A stretch of 64,000 nucleotides of DNA from assembly GCA_949130485.1 (NCBI GenBank), contig OX422184.1, forward strand, positions 9,464,996 to 9,528,995. Direction: 5' to 3'. The DNA comes from Agelas oroides. Taxonomy: Eukaryota > Porifera > Demospongiae > Agelasida > Agelasidae. The translations under genes and the position numbers were made by a program. The stretch's first letter is position 1. Each line of letters opens with the position of its first letter. Positions 1-64,000 of this stretch are shown one piece after another. Below the pieces are notes generated by a model. It worked only from the letters and a program-made list of their open reading frames with translations. It was not told where the DNA came from and made no database searches.

Positions 1-336
1 TAACAGCTCGTCATGATTAAATGTGGAAAAACACTTGAAAGAGTGCTTACCAACAGTAGCTATAAACATCTTGTTAACGTATGCAGATGTATGCCTTCAC
101 AATCAACTGTAATTAGTTCCCACCTTTTGAATATTTACTCTTCTGTGGGCAAATATTGTACCTAATCAGTGCTCCAAGGCAGTTACTCCCTAAATAGGAC
201 AAATATCCCTTGTTGCTATAGATCCCTTCTAGAGTGTGTCCTCTGGAATGGGGTACCATTCGAAAATTTCCCACTATACGGTAGTGCTCTGGGTAAAAAG
301 TTTTACAAGCACCACAAAAGAAGCAGAAGTCTGGGA
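1..336. other. No gene recognised
   Basis: I see no open frame, RNA gene or repeat here that I can support. Confidence 0.4.
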
Positions 337-633
337 CTACCTGCCGGAATGAGTTTTTTCTGGACTCATCATGTAGGGTTTTGAGATCCTCAACAATGCT
401 AAGTCATCTTTTTCAAAATGCTTTCCATAGTTTGAACCACACTTATGACTTGAGGTACTTTCTGACCCTTTAGCTCGCTTTGGATGGCAATTTCTCATCA
501 CTGTCATCACCTGGGATTGAGAGGCACCTGAGTAAATAAGGGTGTCGGCCCACATACTAGAAAACCTCCTGGAGTTGAACATTGAATCCATGATTGAGTC
601 AGGGCTATTTTGTAGCCAATATGTTACACACAC
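337..633 (-). CDS. Unrecognised 98-codon open segment, possible transposon fragment
   Basis: The minus-strand frame is open for 98 codons and has protein-like composition. It contains the strings CHPKRAKG, SSHKCGSNYGKHF and DLALLRISKPYMMSPEKTH, with a Cys/His-bearing stretch in the middle. I do not recognise the family. The strings look like part of a longer conserved protein rather than chance coding, and the transposon-rich setting suggests a transposase piece, but that is inference. No splice signals or element ends were found around it. It could also be a spurious frame. Confidence 0.25.
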   Translation of the reverse strand: MCVTYWLQNSPDSIMDSMFNSRRFSSMWADTLIYSGASQSQVMTVMRNCHPKRAKGSESTSSHKCGSNYGKHFEKDDLALLRISKPYMMSPEKTHSGR

Positions 634-899
634 AATTTCTCCCTAAAATGGATAAATACTCATCTGCAGTGAAGTCTGTTCTCTCTTAGTCTAGACTCAG
701 CCAACACTGCCACATGTGTTGGTGATGCCAGTGGTCAAGGATTCCGAATTACACCACCCTACCTCAATGCAGTCTGTGAACATGAATATTTACATTAGTG
801 AAGCAGTCAACATAGAGGCACAATGAAGTACCAGTAAAACAACTCCATGAGATCTTTTGTGAGGTGAGCGATCAATGCTGCGTTGAAATGACAACAGAG

Positions 900-1030
900 T
901 GTCTGGTTCATTGCTGATCACAAAGGCACTCAAAGAGGAAGCCTGGATGCTTAAACTTTTTGCGTGTTTGTGGTGAAGTTATACGGCTTTTGCTTATGTA
1001 TTGCATATATTGCGGTCAGCGCCATCCCTA
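900..1030 (+). repeat. Dispersed repeat, inverted partner at 36.25 kb
   Basis: This stretch (ATCACAAAGGCACTCAAAG through GCCATCCCTACATAG) matches the reverse complement of about 36253-36385 at roughly 80 percent by eye. The shared block of about 125 bp has no clear ends of its own. It could be a piece of a larger transposon or an old non-autonomous element. Confidence 0.6.
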
Positions 1031-1100
1031 CATAGAGAGTCTACCGACTCTCTGATAGAAATAACATAAAAAAACTATTATACAAGGAACGTTTAAACGT

Positions 1101-1135
1101 TCGAATGGGGGATTTCCCCATTCGTCCCACCACTA
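1101..1135. repeat. Isolated hAT-type terminal sequence with short hairpin
   Basis: TTCGTCCCACCACTA at 1121-1135 is identical to the end of the hAT relic at 2891-2905 and in the same orientation. Just inside it, CGAATGGGG at 1102-1110 pairs with CCCCATTCG. No matching opposite end was found, so this is probably the right end of a deleted non-autonomous copy. Confidence 0.5.
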
Positions 1136-1575
1136 TTCCTAAGATTAAGTTGACATGTATGCATCTCTGACCTCATGTTAAGTCACTTTCCTGGTGATGG
1201 ACACATTTTCATTTTGCTGACTTAAAAAACCGCTTTGCTGGGGGACTGTTGTACGAATCATGTTTACGCATGCCTTTAACAGGAAACGAACTTCGAATTT
1301 TTGAACTATTTATAGTAACATGAACTCCATTTTAAGTAACAATGTTTCTGTTACATTGAGTATTACATCAGTCAAAAAGAAAATGCATATTCTGGTTCAG
1401 AAACAAGATTGCATCAACGTTTTTTGGTTTCAAAGTGCACCTATGCTTCTGAGTGGCAAGACCTGCCTTAGAAAATAGTCTACGTGGATCAAGTGCTGTT
1501 GCAAGAACCTCTATCCTAGCAGGATCTTAGGCTGTCCAGTGACCACCTTCGCCTGATCGCTGAGGCAACAGCCAC

Positions 1576-1660
1576 CTCATTCACTACTACCCATCATCAT
1601 TCACTACTACCCTTCATCATTCACTACTACCTTTCATCGTTCACTGCTACCCTTCATCCA
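1576..1660. repeat. Tandem repeat, 20-bp unit, about four copies
   Basis: The unit is close to CATCATTCACTACTACCCTT and is repeated about four times with a few substitutions. It lies upstream of the hAT relic on the minus-strand exit side and has no coding sense. Confidence 0.8.
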
Positions 1661-1756
1661 TCTCCTCTCCACACATGGTCTTTGCAAGCATCTGTAAATG
1701 AAAAAGTCACGGAGGAAATGGGTACCGGCTTCCTTGAAGACGTCCACAATTTCGGT

Positions 1757-2798
1757 TTATCGAGGCCCTGCTTGATTTGAGTGGTGATCATGAATGTAGA
1801 GGTGGAAGGGAACGCTGGAGGCTTGTGACAAGACCTTGAACAATGGGATACACACAGGACACTGAGACGTTTGTCTCAGTTCTGCAGTAGCCAAGGCACT
1901 ATGCTTAAAATGACCAACTAACTTTCGGGCAGCTCCCACTGCTCTTGCAATAGTGGGGTCTTTCAAACCTTCATCAATGCACAGTTGTAGCTTGTGAGCT
2001 GCACAGTTGATGCTTTCCCAGCCAACCTAGCTCCTCAAACAGGAGGTTTCCGCATAGTTGGATATTTGCCCCCTGATCATGTACCAATGCAATCACACTG
2101 CCAGAGTCAATATCAAAGGACTTCACTATACTTTGGAGCTTGTTGGAGATATTGCAGCCAGTATGGTGCCCAGGGAAGACTTGGGTCTCTAGGACACAGC
2201 TGCAAAGCACCCAGTCAGGTGAAATATAGTGGGCAGTCAAGGAAATGTACACATCATTGGCGCTACTTGTCCAGATGTCTGTGGTCAGGGCTAGGGCAGA
2301 CACTTCCCGTCTAAGCTTCTCCTTGAGGAGTTGCTTGCCCTTTAAGTACTTTGTCTGCAGGATATGTTTGCGTGAAGGTATTCTGTAGCCTGGCTCAATG
2401 AACCTCAGTAAACGGCGAAATCCCTCTCCCTCCACAAATCTAACTGGCCTGACATCAAGGGCAACCAGATCGACCAAAAGTTCACTGATGACTTTTGCCC
2501 GTGCGTCCGAACACTTCTTCACAATCGAGTCGAGAGTAGACTGTTGTTTGTCTTCGTGGTGGTATTCTCGTGGGTGACTACGCAGGAGGTGGTCCCGGAG
2601 GTTACTCGTACCTCCATGATAGGCCAGTACCTTTTCGCACAGTGTACAGGTAGCGCTAGCTGAACTGCTGTCCTTTGAAATGTACTTCCACACATCAGAG
2701 CGAGAAGTAGTAGCAGAGTTGCTGACGGCCATCACTTGCACATGCCACCTTGCACAAACTAAAACAGCCCTGACTAAAATTTGCCACATGGTCTCCAA
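1757..2798 (-). pseudogene. hAT transposase relic, ZBED type
   Basis: This is a DNA-binding and catalytic fragment of a hAT-superfamily transposase. The start (2798 downwards) leads into a BED zinc finger with CTLC, then a spaced histidine pair in NLRDHLLRSH (about residues 50-77). The catalytic core follows: TTDIWTS holds the first acidic residue and LVHDQGANIQL the second. The frame is lost near 1970-2000, and the same protein goes on in another frame at 1966-1757 with KDPTIARAVGAARKLVGHF, a string typical of ZBED1/ZBED4-like proteins. The C-terminal dimerisation domain, with the last catalytic acid, is missing. The right terminal inverted repeat survives at 2905, but no left end was found. 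It is a decayed, truncated copy and not a host ZBED gene, since no introns or intact frame are present. Confidence 0.85.
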
Positions 2799-2890
2799 CG
2801 GGAAGTGCTATTTGGCCCCGTCCATATTCGAAGTGGGCATGCGCACAATCGAAGCTTTGGTGAACGAATGAACCTTCGAATTTTCGAATG

Positions 2891-2905
2891 TTCGTCCCAC
2901 CACTA
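2891..2905. repeat. Right terminal repeat of the hAT relic
   Basis: TTCGTCCCACCACTA reads outward as a hAT-style TAGTGGTGGGACGAA end. It sits about 90 bp beyond the transposase start. The same 15 bp occur at 1121-1135. Confidence 0.55.
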
Positions 2906-3068
2906 CTTAGGAAGGAGTTTGATATTATTTTGATGAAAACATGACTATTAACACATAATACAATTACTCATAGCCACAATGATGTATCCATGCATCACAT
3001 TTCTGAGGTGTTATGCTATCAAAAGCTGCTAGAATGATGATACTACAAGCGACGGGAAGCTGGGTGAG

Positions 3069-3086
3069 GGCCTGGGAACGAGGCTA
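3069..3086. repeat. Solo end of the TAGCCTCGTTCCCAGG MITE family
   Basis: GGCCTGGGAACGAGGCTA is the right end of the MITE family seen complete at 18613, 29890 and 52527. No left partner was found nearby. Confidence 0.6.
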
Positions 3087-3159
3087 AAAGATTTCCATGA
3101 CAAAGTGAACGTGGTGGATACTGCAGTTATCCATTACAGCCACTGATCATTCGCTATGG

Positions 3160-3660
3160 CCATTAAAGGGCTGCATGTTCAGAACGAGAGTTCCACGAAC
3201 GAAATCAGCAAAGTTGTCTGCATTGTTTGTTCCAGTAGTTCCACACCAAGTAATCCATCCGACGATATTGCAGCGATTGCAGACACTCTTTTCCCACGAG
3301 CAAGGTACCGATGGCAAATGGGTTGTTCACCTCGAAGAGAGTACCGAAATTTTCATCAACAAATACCAAGCATTCTTTGGAAAACTGTAGGATGCGTGCC
3401 ATTCTAGTGGGAGTGTCTTCCAACCCAAGTCTTTATTTACAAGAACTATGCGAACTTGTATGCACTGCTACCGGGGTTTCCGTTTCAGGGTTTACTGTGT
3501 GCAGGTTGCTGCGAAGAAATGGTTTCACCCGCAATAAGGTGCAGCAAGTGGCAAAGCAACGATGCACAGATTACAGTGCACCATACATCAGAAGCTCGTG
3601 ATGTTCATCTAACTTGCGCATACTTTCTAGGTCAGGCTGCTTTATTGGTGTGACGTTTCC
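3160..3660 (+). pseudogene. Tc1/mariner (IS630-like) transposase N-terminal relic
   Basis: The open stretch at 3311-3601 encodes a winged-helix DNA-binding region. NPSLYLQELCELV, then a TGVSVSGFTVCRLLRRNGF helix and the start of the linker toward the DDE domain, are standard for sponge and cnidarian IS630/Tc1-like transposases. Upstream frames at 3156-3407 are fragmentary and may hold the first helix-turn-helix in decayed form. No DDE catalytic residues are present: the coding sense is lost after about 3650. This is a 5' fragment of an old DNA transposon. The same region is open on the minus strand, which I take as a shadow. Confidence 0.6.
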
Positions 3661-3748
3661 CTGTCTCTTTGAATTGGCTAATTTGAACAAATAATGGTCT
3701 AAATGGTCGACTTCTGGTGCCAAATCTGGTTGATTTGGTCTTGTTATA

Positions 3749-4861
3749 GGCTACTCAGGGAACTTAAGGCCTGGCTCCAGTACTTTTATCATGTTTTTTG
3801 ACCAGATTCATGGCTGTTGTTGGACATAAAGATACAAGTAAAACCACAGAGAGTTTACTTTATATATCAGCCCCACCCATCTACTTGTTCCTTGACCACA
3901 CCCAGACCACACCCCCTGGTTCTGCATACAAGGGGGCGTGTTCTTCCAAGCGTCCCTAAGCACCCTTGGTAGTTCTAGGCGGATGTCTTAGCGATGGTCT
4001 TAAGCTACCTGAACAGTATGCAACTGGTGTACGTGATGTATGCTGACATTCATCGGATGGCTTCTCAATACGACCTTCCTAACCATACAAACCGGCAAGT
4101 TCTGCAGGTGTGGAAGCCATGGTTAATCAACTTCAAGCACTATAATTCAGCTTGTAAACATTATTTTCAAAAGCCACCCGACAGAATAGTACATCTCTCC
4201 AACCTCTACAATGCTACAAGAATGGACCTTGCATACGGTGGCGTTTTGTGCTCCGCCTTTACACATCTCTCTGAAGTCCTCTTGTGTGGCCATTTACTGG
4301 TTCAGTCACGCCATTGTCACGCGCATGCGGCCATTAGATCACGTGACTTATGCAGCTTGGGCTTCAAACTGGCTGATAAATGCAGCGTGGGTACTCAGCT
4401 GGTCTGCTTACCATTCTAGGAGCACTGAATAAACCATCTCTTGGTGTCAGCAAATCACTACGGAAAGACTTAGGCGGTTTCCAGAAGTCAGCAGTATCAT
4501 TTGTCATTCGTTCGGTATTGGTCCGCCTTCTGTTTACACTACAGTCACCCAACATATGTTTCGACAATTTCGCTCTCATTATCGCTTCACCAGTCGCTGC
4601 AAAGGAGCAACGAACCAACGACGCAGAAACAACTGCTAAAACATGGCAAACCTAGTCATCTAAGTCATGTGATTATTACGTAAACCACAAAACCACATGC
4701 GGCGTGCACGAAAAACGGACCCAGGCCTTAAGTCACCTGAGTACTCAATTTGAACCTTTTGGACCAAATTTGGTTGATTTAAACCAACTGATTGATTCAT
4801 AAGCATATAGCATGAACCAAATCAACCAAATTTGGTCCCAAAAGGTTCAAATTGAGTAGCC
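3749..4861. mobile_element. TA-flanked MITE split by a younger element
   Basis: A short palindromic MITE with termini GGCTACTCAATTTGAACC has a right half ending at 4861 (GGTTCAAATTGAGTAGCC), followed by TA at 4862-4863. Its first five bases, GGCTA, are at 3749-3753, preceded by TA at 3747-3748. The rest resumes at 4744. The two arms match over about 40 bp including CCAAATTTGGTTGATTT. The 988 bp between the halves are a separate element. TA target duplications and the terminal repeats suggest a Tc1/mariner-mobilised MITE. Confidence 0.75.
3754..4741. mobile_element. 988-bp non-autonomous DNA transposon nested in a MITE
   Basis: The ends are CTCAGGGAACTTAAGGCCTGG at 3754 and its inverted match CCAGGCCTTAAGTCACCTGAG ending at 4741, each next to TA (3752-3753 and 4742-4743). 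That gives a TA target duplication. The body has no transposase; the open frames inside (for example 3994-4419) show no recognisable domain. A partial copy lies at 53695-54011, and isolated right ends occur at 6571, 10543 and 20327, so the family is dispersed in this genome. Tc1/mariner mobilisation is inferred from the TA duplication. Confidence 0.75.
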
Positions 4862-4865
4862 TATC

Positions 4866-4916
4866 AGGATTTTCCGATTAGACCGGTTTTGCATTTTCTG
4901 ATTAGACCAGTTTTGG
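4866..4916. repeat. Direct repeat flanking the KDZ-like fragment, left copy
   Basis: GATTTTCCGATTAGACCGG and a second GATTAGACCAGTTTTGG occur here. The same pair, in the same orientation, occurs at 5772-5832, about 900 bp downstream. They bracket the transposase-like fragment at 5203-5460. Confidence 0.5.
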
Positions 4917-5202
4917 AGTTGCACAGGGAACCCTGAACATTTCTCTTCGGAGCACCACCAGGAACTGTTGGCAGTGCAGAGATCGGCTCCTGTTTTGGCG
5001 GCCTTCCTTGCCAGGTGTCCCAAGAACGAACTTGGTGCAACGACAAGTGTCGCAAACAAAGTTATGGCCACCCCACACTCACTCCTGGAATTTTCACGTT
5101 ATATGCCAGCATGGTGTGTGTTATGGCTTTGAAGTTCTCAGATGTTGCGAGTCCCCAAGGCACCTGTTCCAGTTGTTTACCACTCGTTTTACCTCCCCTC
5201 CA

Positions 5203-5460
5203 TCAGTGATCGTGTATGATATGCTGTAGTCCGGCGTTAGCCTGTTCATTAACTTGAGAATTCAAGCCTTTGTGTGCAATATACATGTCTAGGTGGTAAC
5301 CGCTTGAGCATCCCACACGTCCACGCCAGTGGAAGTGGTCAACTACAAACAGTATTCTTTTAAATTGCTGTGGCTCCCTGTTGAGTGCATAAATATGTAA
5401 TTGGCATTCGTTGTCAAGAGTCAACTTGCATACATGACATTCGGCAACTTTGTGTTTCAT
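5203..5460 (-). pseudogene. KDZ-like transposase C-terminal catalytic fragment
   Basis: The 85-codon minus-strand frame carries CHVCKLTLDN, a VVDHFHWRGRVGCSSGY block and NSQVNEQANAGLQ. This order, an acidic residue then FHW, a histidine- and cysteine-containing loop, and a terminal NSQVNEQ with a candidate catalytic glutamate, is known to me from long uncharacterised transposase-like proteins of cnidarians and sponges. It resembles the last part of KDZ-group (Kyakuja-Dileera-Zisupton) transposases. The KDZ assignment is tentative. The upstream catalytic part and any C-terminal extension are absent or unreadable. The fragment is bracketed by direct repeats at 4866 and 5772. Confidence 0.5.
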
Positions 5461-5771
5461 TGTGCTTGTTTTTGTGTCTCAAGAATAAGGATGCTCGGTG
5501 TAAAATAGATGTAAAGTAAATCATTTCTACCATATTAACACTTCTACCGAAACTGGTCGAAGTGAAATAGCTTGAATCATTTCTACCATACATACCCCCA
5601 TTCTCAACAAACCTTTAAGTGCATGTCTAAGTGTGGATTGTACACCAATGATTATAAATTCCAAATCAGATTGCACTAAGTCCCCGTAACATTGAGGGAT
5701 TTGGTCTCAGTGATTGTGAAGGAACCGAGCGACTTTGGTTTTACCTGAGACGGTTAACCGTCACATGCAAT

Positions 5772-5832
5772 TTCGGATTAGACCAGTTTGGTAGAAATGT
5801 GATATGGATTTTCCGATTAGACCAGTTTTGGT
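5772..5832. repeat. Direct repeat flanking the KDZ-like fragment, right copy
   Basis: GGATTAGACCAGTTTGG and GATTTTCCGATTAGACCAG repeat the motif at 4866-4916 in the same orientation. They may be ends of a composite or tandem non-autonomous element. Confidence 0.5.
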
Positions 5833-6570
5833 TAAGAATGCATTATGCCATTGACACAGGCAAACAGTCGGAGTGACCTTACTGATTGCTTTGAATTAGC
5901 AATCCCCATATTCCATGCCCAAAACACACAAAATGACTCTGAGTGTCAGGTGTATTATCTCATACAGAATTCTACTCCAGGGAACAGGCAATATAAGCTG
6001 TATGCTGTGGTTTGGGAAACGCTAGTGCAGTTTTTCCAGCATACTATTCCATGGGACTACCATAAAGCGCTAAATTTTCAAGGGTCTACTTTTTCGCGAA
6101 TAGCGAGTTTTGAAAATCTTGTAGAAATATTTTTACACTCTATACCAGTAGTATAAGCATGATACTATACTGTTATAATAAGTCCTATATCACGTAGTTT
6201 TCTCTGTGAGTGTGACTGCGTGTTAGATAAACCAGGTTTGTATACACCACACCCATAGTATAGTACATGTGCAGCTTGGGCTTGTTGCGAATTCGCAATA
6301 ATCAGTGCTTATAGCATTGCTGTCGTGAGAGTATAACAGAGCTATACGACACGGAATGCATGCACGAAGCAGGAAGACATAAAGAAAAAAAAACAGCTTG
6401 TATACTAATCTTGATTATGTTAGTATGAAAATTTACATGGGTGCACAGGTACATGAAAGGGTAAATCCGCTCACTTGAGTGTGTTTCCTGTGTTTGCACT
6501 CCTGCATTCAAAAAGTAAGTCATAAACTTTCTGTGGTCAGTAGTCTCAACAGTGCTTGTCTACAATAAAA

Positions 6571-6591
6571 GCCTGCCTTAACCCACCTGAG
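6571..6591. repeat. Solo right end of the 3754-4741 element family
   Basis: GCCTGCCTTAACCCACCTGAG resembles the terminal CCAGGCCTTAAGTCACCTGAG with four or five differences. No left end is visible nearby. Confidence 0.4.
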
Positions 6592-6774
6592 CTCTTGCTT
6601 CCTTAAAGTGCGTGCAGCTTCTTTGATCTGCCCACACAAGTTGACACCAGAATTCTTATAGAAAATTCACTCCTATCAAATTTTCTACTCATGTTAATTT
6701 ACACCTGCCCACCCTTCCTGTAGCTACACACTGAAGAAGGCTTACATTTGTAGCTCATTGTGACCCATAGCATG

Positions 6775-6830
6775 ACTGTGAGAGCCTCACAGTGGTAAGT
6801 CAAGTGTGGGAGAGCCTCACACTCATAATG
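6775..6830. repeat. Single dispersed unit of the 37.7-kb hairpin satellite
   Basis: CTGTGAGAGCCTCACAG and GTGTGGGAGAGCCTCACAC sit here with the same spacing as in the 60-bp tandem repeat at 37675-37960. Each is a small hairpin. One unit only. Confidence 0.6.
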
Positions 6831-7624
6831 CTATGACTTTTCAACTATTAACACAGTTAGTACAATGTCCTAAACTACTCAAAATTTCTTGATATGAAGA
6901 CAGTGACTAAAAATGGTACTATGAGTAGCACTCCATATAGAAACAAAATAACCTAGTTTTTGTTCATTTCTCGATTTACTAACACCCTCAATTATCACCT
7001 CACTGGCATTGATAATACAGTATGTTGTTGGGCACTTTTCCTTGAATGCCATAGGTTGTGTTGCAAAACGTGATCAACCTCAGGAGAATCCCCTGAATAG
7101 CAGACAGTTTTCAAGCTCCCAATTGTATGCAAACAATACATAACAACCCCAATTTAGTGGACACACTTCGACCTTTTCAGCAAGATTCACCACCATCGCT
7201 GCTGGAGTTAATAACTTGACATTAGACTCATACTGATTACACATACCATGCCAGCATCTCAATATGTGCAGTTAGGACCGTATCAACAAATTTGTCACAT
7301 CTTTCTGATTTTCAAATACCCGATCCCAGTTAGCAACAATGTAGGCATTTGGAAAAGATATCAACAAGTCATACTTTAGCTCTTTGCTACCACACCAGGC
7401 AGCACTTCTACAGACAATGAACAAAAATCACTTGCAGCTACCTACTAAGCCTCTGTACGCTGACCATGCATTTACCGGAAACTCAGCGAATGGATCGTAG
7501 TTCTAACTCATTCTCTGTTCTGTATGTAGGTTGTGAACAAAAAACAATGCATCTGTTTTTCCACAATCCTAAGTTCGCCATGCAATGGATACTGATAGGA
7601 TGCTGTCGTCATATCCCCTCTCCT

Positions 7625-7653
7625 TCCCCCCCCCCCCCCTCTCTCTCTCTCTC
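7625..7653. repeat. Poly-C run followed by (CT)n
   Basis: A run of C followed by about seven CT dinucleotides. Low complexity. Confidence 0.9.
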
Positions 7654-8022
7654 AGTGTCCTATTTGGAAGATACGAAGTGTTTTGTACTGCCGTTAAACA
7701 GTTGGTACTCGAGTGAGCTAACATTTTGATAGTGGCTCCAGACATTGGAAAGGACATGTAATGCTGGTCTTGATGATAAGCTTGATGACTTCGTAACATT
7801 CCTGTTCTTAGAGTTCACCTATGTCAGATTCCCAAAGTGTCAGTGTAGCTGATCCAGTGGCATCTGAGGAAGGCCTTTGTCAAAAAAGGTTGCAGCTTAA
7901 CTTGCTGAGATTTGTCAAACCCTACCATTCCATTGCCATCAGTATGTTCAGCTTCAAGTATTAGGAGGGCTTGAGAGGAGATAGTGATACTAGCATTCCG
8001 TGAACGGTGGTATGAGGAGTGT

Positions 8023-8038
8023 GGGGGGGGGGGGGGGG
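8023..8038. repeat. Poly-G run
   Basis: Sixteen consecutive G residues just outside the inverted repeat that starts at 8061. Confidence 0.9.
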
Positions 8039-8060
8039 TCTTGAACTGTGCCCAGTGATT

Positions 8061-8291
8061 ACACAAACAGCTCTCGTTTGTTTGGGACGAAACTTGCTCA
8101 GTGGATACTGCCAGGTGAGCTCTTGATCGACAGCTATTGCATTTTATGGCACGCAAAATCTTCCACGGGGATTCCCAAGGAAACACTCAAATACTTCGCG
8201 TATCAGGAAGAGCTATAGCAGTCGATCTAGAGTTCACCTGGCAGCATCTACTGAGTGAGTTTCGTCCAAAGCAAACGAGAGCTGTTTGTGT
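8061..8291. repeat. Foldback inverted repeat, about 80-bp arms
   Basis: The arm at 8061-8140 is the near-perfect reverse complement of 8212-8291; both hold AAACGAGAGCTGTTTGTG or its complement. The 70-bp spacer has no coding sense. The structure could be a foldback MITE or a local inverted duplication. No target duplication was recognised. Confidence 0.75.
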
Positions 8292-8399
8292 AAATCGATT
8301 TCACCTTTCACTATGGGCCTCTATGGCAGCCCGTATGATTACATCATTCACGTAGCAATAATTGCTACCTCGTGCGTACCACTAATTACCACCTCTGAG

Positions 8400-10040
8400 T
8401 TCAAACCTGAAAATAGCAGACCCCACTGACAAGTAAAACCACCCTAAACAATTTGGGTGGACTGTAAGGTGGTAGGTCTTAAGCCATAATTTGTAGTAAG
8501 TTACTTATTAGTGTATTGGAAATTGGTGCTTCATTTATAAGTTAACTTGTAGGTAGGTAAGATGGTTGAGGCTAATATGTTTGTTTTTTATGGGAGGGTG
8601 GAAATGTGATGTAGGGAGGAAGGTGTGACTAACTGAAAGTATAGTGATCCTTTGCACTTCAACTTACAAGTACATAATGTCCAGTCTACACCATGCACTA
8701 CAGCACATCAAAGGAGAACTCTATCACACCTCCAACTACAAGCAACCAACTCTTAGTTGGTAGTTGGGTTTAGTGGTGCAATACAAACAAGATTCTGCGA
8801 TCGACAACGTCTAGCTAGATAGCTAATAATTAGATTTTGCTGAAATGTGTTGGGTGTTATTTAAGAAATGTGTCTTTGGGTATTCTGCTGAGAAGTGAAA
8901 TCACCCTGTGTGTGCTGTGACACAGACCCCACAACTTCCTCCCCTCTTACTCACAGCTAGAGGAACAGTATCAGTGAACAATACCTTGGGCTGATGTTCC
9001 CAAGAAGTCCCTACCTTGTTTGCATACTGTTTCTCAAGGCAGTTAAGGACTGAGAACATTTTTGCCCGCCACACGCCACTTATCAAAACTGTCATGAGAT
9101 CATTCACAGCTGCAAGTAATTATTCACAGTTGTGGTTATGTTAGCATTGATGTGATAGTCACGAGAAAGGAATGCAACTTCTTTTAGGGTTTCTAGATTG
9201 TAGATTAGTATTGAAAGAGCCCCAGAGTGATGCTGTAGAACTGAAACCCTGGATGACAATCTGTGACCTTTACTGCAGATTAACTGTCACGTTTATACAT
9301 ATTCAATCAATGACTAATCCTTCAACATCTTCATGACTTACTGTTATGCTGTTTGCCAGTTTGAATGCTTATACCATGGCTAATGGTGGCCTATACACCA
9401 GTGAGACTGAATGCAACTTCAACACCTATTCCAAACCGTAACAAGGGAATCATATGACAGCTTGACTGGCTAAATAAACTCCAGCTACTGCACAATCTAC
9501 TACACAAAGGCTCCAACCTTAGAATAATAGCTGTTTAACAGTTGATGCTGAAAACCCTGACACCCACTAGTAAGTCTAACAGCTATAAAGGTCATGAGTT
9601 GCTTATCTGATGATCAAAGTGGCAAGTGAATTGCGCATGCAATAGCTTCAAGCTACTGGAAACAGTACCTATTATCCCCCTTGATACAGCCTTGACAAAT
9701 TCAGCTGATTTTAAAGCTATTCGGACACACTATTTACACACTATTTACACAAATGACGGCCATGGTTACTGGCGGCAAGGCTAGCTAGCAACTCTCTTCT
9801 ACTAGACTCCGTCAGGCTACAGAGACTCTTAGCCATTAGTATGTGCGACTACTACCCTTCCTATACCCGAGATCACAATCGGCGGTCATGCATCCCAGCA
9901 AACCAGGGTCTGGCTTACATCTCACTGGCTAGTTGTGCATCCAAGCTAGCTAGATCATCAGCAAGCCGAAGTACCAACTCACTTCTTATACTTGGCTCCA
10001 CTGCCCATTCACGCACGAATCATGTGACAAGAATGTAATT
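8400..10040. other. No gene recognised
   Basis: Only short frames without recognisable domains are present. The 68-codon minus frame at 8901-9107 shows no known motif. I see no repeat structure beyond ordinary AT-rich DNA. Confidence 0.4.
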
Positions 10041-10138
10041 ATGCCTCTTCGCGGTGAAATGGCCGGCTGGAAGAAGACAAAACCGGAAGCAAGCCCAGGC
10101 GGAATTTTTCCACCAGTTGGATGTAGGTCTTGTCAAAG
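10041..10138 (+). CDS. Possible first exon, 32 codons, unknown product
   Basis: An ATG at 10041 opens a frame, beginning MPLRGEMAGWKKTKPEA, that stays open to CAAAG followed by the donor GTGAGA at 10139. The peptide has no domain that I recognise. No downstream exon could be joined with confidence. The clean start-to-donor layout is the only support, so this is a weak call. Confidence 0.22.
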
Positions 10139-12450
10139 GTGAGATACTTGCCCCGTTGACTTGTACTTGTATTCCAGTTGGCAAGAGTCACCCACCTAAC
10201 GTCACCGAGATATCGTCGCTAATAGCGACCAGATGTAGCTGTTTTTGACAGGAAGTTAGGGCTTTACGACCATTCCACAAGTCGAACCAACTGGTGTACT
10301 AAGAGTACCTACCAACCAAATAACTTACGATGATGAGGTCAGCATTCATCTGCGGGAAGGATTTAAGCTTATATTGCTGAACCAGGTGGGCGTTGGCCAC
10401 CACAACATGTAAACAACGAAGTGGGCGGGGCTAATTATCTTGCGTAATGTACAAAGGTAAACATGAATAGAAGCAAGAGTTTGTGATTCACATCTAAGTT
10501 ACAATAGCAGTTGAAATCCTGCATCATTCTTGCTGTTTTCATGTGGACCCAGTCCTTAAACCCCCTGAGTTGGTATACTATCCCTACTCTTACAAAAATC
10601 ACGGAGTAAATGGTTACTATATATGCTCACGATAAGTTCATGCGCTTTCCGCGCAAAGCTAAGAACCTTAACGAGATTTGAGGGTAGGCCCCTCCATGAT
10701 AAGTGCTAACTAGTAAGATGATTCATGCACCATCGTGGGGCGAGCCTGAGCGAGCAATGCATTGCCGATTTAATGGTTTGCCATGGCACACAAACCATGC
10801 ACTGTTAATAACAGCAGGATTCGTCACTGCATGTCTGCTGTTCCATGAGCGTGGCAAGGAATACTGGTTTCATGTACTACTGTGCGTAATTTGTACTGTC
10901 TGTGAGCAGCCTGCCCTTGTCTGTCCTGGTCCGAAGTGGCCACGCGTGCGTTAACTTGAGTCGTCTTCGCTCCGGGTTTCTTTCACGCCGACGTTGCGCT
11001 CTGGCAGCAGGCTGGACACGAGACTATCCGAGGACGTTCAGTCTTCGTGAAATATTGAAATGCGCTCATTTAAAATTTACGGTATATGGCCGCAAGCAAA
11101 CAAACAAGCATGTGTGCAATGCAGTCACGCTAGTGTGGGGCTCGCTCAGGGTCGCCCCAATGAGTAGCGATGTCGGGGTGAAAGTCAAAATTCGTTTATC
11201 ACAACAACAACCTTTGTTTTTAAAAAGAGCATAAAATGGCGATTCCAACCGTACCCATATCAATGAGATTGGGTGAATACAGCAAGCGATACGGTCTTCG
11301 AAATGTAACTGGTTTGCCAAATTTTTCTACGTCATTTTAGCGCAATATTCCGGTCTCTACCTTTCCGGAAGCCGCTGTAAGCCCGATCAGAATGAAACTC
11401 GCTGTGAAAGATAGTCTGTACCTATTCAGTCCAATGAAGGTTGTGGATTTTAGATATCTAGTATAATCCTTGCACTAGGCTTGATAAGTGCTTAAAAAAC
11501 GGCATTTTGTGGCCATAAATAGTTGCATTTCCGGGGAAGTTGGAGCAAGGTTCCAATCAAAAACCTGTACCATCCCATTGGGCAACTACTCTAGTATACA
11601 GAACTGGTTGTGCTTTGTTGAATATTAAAGTAGCTGTGAGCAGCATTACAAAATGTCTTAACACTTCAACAATTTGCAGAAAGTAGCGAGATGTGACAAA
11701 AAATTGTGTGTAGTTCCGATCGAGGCGGATATTTTTAACAAAGCTGTGCAAGGAAATATACCCAAGCCTCAAAGGAACCTCTATACCAAATTTGATGTCA
11801 ATATATTAAGACATTGTGCATACTTTTGGAAACTCTGACATCGCTACAATGAGGCTAGACCACACCTTTGGACTGACATCATCTGGAAAGACAGGAAGAG
11901 GCGGTACTTATTCGCGGGTGATCGTCAATGAGCTGAGGGCTGCCAAACACGAAGCTTTTTCTCGCCGACAGGGAAAAAGCGTTCTCCATATTTTACTTCA
12001 GGTAGGAGTAATTGCTTCAATGTAAATAGGCTGGACTAGTTTATTTAAATGGCTGATAAGTGCCTAGTAAGCTATTTCTACTTGTTTGAAGCCATTTTGT
12101 GCTGACTATGCATGCTATACTTTACATTACCAAAACGTTCTCCACTTGCTAATTGTGTCATATGCTTGCATGAGCCGAAATACGACTGCTCTGAGCCTCA
12201 GTGTGCTTATGACCATGCATGTGTTATGTTGCCTGTTAACTTTGTTCTTGTAGGCTCGCTACATCATACTGCGCACAGGCTTAGAAAATGCTACTCTCAC
12301 CTTGTAGGGGAAGGCTGCTCAGGCTTACCCACACATCAACTTTCAGCTTTCTATCTCCAATAAAGGCTAGTAACCAACTCGTGACCTTGACCACACCCAC
12401 TCATTAACGAGCATGCAATAGTCAGCACTCTCGGTTGTCAAACACCCGCT
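10139..12450. other. No gene recognised apart from one solo repeat end
   Basis: Frames up to 110 codons occur (for example 10902-11234) but none shows a domain or splice layout I can support. At 10543-10569 there is a right end of the 3754-4741 element family. Confidence 0.4.
10543..10569. repeat. Solo right end of the 3754-4741 element family
   Basis: GTGGACCCAGTCCTTAAACC followed by CCCTGAG matches the right terminus at 4717-4741 (GGACCCAGGCCTTAAGTC) with few differences. Confidence 0.5.
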
Positions 12451-12984
12451 CAAGGCAACTCCCACTTGATGTTTGTACCAAGTTGGGTGCGTAGTAACAG
12501 AAATTTTGGGACCCCCATCCCTAAAGTGTACGTGAGTTTGGGGACCCCTGATTTAGGGAGCCTGCTGTCAATTGATGTCAACGGTTGTACCATGATTGAG
12601 TGAAGTACATTAACGCACCGTATCTCGATTTCTGTCCCGCTAGTAACCAGCATTGCAAACTCACCCCTACCAACAGGCTCCATTTCCAAACAGTATAAGA
12701 ATGGGTCCTGTTCCATGTTAAACCCTTTAAACCCTGAATTTTTTTCACTTGAGACTAGTTTTAGCCTAAACATGCCTAATATTACCCCAAGTGTATAACT
12801 ATTCCGTAGGCTGTAGCATAGCAAGTCATATCCAAATCTACATGTGGCAATGGAAGCTGAAATCAAGGGAAGAAACAAATGACACCAGATCTATGAGCAC
12901 ATCAAAGATGGAAAGTACTGCGAAGGACTTGCAAAATTTGACATTCGCAGTGGAGATGTATTGCTATTACATTGGAGGTACGTT

Positions 12985-13256
12985 TTATGTCAATGTTATG
13001 CTAAGAGTTCCCCCCTCAGACATAATTTTCCCCCGTTTGTCAGGTCCATGGATGATCCCGACTGGCAGATACTGAAATAGTTTGTAAATGCCTCCTAAGT
13101 TGGCATTGTCTACCACTAACTTGTCATGAAACCACCGATTTTGCCAATTTTTGACTTTGGAAATTAAAAAGTCAAGACTACCATCTTTATCTAAGTCAAT
13201 CTCTGTCAAATCTCCACTGTATTTCACAAAGATGTAATCGTTATCCGTATCCGTGG
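12985..13256 (-). CDS. FG-GAP-repeat exon (integrin-like beta-propeller blade)
   Basis: On the minus strand an acceptor ATCAG lies just before 13256. The exon reads DTDNDYIFVKYSGDLTEIDL and continues with DLDKDGSLDF. The DxDxDGxxD loop is the calcium-binding signature of FG-GAP repeats, found in integrin alpha chains and many secreted or surface proteins. The frame stays open to 12985, and a real donor may lie earlier, so the 3' edge is uncertain. Neighbouring minus-strand frames at 13284-13496 and 12450-12878 could be other exons of the same gene but show no domain. It could be a live exon or a stray fragment; no full gene could be assembled. Confidence 0.45.
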
Positions 13257-13510
13257 CTGATCACTACGTGCTACAGGTACCTCCTAGAAGCACACCACAA
13301 ACCAGCTGTCGCACCTCATATATACGCACGTGCATTCTTTCCTATCAACCGTGGCAGTCAAGTCAGTAAAATCGCAGTTTGGTGGATCAGCCATAGGTCT
13401 ATGCTTCCAAAAGTGCCACTGACCACAAGTACTCAACCTGCCAACAGGTACTGAATTTTCATATATGCATACAGGCACCAACAATTCTCCCTTCACCAGC
13501 TACACCACCA

Positions 13511-13717
13511 TCACCCCTCAAGCGTGGATCTTGGTACGCCGTGCTCTCGAGCAGCTCGAAGAATGGCAGTACCGTTCTTTACAGCCTCAATAGCCGTTAG
13601 CATTGATGTTTCTGACCACTGCTTACGTTTCTTCACTTTCCTTGGGCTTCTAAGAAGAGCAGGGGCTGAGTGTGATCGTGGTCGTCCTCGTCTCTTCTTG
13701 CTCGAGCTACGGCTCAT
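13511..13717 (-). CDS. psq helix-turn-helix exon, pogo-like or domesticated
   Basis: The 68-codon frame begins MSRSSSKKRRGRPRSHSA, which includes a GRPR AT-hook-like patch. It continues with KQWSETSMLTAIEAVKNG and REHGVPRSTL, the pipsqueak-type helix-turn-helix that opens pogo transposases and CENP-B/jerky-like proteins. The stop right after STLEG coincides with a possible donor (GGGTGATG), so this may be a first exon rather than a truncated gene. No DDE domain follows within range. Pogo transposase remnant, or a small host psq-domain protein: both remain possible. Confidence 0.5.
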   Translation of the reverse strand: MSRSSSKKRRGRPRSHSAPALLRSPRKVKKRKQWSETSMLTAIEAVKNGTAILRAAREHGVPRSTLEG

Positions 13718-13992
13718 TATTTCCCGCTCGGAGTGCAGAGGCTAAAATGGACAAAAAAAAAAGAGATTATTATTCACTCTGGATAGTCAAACTATGTACA
13801 ACAAACCTTTGGGTAAGCTGCAGACAGGAGAACAAAACTCGACAAGCGTACTCCGCTTGATCCGGCTTCTGCCACGAGATAGCCGGGAGAATATTTCTGT
13901 ACTCTTGTGCCGTTTATCCTCCGTATACCACCTGTCGGTATTTGGCACACCCGGTGTTGATAATAGGTACGTGTCGATAATTGGCAGCTTAC

Positions 13993-15074
13993 GCTAAACC
14001 TCCATAAAATGTTCGGTTTTCCCCATTGATAGTAATAGTGATACCATCCAGATACAGAGTTCTGAGATCAGCAACAAAAGGTGATAAGAAGGCATCAATA
14101 CCGTGCTTACATATATCCAGATGTTTGCCAACTGCCACAACAAAAATTGCTTTCAAAGAGGAACGAAACTGTGGCCTTATATTCTCAAGCATAAAGAAAA
14201 GGCAACCTAGTTTGTGAGTTTGAACGTATGATCCAATTGGGTTACAAAGTTCAACTTCATCGTAGTAACCAATAATTTGTAAAGCTTGGGGATCTGACAT
14301 AAACATTGGATGTGCCTTAAAGAGGGACCCATCACAGAAATCACCAAGAAAATCTCCTTCAGCTTGATGAGGAGAAAATACTTCCTTTAGAACTTCTGTA
14401 TTGTTCAGTAGTACCTTAATGGTCTTGAGGAGTGGAACATTCCAAGCAAAATCTCTGTAGGTTCCTGAAAATACCAAAAGACACAATTCTATCACATAAC
14501 ATACTCACAAGGAGTATATAATGAATGGTAACGGAAACTCGGGCTCAAGAACAGAATCCGGGAAACTCAAAGTAAAGTCTCAACACAATAATGCATTAAA
14601 GAGGTACTACTTACCACAAATGGGAAATGGTCTGCATAGAACTTCTCCTGAAGGAAAGCACTGCCAAGACCTTCAAATGGATCAAGAATGACTGGATCCA
14701 AGCCATCAATTACATCTGAGTTTATTCCTGCGTCATGTAGCTTCTGTTTGATTGTCTTTAACATAAGTAGATGTTTGTATGCAAAGTGTCCGACATCCAT
14801 CTATTACATTCCTGTACAGCAACTTGTGAAAGTCGCCGGCCTTCCAGTAACTTAAGGAGAAACTCAGACCAAGTGTGTCACGATGGTGACGATAGAGATG
14901 CGTGTTTAAGCCAGAAAACGTACAGAAATTCTCCTCACAGCCGTACACAGGGCACACCGTGGAAAATGATGGATCTTTGCTGTGAACAAGACGAAGGTGA
15001 CTAATCTGCAAAGGCAAAGTCGGCGAGAAATAGCCACAGAGAGAACATACGACTGGCACAACAGATGAGGCCAT
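13993..15074 (-). CDS. Multicopy metazoan family gene with C2H2 head, partial
   Basis: Three minus-strand pieces can be read. The first (15074 to about 14880) starts MASSVVPVVCSLCGYF and carries two C2H2-type fingers (CSLC...HLRLVH and CPVYGC...HLYRHH). The second ends at a GTAAGT donor at 14614 and holds GLDPVILDPFEGLGSAF. The third begins after TTTTCAG at 14464 and carries YYDEVELCNPIGSY, HKLGCLFFML and DAFLSPFVADLRTLY, ending FYGGLA at a GTAAGC donor (13992). This layout belongs to a large uncharacterised family in corals, sponges and fish that behaves like a mobile or expanded gene; no function is known to me. Splice signals suggest an intact 5' half. The expected next exon (a Cys-rich CRxC segment) was not found downstream. 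Confidence 0.5.
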
Positions 15075-15098
15075 GCTAACATCACGTGAGAAAAGATT

Positions 15099-15344
15099 TC
15101 ACCTTGCCTTTTGCAGGTGGAAATTCCGAGTAATCCACATATTCTCTTTTAAGATCATTTCCTCCAGCCTCCTTGGAACTGGAGGTAGTCCTTGGCCAAC
15201 TGGGTATAAAGCCTGACTTGATTGTGCTTTGGCAGCAGCTGAATCTCCTTGCAACGCTGCTGAACTCAACAGCTGGGTTAATGGTGGCAGGTTGCCCGAA
15301 CTGGGGTTCAGATTGAGATGGCGAAATGGTGCATATGTTTCCAT
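15099..15344 (-). other. Retroelement-associated ORF fragment
   Basis: The 81-codon frame contains YPVGQGLPPVPRRLEEMIL. This GLPPVP-type motif is one I associate with proteins encoded beside retroelement or tyrosine-recombinase genes in sponges and corals. Family, ends and age cannot be read from this piece; treat it as a broken fossil fragment. Confidence 0.3.
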
Positions 15345-15419
15345 GTATGGGAAAGGAAAAGGGGAAAAGGAAATGACAGAAAATAATTATGTGAGAGTTG
15401 TAATTGATCTCATGTAGAG

Positions 15420-16590
15420 TGCACTACCTATTAAAATAATGATGAAAAAGGATCACACTCTCAGAGAGAGTGGAGAAATGTCAATGAAGTAGTGCACCCA
15501 TTTTTCACAATTAATATTACCACAAAAACCCAGTCTTTTGCTTGTGCTGCAGATACATGCATCCATTATCTCAACTATGCACAAGACAATGCCTGAATTA
15601 ACCACGATTTCAAAATGTAAATTTTGCATTGATTCATTTACTTTGGTGCTTTTAACATGCATTATCCATTTCCCAATGAATCAACACCGATGCAGAACAT
15701 GTGTCATATTGGTCTTGTTTTCCTGTGGATCACCATTGATCCACACCATTTGGCACATTCATTCAAAATTTACTGCAACTGCATCTTGCAAGTTGCTATG
15801 ACACGTATAAGGGTACTCGTACGAGCACACAATCTGCGCACGCGCATGCACCCTTGCGGCGTGCGCACCCTCATGGCACGCCCACCCTTGCAGGATGCAC
15901 GCCTTATCTTCCTCTGTTAACTTGCTTTAATCTCCTATTAAAAATAAAGTCTATTACTTCCGGTGCCTCCAGTGCAAGTGCTTCAGTATGTGTATGCGTA
16001 TGTGTTTTCGCATCAATAGCACTTGACGATTACCATCGCTACAATATTTGAACCAAAGACAGCTCCACGAAGGACAGCTGCACGAAGTTCTAACAGTTTG
16101 TAGCTTGTAGCATAAATGTATGCACACTATATGTTTATGCATTCTTGCTGGTCATGCATACATGCAAATACAAGACAGCTTGCAAAAGGCATGTTGCCAA
16201 GGTAAGTGCAACTTAAAACAAGTCTGTTTCCAAAATCCAAATGTATGAATGGTGGCTTGTGTTTGCTTGTAGCATTCATACTTCAAAAATTGGATATAGT
16301 TGCAAATAGTTGCAAGCTTGTGTCAAGTTAACAATGACTTGCTACATGCTTGTGTTTGCTTGTAGCAATTACACTTGAAAAATTGCAAGCTTGCTGTAAG
16401 CTTGTTTACGCTTGAGTAGTATTGCTAAATACTTGCAGCAAGTGTCTACTTTACTTGCATCAAGCATGTTGGTTTATCAAAGGGACACTGTCCATTTTCA
16501 CATAAATGTCAGAAGTGCCCTGACACAGCTTCTTGTCATGGGGGTCAGCTGAGGAGTGTGGTCCAGACTTCGGATAAAGAATGAGTCAAC
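15420..16590. other. No gene recognised
   Basis: Only shadows and short frames are present. A few short interspersed variants of AGCTTGTGTTTGCTTGTAGC around 16250-16400 give a loose repetitive texture. Confidence 0.4.
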
Positions 16591-16598
16591 TCCAACTG

Positions 16599-17340
16599 TT
16601 CCCCAATAGTCTTAATGATCCCAGTTTTATCATCAATGACAAACTGTATGTGTGTGATAGTAGGAACCACAGAATTCAAATCCTGAGCACGGAGTTGATG
16701 CATGTGAATAGATTTGGTAACTTGGGTACGGAAAAGGTATGAGTGGGTTTGGGAGAGATAGTTTTAAAACTATTGTTGCTACGGTGATTGAGAGGGTTGG
16801 TTCACCAAACCAACTGACCATTACCCAGGGTGGAGCGGGAAATTTGTACATGACTGGTGCTAACAATGATTGTGTGCCAGTCTTTGACTGCAAGGGACAA
16901 TTTTTGTCTACTTTCGGTAGAAAGAATACTGCTTCCAACCTCGTTCCCAGACCAGTAGCATGTGACCTGGGAACGAGATACCAAGCTATTTCCACACGAG
17001 AACAGATGAAGTTTATTACTTGTGTACTTGTTAATAACTCTTACCTTTATTTCTATGTCTCTCACAAATTTCTGCTCCATCCTGGGCAATGTCAGTTGGT
17101 TAGGTGAACTAACCCCTCTTTATTAACAAGCTGGTCACAACCAGCACAGACACCATAAGGACAGTCTTGTATCTGGGAACAAGGTCTGTGTTGACTGCTG
17201 TAACATGAAATTTTTATTATTAAATTTCATTGTACACACCGCAATAGGTGTAAACGTAACCGACACTAACAATGATCATGTGCAAGTCTTTGACTGCAAC
17301 TCTCTCACTGAACCGCACAAGTTCCATGGCCACTCATGGG
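16599..17340 (+). pseudogene. NHL-repeat fragments (TRIM/NHL-like)
   Basis: Three separate NHL blades can be read on the plus strand. The first, from 16599, contains FIINDKLYVCDSRNHRIQIL. The second, at about 16797-16930, contains GAGNLYMTGANNDCVPVF then GQFLSTFG. The third, at about 17240-17330, contains VTDTNNDHVQVFDCN. NHL blades form beta-propellers in TRIM-NHL and other invertebrate proteins, families that are strongly expanded in sponges. The blades lie in different frames with stops between them, so this is a decayed gene or retained fragment. A small palindromic MITE remnant lies within it at 16942-16977. Confidence 0.6.
16942..16977. repeat. Short palindrome related to the TAGCCTCG MITEs
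   Basis: CTCGTTCCCAG pairs with CTGGGAACGAG across a 14-base loop. The outer bases of the family terminus have diverged. Confidence 0.55.
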
Positions 17341-18280
17341 ACAATCTTAATGGCTTTTTCCCTTGTTGCCTCGTGATGCAGCAACTCAGCAAAATCCTCT
17401 GGGCCTTATCACGCACATAAGTGTTACCAACCTGGGCAGGAGAACACACACACACAGTAACTCTTGCATTTTTTGAGTCTAAAATGTAGCACCCTTCCTC
17501 ACTCTTTTCGTATTCTAGTGCTTAGCTAGTACCAACTATCAAGTAACCCTGCCATGTTGTATTCCTCACTTTCAACTGCCATGGACTGTGGGTCTCTGCC
17601 TAACCCAGCCAATGGCCAAGTTAGTCACACTGCTGGTACAGCATTTGGACTGATACCACCTACAGTTGTAATACAGGCTACAACCTGACCTGAGACAGTA
17701 CTGGCTTCTGCTTCGGGCAAAGGATAGCGTCTTCTTGGGGACTTTGTAATCCCACAGAAGAGACCACACCTTTTTTTTTCTGCCTGTCTGACTTCAGTTT
17801 GTTTGAGTCAGAGTTGGTGAAGCCCCTCAACACTACTGAAGGGGGGGAAAAGTGGGAAAAAGAACTAGAAGGTAATTCACGAGTTTTTGGAACAAGCAAT
17901 TGGCTGTACTCTCAAATTGTTTTGCACCAAAGTACCATGGCCGTAGACAAGTTTTTTAGTTTGGGGGTGCTAACTTTCACCACACATCATAAGCAGTTGT
18001 GTGCTGTGTGCTACTGCTATACCCTCCACATAGAAATGCCAAAAATTTACCCTTGTCTACAGCTTTGTGAACCTCAATCAAAGCACATTATGCATGCTGG
18101 CTAGATGTTTCACTTGTCAGTGCAGTCATTTTACATATAATGTATACATGTAAATGTAACACCAGGTATCCAGGCATGTACCTACAAATATACAGGAGGT
18201 ATGTGGGAAGTTGCTTTCAATGAAGTTCCATCATGCACATCCAGACATCAGTCTATAATCCTTTTTTTCTTATAAATCAG

Positions 18281-18436
18281 GACTGGCTCGATCATCTGGA
18301 TTCTCCAGCCCTATTATTTTCGTTCATTGAATGTTTGGATCAGTACCAAAAGGATCAGCAACGGCAGGTGGTGATTGCAGAACAGTCCATATACAGGATT
18401 ATGAAAATCTACCCTATCATCTTATACAGTTGTGAG
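18281..18436 (+). CDS. Internal exon of an unidentified host gene (52 codons)
   Basis: A pyrimidine-rich tract and TATAAATCAG precede GACTGGCTCGATC; the exon ends TGTGAG just before GTATCA. It is exactly 156 bases, phase 0 at both sides, and reads DWLDHLDSPALLFSFIECLD followed by QYQKDQQRQVVIAEQSIYRI. Composition is strongly protein-like and mostly helical. I do not recognise the family. Flanking exons were not found: the downstream side is interrupted by the MITE at 18613, and upstream frames at 17799-18104 do not join cleanly. It could be a retained exon of a decayed gene. Confidence 0.42.
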
Positions 18437-18603
18437 GTATCATTAGTTCATCTTGACAGTTGTAGTTTTAAATTTCACCAGACTCTCTCCTCGTGGCTAA
18501 AGCTTCGATTTGTACCGTCTGTGAGGCTGGTAGTGACGACAGCAGTTGTGTGGCAGAGTGTTGAGAACTTTTACTGCACATAGATTTCCACGGTAGGAAC
18601 ACA

Positions 18604-19040
18604 GGAAGACGGTAGCCTCGTTCCCAGGTCTTCCCACCGTCCAGTTTTTGATCGCTTGCAGTATGCAAAAACGGAGGGGGAAGGCGTGGTATCATTTATC
18701 ATGTGAATGACGTCAGTGTCTACCTAGGTAGATAGAGGGGGGGAGGGGTCCCTGATCGAAAGGGCGCATTTCGCACACGCGTTCTTCGTTTTGAACCAAG
18801 AGCGGTACGCCTTCCACTTCATGAACATTCGAAACTCCAGCGCTTGAGGCTGAAACTACAAGATCAGGCATCTAGCTTGTTCTTTCGACAGGGGACCCCT
18901 CCCCCCCTCTGTCTACCTAGGTAGACACTGACGTCACTCACGTGATAAATGATACCAGGCCTTCCCCCTCCGTTTTTGCATACTGCAAGCGATCAAAAAC
19001 TGGACGGTGGGAAGGCCTGGGAACGAGGCTAGGAAGACGG
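18604..19040. mobile_element. Foldback MITE with 9-bp target duplication
   Basis: The element runs 18613-19031 (419 bp) from TAGCCTCGTTCCCAGG to CCTGGGAACGAGGCTA. The arms are nearly perfect inverted repeats of about 170 bp; both contain TCTACCTAGGTAGA and the CCGTCCAGTTTTTGATCGC block. The 9 bp GGAAGACGG occur directly on both sides (18604-18612 and 19032-19040). Long terminal repeats with a 9-bp target duplication are the pattern of Mutator-like elements. No coding capacity. Confidence 0.85.
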
Positions 19041-19421
19041 TACCAAATGCTCTCCCACCGACTGGGTTCGCTGATCACTTACACTCCAGAATCGCTTGAT
19101 ACCGGTGCACTCCGCTGCCTTCTAATCAAAAGTACCCCCACGATAATATGCCGATGATGAGTGCAAGGGTAATTCCGACTGTAGCAACTATGGCAGTGTA
19201 AATCTTGTCAGAAATACACTCAGGCAGCACAGTATGTACAGTGCAATTGATTGCTATTGCAGCTGATGTAAGGTCTGCAGCAGCGAGCAACAGAACAAAA
19301 TAGCACAGCTGAGCGTCATCTCACACGTTGCAAAACTGCGGCCAGTATAGCTTGTTCGAAATACTTTGGCCCCGTGGGCCGCGGGCACTTTTTATATACA
19401 GCAAAACCCCAGGAGACAAAA

Positions 19422-19610
19422 CTACACGAGAAGGGTCGTGAGGGTGATGGATATCTCTAAATCTGCGTGCTGGAGTTGCTTAGGTGAAAGCTTTGCATAC
19501 ACACCTTCCCCACTTCCAGCTTTATCATTCCGTATAAAGAAATGCACTTGGGCCTGAGGCTGATATTTCACTTCTCGGTTTATAGTAGGTACAAGGTAGA
19601 GGTTACCCAC
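19422..19610 (-). CDS. Unrecognised 62-codon open segment
   Basis: The frame contains PTINREVKYQPQAQVHFFI and GEGVYAKLSPKQLQHADLEI and looks protein-coding in composition. The start is not certain, and no splice sites or neighbours decide it. I do not recognise the family. Confidence 0.28.
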   Translation of the reverse strand: MGNLYLVPTINREVKYQPQAQVHFFIRNDKAGSGEGVYAKLSPKQLQHADLEISITLTTLLV

Positions 19611-19619
19611 TAAGACTCA

Positions 19620-20520
19620 CCTCCCACAAGACAAGTAAACTTTGTGCAAGGCTGTTTCACAAACTCGCCGTGTGCTGGGTGTAGTCAATGTCTAGCAATT
19701 TTGAACCCTACATTTGGCGTACGGTAACACGCCATGATACTAACAGAAAAGTAAAAGTGAAGTTCAACAAAGTCAGGATAGCTCTTTCTTTCTTCTGCTG
19801 CCTGTTGTCCCCTCTGCAGTGAAGCGATTGTACTGAAGCCTGGAGGTCATAAGTCACTTTTCACAATGAGATTATAATGAAGCTCAACTTATGCAGCTGG
19901 GCTCATAATTTCCAAAGTTGGTTTGACGTGTGTTCTGTCCATACCATATTTTAACACTGACAACCCAGATAAGATCATTTTAGCAGCTTGGTAGGTGCAT
20001 TGTGAGTTTGTTAGTGAATGTTATTTAATAACCTGGGCAGGCAGAGTAAAGAAAAATAATAAACTGGAAGTCACCAGAGGAGGAGACACATGCAGGTATG
20101 CTGCTTTACCATGATGGAATTACAGAGTATCACGACTACTTAACCTTCTATATAATATGATGTGTGGGTGGGTCAAAGACACTGACAGTATATATGTGGT
20201 CAACTACAAAGCCACATGAATCCACACAGGTAGACTTTCACTTTGGTGAAGATTAGAACTCTGTGGTACTTTCATGTGCAGAGATACAATGTGCAAAATG
20301 TGTCTATGTTTTGTTGTCAAACAAATGGAGCCAAGCCTTAATAAACCTGAGGTGTTCATGAGAGGTTTGTATCTGCGTCGATACTGAAACTTATTAATGA
20401 ACTGGTGGAAAGTTTTGAAGAGAAAATACCATTGTTTTCACACTCCTGACGGCATGCAACACTCTGAACGACATGTCACTGTTAGCATTGTGTAGCTAGT
20501 GCATTACTGTTAGTTGCGTC
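19620..20520. other. No gene recognised
   Basis: A right end of the 3754-4741 element family lies at 20327-20351 (GGAGCCAAGCCTTAATAAAC then CTGAG). Nothing else is supported. Confidence 0.4.
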
Positions 20521-20676
20521 CGTCCATCCAGTGCTGCCTTGATATGGCTAAATTCCATATCATGTGTCATGCAACTTTATGTCACGATATGACGATATGT
20601 CATGAAAATGTTGTCAACTGTACAAACAGTCACTGTACAAACAAAAATGGAAGAACATGAATGATTACAAAGTGCT

Positions 20677-21229
20677 TTAGTAGTCAGAGTTTTCGAATAG
20701 ACAAATAAGTTTGTCTGCATTCTCTGGAAGTAAGCTACTTGGTCGATTGTTTATTACATTACGTGCAAGACTGAATAGTCTCTCTGATGGCACACTGGTT
20801 GCCACTATGGAGAATCTCTTCTGCACCAGTTTGCTCATGAGAATCTTTCCTTGACTTCTTTGCTGTGGCTCATAGCCCCCTGTTGCTGCTTCCTCCTTTG
20901 ACTCATTATCTTGTGAGCTGTGATTGCTGTACATGTCAAGAAGTTCCTCTTCAAGAACTCTCTCAAGTAGCTTGTACAACAGAGGTTTCACACTACTAAT
21001 CGTTGGATTATTTCTCAATTGACATTGCTTCAGTCACTTTCTGAAAAGGCTTAAGGATGTTCACAAGCTCCTCAATAACTGTCCAGTCACCTCCCTCAGC
21101 GGCAATCGCTGCTTGTTGCTCAGCCGGCCTCTTCAGCATACTTAGGGTGCTTCCCCAGCGAGTAGGGCACTCCTGGATCAGTTGGTGCTGAGGAAGTTGC
21201 CTGTTTTTCTGTAAGTTTCTATGTATCAA
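20677..21229 (-). pseudogene. hAT transposase C-terminal relic
   Basis: Two consecutive minus-strand frames hold the end of a hAT transposase of the ZBED4/6-like kind. The 5' piece has ECPTRWGSTLSMLKR and the following helices. The 3' piece has SIVATSVPSERLFSLARN and NNRPSSLLPENADKLICL, the hAT dimerisation domain. Between them the frame changes and the linker is short, so an internal deletion is likely. AT-rich, palindrome-like sequences at 20529-20610 (beginning CAGTGCTGCC) and 21225-21300 may be terminal repeats, but a target duplication was not recognised. The N-terminal finger and first catalytic acids are missing. Confidence 0.75.
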
Positions 21230-22075
21230 TACATTGATATGTCATGACATAACTTGGCACGATACCGCATGTCATGCTGCTATACCAGTATCGATAGCAC
21301 ACAAATAATTAGTAGGGACTTACCCACTTACCCAAACAATCCACATGGCAGTTTTTGCAACATGGCGGAAGCGCAGTATGAGCAACCCGTCTCTCTACCA
21401 AAAAGAAGATCTCGGACAAAGTATTTTGTGGGACAACAGACAATGGTCAGAACATTGTAAAATGCTCGTTTACGGCACGCAGTATCCCTTATTACCGTTA
21501 GCTAGTTCAAATACCGGTTGCTGTGATCACTTCACAATCGCTTACCCAGTCGTTCCGCAGCCTGACCGGAAGTCCATACATATACGTAGGAATTTATTTT
21601 GAGCGGAAGTTACGCTTCCTGTTAGCGTTTCGTTAACCGCAATATGAAGCGTTTTGTTTAGCAGTCTATATGACGAGTTGTGTTGGTGATATTTATTCCA
21701 AATTCAATATGCAGTATCTACTATGATCACTTTTTATACCTACCGCGTCGTAGTTGCTAAATCTGTTCGTACGGTACTCCAGGGTACAAATCGTACACGA
21801 CGTCCAAAACGAACCGCATCAGCGTTTGCTGTGACAAAAAATTTTCGGACAAGCGTACCAATTTACTACTTTGCACCGCAAAAGATGCGTCATAAGCCTG
21901 CCTCGACAAAAAATTTGGAGTTGTGTGCCCGTTCCATTCCACAGTTATGAGGCTACAAAATTACCACACGAATGATGATAATTAACCACCACGTGCAGAT
22001 CCCCCACAGCGCAGCTGCAGCAGTAACAGCTATTGTAGAGAGCTATAGGTAAGATAACAAACTCAATAAACACAG
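21230..22075. other. No gene recognised upstream of the CXC/PIN gene
   Basis: This stretch precedes the start at 22076. Frames up to 85 codons show no domain. No terminal inverted repeat matching the 3' flank after 29256 was seen. Confidence 0.4.
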
Positions 22076-22756
22076 TTGAAATGTAATCATAGCACATATT
22101 CACAATTTATGGCAGAAAAGAAAAAGATGACATCCAGCGAACAGATCCAGAGCAGCAGCAGACGACGTCTTTCATTTGGAGCAGAAACTCAGGCAGACAA
22201 GCAGGTATCCTGCTGTCTTTGTAATGGAAACAGACAAAATCTAACTAGTCCATCACAGTGGAAAAATGTAGATGCACAGAGGTACATTGCCAAACTAAAT
22301 GTGCCTAAGGGTGGCCTAGTTTGTCCAGCTTGCAGAAAGGACATCACACGAGTTCTTGCAAACAGCAGCCACGTTCCTAGGTGGACAAAGTTATGTCCTG
22401 GAAGAGAATGTTGTGTGCAAGAGTGTTCCAAGAACGTGTTTGCATCACTGCACAAAACAAGTGATGAGGTAAGGCAAATATTTGATTCTGGTGGACTTAA
22501 GTTCAATTCCTCAATCATACCAGTCCCAGTACCATTATGCAAGCATCACTACCACTTAGTATACAGTCTAATGCAACCAAGACAAGAGCAATGTGTGACA
22601 TGTGGGACATCACTGAGACGGGATTCTAATCCCAAGCCATGCCCTCGACCAGCTCTTATTGAGCATTATCTAAAGGAAAACACAGGGTATGAGGGTAGCA
22701 TTAAAGAGGTTGGGGTATCGGGTGGGGGAGCGCCAACACTGCTACGCACATCGTAG
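22076..22756 (+). pseudogene. CXC/PIN family protein, segment 1: cysteine-rich head
   Basis: This is the N-terminal segment of a very large protein family. From the start MKCNHSTYSQF a zinc-binding layout follows: CCLCNGN, GGLVCPACRKDI, LCPGRECCVQEC, then PLCKHHYHLVY and EQCVTCGTSLRR. Cysteine pairs separated by two residues, with a CKHHYH cluster, suggest two or more treble-clef-type fingers (inference). The family reading breaks off at about 22715 where a Penelope-like fossil begins, and picks up at about 24165; the last 13 codons here belong to the insertion. The segment shares orientation and register of content with the segments at 24167, 25888, 28004 and 28834, which together make up one broken gene. 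Confidence 0.6.
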
Positions 22757-24165
22757 CTCCCATTTGTTGAGGCAAGGCTCGCATAGTTGTGTAAATTGTG
22801 TCTTCTCCTAATGTGTGGGGATCGTTGAGGGAGAGGGGGGGGTGATGGCCACTTGTTCTGGGTTATGCTGGGGGTGGGGCTGAATAGTTCGATGGATCCA
22901 GATAGGGATTCTTCATGCTGGGGACTAGTGCTATGGGAAGAGGTTAGACTGTTAGTGGGGCTAAGTGGAGGGGGAGGTGGTTGGTCCTGGGTGGAATCTG
23001 GGGTAGGGGCATGGACTGGGCTTGCGGTGGGTGTGGGGCTAAACAGTAAGGGGGAAGGGCTATGGTTAACAGATTCTATACTACTTATACGGGGCATGCA
23101 CAGGGTTACCGAGAGTGCCAGCCTAAACTGGCTGTTCGGTGTTTCTTGTATGCTGCTGATGCTGTCATCCTGCGTCTGGGGGGGCTCTGATAGTATCTCC
23201 GGGGACGTAATCGGTTCCTCGGTATAGATCTCCCTGGATCGAAGTGCGTATCTCAGGCGAGTTGTATAGTGCAGTAGTTTCAAAAATGACGTCATACTGC
23301 GGCGCTGCGGTATAGGCTTATTGATAAGGACAGTAGGATGGGGTTGGCAAAACTTTATTCACTGGTTAGAGGCCCGACGTTTCGCTCATCTATGGAGAGC
23401 TTTTTCAAGGGTAAGTACAATGAAATGAAACAGCGCTTAAATATAGGTTTGCTTAGTAACAGCGTGTATGATAACTAGCAACGGCGTGTATCTAGTGATA
23501 GCGTGTTTGCCATGGCAACAGCATGCTATCGTAAACTATGTAAGGCCTAAGGGATACAGCATGTGAAAGGCCTAAAGGGACTTCCAATACAAACAAAAAA
23601 TAAAAAGGGAGGTATACTCCAGGGAACGAACCCTGGAAGGACAACAAAACGGGAGCAATGGCAGTAGGTGTAGGGAGGCTATGGAATGATATTAAGTCCG
23701 TAGGGTTCTATTGTTCTTAAGGCCTTGATCCAAGCACTTTCTCTCTTCTTCAGACTTCTTTGATCTTCTGTGCTTTCAACTGGCTGGACTTGGATGTCAG
23801 AGGGGATGTGGTGGTTCTGTTGGACATGTCTATACAGGCGAGTTTGTACCCAGTTAGTTGGTCTTTTGGTGAACATTTCTCTCAAATGGTTTCTGAATCT
23901 ATTGTGTAAGGGTTGTGTGGTCATTCCTGCATATTGGACTTTACATCTAGTGCATGTTATTACATAGATGACATTCCTTGTTTTACAGCTGATGGTGTTT
24001 GTAATCTTGAGGTTGTGGTATGTACCTTTGGAGGTGCTCTTAATATAAGGTTTGGTATCGAGGGCTCTGCATGTCAAGCAGTTATTACTGCATCTTTTGA
24101 TTAGTGGGGGTGCATTCAGGGCAGGCAGGGGTTCACAAAGGAGAGTGAGGTCAGTGTGAGAGTGA
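22709..24165 (-). mobile_element. Penelope-like retroelement fossil, truncated
   Basis: The element lies on the minus strand inside the CXC/PIN gene. Parts present: a Cys linker and GIY-YIG endonuclease end (24077-23679, including YVITCTRCKVQYAGMTTQ and NRFRNHL), an untranslated stretch with a hammerhead-like motif, and after it a Ser/Pro-rich leader frame (23295 to about 22709). An endonuclease end followed by a new 5' part is the pseudo-LTR tandem layout typical of Penelope elements. The reverse transcriptase is absent. It is broken and old. A related copy lies at 40809-42780. Confidence 0.75.
23371..23412 (-). ncRNA. Hammerhead-ribozyme-like motif in the Penelope fossil
   Basis: Read on the minus strand, GCTC pairs with GAGC around a 9-base loop (TCCATAGAT), followed directly by GAAACGTC. 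That is the helix II/GAAA/helix III layout of the hammerheads carried by Penelope-like elements. The CTGATGA side is not canonical here, so activity is doubtful. Confidence 0.5.
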
Positions 24166-24166
24166 A

Positions 24167-25858
24167 GTGTGCTATGTTTGTTACCGATCTCACTTAGTTA
24201 TTCTTCAACAAAGAAATGACTCCAGCACAGATAAGGATCTTTTGCAGCTTATTGCTACATTATCCAAGCAAATACCTACCAACATCAAATCCACTGATGA
24301 ATTGATTAATGCCGCAATGACAAGAGTGGTCGTTGCTGTTGGCAGGGACCTTCTTAACGGGAATGTGATGTTGCTTCCTGATGTTCACAATTTGTTTAAT
24401 TTGTATGCAAGTGAACTGTCACCTCACCTACGTGAAGAGATCGATACATCAAAGCTTGTTACATCAGCAAACATTTTAAGCAACCTCAAAGCTAATTTAC
24501 AGCACCACATAGCATATAGCTGTAAGACGAGAAAGCATGGCACCCTCATATACAGACCCAATGCAGACCTTAGACCAGCCCTTGCTCAAGCATTGTGGAG
24601 ATTACGGAGCAAAAACATTACCAAGGAATGCAGTAGTGAAACAGACACTTCAAAATCAGATGATCCACAACAATACTTGAATGTGCTTGATGATCTGAAC
24701 ACCTGTGCATGTTCGCACATTACATCTTATCTGTCAAAGCATAACAAACAAAATTTTGAGTTTGTGGATCTGGACATTGACAAGGAAATTGAAGGTACTG
24801 ATCCCAAACTATGGGAGGCAATTTGTCTACTGTCTAGGTCAACATCTGAAAGAAGAGGCATATCTAAAGTTACCAACCCATCATCACGAGCCTACCACAC
24901 CAAAAAAATCCGACGCTTTAACCTTCTCTGTGCACTCTTGTTTTGTATTAATGATGACTATACAATTCCACTGCATATGCTAGTTACAGATGTCATAGAA
25001 GGTCAAGGAGGATCAGCCACATTAATAAAGATTCTAAATCAATTGGGAGTTTGCTCATCAGCAGATACACTTTCTCGCTACATCTTAAATAAAACTAGCA
25101 ACCCACAAACCAGGATGGACCAGTGCCTTAACCAGGATGGTTTCACAATCGTGTCTACAGATAACATTGACTTTCTGCACTCTTATGCAAGAGTGTATGA
25201 AGGTAGCCAGAACAGTGGCTGGCATGGGACATCTGTACAAGCGGTACAACCACTACCATCACTCTCAATCCAGTCGGAAGCAACTTCCATGGATCAAATT
25301 GAGTCACACATTTCCCACCAGTGTAGGGAAACGGACTCACACCAGCCCTCCCTGTCAGTACCCAATAGCATGCCACACCCAAGCATGAGTGTTGACACAG
25401 TCACTGACAAATGCCTCTCCCAAGCACACCCTTTAACCAACACCAGTCACTTAACAGAGTTGATTAGCTGCTATCATAAGGAGCCATCACATCTTGCTAC
25501 ATGTACAAGAACAGTAGGTGAAAGTACACCTGCTTTGAACACAGACAGCAGCACAACCTACAATTACCAAAGTTCTGCACAAGGAAATGCTGAGATCACA
25601 CTTCGGTGTACTCTCAACCGAAAAAGAACAGAAAGATGCTCACCATTTCCTTCGCCACAGAAGCTCACACAGTCACCAGCTCGTAAACAGCGAAAAAGAC
25701 CCCCACCTCGCACAGGAACAGAACTATCAACACATACTCCACTTGCTGAACCCCTGTCGGTATCGAACTACCACTTCATTAACACCTGCAGTGAAGAGAT
25801 ACCAGCAGATAAAACTCTTTCAGATTTCCTGCCAAATGAAAAGGAAACACAGCACTGA
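24167..25858 (+). pseudogene. CXC/PIN family protein, segment 2: helical region and Ser/Pro linker
   Basis: This segment continues the family protein after the Penelope insertion. It opens CYVCYRSHLVILQQ, then a mostly helical region (residues 20-330) with AYSCKTRKHGTLIYRP, VDLDIDKEIEGTDPKLWEAI and NPSSRAYHTKKIRRFNLLC. The part from 25137 (GFTIVSTDNIDFLHSYARVY) leads into a low-complexity Ser/Thr/His/Pro linker to the end. The second copy at 33007-32774 matches the TDPKLWEAI region, and its linker carries the minisatellite at 31.8-32.6 kb. A frame change separates this segment from the next. No family name is known to me. Confidence 0.6.
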
Positions 25859-25887
25859 ATGAATTACAGGAACAAATTCATGCATAC

Positions 25888-28122
25888 ATGTTACAAAAAG
25901 TTGCCATTGGAAGTACGAACCCTCAGGAGACATTTATCAACATCCAAGATTATCTTTCTCTTGCCAGAGCAAACCACACAGAGAATTCCAATGTACTCTA
26001 CCTTGACGTCATGGATGCCAAGTCAGATAGCAAGGACACATTGATGTCAATGCTCCAGAACCTTCATCAGCAGTTCATTAGCAGGCAAGGTCGTCAGCAC
26101 CTAGTGGTTGAGGGGGATGCTAAGATTTATGAACTTCTTCAATCATTGAAATTTGAGTATGGGGATGAATTACAGTGGCTAATTCCATTCCCAGGCGACT
26201 GGCACTTACTAATGAATTACCAATCAGCCCTTATGAAACCCTACTTTGATGCTGGACTGAAGTCCCTAGCAGAAGCAAGTGGGTATCCTGTGGTAGCAAT
26301 ACGTAATTGTACACAGTTCAAGAGAACCCACTTCTTCATTTTGGAATCTTGGGAAGCCATGTACATAGCCATGTTGTCTACTTTTATCAACATTTCATCA
26401 AAGGACCAATCAAAAACGGAATCAACCGTTTCACCCAAAAATCTTCTCGAACAGGCCATAAAGGCTCTTAATGAAGTCAACAAGAGAACACCAGATGAAT
26501 TTAGGAAAAGATTCAATGCCAAAGTGGCGGACATCACTTCCAGCATATCACCTTTCTACCAACAATTCAAGGAGTTCATTCAGACTATGGCTTGCAGGGA
26601 TGAAACATGGAGATTCTGGATACAATATGTGTTTGTGGATGCCATGGCTTATGTCAGTCTATTTTTTGCTATCCGCAGTGGGGATTGGCATCTGAGGATG
26701 AGCAGTGTTAAAAGTACGGCTGCAGTCTTCACTGCATTCGATCACCCCACCTACCAAAAACTCATTTCCAACCATCTTTCTGATTTACTAAGCTTGCCTC
26801 GATCAGTCCTACTCATGTTTGAACAAGGAGCATTTGTTGTCAACATCACTGGCAGATCATGGCATTCTGTGGGCGTAGACGAGGCTCATGAAATGCTTAT
26901 AAACAAGCAATGTAAAATGTCTATCACTAAACCATCTCCAGACTACATAAACAGGATAGCATCATACCTCACCTATCGGACAAAAGCTCTTCAACAAGTC
27001 AAACAGCAGGTGTTTCCAGAAACAAAAAAAAAATCAAATGAACCCCAGTCAGTGTTTTCGTCAAAGGATTGTGACAAGAAGTCAAAACGCAATGTGAATG
27101 CTCAGTTGCGTGCAATAACAGCAAGTTCTCTATTTGAGACTAGTGAACAACGAGGATTGTTTAATCCCTTTACTAATCAAAGAGCACATGATCAAAAGCA
27201 TCACGACCTCCTTAATTTCAGAAGAATAGGACAACAGGAGTATTTACTAAGGATATCTTATTTCATCCTCAAAAATCCCAGTGTGAAGACTCCTAATAGG
27301 AAGCGTTCATTGCAAACATTTTCTACCAAGCAAGTGAACAGAAAGAGAGTGCATCAACTAGAAAGGGACCGACAGCTAGTCCTCTCAGCCATGAAAAAGA
27401 AAATACAGTTTTCTCAAAAGACAGGCAAGCCAATAGACAGGATGGGAGAACAACTTTTGGTACATCCACTATCAATTTGTGACAGCGATGGCAACCCCTT
27501 AAAGGGGCAAAAGAGCTACTTCACTCAGTCTTTAGAAGGCAGATACAAAAACTCATCTCCCCCAGTGATTACACCATATTTACCTGCTGGTTGGAAGCCT
27601 GAATGTTCTATTGTGGAAGGTATGTTTCTCATAAACTCATCCCCTCTACGTAGTCATAGCACCATGACTGACTATGCCAGATTTCTTCTCAGGAGGTTTG
27701 TTGTTTCTCAGTTTAGCAAAGGCAGCAAAGAGGTCCACGTGATTTTTGATAATCCTGGACGGCTACAGAACACACCAAAATATTTTGAACAGAAACGACG
27801 AGATGCAACTGCCAAAGTATTAGCAGATCACAGATGTGATGACATTACAAGTCAAACCATGATACCACACAAGAAATGGAGAGAAAATTTTATCAATTGC
27901 CGAAGCTGTAAGAGGAAGCTTGTACAATTTATTGGGAACTTTTTCCTTCACAATGCGGCCACAAACCTCTGTACGAATCAGACTCTGTATGTAGCAGGCA
28001 CATTTGAAGGTGAGATCACCGACACAGCTTGGTTCGTACAAGGGCAAAGTAGTCCCCAGCCAGACCCTACATTCACCTGCAGTGCGGAAGAAACGGACAC
28101 TCGACTGTGGCTACATTGTTAG
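25888..28122 (+). pseudogene. CXC/PIN family protein, segment 3: putative DDE/RNase H-like core
   Basis: This is the longest intact piece, 744 codons. Three spaced acidic motifs stand out early: NVLYLDVMDAKSDS (about residues 30-50), LVVEGDAKIYELL (70-85) and IPFPGDWHLLMNYQ (100-115). They are followed by AIRSGDWHLRMSS, GVDEAHEMLINKQ and SPDYINRIASYLTYR. I infer an RNase H-like fold because the same three motifs, in the same order, occur in the DUF6589-type gene at 61.9-64 kb. The C-terminal third (from about 27300) is basic and leads to SAEETDTRLWLHC, which belongs with the PIN-like part in the next frame. The frame ends there, so the gene is broken. Confidence 0.6.
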
Positions 28123-28837
28123 AAACACCCAGTACAACAATGTACTGATTTTGTCCCCAGATACAGATGTTTACAATGTTGGTCTGCCACTTCAGTGTAT
28201 CAAGGAGAAGGATGTGATTGTACAAGTAAGCACCTACAGCGCTCGAGAACTGAGATTACTCAACTTGTCTAACTTAATTTCAGCACTTCAAAATGACCCT
28301 GACCTAGCACATGTGAATCCCAGTGTGTTAGCTAAAGTTATGCAGACCATCTATGTAGTTACGGGGTGTGATTACATATCCTTTTTTAGTCAAATTGGAA
28401 AAGCTACATTCTTAAGGTACTTTTATCAGTACACATCCTTTATTACTGCTGGAAATGACCCATCAACTCCTGGTACACTCTATGATGTCGGGTTAGAGAG
28501 CAACAACTACAAGCTTGGTTATTTGGCATTTCTTCGCCTTATTGGCACAGTGTATTTCAAAAAACACTCATCTGGATTTGACACTCAATCTCCAGTTACA
28601 CATTTCTCACATTTTGGAAACCAGGGCCTTACAGTGGAAGAGCAGCATTCTGAGTGGCTGTACAGCATCCGACAAACTATATGGTACAGAACTAAGTTTG
28701 AGAATGAAATGATTGCATCTGATGACGCACTGATGCTACACTGGAAACGATCTTGTTGGATTTTACACATGTGGAGTCAGGCTGATCAAAATGAAATGCT
28801 CCTTCTACCAATGACATCATATATGGTTGGTGCATGA
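28004..28837 (+). pseudogene. CXC/PIN family protein, segment 4: PIN/FEN-like module
   Basis: The family reading in this frame begins at about 28110 with NTQYNNVLILSPDTDVY. Together with EETDTRLWLHC at the end of segment 3, the E-D-TR...SPDTDVY pattern resembles PIN/FEN-type nuclease acidic clusters (inference). VVTGCDYISFF further on would supply another acidic residue, as in the GCDY motif of FEN-like nucleases. Helices and HWKRSCWILHMW follow, up to the frame end at MTSYMVGA. The first 30 codons of the frame are out of register and are not family sequence. Confidence 0.55.
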
Positions 28838-29256
28838 ATGATGGAACACTTACAGTGGAGTGGGACACTGAAGCCAACATCAAGGCCATCAAAGAGCGAG
28901 TAGATGTCCTCACCAAGGGATGCAAGTGTGCCACAGGTTGCACAACAAACTGTTGCAGCTGTAAAAAGAAAGGAAAGAAGTGCTCAGCGGGTTGTGAGTG
29001 TACCAACTGCTGCTCACATATTGACTCCAGCAGCGATGAACTCCATGAGATTGCCATTGAGGAAGAACATACCAACTTCCTTGTTGGTGATGTTGACGAC
29101 ATTGTTGACTTCGTCTTTGGAATTGAGGCTAGTGACAGACTGAGTCAGCATATTGACAGTACCTTTCAACTAGATAGTGACAGTGAGAGCTACCTGAGTG
29201 ATAGTGAAGGCAATTACAGTGACCGTGACAGCGAGGAAGCAGTGACAGATGATTGA
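28834..29256 (+). pseudogene. CXC/PIN family protein, segment 5: CXC (tesmin-type) tail
   Basis: The frame opens MNDGTLTVEWDTEANIK and leads into a CXC cysteine repeat: GCKCATGCTTNCCSCKKKG followed by KCSAGCECTNCC. CXC repeats of this kind bind zinc and DNA in tesmin/LIN54 and MSL2 proteins. After the finger the tail is acidic (SDSESYLSDSEGNYSDRDSE) to a stop at 29256. This is the natural C-terminus of the family as I know it. It matches the position, strand and order expected for the end of the gene begun at 22076. Confidence 0.65.
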
Positions 29257-29460
29257 TAATGTGAGTTATCCCAGTTGAGGTTGTGCAATTGTTCACTATA
29301 CGTAACTTTCATGCGTGACATTTTATTTTCGTACAATCCATTTTACATGATATTGCATATATTAGTCTATCAACAACTTACCTAAAGCATGCTGGAGTCC
29401 AGAGGTGTGCAAGGCTTTCTTCGTGATGAGTTGCTCGATAGTGTACAGGTCGTTGATTAC

Positions 29461-29641
29461 CTGCGTGAACGTATACATCAAACCTGCCCCTCTGCCGTTC
29501 GAACGCTACGTAGACAACCAACAATAGTAACGAATATTTGTACGCATACGTTCCCTTGACTTGTGTACAACAGCAATAGACTGCCTTTGCAAGCAGCTTA
29601 CGACACAAACACGAAACGCCACTTCCACCACCAACGACCAT
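29461..29641 (-). CDS. Possible first exon, minus strand, unknown product
   Basis: From a CAT at 29639-29641 the minus strand reads MVVGGGSGVSCLCRKLL and stays open to CACGCAG with a GTAATC donor at 29460. It lies 121 bp from, and points away from, the better supported exon at 29763. Another plus-strand frame overlaps (from 29391), so the coding sense is not settled. Confidence 0.22.
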
Positions 29642-29762
29642 TTTCCTACTCTTGAGCCTTGAAAATGACGTATGCAAAAAAATAAAAATCACGTGAGCGT
29701 ATAGGTTGTGGAACGACTGTACCTTGTGACCTCAAGACAAGTTGTGGTCGGTCAGGAGCACT
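29642..29762. promoter_or_regulatory. Candidate bidirectional promoter
   Basis: The 121 bp between two outward-pointing candidate first exons contain TGACGTAT (CRE-like) and CACGTG (E-box). No TATA-box is evident. The call depends on both exons being real. Confidence 0.2.
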
Positions 29763-29853
29763 ATGGAAAACTTTCCCGCGAAGACTTCCAGCGAATTGGG
29801 GATCTATCTGAAAGAGAAGGGAGTGCCGGATGTGGTGTGTGAGGCTGTTGAAG
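29763..29853 (+). CDS. First exon of an unidentified host gene
   Basis: An ATG at 29763 (preceded by GAGCACT) opens MENFPAKTSSELGIYLKEKG then VPDVVCEAVEG, ending GAAG with the donor GTAAGA at 29854. The peptide resembles the short helical N-termini (ELGxYLxxKGxP) found on many multicopy sponge and cnidarian genes, where they look like death-fold or SAM-like helices; that is inference. The MITE at 29890 lies in the intron. No second exon was identified. Confidence 0.45.
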
Positions 29854-29880
29854 GTAAGACTCTAGCTACACCTTGTAACT

Positions 29881-30021
29881 TCGCTAGCCTAGCCTCGTTC
29901 GCAGGCCTCCCCCGTTTTGTATTTTTTATTCTTCGGTTTTCGTTCATGACAATACATAATTTTGTGAACGCAAACCGAAGCTAAAAAACGGGGGGGCCTG
30001 GGAACGAGGCTATCGCCAGCT
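29881..30021. mobile_element. 119-123 bp MITE of the TAGCCTCG family
   Basis: TAGCCTCGTTCGCAGGCC at 29890 pairs with GGCCTGGGAACGAGGCTA ending at 30012; the interior is one hairpin (CGTTTTG...; AACCGAAGC with its complement). The 9-bp flanks TCGCTAGCC and TCGCCAGCT agree at seven positions, in line with a mutated 9-bp target duplication. Confidence 0.75.
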
Positions 30022-30172
30022 CCTATTAGTGCTCTTTAAAAAGTAATGCATGATAGCTATTGTGTGATTTGATGCTTGTGTCCATGCCTGTGCTTAGCTT
30101 GTTAGAAGAACTAAATGGGATACTCCATCAGTTATAGCTGGGCTTCCTGGAGGTCACAGAATTGTGTTAGCA

Positions 30173-30596
30173 GCATTTGGTTAGTCTCGTGCCCAGACTA
30201 TTTTTCGCCGAGCAGGAAAATAGTCTGGTAAACTGCCTATACCGTTTTGGTTCCAATATTTTCACAACACCGTGACGTCATGTCAACTGGATTGTGAATT
30301 CAAAAACGCTTTAGTAAACAGCAAACTCTGAGACACCCTACTTGTGCTCCTTTCGAAAGATAGAAGAGCCTAGTCTATACATGGCAGCTAGGGTTGCCCA
30401 GTCAATGTCCATTTCGCTAGTAGATTGTGGCACGCAATGTGGAATGCAATCTTCAGTGATGTCAAGCATTAAATTAGAAAAGAACAATACACCAGCATTC
30501 CGGCGCACTTGAACGAAAATGAAATACGGAGTTGACCAGACCCATTTTTCCAGCGGGCATGAAAAATGCAGTCTGGGAACAAGACTAGCATTTGGT
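30173..30596. mobile_element. 406-bp MITE, TAGTCTCG subfamily, 9-bp target duplication
   Basis: The element spans 30182-30587, from TAGTCTCGTGCCCAGACT to AGTCTGGGAACAAGACTA. The 9 bp GCATTTGGT are present on both sides (30173-30181, 30588-30596). Inverted homology reaches about 35 bp at each end (ATTTTTC and GAAAAAT tracts). No coding sense. Confidence 0.85.
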
Positions 30597-31050
30597 ATGT
30601 GTTGCCTCCTGACTAGGCTAAGTGTGTCAGTAGTTTCACATCAGTGCCCAAATCCCCCTCCCCAAAACCTGTATCAATTTTTGTAGGTCAGTCATCATGT
30701 GATCTATCTTGCAAGCAGCTGTTCCAACTTTGTCTGGTTTTGTCATGGTTATTGTATGTCTCAGCCTGGTGGCTGCCCGTCAGTTTGTCTGTAGTTCAGA
30801 TTATACACAAACTCATGTTGTGACAAAAGTAGCTGCAACCTTTGACCTCAAAACTGCCTCCCTACTAGGGTTGCGCTAATTAGAATAATAGGCCAACGCG
30901 AAAAAGCTTTGGCAGTAAAAGTCAAGTTTTTTGTCCTCCAATTCAGACACGTCTCTTCTTGACATGCTTGTCAGAGAATGTTTGAAGACGACACTTCCTG
31001 TTGGGTGCTAGGAGCATCACAAAGCAGTTTGCACTAGTTTACAAACCAGA

Positions 31051-33007
31051 TCACAGACACCGAGCAAGAAGTAAGGCACTCCATCCCAGGACGCACATTG
31101 GCCCTGGCAATAGCAGCATCCAACACCAAGGTGGAAACTCTAGGGACGAGATTGGCAGAGAAGAAGAATCTGTCTGAGCTCGAGAAGATGCTGAAGTTGT
31201 TGTAGGTGGACTGTGTTTGCCTGTAAGGAAAAGCTGATGTTTTAGATTTTCTAGGGTTTTGGTCCTGTAAGGAATGTAACGTGCCACTCTGTTAATATGA
31301 TCCTTTGTTGGTCTCAATAGAAGTTATGCATGCCTTATTGATCATGAGCTTCATCAATGCCTGTGGAATACCATGGTTGCCCATTGATGCCAACAAATGC
31401 TCCCTATTGAAACATTGCTTTGACAGGATTTGGTAGACATAACACATCAACCAAGTGTTGAGATATTAAATCGGATGGTCCTTCCTTCATACTTGCTATC
31501 CTTAGGTGCCAGTCACCACTCCTGATATACATTTGCATTATTGTATCTTTGTCATCTGCTACTGCATCATGTCTGTGAATCATGTAAGTGGCAATGTCTA
31601 AGTCATGCTCATGAATGTAGAGGTTGAAAGGGATGATAAAACCAAGATTTGAAGTAATCTGATGGATTGGTATCCGTTTTAGCCAAATACAGTTAACCGA
31701 ATACTTATAAAATGTACCCATTTGGCCATATCAGGGGTACGTACATGAACGCCCCACAGGTAAGTGTACCGGATGCTTCTTCTTGCAAGTGACACAGGTA
31801 AATTCTCGTTTCTTAGCTTGATGGAGTTTCTATCTGCTTAGTGGGACCTCCATGTACCCTCCAGACACACTAGCCCAGTTCTCACCTGTTGAGACTCACA
31901 AGAATCCTCCTGGTTCACTAACCACACACTCAGTGGGACCTCAATGGACCCTCTGGCTCACTAGCCCAACCTTCATCTACAGACCCTCCTGGCTCATTAG
32001 TGCAACATGTTTCACGTGAGTGTGTGGTTAGTGAACCAGGAAGACTCATGTGAGTCTCAACAGGTGAGAACTGGGCTAGTGTGTCTGGAGGGTCCATGGA
32101 GGTCCCACACACTCACATAGTGGGACCTCCATGTACCTTCCTGCACACTAGCCCAGTTCTGGTTGTGAACCAGGAAGATTCATGTGAGTCTCAACAGGTG
32201 AGAACTGGGCTAGTGTGCCAGGAGGGTACATGGAGGTCCCACTAAGTGAGTGTGTGGTTGTGAACCAGGAAGATTCTTGCGAGTCTCAACAGGTGAGAAC
32301 TGGGCTAGTGTGCCAGGAGGGTACATGGAGGTCCCACTAAGTGAGTGTGTGGTTAGTGAACCAGGAAGATTCATGGGAGTCTCAACAGGTGAGAACTGGG
32401 CTAGTCTGCCAGGAGGGTACATGGAGGTCCCACTAAGTGAGTGTGTGCTTAGTGAACCAGGAAGATTCTTGCGAGTCTCAACAGGTGAGAACTGGGTTAG
32501 TGTGCCAGGAGGGTACATGGAGGTCCCACTAAGTGAGTGTGTGCTTAGTGAACCAGGAAGATTCTTGCGAGTCTCAACAGGTGAGAACTGGGCTACTGTG
32601 CCAGGAGGGTCCATGGGTGTTTCAGCAGGTGACATTTTGGCCTGTAAGCATTGGGCATCTATACAAACATCCAGCTCTGAGAATGAGGGTAGAGGGTTAG
32701 CTAGATGAATTGTGGTACCACGCCAGCTGCTTTGTTGATTTCCAATGAATACCTGTGCATAGTTGTGTGAAGTCTATGTTATCAGCTGACACCACCAAAA
32801 AACTGTCTGGGTTTGAGTACTTCTTTCGTAACTCTTGATAGGACGCACTTTTTTGATGTGGTGCAAAACAGGGTCAATAGCCTTTGAGGTGTTTCTGTTC
32901 TCTGCTTTGGACTTAGTTAAAGTACAAACAGAATCCCAAAGTTGTGGGTCTACCTGTTGGACGAGGTCATCAATATTGAGTTGGTCATATTCAAATGGCG
33001 TTAACAT
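31051..33007 (-). pseudogene. Second, inverted copy of the CXC/PIN family gene, fragmentary
   Basis: On the minus strand, 33007-32774 encodes QLNIDDLVQQVDPQLWDSVC and HIKKVRPIK, matching segment 2 of the copy at 24167. 31721-31404 contains IRSGDWHLRIASMK and LISQHLVDVLCLPN, matching segment 3. 31317-31051 contains DHINRVARYIPYRTKTLENL, matching its SPDYINRIASYLTYR region. Between the first and second pieces the Ser/Pro linker has become a minisatellite, and the motifs of the putative catalytic core are lost. The copy lacks the head, PIN-like and CXC parts within this window. It shows the family is multicopy; whether through transposition or duplication is open. Confidence 0.7.
31840..32630. 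repeat. Minisatellite, 95-96 bp unit, with inverted blocks
   Basis: From 32215 to about 32630 the unit recurs every 95-96 bp (starts at 32215, 32310, 32406, 32502, 32598). It contains AGGTGAGAACTGGGCTAGTG and GGTACATGGAGGTCCCAC. Blocks at 31840-31960 and 32118-32160 carry the unit in the opposite orientation, so the array includes large palindromes. Because 96 is a multiple of three, both strands stay open over hundreds of bases; on the minus strand it reads as a 32-residue repeat (SGTSMYPPGTLAQFSPVET...). Confidence 0.9.
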
Positions 33008-33009
33008 AT

Positions 33010-34130
33010 TTCGTACCCACTAAAGAAACCCTTTGCAGCAAACTCAGTTTGATCCTGTGGGGTTAGCAAACCACCCAGAGCACTCCAGCTTCTCATCTTT
33101 AAGAACCACCTTAAGCGGAAAATGCCGCCAGTTTTAGTCCCCATGATTAACTGACAGTAGCTCACACATATTTGTAAGTATTCTGTTGCTCCCAGCTCTA
33201 TAGGGCCTTAATGGGAGGGGAGTGGTGGGAAGAAATCGCAGACAGGTCCACAGCTGGCACGAGTCAGAAAATGGCTGACTTGGCGCCATGCATGCTCAGC
33301 CCATGTGCTACTGCGCATGTGCAATTAGCACTCCCTAAGCTGGGGTACTACCCCTGAGCTTGATACTGGATGTTGATGTCATAACCCAGCTGGTGGTCAC
33401 TCATCTGTTATTAACATGATCATGAATGGTGGGTAAAAGCATTGCCTGCTCTCTCAACAGCACTCTTCCAACTAAAACTACTGCTTTAGTTGCAGTTGCA
33501 GTTGTTACATCTTCAATTGTGGCTATCTTATCAATGCAAGGAATCTCATGTCTGTAAGTTCATGCTGATGGTGTTGACATGTGACTGTGAGAGTCCTGAC
33601 ACAGTACACAGATGTTGTATGTCGAGTGGGGGAGCACCTCCACTCCTGGAAAAGATATCTTCTGCTGCGCTTAGTAGTACCCATCAGAATGTTTGTATAA
33701 TAATTGTTCAGGATAACAGGCTCTACTTGACTCTCCATGACACATTCTACCACAACTCTACTGGACTACCTACGGTTTCTCCAGGCTCTCTCCCATTGCT
33801 ACAGTCTTGTATTAGCATTAATTTGCTGATTGCTGTGCCTGCTGTAGTGGACTAGAACTGTATCAGAAAATGTTTGATATAGATGAATAGGGGAAATGTA
33901 TGGTGAGGCCTATTCTACAGTTGTTACGCCAAAAGACTGGAAGTGAATATGTTGCCATTCTACTTTATTTGTAACTGGAAGTTACTACTGGTTGCTTTTT
34001 GCCAGTGAAGTTACGTACTTAATTACGTATTCATGTCCTTAAAACTTTGGTACAATTGAAGTTGCAGGCCCATAGCCACCCTGTGTAGCCTTTTCGTACT
34101 TTACCTCCGAATGGCCCGAGATGCGATCAT
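33010..34130. other. No gene recognised
   Basis: Minus-strand traces of the second CXC/PIN copy may extend a little above 33007. The frame at 33490-33855 shows no domain. A CpG-poor stretch with GCGCATGTGCAATTAGCA near 33310 is not assignable. Confidence 0.35.
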
Positions 34131-34146
34131 CTAAACATGAAAAAGT

Positions 34147-34180
34147 TTCTGGGGGGGGGCATGCCCCCGACCCCCCTAGT
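34147..34180. repeat. G-rich/C-rich hairpin, dispersed-repeat tail
   Basis: GGGGGGGCATGCCCCCGACC is a hairpin motif that I know from many marine invertebrate repeats. It stands alone here without readable ends. Confidence 0.35.
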
Positions 34181-34454
34181 CTTGCATGCTTACGCACGCA
34201 CACACGCGCTTCGCACGCTGAAAATAACCCCCCTTCTGAAAATCCTTGGTAAGGTGTAAGGTAAGGAGGAATTCTGCTACATCTAAAGTCTGGGAATGCA
34301 TTTAACAGCTGTCACAGTGTACGAATCATGTAACATGCGTTCCCAATTCCATAAGAGTCAGGGGCCGGTAGGGCAATACATTTTTTTTTTCCGTCGAGCA
34401 ATAGTACGTACCTCAAGTATTTCAAACAGATATACAATTACAGTAGTATATATT

Positions 34455-35273
34455 CTAAATACCAGGGATAAGTTTACATAACAGTAGACTTGCACGCTCA
34501 ATTCGACGGGGAAACTTCTCTAGAAATAGTTTGTAGACTTGGTCAACATCAATTTGTGCCTCATAGCTACTGTGTATTAGTGGTAGAGCACTCAGCCTTT
34601 CTTCGGTTTGTGTACACCTCAGGTAATTATTGAGTCGTCTGAGAGCAGATGCTGACCTCTCACATGAGCAAGAGCTTAAAGGTAGAGTGGCAAATAACTT
34701 GAGTAGCACAGGAAGGCTCTGTGGACAGCACTGTCTCAAAGATTCACTTAGTGTCTGTGGTCTCTCCTTCTGAGAAACAGAAAGCCACCTGGACTTCCAA
34801 AGGTGAAACTCCATCTATGATACTTGCATTGGGCAAATCATCTGCATAAAAGGTGGCTGCTTCTTGAATATCTTGCACAGAGGAGTCTGGAGTTATTCTT
34901 GTTGGTAACAACCCCTGAAGTGATGCTGCTCGCTTTGTATGTAAATCAAATCTGGATGATAAGTCACTAATGAGATGATCAAGAAAAGGAATTGTCACTG
35001 GGTACTTAAAGTAGTCCTCCTTAACAGTGTTTGATTCTGGATTTGGAAGATGCTGTTGTCGCTGAGTCACACGTGGCATTGTGACAGTTATCCCTGATCG
35101 CTCAGCAACTCTACAACTGTGCTCATAGATGCGATGTAACTATCTACGTCTGCTCTCAGTGTTTTCAATTCTGCACAGCATCGCTGAATTGTGGTAATGC
35201 CATAACCGATGTCCTCGCTCTGGCCTTGTAGTTTGACTGTAGCTTCTTTTAAGGACAGAAGAGATTTATGCAA
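34455..35273 (-). pseudogene. hAT transposase C-terminal relic, ZMYM1-like
   Basis: The minus strand encodes the C-terminal half of a hAT transposase of the kind seen in ZMYM1/52-kDa repressor-like proteins. The order is a helical stretch (35273-35088), then KEDYFKYPVTIPFLDHLISD and RFDLHTKRAASLQGLLP (35079-34744), then LLKLFATLPLSSCSCERSAS, ALRRLNNYLRCTQTEERLSA and the dimerisation helix ending at 34455. Two frame changes interrupt it, near 35085 and near 34800. The N-terminal zinc finger and first catalytic acids are missing. No terminal repeats were found. It lies between dispersed-repeat copies and is an old fragment. Confidence 0.75.
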
Positions 35274-35335
35274 GGAAATGAGAACAATACAAACTCAAAA
35301 TACCTCTAGTGCTTTCAAGTACGCCAATGCATTTC

Positions 35336-35445
35336 TCTTGCCCCAGCCCCATTCCCATTTTCCAAAGTTCACCGTAGGATACCCCCTTGGTGAAGAGATA
35401 ATTGAGCCGGAGGCTGAGGTGGTGGATAGTGACAAATTATAGGCC
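35336..35445 (+). repeat. Dispersed repeat A, copy 1 (5' half)
   Basis: CCCCATTCCCATTTTCCAAAG, then GATACCCCCTTGGTGAAGAG and GAGGCTGAGGTGGTGGATAG are shared with 36955-37230 and 37365-37645. This copy stops after the GGATAGTGA point. Confidence 0.8.
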
Positions 35446-35469
35446 TGGGTACGAGGTCAATCGCCTCTG

Positions 35470-35510
35470 TGTCTTTTCCCCAGACCTTTCGCATCGAAGG
35501 GTCTGGGGAC
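35470..35510. repeat. Hairpin, small MITE remnant
   Basis: CCCCAGACCTTTCG and its near complement CGAAGGGTCTGGGG form a 38-bp hairpin. Confidence 0.55.
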
Positions 35511-35806
35511 GACACCAGAACAGCAGCGCGCAGGGTAAATATTCTATGAATACACTCTACTTGGTTCAGTTTCTTCCTCATCTATTGCATACAGTGCCAC
35601 CACAATGGCTTGTACCCACGAATTACTAGAAATAATTTGCCAAAGACAAGTGAGACTTGCCTGATGGTGGATGTCATGGCGCCTGAAGCACATCGAATGA
35701 TCGCAGCTATGGACGGGAGCTCAGTGGACTTTCAATTCACTATGCAAGAATTTAGCATGGTGTGTGGTTACACGGAGGACCTAAAAAAAAAACACAAAAC
35801 TGTCAA

Positions 35807-36150
35807 AATTGGGAGGTGGGCGCTTACTCCGGGGCGGGTGCTTGTCCGGGACAATGTCATTCGCAGCATTCTTCACCTGCAGTACGAAATTCGCATACTA
35901 CAGGTGTTGAACCACTTTGGAAAGTTGGCAACGAGGCTACAAGTCAGCTTTCTAGCACGATAAAGCCTTCTCCACTGTCAGGCTGACCTCAACGAAGCAC
36001 GGGTGAAGTGACGATGCAGGTCGATTCGGTACACCCTGGTATCCAACTTCGCATCCGGGATGGGCGCTTGCGTGTGGATAGTTGAACCATTCAAGCACCT
36101 CCTCCGTGTAACCGCCCACCTCCAAATTTTGGTGCTTGAGCTGCAAGCTC
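35807..36150. repeat. Inverted repeat pair, GGAGGTGGGCG type
   Basis: AAATTGGGAGGTGGGCGCTT at about 35807 and CGCCCACCTCCAAATTTTGG at about 36112 face each other; GTGCTTG also occurs inside both arms. The 250 bp between them encode nothing recognised. Probably the ends of a non-autonomous DNA element with imprecise boundaries. Confidence 0.45.
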
Positions 36151-36252
36151 CAATGGCCGCTTGCTCAGTACAATATGGCGTATCTTTTTATTCACTATCA
36201 AAGAAAGCAGAAGACCTACATTTACTCCCCTACGTGGAATTATTTCTAGCAT

Positions 36253-36385
36253 GACTATGTAGGGATGGCACGGACGTGCAATATATGCAATACTTAAGCG
36301 AAAGCCGTATAACTTCACAAATATGCTAAAAGCGTATTTAAGCGCCCAGGCTTCCTCTTTGAGTGTCTTTGTGATCACCAAGACT
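36253..36385 (-). repeat. Dispersed repeat, inverted partner of 900-1030
   Basis: The minus strand carries GAAGTTATACGGCTTTCGC and GCCATCCCTACATAG in the same order as at 905-1025. In this copy the minus frame (36414-36091) stays open through the repeat, but the peptide is not recognised. Confidence 0.6.
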
Positions 36386-36749
36386 GATACAGTTGTCCAA
36401 AACGAAAGTGCCATTTTTCTTATTCATTCTTTCTTGTTAAGACCACTATTTTCAACAACGATATCTCGAAAACGGTTTGAGTAGTCACCGTCATTTTGCA
36501 TCAAGCTGACTTGTCTAGTCCCAGACCAATGACCACTGACAGTTTAGTATAGTGGCTCCAAGCATGTAAGAATTGTGTTACATTACCAGCTAGAATCTAG
36601 TAGGTTTATGACAGTGGTTATTGGCCCTAAATTCCCTTGACTGTGCTGGCATCAAAATTTACGGAAAAACTACCATTACAAATCAGAGATTGACAAGCTT
36701 TTGAATGAACCATATACCTTGCCAAAAAGACACCTCATTAACTAGGAAA

Positions 36750-36774
36750 GGGGGGGGGGGGGGGGGGTGGGGGC
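36750..36774. repeat. Poly-G run
   Basis: About 24 G with one interruption by T. Confidence 0.9.
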
Positions 36775-36954
36775 TGAGCGCGAAGTGCGAGGCATCGCCG
36801 AGCGAACCCGCAGCATCCTTCAATGAATCCACCCGAAGACGCACGTGTTCTAACAACCATGATACCTCAGGCATGCCTTAGACCTAAACAGCATAACAAT
36901 AAGCACCAGGCTAGACTTCTCACTGTGCATGAAGGAATATCTCTCCAATAATAA

Positions 36955-37230
36955 TTCCTTGCCCCAGCCCCATACCCATTTTCCAAAGTTAATCGTAGGA
37001 TACCCCCTTGGTGAAGAGATAATTGAGCCGGAGGCTGAGGTGGTGGATAGTGAGAGTATCCGCTCAGGAAAAGTGCTTGTACAGTCAACCCACCCAGGCC
37101 CGCAACCCCGTCCGCAGGGGATCTCCACCTAGCTACCACAGTGTATTTAATTGCGAGAGGAAGGACAGCTGTAGTCAAAAAGACCCCGTCTTTATCCATC
37201 TCCACATAGATACATGTGTATAAAGTATAA
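36955..37230 (+). repeat. Dispersed repeat A, copy 2
   Basis: About 265 bp almost identical to 37365-37645, including GCCCGCAACCCCGTCCGCAG and CCGTCTTTATCCATCTCCAC. High identity suggests a recent local duplication. No terminal repeats or tails are visible. Confidence 0.85.
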
Positions 37231-37364
37231 AGCCCTTATCCTACATGTAACACAGCCCCTGATCCAGCCCGTAGAGAAACCTACAGCATGCACACAGAGA
37301 GGTTTTAGTATCAGAGCTTGGTCACAAGCAAGCCTTCCACAGCTTAGTCGAATACATCTTTACA

Positions 37365-37645
37365 ACCCCCAGCCCCATTCCCATTTTCCAAAGTTAACCA
37401 TAGGATACCCCCTTGGTGAAGAGATAATTGAGCCGGAGGCTGAGGTGGTGGATAGTGAGAGTATCCGCTCAGGCAATGTGCTTGTACAGTCAACCCACCC
37501 AGGCCCGCAACCCCGTCCGCAGGGGATCTCCACTTAGCTACCACAGTGTATTTAACTGTGAGAGGAAGGACAGCTGTAGTCAAAAAGACCCCGTCTTTAT
37601 CCATCTCCACATAGATACACGTGTATAAAGTATAAAGCCCTTATC
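37365..37645 (+). repeat. Dispersed repeat A, copy 3
   Basis: The third copy, in tandem orientation with copy 2 and about 140 bp after it. It ends AAGCCCTTATCCTAACACA next to the 60-bp minisatellite. Confidence 0.85.
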
Positions 37646-37674
37646 CTAACACACTCGTAATTTAAAATGCGAAT

Positions 37675-37960
37675 GAGCTTCACACCCATAACGTAACAGT
37701 AGTAACTCAAGTGTGAATGAGCTTCACACTCGTAACGTAACTGTGAGTGAACCTCACAGTAGTAACTCAAGTGTGAATGAGCTTCACACTCGTAACATAA
37801 CGATGAGTGAGCCTCACAGTAGTAACTCAAGTGTGAATGAGCTTCACACCCGTAACGCAACTGTGAGTGAGCCTCACAGTAGTAACTCAAGTGTGAGTGA
37901 GCCTCACACTCGTAATTTTTAGTGTGAATGAGCTTCACACTGTGAGTGAGCCTCGCAGAT
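37675..37960. repeat. Hairpin minisatellite, 60-bp unit
   Basis: The unit contains GTGTGAATGAGCTTCACAC, a spacer CGTAACGTAA, CTGTGAGTGAACCTCACAG and AGTAACTCAA. About four and a half copies are present with few changes. Each unit therefore holds two perfect small hairpins about 30 bp apart. A lone unit occurs at 6775-6830. Confidence 0.9.
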
Positions 37961-38607
37961 AACACAGAGCAGCCCCAACCCAGCCCTAGCCCTAGCTCAG
38001 CCTTATGGAACCGACTACACCCTAGGCGTACCGTTACTATAGTAAAGCACACGCCATAACTAGCGTAACAATGCCGTTACTAGGATAGGTACGCCGTTAC
38101 TAAGAGAAGCACGCTCCCATTTAAAGCCCGTCGACCGAGTATTACACACAAACAACTATTAATACTCACCGTGAGATAGCCGCCGCAGTACAGACCCGAA
38201 TAATCTTCGGTACAGGAGCGCCTACCAGCGAAGAACAAGCCTCCCAGATGTTCCACCAAAGACGACACGATAGCGAGCCGGAATCCCGTACGTTAACCGT
38301 TCGCCCATCCCCCTAGTTAATATGATAACTCCACCCATTGAGCCCCACCCCCAATTTGTTTAGTAATTTGAATATTTATAGCACTGTGAATGCCCATAGC
38401 ACTATGTGCCAACCAAAAGCTGGGCTCCTCAAAGCAAACCTTAGGCGGGGAGTGGTCCCGCCCTTTCTGCAGTAGGCCACGGGTCGGGAGTTCAAAGGGA
38501 CCGAAACCCGTGGTCATGCGAGGACCGGAAAGGGTTATTTTATTATTTTTTTTGAGAGCATATCTCCCAAAAACAGTAACTAACCGCCCCATCCATTTGA
38601 GCCATAA

Positions 38608-38715
38608 ATTCTCCACCCATTTAAGTCATAAATGCCACACCCATTTAAGCCATAAATGCCCCACCCATTTAAGCCATAAATTGCCCCATCCATTTAAGCC
38701 ATAAATGCCCCATCC
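38608..38715. repeat. Tandem repeat, about 23-bp unit
   Basis: Four to five copies of CACCCATTTAAGCCATAAAT plus three or four bases. Confidence 0.9.
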
Positions 38716-38939
38716 CCATCTCCGTTTGTTTTAACTTCACACTTTGTGTGAAATTTTGAACATCGATGTGCCAGCGGTGTTGGTGCTCCCCCACTCAACA
38801 CAACTGCTGCAAATTTTCCTGAAGTGGAAAACCTTAGAGTTCAGAGTTTTGTGGTTTCTTAAAAAAGCTTTACCCTCAAGGGAGGAGCCAGACATCAGTT
38901 TATCAACTGTGAATAGCAATGCACACCTTCACCTCCTTT

Positions 38940-38975
38940 ATACTCGCGCATTACGCGCATTACGCGCGTAATATC
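38940..38975. repeat. CGCGCATTA tandem and palindrome
   Basis: GCGCATTAC is repeated and followed by ATTACGCGCGTAAT, a perfect palindrome. Confidence 0.7.
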
Positions 38976-39264
38976 ACCCCGAAGCGCGGTAGGGCGCTCA
39001 ATACACGCAATGATTTTATACGTAGTATATTGAACGTGTGACGTCACGTAAGCGGAAAATCACTTCGGGAGTCGCTGTGAGGGGTGACAGTGGTGTAGCT
39101 GGTGAAGGGAGAGTCATTGGTGTACCAAACTTTCATTCCTGGGGTAAGTGCACCATGCGAATATCAACTCAGATTGGATGTTGAATGCTTCCTCCAGCCT
39201 GTGTATTATATTAGTTATATTAGTTATTTACGTGGGTCCTTTAAGTTGCATCTTGGGGTGTAAT

Positions 39265-39700
39265 ATCTTTGTATTCTAGTGGATGCTATTTTGCTATTAT
39301 TGCTATTTTGCTATTATTAAATATCTTTGTATTCTAGTGGATGCTAATTTGCTATTATTGCCATTTGGCTGTTATTCAATATCTTTGTATTCTATTGGAT
39401 GCTATTTTGCTATTATCGCTATTTTGCTATTATTAAATATCTCTATTGGGTGCTATTTTGCTATTATTCATTATCTTTGTATTCTATAGTGGATGCTAAT
39501 TTACTATTATTGCTATTTTGCTATTATTCAATATCTTTGTATTCTATTGGATACTATTTTGCTATTATTGCTATTTTGCTATTATTAAATATCTTTGTAT
39601 TCTAGTGGATGCTAATTTGCTATTATTGCTATTTTGCTATTATTAAATATCTTTGTATTCTAGTGGATGCTAATTTGCTAGTATTGCTATTTTGCTATTT
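39265..39700. repeat. AT-rich minisatellite, about 55-60 bp unit
   Basis: Repeated blocks of ATCTTTGTATTCTAGTGGAT followed by GCTAATTTGCTATTATTGCT. Seven or more irregular copies. The open plus frames here are products of the repeat and not genes. Confidence 0.9.
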
Positions 39701-40040
39701 TTCAATGTCTGTATTCTCGTGGATCGTAATTTGCTATTTCGCTATTTTACAAACTCGTGATATTTTCGTATAGCTTTGTACCATGGTGATACATATTATC
39801 GTACGTCTAACTCACGCTAATCTATGGAAGTCAATGCGGAAGCCTTGCAGTTGCACACAGTTTATAAAAAGCTACTACAAGTCACACGAGAATCCGTATC
39901 AGGTACTACAAGTCACGCTGTATTGCTATTACCTATAATAGCAATATATATGGCGTATGGCGTGACCAGAAAGATTATGTGAAACGTAGGATGGGTAGAA
40001 TATTAATTATGAGATATTATATGAGATGATGTTTTGATGT

Positions 40041-40340
40041 TTAAGCACTACTGTTTTCATCAGAGTCTGATGTGTGCACAACTTCAGGAGTACCCTCTGT
40101 GACACTCTTGTATTCTGTGATCTTCAGTCGCTTCAAGATTGCAACACCTTGTTCAAGTTCACAGAACTTGCGTTTAATAAGCCAAACCGACGGCTTGCCC
40201 TGTACTGGGCCTTTTGGAGTCATTCTTTCAACCCGTTCTGTGTGAAGTGTGCCCAGGCCAGCATTAACCACATTTCTGAGGAAATGTTTTGCGTCCAAGA
40301 CTGGATATCGTGTTTTGCCTGGTGGGTCATTCCATGTCAA
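40041..40340 (-). CDS. Unrecognised 99-codon open segment
   Basis: The frame contains LDAKHFLRNVVNAGLGTL and KPSVWLIKRKFCELEQGVAI, ending in an acidic tail HTSDSDENSSA. The composition and acidic end look like the C-terminus of a real protein. I do not recognise it. Upstream on the minus strand no start or acceptor could be fixed. Confidence 0.3.
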   Translation of the reverse strand: MTWNDPPGKTRYPVLDAKHFLRNVVNAGLGTLHTERVERMTPKGPVQGKPSVWLIKRKFCELEQGVAILKRLKITEYKSVTEGTPEVVHTSDSDENSSA

Positions 40341-40808
40341 ATCAACACAAATAAATCCTTACCCTCACAAATTTGAACGAAACTTGGTTCTTACACAGTG
40401 TCTGTTGAGATATTAACCCACAGTGAATTTCAGCATTCTGCAATGTATGGCTTCAGAGTTAGAACCAGACGAAAAATTGATTTTTCGGAAATTTTCAGCT
40501 TACCTATTGTTACTAAATCAACCATAACTTAGAGTGAGATTAACTTTATGACCTACAATTTACATCACTTGTAGCTCACAAAATTTCCTTTCGTTTGATA
40601 TAATTAACAAGTATATCCCATAAAGTTTGGGTCAAAGGTCATCATTAGTGCACTTTGACCTTTGCTATCTCAAAAACGAATATTTTAATTCGGATTAATT
40701 TTTTTCCAAATGTTGTTTGGGTCCTTCTCTCCAAGTGGTATTTAAATGGTTTTGGGACTGACATGGGATTGGGAGATATGTGATAGAATGTAATGGCAGT
40801 TAGGGGAG

Positions 40809-42780
40809 ATGTATTGTAAAGCATTCCTATACTTACCTGAAGAAGTAACCCAAGCTGTTAGATCCATGTACCAAGAGCAACACATAGATAAACCCACTGC
40901 TGAGTACCTCTTACCTCCACGAATGGTGAGGACACAGGAAATGTACTTCCTAACAAAGATACACAGAAACCCACCCTCAGCTAGGCCCATAGTTTCTGGT
41001 TGTGATGGTCCAACAGAAAAGATCTCAGCTTACTTGGACCACTGGCTTCAGCCTCTGGCAAAGTCACTTCTTTCCTACATAAAAGATACAAAGGAATTTG
41101 TTAAATACATAGAATCCACTAATTTACACAAAGACTGCAGAAACCCACACATTGGAAGAGATACATAGATGATATATTTTTAGTGTGGACTGACACAAAA
41201 GAAAGCCTCTGAAAGGAGAGTGCTGCAGGCCATTGATGTGGGGGAACTGAGCTTTCAGTAGTTTCTGGGCAAGCTGGATATGCTCATCAGTGAGCCACTT
41301 TCCCTTTTGAAGGTCTTCCTTCATCTGAGTGGTGAATGGTGGAAGTGAGGGGTTTGTTTCAGAGAGGATTTTGGATTCCAGTGTACCCATGAAAATGTTA
41401 GCATAGGTGTGGGTGCCATCTTCGTACCCATGGCTGTGCCCAGGAAACATCCAGGGTACAAAGAATGCATGACCTACACCGACGCATCAATTTCACCGCA
41501 GAATTTTCAACAGATGAAATCACATTCCTAGACCTATGCTTATACAAAGGGGAGAGATTTGCCAAGGAGGGCATTCTGGATATCAAAACCCATATTAAGC
41601 CCACCAACACCCAACAGTATGTACATGCCTCATCTGCCCACCCCCCTGGAACAGGCCGAGGTATCATCAAAGGAGAAATACTTAGATACCTCCGAACGAA
41701 CTCTAATGAAGCTACGTTCCAAACGCACAAAGAGAAACATGTCGAAAATATGAAAAAAAGAGGATACAGACAAGAGATCATAGACAGGAGCATTAAAGGG
41801 ATTAATTTCTCCGACAGACAAAAAACGCTAGCAAACAAACCCCACAATGCAGGTGAACACCTAACTTTCACAACTACGTACTCACAGCATTTACGAACAC
41901 ACTGCCTCAGAAGATTGCTTGTTAAACACTGGCACCTCATCGAGAAATCCCTGCTACTTTCCAGATTCTTCCCAAATAGACCGACCATAGCCTTTTGAAC
42001 CCACAAGAGCATTACAAAACAGAGTACCCACATGCGAGAAATGTTTAGCAAAAGACCACCCAACTGGGTCCAAACTCACCTGTATAGGCACTTCCAGAAG
42101 AAACACCACCTCCCCTCTGATGTCTGCGTCCAGCCAGTAGAATGGATAGAAGATCAGAGAAGTCTGAAGAAAAGAGAGTGCTTGAATCAAAGCTTTAAGA
42201 ACAATGGAACCCTGTGGACTAAACATCATCCCATAGGCTTTCTTCACCTACTGCCATTGCTCCCTTTTCATTTTCCCAACTGTACCCCCTCCAAGAATTC
42301 ATTTTCTAGAATGTACCCCCCTTAGCCTCCGCATTTTGTATTGTAGCTCCTCTAGGCATTTTACATGCTGTACCCCCTAGGCCTTACATAGTTTACAGTA
42401 GCGTGCTCTTTCCATGACAAACACGCTATCACTAGATACACGCCATTGCTAGTTACCACACACGCTGTTACTAAACAAACCTGTATATAAGCGCTGCTTC
42501 ATTTCCTGACAGCATCGACAGTATACAAGAGACACCAAACAGCCAATTCAGGCTGGTACTCTCGGTAACCCTGTGCATGGCTCGTATAAGTAGTATAGCA
42601 TCTGTTAACCATAGCTCTTCCCCCTTACTGTTTAGCCCCACACCCACCGTCCATGCCTCTACCCCTGACTCCCCCCAGAACCAGCCACCTCCCCCTCCAC
42701 TTAGCCCCACTAACAGTTCAACCTCTTTCGATAACACTAGCCCCCAGCATGAAGAACCCCTACCGGGATCCCCCTTCTGA
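40809..42780 (+). mobile_element. Penelope-like retroelement fossil
   Basis: Parts in order: part of the reverse transcriptase (40809-41168, with KISAYLDHWLQPLAKSLLSY and the following RYIDDIF motif), a further C-terminal RT stretch (41465-41998, with KEGILDIKTHIKPTNTQQY), a GIY-YIG endonuclease end (42032-42240) and a new Ser/Pro-rich 5' leader (42480-42778) like that at 22.7-23.3 kb. The stretch 41200-41460 is in the opposite orientation. The element is broken several times and old. The Sola-like transposon at 42817 begins just after it. Confidence 0.75.
41200..41450 (-). other. Inverted segment with RT-like and Ulp1-like sequence inside the fossil
   Basis: On the minus strand, HTYANIFMGTLESKIL resembles the Penelope RT motif (YANIFMG), and KWLTDEHIQLAQKLLKAQF with PHINGLQ resembles the opening of Ulp1/SUMO-protease-like domains found in several DNA transposons. 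The two lie next to each other in one frame. Treated as part of the fossil; origin by inversion or template switching is a guess. Confidence 0.45.
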
Positions 42781-43097
42781 TTCCACAAAGCTGGACACTA
42801 TCTAAACTCCCTAAATGAAGGGCTCAGAAGCAAAGTGGTCTAACCCACACATTGTTCAAAATGCAATTTTGTTGCTCACACACTAGCAACTGACCAGTAT
42901 AGTCCATACCTGAAGTGAAGAGTCCAAGGCATCAAAAACATTGACTTTGTAACATGCCAATACCTAGGGTCACGCCAAAAACGCCAATTTTTTTTGCGCA
43001 AAAGTGGTCTAACCAAAAATTGACCAATGAAATCGCATGGGAATGACATCATCAAGGCGAGCACATGCGTGCACCAAATGTACGTTCTGAGCTAGCC

Positions 43098-43325
43098 ATG
43101 GCTGAAGCGATGTCTATTCCAGCTGGGGAAACAGCTGCTACTCCTGATCCTGATCCTGATGATACATCGCGAGTGTTAAGAAGCAGAAAAAGAGTAAGCT
43201 GTGTGAATCAATGGAAAAGAAGTCAGCGAAAAAGGCTACGTAATTCCGGGCAGGGTTACACTACAAAGAAGAAGAAAGAGGTATGGTTTACATGCACATA
43301 GCCTGTTATCAGCCATGTTTCTATA

Positions 43326-43361
<36 letters not shown>

Positions 43362-45149
43362 TTCCTTTCATTTTATTATAGGTCCCCCCAAAACAACTTG
43401 ACAACACTGTTTGTGGATGTGCTCTACGATGTTTTGAGAAGGTTTCTGATGAGCAAAGGCAAAAACTGTTTGAAGGATTCTGGAGATTAGGTGACTTCAA
43501 TGTTCAGAATGCCTATATTTGTGGGTGTGTAAAGGTGCTCGAGGTTTCCAGACGATATACATCTAAAGGGTTATCATCAAGACGTTCTAACACCCGCGTA
43601 TACTACATGAATAATGGTAGACGAGATGTTCGTGTGTGCAAAGCAGCCTTTTTGAGGACACATGCTGTTACTAATGGTCGTCTATCCCGCGCCCTGAAAG
43701 TTTACGCAGACAACTCTGGCTCACCACATCCAGATCAGAGAGGCAGGCACACACCAGTGAACAAGACCACTGACGATGATATTGCCTTTGTAAAGGATCA
43801 CATCCAGTCCTTTCCGAAATACCGAAGCCATTATTCAAGAGCTAACAACCCCATCCGGCAATACCTACATCCAGATCTGTCAATCACTAAGATGTATTTA
43901 CTATACAAGGATGTTTGTTCTACTCAAGGAAAATCTCAAGTCAGCGAAGGGATCTACAGGAAGGTGTTCAATGAGCAGTTTAATCTTTCATTCGGAAGGT
44001 ACTACATGCATGCATATTTACTTGCTGTAATGAGATTTGCACCCACTCTCTCCTACCCATCCCATGCTTCCCCTACTCTCTCCTCGCTCATCTCTTTCAC
44101 TCTCTCTCTCTCTCGCTCTTTCTTTTTTCTTCTGTCTCTCTCTTCCATCTCTCACTCTTCTGCTCCTCTCCTCACCCATCTCATCTCTCTTTCTTCCTCT
44201 CTAACTCTCCTTGCCAATCTCCCTCACCACCTGTCTTTTCTCTCCTCACATGTCTCCCCTTCCCCATCTCACGTTTACACCTTCTCTCTCAAACAGCCCG
44301 AAATCTGACACTTGCAAGGAGTGCGATACATACAAAGTTCAGACTGATGCAGAACAGGATGAAGCTACTGTTACGCAATTGAAAGGTGAATGGGAATTGC
44401 ACCTTTGTAAGGCAGAACGTGCCTACCAACAACTCAAAGAGGACACAGCTCTGTCAAAATGTGACCCAAATGTCATGTTGGTGACCTTTGATTTGCAGCA
44501 GTCGCTACCTACCCCAGTTTTAACGACCAATGTCGTTTTTTATACAATCGATCAAAAGTTTATGGTGGTAGGGCATTCCTACTTACCTAATGACAGGGAT
44601 TTCGGCTCAATTGAAACTGCTAGATGTAAGGCAAGTCACTTGTATGTTCCTACTGATTGGTCTGACCTAATCAGAAATTGCAGAAGGAAGAATCCCTTCA
44701 CTGTCACAGATTTGAGTCAGGATGATTTTGTGTCACTTCGTGACTTGCCAAAGGCTTTCGTAAATCGCAAGGTCAACACTAGGAAAGACAAGGTTGACTG
44801 GCTTCGAATTCGATGGATCAGAGTGACTAAAGATGAACCCCTGCAGTTCAGATACCGGTATTCACATAATACACTGGAACAATGGAAGGTAGTAAATCTT
44901 AAGAGAAGAACCAAAGGTCGACCACCGGACATGGGTCGCATTCTACCAAAGAAGCTTTACACGAGTCCACGATCAATCAAGTCAGCGAAGAAGAAGGATC
45001 TCATGGAGTTGTTGGACTATGTCCCTCCCATCTATCATACCTTTTACCAGGATATAGTCGGTGAAGGCACTGAAGACAGTGAAGATGAGAGTGAACATGA
45101 GGACAGTGAGTCTGAGGAGAATGAGCAGAGTGATCAGGACAGTGATTGA
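43098..45149 (+). CDS. Sola-like transposase, three exons, catalytic core shortened
   Basis: Exons: 43098-43280, 43382-43998 and 44297-45149, with GT/AG borders (donors GTATGG and GTACTA; acceptors TTATAG and AAACAG). The start MAEAMSIPAGE is chosen; an in-frame ATG at 43065 is also possible. Exon 2 carries CGCALRCFEKVSDEQRQKLF and the helical DNA-binding part. Exon 3 has CKECD, the first catalytic motif VTFDLQQSLPTP, then directly VVGHSYLPNDRDFGSIE with the last acids. In the family I know, about 80 residues holding the middle acid (SDNCAGQN-like) lie between these, so an in-frame deletion removed the middle of the active site. The C-terminus is very acidic (SEDESEHEDSESEENEQSD). CT-rich introns are a feature. 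Otherwise the gene is open. Confidence 0.7.
43328..43358. repeat. (CT)n microsatellite in intron 1
   Basis: About fifteen CT units before the exon 2 acceptor; intron 2 (44000-44290) is also CT-rich. Confidence 0.9.
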
Positions 45150-45401
45150 GTGACTAGGACTAAACGCTGTACATGAAATGCTGTTCTGTAATACTGTCAT
45201 GCTTCAAAAATTGCTTTGACTCACATTCTTGTGGTTTCTTTAAACAATTAAAACATTTCTAAGGTATCACTGGGTGCCTGCAATGGTTTGTGTGGCTTCG
45301 TGATCTGCATGCATTTTGTAATAACCACATAATTTCAAACTGTTATTTTAGAGTAAGAGGTCCTTGTGGGTTAGACCACTTTGCTTCTGAGCCCTTCAAA
45401 T

Positions 45402-45870
45402 ATATAACAGACTCAGATGACTCATAAGACTCATTGTCCTACCGCTCCTCCATTATTGACAAATTACAGGTGGAATTTATTGCAGAAAAAGTAAACGTGT
45501 TTGTCGGGACCGATACCATGGCCTATATAATCATGTTGGTGTTTTCACTATGTTAGGCAAAGAGTGGTGGTTATGCTGTGTAACTCAAGAATATCTCATG
45601 TCAACTGCTGTACATACTGATAGTACACATTTTCCGAAAAAGTCCTGTCGGTTAACAGGGAAGTGAGTGAACGCAAAAAGCAGCATTTAATAATATTCAT
45701 GAGTGCCCTGTTAACCACTGCAATTGGACGGTGTTGAGTAAGGGCTTAGAATACTGAGTTGGCCACTTTTGGTCTCTATGAAGCTGTAATGAGACTAAAT
45801 GACCAGTCCCAATATATCTCGTAACGAAGCAATTATACCTTTGTAGCAGTACACAAGTTTGGGATAAAGT
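45402..45870. other. No gene recognised
   Basis: No coding sense or repeat structure was seen in this short stretch after the Sola-like element. Confidence 0.4.
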
Positions 45871-46179
45871 GTGGTCCCTTTGGATGTACTTTTGGGTTTA
45901 TTCATCAATGTGTGCCACAGGCTTTACAATGCTGACGTTGAGGATGCAATTCACTTTGGAAGAAAATCTATCACCCAGACAATTTTTTGCTGCTTCGCCT
46001 GTGATTTTACTCTCGACTGCTTCATCTCTCACCCGTCTTTGTCGTGTCCATTACCTGAGCTGGATCTTTCCGAGGACCTTTCTGATGAAGAATCTGAGGA
46101 TAATGAAGTAGGCTTTCTGGGAGAGAGAAGAGATGGAAATCCAACATACGAACACTTCTTAAAGAGCGCCCACTCATGA
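45871..46179 (+). CDS. Unrecognised 102-codon open segment with acidic C-terminus
   Basis: The frame contains VEDAIHFGRKSITQTIFCCF, then PLPELDLSEDLSDEESEDNE and GNPTYEHFLKSAHS. The acidic run and end look like a genuine protein tail. I do not recognise it, and the start is uncertain. Confidence 0.28.
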   Translation: MVPLDVLLGLFINVCHRLYNADVEDAIHFGRKSITQTIFCCFACDFTLDCFISHPSLSCPLPELDLSEDLSDEESEDNEVGFLGERRDGNPTYEHFLKSAHS

Positions 46180-46199
46180 AAAAGTAGCTCACAGTGCAC

Positions 46200-48399
46200 T
46201 CCACATTAGCTACGTCTGTCTACACAAGGATGCCCTTTCTTACCTCAGGTATGCATAGCTCTTGAGGCTGTGCTTCCCAAACTCGATGTGAAGCTTGGCC
46301 CAGGGTGGGCACTCATTCAAGATAACTTTGACACGATACACGCCAATGGGCCAAAAGTACGGGGTGAGCGCACACCATGCTCATGATAACATGCTGGCAT
46401 TAAGAGTGTTGTGTGCCATCAGGACTCAACTTCGAAGCCGCTGGTGTTCTTTTGTACATTATTGTTTGTCCATTTATTTGCTTTGAGGGCATTAAGTCAC
46501 TGAAACTTGACATAGGTGCTCTTCTGTGGTTAAATGCGGAAACACTCGAAAGAGCATCCCCACCCCCATCTTTGGCAGACTTGTAAGGTGCTCCACTAAT
46601 GGGTGCCGCTGAAAGTATGCAAGTCATACTCACTCAATTCATACCATACGTATGAAATTCGTTAGGATGAAGATCATACTCTTTTGGTATGAACTTCATA
46701 CTGTTGTTTTTGCTGTGTAGTCTCACGAGAAGACGTTCATCATACTGAAGCTGCATGTGAACTTCATACCGTGCTGCCCGCGGTGTTATTAAGTCAAAGG
46801 TCAAAAGCATCGGTGGATGAGAAATCTATTTATGCGAAATTTTATATTCTGCATGATCGATACAACATGGCCATGGAGAAGTGATCGCCGTGTCTCAAGA
46901 CAGATTTCTTAGGCAGGTAAGTCAATAGCTGATGAGACATTCTGTTGAAAATTTGGGTTTATCTGTGTACCTACTTAGGGGTGGATGGGAATTGTGCTAA
47001 AGTTGCATGGTTAGTTTGCTACACACTAGCAAATGTAATCTGATACAATGAATGTTCTCATTCTTCCAATCCTCCCACAAGGGTTTGAAAAAGCTAAGGC
47101 GATTGACCATGGAGTTGATATTGGGTTGGGTGTAAACTACAGTTTCCCGTTCTAGTCCAGTGTGCCAGAGTTACAAACGAATTTGATATTATGTGATCAT
47201 TCTGTTATGCATTGGTAAAACTCTCGGCTGAACCATAAGTTCTGGGTTACTACCACTGTCAGTAAGTGCATGCAGACACTCCCCAACAAGTCATCTCCAC
47301 CTATTCATGCATGCTGCGCTTGCGCAATTGTTTGAAATTTGACCTTGAGTGCGCTCGTGCTCGAAGTGTGATACTTTTGAAAATGAAGCATGAGTGAAGG
47401 AAGGAGGTGTGCCACGGAACTCCGTCTGTATAGGACAACGTTGAGCAGTGTTTCTCACAAAATTTATCTTGCTAGTACGTAGAGGGGCAGTAAATATGTC
47501 AGAATAGTATACAGTCACCTGTAGCCTTGTGACATCCTAAATTACATCTCTAATGGGGGATTTGTCAAATTCAACTGACAGATTTTCCTTGTGAGATGGT
47601 GGAGTCTGAGTATGAGACTAATTTCAGACAATAATTATTAAGACTACAAACTGTACATTCAGCTCGTCCTTGCTGTTGAATGACATTATTGTCTCTAATT
47701 CTTCACTTGGCTTTTGTTCTGTGATAGACCCTGGATGTGAGTAAAGAGGAAGAATGACAATCTGATTGGTCGTCATCACTGATGAGGCTCTTGCAAAAAT
47801 CATTAGTCAGCCAGTAGTGAACCCAATGATCAACATAGCAAATGGAGTGTCTATAAACACAAGGGGTACAGCTGAGAGTCAATAATCCACTTACAAGTCA
47901 CCGGTTAGGAAAGTGAGATTCAAACAATGGGTTTGAGTGGAAGGCACATAATCATTGATATGGGTTTTGATATACAGAATGCCCTCCCTGAAACAGGCAA
48001 TAGTTGACCAAACCAGTCAAAATGGGTATCAAACAGTTCCATTTGGTGTGTACATTCATAATCTGATGTTTGTTTTGTACGTATCGGTTACGAATACAGT
48101 GAAGGACCACCTCCTGCTATTCGCAAGGATGTTAATATTCCACAGCTTTGGCAATGTCTTAACTGCTCCTTTCACTGCTCCTTTCACTGCAACAAATGAC
48201 TACTCATTTCAGTGGTTTTGGTGGGGGAGATAATGACAGTGGCTTCTTGCACCATCTACTGTCATGGTAGGTGAGCAATAAATAGAACATGCACACTACC
48301 ACTAGGCTACAGCACCTGAGTGCGTTTGAAAGACTTGGTTAGATTAGAGTTTGTCTGGGGTTTATTAGTGTTAAATTAGGGAATGTGCATGTGCACATA
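46200..48399. other. No gene recognised
   Basis: Short repeated CATAC/TTCATAC motifs occur at 46620-46770. At about 47950-47990 the minus strand has EGILYIKTHI, a match to the Penelope RT (EGILDIKTHI), probably a tiny remnant. CTCCTTTCACTG is tandem at 48160-48190. Nothing else is supported. Confidence 0.4.
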
Positions 48400-49146
48400 C
48401 CATAAATCGGGATATTAAGCACTGGTGCCTATTTTCGAAATTAGCAGCCAGAATGGGTCCTTATTTTGTGAGGAGTGCGTATTTTCATGGGGTGCTAATA
48501 AATGCATGTAATTTCCTGGTAGCTTGAATGCATTAGCGGCTTCCAAAGTCCAAGGTTTAATACTATTGCAGTATTAATTCACTTATTGCAATCCAAAGTA
48601 ACACAACACAACATAAAAGCAGTTAACAAAGTGTTCAGTACAGGGTTAATCATCTCAATCTGAATCAAATAATGGTTCAGACTGCTCTGAAAGCTATGAT
48701 ATATTTTCGGCCTAAAGGTTCTTTCTCTGCTAATTCCTGTCCAATATTTATAATTTTTTTTTTATGCAACCAGAGATACAGTCCACAACTGATCAATCGT
48801 TGCCAACTCCCGCCCACCAACGAATCCACCCACACAACTGCATGACAGGTGTTCTGCTAATTCGTGGATATGTTTTATCAAGAGGCCTTGGCGGAATAGT
48901 GGTTTGTATCCTGTGTCGATAGCTTGCTTGCAATCGGAGATAGACACTGGCGGACATTAGCCGCTAAGTTCGAAAATGCTGAATTAGCAAATTCAATTCT
49001 GCTTGCACGGTAACGGGTGCCTTTCATGTGGGATGCCTATTTTTGTATGGGTGCTTATAAATGCGATGTGGTTGGTGCAATCAAAATAGGTGCCTATATT
49101 CATGGGGTGCTTATCTTGTATGGGTGCTTATTATCCTGATTTATGG
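48400..49146. mobile_element. Non-autonomous DNA element, about 750 bp
   Basis: CCATAAATCGGGATATTAAG at 48400 pairs with the complement of TTATTATCCTGATTTATGG ending at 49146, about 28 bp with a few mismatches. Inside, both ends hold repeats of GGTGCCTAT and GGGTGCTTAT types. No transposase frame. Target duplication not resolved, so the superfamily is unknown. Confidence 0.6.
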
Positions 49147-49654
49147 TGTATTAAATATTGATCAATAGAATTAGAGCTCTGATAAGCACTCTGGGATGGC
49201 TCATATTGGGCATGTCCAGCTAGTCCCATCTCTATATGCAGAGCATGAGGGGCAGACCCAGACCCAGGGCTGCTGCAATGGCTAGCGCCAGGGCCTTGGC
49301 TGGAGCCAATGTAAGTGTGAGCAATTTTTAAACTAGAAACACAGAGCTCAAATTAACAGCCGGCCATCGGCCAATTTCCGGACCTTTAAGTAAAGTGACC
49401 GCGTAAAATGCTACGCGGTCGGTCTTACCTTCCGAACAATCGATCGCGGGAGTTTTATGGGTGGGATCTAGGCACGCGTACACGAGCTACAAGCACGTGG
49501 AGTCACATTTCTAGATCAGCACTTCGTGGCTATGTAGTCAGTTGTAGTAGTGCGTTTATAGCTAGTGCAGCATGAAGAGAGCTCAGAAAAGGAATGTATG
49601 ATGCGTCGGCCCCAGAGCCCAAGAAAAGGAATGTATAGTACGTACCGAAAGTCC

Positions 49655-49805
49655 TTGAACAAAAGACGCGTCTGGACGCAGAGTCCATTTGCGTCTAGAC
49701 GCGTCCGGTTCTGTACGCAGACGCGCGCACACGGACGCAGACGCACGCACGCGGACGAAGACGAACGTACGCGGACGCACGCGGACGAACGCAGACGCAT
49801 GCAAA
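49655..49805. repeat. GACGCA-type CpG-rich tandem repeat
   Basis: Irregular copies of GACGCA and GACGAA with the palindrome-like block GACGCGTCTGGACGCAGAG. A shorter stretch of the same repeat occurs at 50088-50125. The frames here are repeat artefacts. Confidence 0.85.
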
Positions 49806-50324
49806 ATTCTTCAGATATATGCCATGTCCAAGCTGTTATATGTTGAGGCCTTGGGTCTCTCTCCCCGCCAATCCTTGTCCCATGTTGGTAGCTTTTCAAG
49901 ATCCAGAAATACTGTTGGCACTCGACCAAACTACAGCGCTCAGAACTAGCGTGTCCCTGGGAGGCCTTCCTTGATTCTTGGATATGTCTTATTGAGAGGT
50001 CTTGTGTATACGATGGTCTTTATCTCGTGTCGATAGCTTGCATTTGACCTAGACTTTACGGTGGAAGGCTCGCAGCTGCAAACATGCAAACGTAGACGCA
50101 CGCAGACGCACGCAGACGCACGCAGGTATATATGTTCGAACTTGGTACACGTAGCTTGCCGGATATTGACGCGTCTAACTAGCTTCCGAGGATGCCCCTA
50201 CTAACTCCAGTACATGGGCGGGACTCCGGCAGCTGTGTTATTATAGTAGCAGCTTCCCACAACCACTTCTACGAGTTCTATTTTGATTAGTTACCGCGGA
50301 AGTAATTGAACGATTATTAATAAA

Positions 50325-51297
50325 ATGGCAAGGTTTAGTGTGGATGATGTACTTATGAAATTGGATGAAGACTCTGATGACTTTGATGGATATTTGGATG
50401 AGGATATCTATTCAAGAGGCAGTGAAAGTGATGGTGATGAAGATAACAGCGGCAATGTAAGTGATGGACATATGAGTGTAGACAGTGGGAATGACGGCAA
50501 TAGTGATGGGCACATGAGTGTGGATGGTGGCAATAGCAATGTGAGAGCGATGATGGAAGTACACAGCAGCAGAGAGTTGAAGGTGGTAGAGGAATAAATA
50601 GATGTCAAGGGAGAGGTCGAGGTAGGGGTCATGGTCGAGCGAGAGGTTGTGGTCAAGGGAACAGTCAAAGTAGAGGCCACACCTGCAGCAGCAGCAGTGA
50701 CAATGATAGGCAAGGCAACACAGGAACTGGTGTCATCCCTACCATTCCATCCTTCTCCATGAGTAATGGTTTCACTTAGCTACAACAGTGTATTTAATTG
50801 CGAGAGGAAGGACAGCTACAGTCAAAAGCACCTCATCTTTATCCATCTCCACATACATACACGTATATATAAAGCCCTTATCCTAACACAGCTCCTGATG
50901 CAGCCTGTAGAGAAACTTACAGCATGCACAGAGAGGTTCCAGTATCCGTCATAATGCTCGAGAAGGTGGTCATAGTGTATGGCCACTTTGTTGACATGCA
51001 TCGTCAATTTATGGCAGCACAACGAAACCCATTGTGATGACAATGGCAAGAAACTTCATCTCAGCAAGAATATGTGCTGTTTTCTCCCCCACACAACTGA
51101 TTCTCCGGTTCCACCACTTGAACGACAGTGCTAATTACATCGCAAAGGGCCAACCCGGGCATGACCGACTGTATAAACTGAGGCCATTCATGGAGCCCCT
51201 GCTGGAGAACTTCAACGCTGCATACAACCTAGGTCGGGAGATAGCAATTGATGAGTCAATGATTGGTTTGAACTCTTTAGGGCCTATAGTTCTTTAG
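50325..51297 (+). pseudogene. piggyBac transposase relic
   Basis: The N-terminal frame (50325-50597) begins MARFSVDDVLMKLDEDSDDF and is acidic, with the repeat DGHMSVDSGNDGNS, as in piggyBac-type transposases. The catalytic start is at 51110-51290: NYIAKGQPGHDRLYKLRPF then LGREIAIDESMIG, which holds the first catalytic aspartate of the DDE_Tnp_1_7 family. Between them is a copy of dispersed repeat A (50769-50960) and decayed sequence. The remaining DDD core and the C-terminal Cys-rich finger are missing after SMIG. Truncated, interrupted copy; ends not found. Confidence 0.75.
50769..50960 (+). repeat. Dispersed repeat A, copy 4 (3' half), inside piggyBac relic
   Basis: CACTTAGCTACAACAGTGTA to AGCATGCACAGAGAGGTT match the 3' half of copies 2 and 3 and the sequence after copy 2 (37230-37310). 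It interrupts the piggyBac coding sequence. Confidence 0.8.
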
Positions 51298-51299
51298 AA

Positions 51300-52320
51300 A
51301 AAATTCTCAACATGATATAGCTGCTTGCAACTGTACTCAGACTGCACGTAGCAATCTCTGTCGTGCCGTACGGCGATAGTTAGAGCTTGCCTAAACCTTG
51401 GGAGTATGTCCCGGTAGTTATTTGTAATGATTGTTATCCTAGGCAGGAAGAGGTGGGCTGTAAGGGGTGGGGCGATCGAGATAGCCACGTGGTAAGCGTG
51501 CAAGTCACTGCTCGATAGAACGATCTGATTTCTTGTTCACCGCCGCTGTTAGCCTTGCTGCTGAAGAGAACGGGGTTACAGCAACTCACTTCAGGAGCAT
51601 TACTCTAGGTAAGCGTAAAACGAAGGCAAGATAAGCCTTCTTGTACCGTTCTACAGTCGCGTAGCCATCCGACCGGAAGTCCTATTAACGCAATACATTT
51701 CCTATTTCAGCGATGATGTCATGAAAGTTGAATTCGAGAGCTGGAGTGGGTCCGCAAAAAGCGTTCGCGCAGCAACAAGAAGCAACTCGAGCGCGCAAAG
51801 CGACTACAGTTCCATGGTACAGATGGTTGACCGTGTGTGGGAGTGGTAAATACCCGGATCGCGGCCACGAGGACGCAGAAACAGGAGAAATTTGACGTTT
51901 GTATATACTCTGAAACAATTTGGCACATTTCATTCTGCCACGACTGTAGGCTACGACATCACTACTTATTGTAGTACATGGATAGAAGTTTTATGCAAGC
52001 ATAATTGATAATCAAAGTGATGACATCAACAAATAAAAATGCATGCAGAATACAGGTAATTGTTGTGTGAAAGTTAATATCGGCCACATTTTGGGGCCTG
52101 TGTGGTGCCAAGCATGCTGGCCAATGCTGTGGGCCCTGCTGTTATTGTCAACCTATCACAATCGTTCTTAAACTGGATAAGCAGCAACCATTTCAAACGG
52201 TAAAGTGGAGTTGTGAATGTCTATAGCCTGTGAAAAAAAAGGAGACATTTTACAGTTAAAAACACCGGATAAGAACTGTCCCAGTTATGCATAAATGGTG
52301 AGCACGGTTTGTTTGATGTT
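51300..52320. other. No gene recognised
   Basis: A stretch of about 32 bp at 51914-51945 (AACAATTTGGCACATTTCAT) recurs at 53222-53255, so a short dispersed element may be present. Nothing else is supported. Confidence 0.4.
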
Positions 52321-52329
52321 AGTATGAAA

Positions 52330-52408
52330 GTGGCAGTTGCTGGAAATCAAATCCTTGGCCAAAGGCCTCTGGCTTAACAGCCAGCGTTTTACCACTCCAA
52401 CCACTAGC
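52330..52408 (-). tRNA. tRNA-like sequence (Asn GTT-like), probably pseudogene or SINE head
   Basis: The minus strand reads GGCTAGTGGTTGGAGTGG (box A-like), CTGGCTGTTAAGCCAG (anticodon arm-like with GTT) and GGATTTGATTTCC (T arm-like, box B degenerate). The anticodon loop has the wrong size by one base and the acceptor stem pairs poorly, so a working tRNA is unlikely. A tRNA-derived SINE head or pseudogene fits better. Confidence 0.35.
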
Positions 52409-52517
52409 CTTCACAATTCTCTATATGTACACTTGTACTACACAGATGGCATTGAATATCTCAGTCACGGTTTGTAGCTTGTGTAGAACTGGGATTCCAC
52501 CCATTAGGTGCCATGTC

Positions 52518-52595
52518 TGACTAGGCTAGCCTCGTTCCCAGGCTCACCCCTGCTTAGCAGGGAGAGCCTAAGAACGATCGAGGCTATGACTAGGC
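52518..52595. mobile_element. 60-bp MITE with perfect 9-bp target duplication
   Basis: The element is 52527-52586, from TAGCCTCGTTCCCAGGCTC to GAGCCTAAGAACGATCGAGG then CTA. The 9 bp TGACTAGGC are present on both sides (52518-52526 and 52587-52595). One of the smallest possible MITEs: essentially two terminal repeats around CCTGCTTAGCAGG. Confidence 0.85.
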
Positions 52596-52638
52596 TTAGT
52601 TCAAGAAAGTTGCATATAGATTTGACGAGATAAAATGT

Positions 52639-53022
52639 TAGCCTCGTTCCCAGGCCATTCCCATCTCCAGCTTTTGACCACTTGTAACAAAAAGGAAAGA
52701 CCTTTCAAGATCTCATTAAGTGTGATGCCCAGTCAATATAATTCACAAACTTTACGTTGATCAACCTCAAGTTTACCGCACGAGCTATATTGACACTGCC
52801 ATTTGAATGCCTTTGTCTGTAGTCCTTGGAAAAGATATTACAACTAGCACCCTTGTTTAACCTATATCATTATTTCACATCACCGTGTATTCGAGATCTC
52901 CCTGACCTTCCCCCTCACTTTAATTAAGTAGGGAGAGCTTGCTACATTTTATTAGCCTCATTCCCAGGCCTTCGCCACTGTCTAGCTTTTGTTGAAGTGG
53001 GAAGAGTCTGGGAATGTGATTG
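52639..53022. mobile_element. Degenerate TAGCCTCG-family copies
   Basis: A left end, TAGCCTCGTTCCCAGGCCAT, is at 52639. A second left-type end, TAGCCTCATTCCCAGGCC, is at 52953, with a diverged right end GTCTGGGAATGTGATTG by 53022. They may be one 384-bp copy with an internal partial copy, or two elements. No duplication was resolved. Confidence 0.5.
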
Positions 53023-53694
53023 TGTACAAATTGCTCACCTTGCACATGATTCTTCGGAATTCTGAAATGATATTATACACTGGCCAGTGTATACCTGAGG
53101 GAAATACATGGAATATGTTCTAGAAGAAGTGATACTGCGATGTTTTGAGATTCCAACGCCCACTGAAGAGGAGGTTCCACAAAGTTGACACAGTCATACA
53201 GTTCAAGCTAACAGGAAGCACAAACAATTTGGCACATTTCATTCCGCCACAACATGCAGTCTATTGTGTCAAATAGATCTGCTCTACACTACTAGAAGTA
53301 TCTGTAAATGGAATATTGTAACTGCAAACCTTTCCTTCTGGGAGCCAGACAGCCAAAAATTTGACACACCCTTCCATCATCCCCATCTGGTCGGCAGAAC
53401 ATCGAGGCGGGATTTCCATTCAGCGTAATTTTACACATATAAGCCATCAAAATAGCTTACTACAATCATCCGACTTTCGTTTTAAACGGCGATGTTCTTC
53501 GGATCGGCGGTGTGACGCTAGCTGCACACGATCTCAGCTAGCCGGGTTCTTCGACACTTTCAGCGCCATTTTGTGTCGTGACGTCACTTCCGCGCTACAA
53601 TAGAAACACCGGAAGTTGGACGGATGGCTACACGACTGTCTAGCGATATTCTTGTTGGACACTTATCTCTGTCGAAACAGCTGCTTGCTCCGCT

Positions 53695-54011
53695 ATTGGC
53701 CCTAAACGGTTAAGCTATCTGAACAGTATATGTGTGTTTTATGCATCGGGTGGCTTCTCAATACGACCTTCATAACTATACATACCGGCATACCGGCTTC
53801 TAGCACTACAACTCGGCTTGTACACATTATTTTGAAAAGCCACCAGACAGAACAGTACATCTTTCCAACCTCTACTGTGTTACAAGAACTGAACTTGCAT
53901 GCGGTGTAACAATGGCTATTCTAAGTCATGTGATTATTACGGAAACCACATAACCACATGCGACATATGTACACAATCTCGGTGTGCGTGCGAGGCCTTA
54001 AGTCCCCTGAG
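53695..54011. mobile_element. Partial copy of the 3754-4741 element
   Basis: Homology covers GGTGGCTTCTCAATACGACC, CATTATTTTGAAAAGCCACC, AGTCATGTGATTATTACG and the right end GAGGCCTTAAGTCCCCTGAG at 53991-54011. The left end is missing and the interior is shortened. Confidence 0.75.
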
Positions 54012-54041
54012 ATTTTTAACCCTTTGAACGCGAACGGCATA

Positions 54042-56660
54042 GAGTAAGTGCTGGTATTGTGGGTCAGGTGGTATTATGAGTCATCACTGCCAATCTTCCT
54101 GATTTTTTCTCTGCAGTATAATGTCACACCAACAAGTAACACGCACAAATTAGACCCGCCCAACTGCCCTGTATCACGTGATTAGCGCGCATGCGTAGAC
54201 TCTGGTAATCAATTTTTGTCCAGAAATCTGAGCAGCTTTCTTGGGGAGTACTCTGCACGACTCTACCTACGCGCGTCGACTCAGTGGTCCGAGAAATAAG
54301 TCTGATTTCAACTGTGCTCTATTCTGAGGGTGGAGAAGTTCTCCCTTTTGCTGTGAGTGATTTGCTTTAAACTCGTATGTGTGTCATAAGTTTTCTTTAC
54401 TATTTACGAGGGTCTACTCTTGTTTTTCCTGGTACTTGATGTTTCAGAGTATTTCCATTGAGAGAGCTAGTTTAGGTGATGTAGATTTATAGTGAGCAAA
54501 TAAAGGCATGCACATGCACCATTCTAAATAATGATCACTTACATGCTAATTAATGCCCACTACTCACTGAAAGTACATTGGTCATTACTTTAGGTACAAT
54601 GGCTGAAGGAAAGAGAAAGTTATGGACAGAAGAGGGCATGGAGGCTGCAACAAGGAGTGTGCTCGATGAAAACAGGAGCTTGAGAGAAGCTTCTAGGCTG
54701 TATAATGTAGCACCCCTTTAAAGACCAAAAGGCAGGTCGTGCATGGTTCGATGGCTTCTGTCGCAGACACCCTAGATTAACAATACGTGCCCCTCAACCT
54801 CTCTCATATTTTCGTGCTCAGAGTGCAAACATGGAGACCATAACGGATCTTTTCGGAAAGCTTGGAGCGATATACGGAAGATTAAATCTGATATCAAAGC
54901 CGATGCAAGTATATAACTGTGATGAGACTGGGGTGAGTGTGGTACATAAACCGGGTAAAGTAGTGGCTGAGCTGGGACGCAGGAATGTATATGCCATTAC
55001 ATCGGGTGAGAAGGGGAAAACTCATACGGTATTGTCATGTGCTTCAGCATCTGGCTTTGTATTGCCGCCAATGATGATATATCCCCGAAAGCAATTACCA
55101 CCTGCTAACTTTTGTGAAGGAGCTATTGCACACACCCTTTTCGTTAGTAGTAGTAATGGCTGGATCAACAGTGATCTATTCCTGCAATGGTTTGAGTTCT
55201 TCCTGCAACATATCCCACCAACTTGGCCAGTGTTGCTCATCATGGATGGGCATGGGTCTCACATGTCAATTGACCTCATTGAACTAGCACGATCCAATGG
55301 TGTTCATATATTGTGCCTTCCATCTCATACCACGCATGTCCTGCAGCCCCTTGACATGGGTGTTTTCAAGTCATTTAAGAGCCATTTTTCAAAGGCATGC
55401 AGCAAATACCTTGCTGCTAACCCAGGAAGAGTAATCACCAGTAATAAGTTGGCATCCCTTGTCGCTGAAGCATGGCCTCAATCTCACACACCTTTGAACG
55501 TTATGTCTGGGTTCAAGAAAAGTGGCATCTTTCCTCTTAATCCCAGTGAGGTGACAGATAGACAGATTGCACCATCGAAACTATTCCAGCAACAGTCGAC
55601 AAAGAGCAGTCAAGATGTGGGTTCAGAAATTCCTACTTCTACCTCAAAAGATCCTCTCTTTTCACCTGACAAAGTTGCCCTGTACAAGAAACGTTATGAA
55701 GAGGGATATGACCTTGAGGATCCAGGTTATGTGGCATGGCTTAAGATTAATCACCCTACTGAAGTTTGTAGTATTGCCACCAAATCGTCGTCAGACTCTG
55801 GAAGGCTATTGTTGAAAGAGATTCATCCGATTCAGGAAAGCCTAAGCCGTCGAGTAGTGATGCTGTGTCTGAGATTCTTGTTTTTCCATCCCCCGTATCA
55901 AGACCCAAGAGTAAACGCAAGCCTGCTTTGAATGCTAGAACAGTCTGCATTACTGATGACAGCGTATTGGTAGAATTGAAGAAGAGGTTGAAAAGGCTGA
56001 AATTGAAAAAGAAAAGGAAGCAAAGAGATTAGAAAAAGAACGTAAGAAGAAAGTCAAAGAAGAGAAGCAATTGTTGAAGAAACAGAAAAAGAAAGAGCGT
56101 ACTGAAAAGCAGTTGCCAACTACTGGAGGTCATTGTTTAGGCAATGGAAAGAAAACTAGGCCGAAAAGGAATACCTGTACTCAACAGAGAGCTTCAACCC
56201 CTATTGACGAAGTCCTAGCAGCTATGCAACTGTCCAGTGATATCGATGACGAAGCTGAATGTGATTCAGATTCCTCCAAAGATGATGCCACTTGCCCCAA
56301 ATGTGGTGCTACATATGCAGACAGTACTGAAAAGTGGATCTGTTGTGACGGATGCAACATGTGGTTCAATAAAAAAGTGTACGAATATAAAGGGAAGAGT
56401 GCCCAAGTTCTATTATTGTGAAAGCTGTGTTTCCTAAACAGTGACTCATAATTCATACCATGACTCATAATACCACTCTAAAGTATTGCTGTTGTTTGTT
56501 ATAATATAACCTGTGTGTATAATGGTTACAAGGTGAAAAGTTTATATGTTGTGTACAAATGTTTAATATTCTTTTGGTAAGAAATTGATTTAAGTTTGCA
56601 CCTTGCACCGGAAATTGCGACCTAAAACATTTTTGTGACTCATAACTGCCTCATTTACTC
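54042..56660 (+). mobile_element. Pogo-type DNA transposon, about 2.6 kb
   Basis: Terminal repeats: GAGTAAGTGCTGGTATTGTG at 54042, and at the right end the complement of TGACTCATAACTGCCTCATT then TACTC ending at 56660. About 29 bp match with seven to nine differences. TA lies at 54040-54041 and 56661-56662, the usual target duplication of the Tc1/mariner/pogo superfamily. The right end abuts the flank of the MULE (56701), and the left end lies 30 bp after the element copy ending at 54011. Confidence 0.75.
54599..56437 (+). pseudogene. Pogo transposase with C-terminal PHD finger, broken
   Basis: Start MAEGKRKLWTEEGMEAATRS leads into a psq helix-turn-helix, which stops after about 40 codons; the next part (from 54720, DQKAGRAWFDGFCRRHPRL) is the second half of the CENP-B-type helix-turn-helix, so about 70 codons are deleted. 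The DDE_1 core follows in one frame (54831-55800): VYNCDETG (first D), VLLIMDGHGSHMS (second D) and HVLQPLDMGVFKSF (third D). After a frame change near 55800 come SEILVFPSPVSRPKSKRK, a long basic coiled coil, and a PHD finger: CPKCGATYADSTEKWICCDG then CNMWF, with a last frame change before FYYCESCVS and the stop at 56437. PHD-tailed pogo proteins are known from cnidarians. The copy has all three acids but is not functional. Confidence 0.8.
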
Positions 56661-56832
56661 TATATACGCCTAATCTTTACTTCCCGTGAGCGCGAGCAGC
56701 GTATTTATACGGGATCGTCTAAGTTCACATAGCTCGATGAGGTTACATCATACAAAATTATACACGGAATTCCCCTTAGTAGCTTTGACACATTGCGCAT
56801 GCGCGTGGCGGGAAATGTGGAATTGCGCAGCA

Positions 56833-59800
56833 ATGGCACAGCAAGCTAGCACCCAGGCCACTTCCCAAAACAGCCAGCCAAGCTGGTCTAAGGGACTGAA
56901 ACGTAGTGGGCTGTACTATGAGGGCATAGTAGATGATTGTGACCAGGTTCTGGAGCTCCATCACAGAAGTACTATGTCCACCTTTGGTACCAGAACTTCA
57001 TACAGAGCTCAGCCAAAAAGTGTTAGTGAAGAGGACACTCAAGACAAGGAGAACAAGGTAATAGTTGCTACTCTTTGAAACTCAACAATAAACAAAAAGG
57101 ATTACAATTTAAAGCATACAGTAAAATACTGCATGCCACTTGCATGCAGTGTCATTCACTGATTCAGGTTAGTGTCTGCAACATAATCGATCTTCATGAA
57201 TTGATCCACACCCCCAGCCTAACAGCAGCAACACGGGAAAACGGCAACTGTTCTGGAAACACAAGGCTGTTGAATTCAGCAACACGCCTTTTGCCCTGGG
57301 AGAGACAAGAATAATGCACTGTCAATTTAGCGATCACTATTTCAAAAAGAAAGAACGGAAAAGCTCAAGAGTCTGCATACAAGGAACGAGAAAAATTGGA
57401 TGCCAAGCTCATGTCGAAATACGAGAGTATATCTTGTACCCTGAATACTCTGTCAATGTTACAAAGACACTGTCTGCTTGGAAAACAAGAACAATTCGTG
57501 AGTCTAAACTAGAAGAATTACAAATGTCTCTCAAAACTGGAAAGGAGGTGAAAGTTGAGAAGAAATATTTCGTGTCATTACCCACAGAAGAGGCACACCA
57601 CCAGACTCACCTAACAGGTAGGATACATGGCATGGCCCAAAAAGTACATCCTCAGGTAGCAGAAAAAATCAGGGAACTGGTTTCTGAGGGCATCACTGAC
57701 ACCTCATCCGTGAGTCGAATGCTTCGGCATTATGTCAATCACCACCTGTGTCAGGAAGAAATGCCTAAACCCAGTGACAGGGCATACTATCCAACGAAAG
57801 ATGACATCAAAAACCATGTTTACCTAGCAATACAAGCACTACAGCTCTCTAAGCTTGATCAGAAAAATTTGGAGCTGAAGCTACCGAAATGGAAATCAGA
57901 GCATCCTGATTCAAACATCTTCTTCAGGCCATTCAAACTAAAGGAGGGTATCAATGAGGAGAAAAAACATGCTCTCAAACCAGGGTGTTACACTGGTGTC
58001 AGCACTACATGTGAAAGTGAGACTGCAGAAGATGAAAACAATTTTGAAGACACATTGCTGTGGATACATCAGGAGAAGTGGCAACAGGAACTCCTGATAA
58101 AGTACGGAAATGACATCAGCCTCATAGATGCCACTTACAAAACTACTAAATATGAGTTGCCACTCTTTTTCATATCTGTGTGAACAAATGTTGGCTATTC
58201 TCCTGTAGCACAGTTCATCACACAAAATGAAACTGCGCAGGATATTCAGGAAGCTTTGGAAGTGCTGAAAACTTGGAATCCTTTGTGGAAACCAAACTTT
58301 TTCATGTTGGACTACTCTGAAGCTGAAATTGCAGCTATAGAGAGTGCTTTTCCTGGAATTCAAACCTACTTGTGTGATTTTCATAGGGAGCAGTGTTGGG
58401 AACTGTGGGTAAGGGATCAAAAACATGAAGTCTCACCTGAGGATGGAGAGAAGTTATTGGAACTGCTCCGTGCCTGTGCATATGCTCCACCTGCAACTGA
58501 AGAAGGTGTACCAGTGAACCAGTTTTACAAAGCAGCTGAATCAGCCCTGAAGGAGAGTGACCTATCAAATAAAACCCACACATTCGTTACTGGCTCCTCA
58601 ACATGTGGCTAAACAAACCACAAGTATGTAAATGTGGTTGTGTGTTTGTCTAAAATAACTGGAAGCAGTTGTGCAGGTGCAATAGACATGTTGCCAAACT
58701 TAGGAGGTTAGTATGCATATCTTTACAGTTTCTTCTTTTTTTTTTATACAGCGTTGGGCCCAGCTTACAGGGATGCAACCTTCCATCGTGCTGTTGACAC
58801 CAACAATGGCACAGAAGCCTTGAATAAGGCTCGCAAATATAGCTATTTGCCCAGGCGCCGTTCCTTAACTTTGTCCCAGGTAGCAGCATTGCTGATTGAA
58901 GAATTTCTTCCAGATGCATTCCAAAAATACCTATTTCAGAACTTCAAGCAAACAGCCTTCAACAGGGTCTACAATGATTTTGTTCCCTCGCACCTACAAG
59001 GAAGGCCCAGGCAGGTGATTTTACACTGTCTAGACAGAAAATCCAGCAGTCACAAATTCCAAGAGGATGATATAGCTACTGTGAGCGGGAAAGCTGGGGA
59101 GTTTACAGTACAAGGGAAAAAAAGAGTCCACACAGTTGACTTTGGAACATCAACTGGAATGCCATCATGCACCTGCCTAGATTGGACAAAACATCAACTT
59201 CCTTGCAGACACTTTTTTGCAGTGTTCAAACACAAAAGAGAATGGTCTTGGAATGATCTTCCCCATGAGTACCTGTGTAAACCCCACATCAGTGCCGATA
59301 TTAAAGCACTGAACACACATTTCAGCCAATCAGAGAGTTCCAATGACTCCGATTTGCTACCCCCAAATCACAATCTTCCCGCTGAGCCATCAACTGATGA
59401 CCAGGAGTTGTCCCTTCCTACTGCTAATAAAAAGGTAAGCTGTTTGTGTGTTTAGTGATCCTTCTGAATGTTTACTCAGAATATTTATTCCTCAGGGAAA
59501 GAGTGCATTAAGGGAAGCAGAGACAGCAAGAATTACCCTCAAAGTCTTGGAGACACTCACAGTTGTGAAGATGTGCAAGCTCTGGTGAAGCTGAACAAAA
59601 CCCTTGATGAGACCGTAGCAACCTTCAAACATGCTCTTCCTAACACTGAAGGATTAATAATCAGAAAAGAAGCAGCATGTAAAGCCACAGCGAAATTCAA
59701 AGCTCTGAAACTACAGAAAGTGGTAGAAAAGGAGGGATTTGGAAGCTTAAAACTGTACACACGGAGGGGTCGGAAGAGATTGGACAGCAGCTATAGGAAC

Positions 59801-59977
59801 AGAGTTGGTCAACGAGCAGCCAGGTTACGAAAGGTATTTAGCAGTTTAGGTAGGATCAATGTAGAAAACATCATGTGTTACAATGTTACAGGCAGCAAGA
59901 GCCCTTGTCATCAGCAACATGAAGAAGCATTCAAACCTCAAACCTCTCAACCAGTGAGTACTAATGGCCATTCATAG
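56833..59977 (+). pseudogene. MULE transposase, multi-exon, broken in several places
   Basis: Exon 1 (56833-57057) starts MAQQASTQATSQNSQPSWSK and ends at a GTAATA donor. A later exon (about 57170-58180) has GETRIMHCQFSDHYFKKKER and RKIGCQAHVEIREYILYP, a zinc-type DNA-binding head. The MULE core follows: ISLIDATYKT (first D), FMLDYSEAEIAAIESAFPG (second D) and YLCDFHREQCW. A stop (TGA) interrupts at 58182. Next is a donor near 58624, an acceptor at 58752, and NNGTEALNKARKYSYLPRRR. The SWIM zinc finger is complete: CTCLDWTKHQLPCRHFF. The exon ends at a GTAAGC donor at 59435. Helical tail exons follow to 59977, with a frame change near 59560. Family and motifs are certain; this copy is dead (about four breaks). 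Confidence 0.8.
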
Positions 59978-60296
59978 TCATATATGTATGCTATGTCAAT
60001 ATCACGTACATGTAGGAGCATGCAATTGAACCCCATTCACTACTTGCACCAGCAACCAGCTCTGACTCACCACAGTGTAGTGCACCCACCACACAGGTGA
60101 GATATAAAATTGGTTAGTTTGACTAAATTTTATTCATGCGTAGACACATACATACACAGGTGCAAAATACCAAAGACATACAAGATACAAAGGACTTACC
60201 AAGAACATCACTGGCAGGTATGGAGTGCACCTTACTTCATTCAGAGTTCTGAGCCTAAGGGGAGAGGGTACGTACATGTAAGTATGATTCTATGTT

Positions 60297-61039
60297 TTGG
60301 TTTTCATAACAGGTAAAAAGAGAAAGCGATGTGGCCACTGCAATGGATGCCGAGCTGAGGATTGTGGTACATGCAAGTACTGCATTGATAATCCTCGCTT
60401 TGGAGGTCCAGGTAGAAAGAAGCAATGCTGTGTTGTGAGGAGGTGTACAAATATGAACCAGCCATCACCTAACCAAGTCTCAGAAATGCACCAATGGAGT
60501 GTACAGCTGCGAGAGCACTTGGCTCACCTTCTTCTTCCTCCAGGTACAAACTGTATCCTTTCATCTGTGTGTGTTACTCCACCTCCCACCACAGAGAGCT
60601 ACAAAGCAATTCTTACCAGCCTGGAACAACAGAATCGCACCATTGATAACATACAAGGTGATGGAAATTGTATGTTTCGATCATTATCGAAGGAGTTATT
60701 TGGAAGTGAGAAGTACCACTCTGACCTGAGGAAGCTTGTGACTGACTTTGAATACTGCAACCTTCAACTACAACCAGCATCTTCCAGCAAGGAAACATGC
60801 ATCCACCACATCAATAACATGAAAAACGAAGCCGTTTGGGGTACAACTACAGAATTGCTTTCATTTGCTTCTATGCTACACCCATCTTCACCTTCACAAA
60901 ATCTGGATCCTGCAGCAAATATTCTTGGGATCAGTTCAAACCATTCAGCTTGCAGAAATTGTCTTTTCACAATCCTGCTTTGAGAACACTTGCTGCAAGA
61001 TTTGCAAAGCTTGATTATCACATTGAGCTTCTACATTGA
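60297..61039 (+). pseudogene. CXXC zinc finger plus OTU cysteine protease domain
   Basis: After the acceptor CATAACAG (about 60312) the frame reads GKKRKRCGHCNGCRAEDCGT then CKYCIDNPRFGGPGRKKQCC and RRC, which holds all eight zinc-binding cysteines and the KFGG-type turn of CXXC domains (CFP1, MLL, DNMT1, TET1), which bind unmethylated CpG. About 80 residues later comes an OTU deubiquitinase-like domain: IQGDGNCMFRSLSKELFG has the catalytic Cys, VWGTTTELLSFASML the central helix, and DYHIELLH (in a neighbouring frame, to 61039) the catalytic His. One frame change near 60880 splits the OTU domain. Both modules lie before the right terminal repeat and on the transposase strand, so they are read as the C-terminal part of the MULE gene or a second gene of the element. 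Confidence 0.75.
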
Positions 61040-61080
61040 ACTATGTGAACTTAGACGATCCCGTATTTATACGCCTACGT

Positions 61081-61140
61081 TAGCCTCGTACCCAGGCTCC
61101 TCCCCATGCCGAAAAGCGGGGAGAGAGCCTGGAAGATCTG
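61081..61140. repeat. Degenerate TAGCCTCG-family MITE
   Basis: TTAGCCTCGTACCCAGGCTC faces GAGAGCCTGGAAG; an internal TCCCC...GGGGA hairpin is preserved. It lies just outside the MULE right end. Confidence 0.55.
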
Positions 61141-61432
61141 ATCACGTGCACCTGTGACGTACTATGCGTGGTTTTATGCGTGGTTTTGATAATCGAATTA
61201 TCGTTGTCGCGTGCCCATGCAGTTCCCGCGCGCTAGCTAGCTCGGGGAGATCGGGAGAAGCCGCCTTGTTGACACTGACAGCACTGAAACCTAGCGACTG
61301 ATGCCGCTCAGGATGACAGTGAAGAGGTTCCACCTATACCCAGCCACAATTGCTGGAGTTTTGAATACTGCTGGGATCTACATATATATCGTCACTGGAA
61401 AGATGACTGTTCTGTAGTTGCGCTAGTAGCCA

Positions 61433-61520
61433 CGGTCTTGTTCCCACGGTCGGGTAGTCAGCTTTTGTCGCGTATACTGATCGTGACTAAACCTTACGCT
61501 GGATCCTGGGAACGAGACTA
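61433..61520. repeat. Degenerate TAGTCTCG-subfamily MITE
   Basis: GGTCTTGTTCCCACGG faces TCCTGGGAACGAGACTA. The length is about 88 bp. No clear target duplication. Confidence 0.5.
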
Positions 61521-61875
61521 TAGCTAGATTCATCATGTTGTATTATTAAAAACACTTTTGCAGTGATCAGCAATGACAAAGCATGACTTTCAAGCACTAT
61601 ACACAAAACACGGTACAAAGTACGTGAATGACAATGCAGTGACAGTGCAGGACAGTTCAGCAATAATGCATGGAGACTAGGTATAAAAGCTGACAGCAGA
61701 GGGAGAAAAGTTGCATTCTGAGTTTATACAGGAGTTGAAACAGAAAGCGTTGAAAACATCCACATGCAGTAATGGCATCCAGGAGGCAGTCCAAAGTCCA
61801 ATGGTTAGCAGCTAGCATGTCATGCTATAGTGCTTGTGTGTTGCCATGTACACTCGCATGCTCCTTATCTTTTAG

Positions 61876-64000
61876 GCTTCAGGAACAGCTACAACTAGTA
61901 CCAGACTGTTTACACTTTCACTTCCTCCAACAGATCTTAATGTCGATCCTGTGCCATCTTTGCTTACCACTGACCAGTCTCTTGGACAACAACTGGAGCT
62001 AGAACGACAAAAGAATGCTCAACTTGTGGTCAAGGTCCAGGGTTTGGAAGCAACTGTTGGGCAGCAAGAACAGCAACTTGTAAATATGGGAGAGCTTGTG
62101 AGTGTGTCCTTGGCTAGTCAATTGGATGAGGTTGTGCAACATACCACTCATCAGATTTATCATGGCCCAGACAGTATCGAACACTTCGATGCATTTACTG
62201 TGGAGGATGTCATTAGAGAGCTCCAAATGGATGCACCAGATGTTTATCAGCTATTCCAGACACTGGGGAATACAAAGAGAAATAAAAGGAGTGATCAGGA
62301 GATGTATAGCCCAGAAGAATTGAAGGCATTGATGTCAGCATGCATCCTACTGAATGCCCGGTCACAAAGAGTGAAGGGACTGCAGCTACTGATGAGCATT
62401 ATGCTGGTAGCAAGGTCTACTAGCAAGCAGGTGAGTACATGCAGTGCAAAACCCAATAAAATTTTAGTAATGTGTAATAATTCCAAAAGACATTCACAAA
62501 ATTATTCTGAAACAGGCAATCACAGTGCTGAACCATGCAGGAGTGTGTATGTCTTATGATCGCACATGGTACTACCTTCAAAGGCTAACCAATGAAGCCC
62601 AGTACCTGGAGATTGTCAAACAGGGTCACTGGATGTGGGCATATGAAAATATAAACATTCATATGCAAGCTCGTCATGAACGCCAAGGTTTGTTCAACTT
62701 CATAGCAAAAAGTATTCATCTTTTAACGTACACTTTCTAATTATTGTTGTAGACTACCATTCCAAAATGCTTAATGCAACATCACGACTTGCAATCAGCA
62801 TACAACACTTGCCTGACTGGGAGGTAGACTGGGATGACACAAAACCACAGAAGTCCAGGCGGGAGCTGCAACTACACGATATTTTGCCAAGTGAAGCAGA
62901 TGGTGAAGAATTTCATCGACGAGCAGTCCACTTTGTGATGCAGCTCTTGGTCACTGAATTTGATAGCCTCTCCAATCTCAGCCGATATGTCCCTCCTGAA
63001 AAGCCACTATTTCCAGCCACCAAGACCAATGTTGTCCCCATGCGACTACTGTTTCGGGATGAAAAATACACCTCAGAAAATGTCGAAATCCTGAAAGAGA
63101 CAGCGAAAGATGCAGGTCTTCAGAGCAGCCCACAGGTACTTGATACAGACACAAGTGCTTTAATTAGAATAGAGCATAGAGTTTACTTACACAACCCTTA
63201 CTGAAATGAAAACAACACTCTATGCAGGTGGACATAGATCAGATGACGTAAAAATATTCGAACAGGAAAAATTTGGATGACCCCTGAAATTCAAGCAGCA
63301 AACCAGTTGAAATGGGCCGAGGTTCCAGGTAATGTCTTGATGCCGTAATTACAATCAGTAACGCACAGTACATGCAAACACCAGCATGATCAAAAATGGA
63401 ACAAATTTACCACTTAAATACCTGTTTTAGGTGATTTCCATTTCTTGTGGGAATATCTGAAAGTGATTATTGACACCTACTGGGGACAGCTGTCACTTAC
63501 TGGATGTCTGTGTCATCTACGGGAGTACATAAACCACCTTTCTGTGGATAGGAAGGCAAAGACCTTCAGTATTGCGGATGAGTTTGTTCTCCATACATTC
63601 AGAGCCCATGTACTTGCTGCAATCTGTGATCAGCTACACATACAGTCTCCATCTGATCCAGTCACACATGACCCCACAGTGGAATGGCTACAGAAGACGG
63701 CAACATCGATTGTAGATAATACTCTCACACCACCCCTTTGTGCTTCTCAAGATCCTGTGTATGGGCTGCACAGATCATTTGTCGCAACGGCATTCTTGTA
63801 CTCTGACCTCCGACAAGCCATTCGGTTTGAAAATGGCCCACGTATTATACGTTTGTGGAAGATGTGGCTTCTTCGATTCTTGGGAACTGGCAAAAAAAAC
63901 TATTCAACAGAGGCGGCTCATCTGATCTGCAATGTTCAGGCAGACTATCCTAGGCACATTGCCTACATAGTTGTTCACAATCGTACTGTGAATACTGATG
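61876..64000 (+). CDS. DUF6589-type protein, multi-exon, runs off the window
   Basis: Exons with GT/AG borders: 61876-62430, 62516-62687, 62753-63135, 63228-63328 and 63431 to the window end; the first exon is uncertain (an ATG at 61772 does not join in phase). A coiled-coil-like N-terminus (LELERQKNAQLVVKVQGLEA) leads to the DUF6589 core. There I see WAYENINIHMQARHERQ, VVPMRLLFRDEKYTSENVEI, VDIDQMT and VPGDFHFLWEYLKVIIDTYW, the last three being candidate catalytic acids of an RNase H-like fold (inference). A one-base shift after VDIDQMT breaks exon 63228-63328; the correct continuation reads IRTGKIWMTPEIQAANQLKW. DUF6589 proteins are abundant in sponges, other invertebrates and fungi, and look transposon-related. 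The C-terminus is beyond 64000. Confidence 0.65.

Follow-up and report, generated by a model that had tools for sequence, protein, structure and literature searches.

The question raised by this locus of the sponge Agelas oroides is whether a CXXC finger and an OTU protease domain lying behind a MULE transposase belong to the transposon and, if so, what they may do for it. The window, i.e. the whole stretch of DNA analysed, comprises 64,000 nucleotides of contig OX422184.1.

Structure of the element in the window

The MULE occupies positions 56711-61062 and is flanked by a 10-bp target-site duplication, GTATTTATAC, present in identical copies at 56701-56710 and 61063-61072; MULE duplications measure about 8-11 bp. 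Comparison of the two ends places the terminal inverted repeats (TIRs) at 56711-56739 (plus strand; perfect over 22 bp, then imperfect) and 61034-61062 (minus strand). The initial annotation had described TIRs of 32 bp: the inverted repeat is real, but not this extent, as the complete inverted match (56699-56739/61034-61074, 41 nt, 90%) has the near-palindromic direct repeat GTATTTATAC as its outermost bases, and the element proper carries a 22-bp perfect TIR. The end pattern GGGA...TTCACA is common to the window element and to families A and B of the same genome.

Pfam profiles confirm the claimed succession of MULE transposase, SWIM, CXXC and OTU on one strand, with a CARF/ALS2CR8 domain (E 6e-32) ahead of them. 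All predicted exons lie on the plus strand, with limits judged by eye except where profiles define them. Exon 1 (56833-57057) runs from a start codon to an AAG/GTA donor in phase 0 and has counterparts in families A and B. Exon 2 (57218-58612, approximate limits) holds the ALS2CR8/CARF domain (57227-57823) and the MULE DDE domain (58121-58384), which is split by a TGA at 58181-58183; its frame is shifted near the 3' end. The second part of the split domain scores 4.2e-6 and 27.5 bits, slightly below the Pfam cut-off of 27.6, while the domain read through the stop reaches 52 bits, compared to 40.1 bits in family A. Exon 3 (58752-59434), whose start is frame-disturbed, encodes the end of the DDE domain and the SWIM zinc finger (59150-59233, E 1.3e-5), and exon 4 (59496-59833), with counterparts in A and B, a basic linker with a frameshift. 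Two small linker exons may follow, at 60016-60096 (phase 0 to 0) and at 60160-60217 (58 bp, phase 0 to 1); the second would meet the phase-1 acceptor of the CXXC exon, which is present in families A and B and recognized by eye in the window. The last exon (60313-60983, from profiles and reading) combines zf-CXXC (60312-60446, E 1.7e-12), with eight cysteines and an RFGG motif, and OTU (60654-60881, E 6.6e-9), with a GDGNC motif, in one open frame that is then lost. NCBIfam profiles gave no match against three frames of the window.

The window copy is dead: it has a stop as well as frameshifts, seen by eye in the last part of the DDE exon, where the SWIM exon begins, within exon 4 and inside the OTU. 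The OTU terminates ahead of the catalytic histidine, leaving its catalytic set incomplete. Neither these lesions nor the N-terminal CARF/ALS2CR8 domain appear in the initial annotation.

Copies and lineages in the genome

In the genome searches, 150 of 194 MULE, 150 of 151 CXXC, all 116 OTU and 85 of 259 transposase-exon candidates were scored, and the match counts are lower bounds; blocks duplicated on C1 (5.46/5.59 Mb and 27.69/27.82 Mb) and C3 (3.05/3.13 Mb) mean that the loci are not all independent. Among the matches listed, an OTU follows on the same strand in 48 of the 91 CXXC matches, a MULE match precedes 29 of these 91 by no more than 6 kb in the same orientation, and both CXXC and OTU lie downstream of 24 of the 119 MULE matches. 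Random placement would bring a mean of 1.2 CXXC matches near a MULE in any orientation, as compared to the 29 found, which rules out chance neighbourhood. Capture of host exons limited to the window copy is likewise excluded by the 24 MULE matches and by seven lineages, 46-56% identical in their DDE domain, in which all modules are kept.

The genome-wide check for copies sharing ends and module order that had been proposed from the locus alone thus comes out in favour of one element: duplication-bounded units carry transposase, CXXC and OTU, and the exon phases fit one gene. Fourteen elements could be read at both ends, and the 10-bp duplication is perfect in eight, matches at 9 of 10 positions in four and at 8 of 10 in one, and is absent in one. 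Two family-A copies are 98.6% identical from TIR to TIR, with homology ending at the TIRs, which suggests recent-ish movement of this family. One family-A copy encodes an open 1154-residue protein across eight phase-compatible exons (predicted splicing, with joins drawn from splice phase alone and judged by eye). In family A the domains likewise stand in order; the Pfam matches include MULE and the RNaseH-like domain of ZSWIM1-3 and, at E 0.1, none to an integrase. As for the CARF/ALS2CR8 domain, 62 of its 69 genome matches fall at loci of this clade.

Copies without the CXXC-OTU part, or a host CXXC-OTU gene elsewhere, had been named beforehand as arguments against a single element. Neither was encountered in the loci read, which take in a minor part of two sets: 24 of 64 clade transposase loci at which neither module lies inside the range searched (among the matches listed, with ten further OTU-side matches appended by hand to the Pfam list), and 15 of 48 CXXC-OTU pairs without a transposase match within 6 kb upstream (among the matches listed). 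One of these pairs, at C3:3187724, is explained by an inserted stretch. The element in the window is a decayed copy from a MULE clade that is old and present in many copies.

Conservation of the CXXC and OTU modules

The KFGG-type motif of the CXXC finger, in the form x-F/Y-G-G with K, R, V or C as its first residue, occurs in nine of nine sequences and the eight-cysteine spacing in eight of nine. The finger is closest to those of KMT2B, KMT2A and DNMT1; it looks like a CpG-binding finger that could recognize DNA free of methylation. The OTU is closest to OTUD5, OTUD1 and OTUD3, and its Asp, Cys (DGNC) and His residues are kept in families A and B and in lineages L036, L045, L037, L155 and L156 (the last with a stop); L036, L045 and L037 share 32-48% identity with B. 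The OTU part seems capable of removing ubiquitin.

Compared with the other lineages, family B shows dN values of 0.22-0.46 for CXXC, 0.55-0.78 for OTU and 0.44-0.52 for the DDE exon, synonymous sites being mostly saturated; CXXC is the lowest of the modules in most comparisons, though not in that with L036. Across the seven lineages, a Mantel test found no correlation of DDE distances with those of OTU or CXXC and a marginal one with those of SWIM; the flat outcome is due to the lineages being about equally distant. Given the copies, the lineages, the open 1154-residue frame and the 10-bp duplications, the CXXC-OTU part is an integral part of the element, and both of its domains look to be under selection.

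Possible functions of the CXXC-OTU part

The reading that we favour, with roughly even confidence, is that of a single long transposase (CARF, DDE, SWIM, linker, CXXC, OTU) in which CXXC and OTU hold the complex on CpG DNA and remove ubiquitin. The CARF/ALS2CR8 domain would probably bind the element ends, while the CXXC finger would keep the complex bound to DNA with unmethylated CpG, with the CpG-rich element ends and the CpG-rich sites of insertion as docking places. The OTU may deubiquitinate either the transposase or chromatin and silencing proteins in the vicinity, and the complex would thereby survive and work on open DNA. A broader and tentative reading, doubtful in our own estimate, is that transposons have repeatedly paired a reader of active, unmethylated chromatin with a protease acting on ubiquitin or SUMO, as a chromatin-clearing device at CpG-rich ends and targets. 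The examples are CXXC and OTU in the present clade, and PHD and Ulp1 both in a second MULE of the genome and in a Ginger1 element. Such a pair would remove ubiquitin signals, e.g. polycomb H2A ubiquitin, through which the transposition complex would be silenced or degraded.

Alternatively, CXXC-OTU might be made by alternative splicing or from an alternative start as an anti-silencing factor apart from transposition, which would sit on the CpG-rich element ends and remove ubiquitin marks, keeping the element unmethylated and expressed. Element bodies are indeed CpG-poor (0.27-0.32) and the ends of families A and B and the left end of the window element CpG-rich, the right end of the latter having one CpG in 150 bp. 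In mammals, CXXC proteins of the KDM2B type direct H2A ubiquitylation to CpG islands, an activity that CXXC-OTU could oppose. A precedent by another route is VANC of the Arabidopsis VANDAL elements (PMC5735166). However, the ends of both control MULEs, which lack CXXC, are just as CpG-rich, and splice phase connects the CXXC exon with the transposase both in families A and B and, as judged by eye, in the window copy; we consider this explanation unlikely.

A second alternative is that CXXC picks the insertion site, i.e. unmethylated CpG DNA, and that OTU opens the target chromatin. Within 100 bp of insertions of the CXXC family, the CpG observed/expected ratios are 1.14 and 1.16, as compared to 0.43 for random stretches; in the 500-bp flanks they are 0.78 (17 insertions, p 1.2e-5) and 0.95 (13 short elements with the window TIR, p 7.8e-6) as compared to 0.39 in 32 random stretches, taken at round-number positions picked by the author (33, less one that was all N). 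In families A and B the ratio falls with distance (1.14, 0.85, 0.60), its maximum being at the insertion point. Flanks were accepted for 26 of 35 end regions, and some share repeats among themselves.

The comparison with MULEs lacking CXXC is less favourable to this alternative. Within 100 bp, young copies of the PHD-Ulp1 MULE give 1.03 (p 0.21 and 0.46 against the CXXC family) and those of a MULE with neither CXXC nor PHD-Ulp1 0.97 (p 0.49 and 0.70), the ends of this second control being less certain, since seven end pairs were read without a clear target-site duplication. Over 500 bp, full elements do not exceed the young controls (p 0.14), whereas the short elements do so at p 0.015 and the pooled set at p 0.031. 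The first control, with all flanks, had differed from the CXXC family (p 0.0017, one member of a 99.8% identical pair being kept there and dropped later) until it was limited to young copies. Of the CXXC-guided insertion put forward in the initial annotation, the CpG-rich sites are borne out, while CXXC as their cause is not supported: young copies of two MULE families without CXXC insert likewise, and CXXC targeting was rejected as a demonstrated cause. We regard site choice as the role of CXXC as quite unlikely. In the single-transposase reading, CXXC would add to an insertion habit common to other MULEs here, without creating it. Other elements yielded nothing further: the pogo-like neighbour, considered as a control, had no second full copy, and two (L130, L133) of four MULE regions taken as controls had no convincing TIR; the Tc1-like matches had no clear element ends, and MULE copies L005-L008 lie inside a larger repeat, without independent ends.

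In a third alternative, the OTU protects or processes the transposase by removing its own ubiquitin, CXXC being merely a general DNA anchor. A generic protease role is suggested by the recurrence of OTU and Ulp1 in the unrelated transposases of Ginger1, Mutator and Helitron, recorded in PMC2836005, and by the PHD-Ulp1 MULE here. The conservation of CXXC, whose dN is low in most family-B comparisons, exceeds what a generic anchor would need, and we hold this explanation to be decidedly improbable. Finally, although plant MULEs frequently capture host exons, an accidental pick-up of CXXC and OTU exons from the host by a single copy, or the mere adjacency of two genes, is close to negligible: repetition of the order at 24 MULE matches and in seven lineages, with conservation, refutes it for the family and leaves it conceivable at any single locus.

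Should CpG reading and deubiquitination reside in one transposase, the recurrence of ubiquitin and SUMO proteases in transposons would become testable in one protein with kept copies, and a natural fusion that reads CpG and removes ubiquitin could serve as a probe of ubiquitin marks at CpG islands.

Comparison with known systems

The literature search found no earlier description of a transposase that combines CXXC with OTU, a weak absence, subscription papers being mostly outside its scope. OTU and CXXC are not mentioned in the main text of PMC13359780 and PMC10027918, nor in the available part of PMC6446971. A scan of viral contigs with the family-B exon found no relative.

The closest systems are transposons with related proteases, as described in PMC2836005. 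MULEs with Ulp1 (C48) share a MULE transposase and a ubiquitin-like protease; Ginger1 elements share a C-terminal OTU or Ulp1, one listed family having Ulp1 and a PHD finger, but belong to another superfamily with an integrase-type DDE and have no CXXC in the domain table given there; some Helitrons share an OTU. The Ulp1 MULE of the sponge genome (L132), with its PHD finger, differs by an 8-bp duplication, a separate second frame, the lack of CXXC and the presence of Ulp1 instead of OTU. Ulp1 acts on SUMO, and Helitrons are rolling-circle elements without DDE.

The VANDAL elements are Arabidopsis MULEs whose VANC likewise counters silencing as a transposon-encoded protein (PMC5735166). In contrast to CXXC-OTU, VANC is a separate, sequence-specific protein. 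We know of no CXXC or OTU in it. Vertebrate CARF, in turn, is a host transcription factor, whereas its defining Pfam domain (ALS2CR8) is N-terminal in this transposase clade, which gives that domain a transposon context.

Anatomy of the window element

The window MULE lies on the forward strand at 56711-61062, between two copies (56701-56710 and 61063-61072) of the direct repeat GTATTTATAC, a near-palindromic duplication. Of the 32-bp inverted repeat in the initial annotation, 22 bp stand as a perfect terminal inverted repeat (TIR), while the remaining bases belong to the near-palindromic duplication. Pfam domains bear out the annotated order of transposase, SWIM, CXXC and OTU on one strand (+); in full, it comprises an N-terminal exon, ALS2CR8/CARF (57227-57823, the N-terminal domain of the clade transposase), MULE DDE, SWIM, a basic linker, CXXC and OTU, with CXXC and OTU in a single open frame. 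This copy is dead: a TGA stop (58181-58183) interrupts the DDE exon, frameshifts, placed by eye, follow close to that exon's 3' end, where the SWIM exon begins, within exon 4 and within the OTU, and the OTU is incomplete, its frame closing ahead of the catalytic histidine. The histidine is retained in a related fragment, L032.

Exon joins in families A and B, better-kept relatives of the window element, are in phase as judged by splice phase, the 5' acceptor of family-B exon 2 aside, and the family-B linker exon was read from the printed sequence. Window joins, read by eye, are in phase wherever frames are unbroken. In the family-A copy on contig C10, eight predicted exons join into an open 1154-residue protein with Pfam matches to ALS2CR8 (63-271), MULE/RNaseH-like (340-444), CXXC (901-945) and OTU (1000-1077). 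Pfam returns no SWIM match for this protein at E 0.1, the CxC...CxH pattern being visible nonetheless. One small exon of the C9 family-A copy is, by eye, not open.

The element has a defined domain anatomy. On the best supported reading, one transposase protein carries its own putative CpG reader and deubiquitinase and would work at CpG-rich, unmethylated DNA; CXXC would bind, OTU would cleave, and the element would presumably benefit.

Linkage of the modules in the genome

A profile search of the genome (259 Mb, 141 contigs) yields at least 119 MULE, 91 CXXC and 79 OTU matches. Of the 91 CXXC matches, 48 are followed on their own strand by an OTU no more than 3.5 kb downstream, and 29 have a MULE within 6 kb upstream; random placement would put 1.2 CXXC matches near a MULE on average. 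Both CXXC and OTU accompany 24 of 119 MULE matches, and OTU never precedes CXXC. The proposed search for further copies with all modules found several, in the same order.

With the family-B transposase exon as query, at least 96 matches merge into at least 64 clade loci. By match counts, 33 of the 64 carry CXXC and OTU, 4 CXXC only, 3 OTU only and 24 neither; for the 43 loci that reach 1200 bp or more, the corresponding numbers are 28, 3, 2 and 10. A clade transposase lies within 6 kb upstream of 33 of the 48 CXXC-OTU pairs and of none of the other 15, few of which were read. Two of the 24 "neither" loci, few of which were read, are accounted for: C3:3195922 is part of an element that has its CXXC-OTU about 8 kb off and a duplication matching at 9/10 at its ends, and C1:5023069 makes up one half of a composite of two head-to-head copies, whose outer duplication is perfect.

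A single outer 10-bp duplication, GTTTCGGAAT, flanks the two family-B copies of this composite (G000:C1:5022475-5030388), which look as though they had moved together. Four CXXC-OTU pairs on the plus strand and four family-B-like transposase pieces on the minus strand, spaced about 97-139 kb, occupy G000:C8:4.89-5.26 Mb, an arrangement that looks like a repeated block.

Element ends

Across 4.93 kb, two copies of family A share 98.6% identity, homology stopping at the TIRs, and the C10 copy has a perfect TIR of 39 bp. Both ends were read in 14 elements (the window, nine of family A and four of family B, including the composite): the 10-bp duplication is perfect in eight, matches at 9/10 in four and at 8/10 in one, and the family-B copy on C5 has no target-site duplication. 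One or both ends are missing from family-A copies on C15 and C6 and family-B copies at C1:27.8 and on C31. In short elements with the window's TIR (L091-L103), AC directly precedes GGGATC in all 13 end regions fetched, among more existing matches, and the window insertion site reads GT......AC, a possible target preference.

Conservation of the modules

Four modules are common to seven lineages with 46-56% DDE identity, lesions being a single stop in the C1:12.1 SWIM, another in the C14 OTU, and the partial window OTU. For family B against other lineages, most comparisons showing saturation at synonymous sites, dN is 0.22-0.39 in CXXC (0.46 against decayed L010), 0.55-0.78 in OTU, 0.44-0.52 in the DDE exon and 0.33-0.73 in the SWIM exon; family A gives 0.35-0.49 in CXXC and 0.54-0.76 in OTU. 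Comparisons inside family B put dN/dS at 0-0.14 in CXXC and 0-0.33 in OTU, where differences are few and one OTU pair has no synonymous change; in the DDE exon it is 0.47-1.42, several of the copies compared being decayed. The OTU Asp, Cys and His are retained in A, B and fetched stretches L036, L045, L037, L155 and L156; L048 has the His half only. The OTU is closest to OTUD5 (7.5e-12), then OTUD1 and OTUD3, and the CXXC to KMT2B (1e-12), then KMT2A and DNMT1.

CpG surroundings

The genome looks methylated, since the window has an observed/expected (o/e) ratio of 0.51 for CpG and 1.33 for TpG. CpG o/e, taken per insertion, is 0.78 in the 500-bp flanks of 17 insertions (A, B and window) and 0.95 in those of 13 short elements sharing the window's TIR; both exceed the 0.39 of 32 random stretches (p 1.2e-5 and 7.8e-6). 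For a control MULE that carries PHD and Ulp1 but no CXXC, the value is 0.56 over 20 insertions, and its 11 young insertions give 0.63; compared with these, p is 0.14 for full elements, 0.015 for short and 0.031 pooled. Within 100 bp, the CXXC family reaches 1.14 and 1.16, random stretches 0.43, and this control 0.77 (1.03 in young copies). A second control MULE, in which no CXXC, PHD or OTU was found and whose ends lack a clear duplication, gives 0.86 (22 flanks) and, for its young full-length copies, 0.97 (13 flanks), with no difference from the CXXC family in flank CpG o/e (p 0.49 and 0.70). Both controls have CpG-rich ends. CXXC-directed insertion into CpG-rich DNA, as initially proposed, is not supported: in this genome MULEs sit at such sites both with and without CXXC. 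All these comparisons use small samples and rough ages, and retention as well as insertion may have shaped the sites. All three MULE groups have surroundings above random stretches in CpG, irrespective of domains.

Neighbouring elements

A pogo-like element (54068-56476; DDE_1, 406 aa) has 17-bp perfect inverted ends and, in a second frame, a weak PHD-finger match (E 0.0017, below cut-off); no second full-length copy was found in the genome. DUF6589 frames lie at 25840-28122 (6.3e-17) and 62680-63204 (3.7e-7), the latter about 1.6 kb right of the CXXC-OTU MULE. A frame at 1974-2807 on the minus strand encodes a BED zinc finger (1.3e-11), a frequent component of hAT-type elements.

Relation to known systems

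ALS2CR8 matches are present at 56 of 64 clade loci, and 62 of 69 in the genome fall at clade transposase loci; the defining domain of vertebrate CARF is thus mainly a transposase domain here, and the vertebrate protein may derive from a transposase of this kind. Another MULE (L132:2029-6192; G000:C10:4874228-4878391), with a 76-bp perfect TIR and the 8-bp duplication TCGTCGGT, carries Ulp1 and, in a second frame, a PHD finger, another pair of reader and deconjugase. No description of CXXC together with OTU in a transposon was found in searches of an open-access library. According to passages of PMC2836005, MULEs with Ulp1, Ginger1 with OTU or Ulp1 (in one case with PHD) and Helitrons with OTU are already known, and the abstract of PMC5735166 describes VANC as an anti-silencing protein encoded by a transposon.
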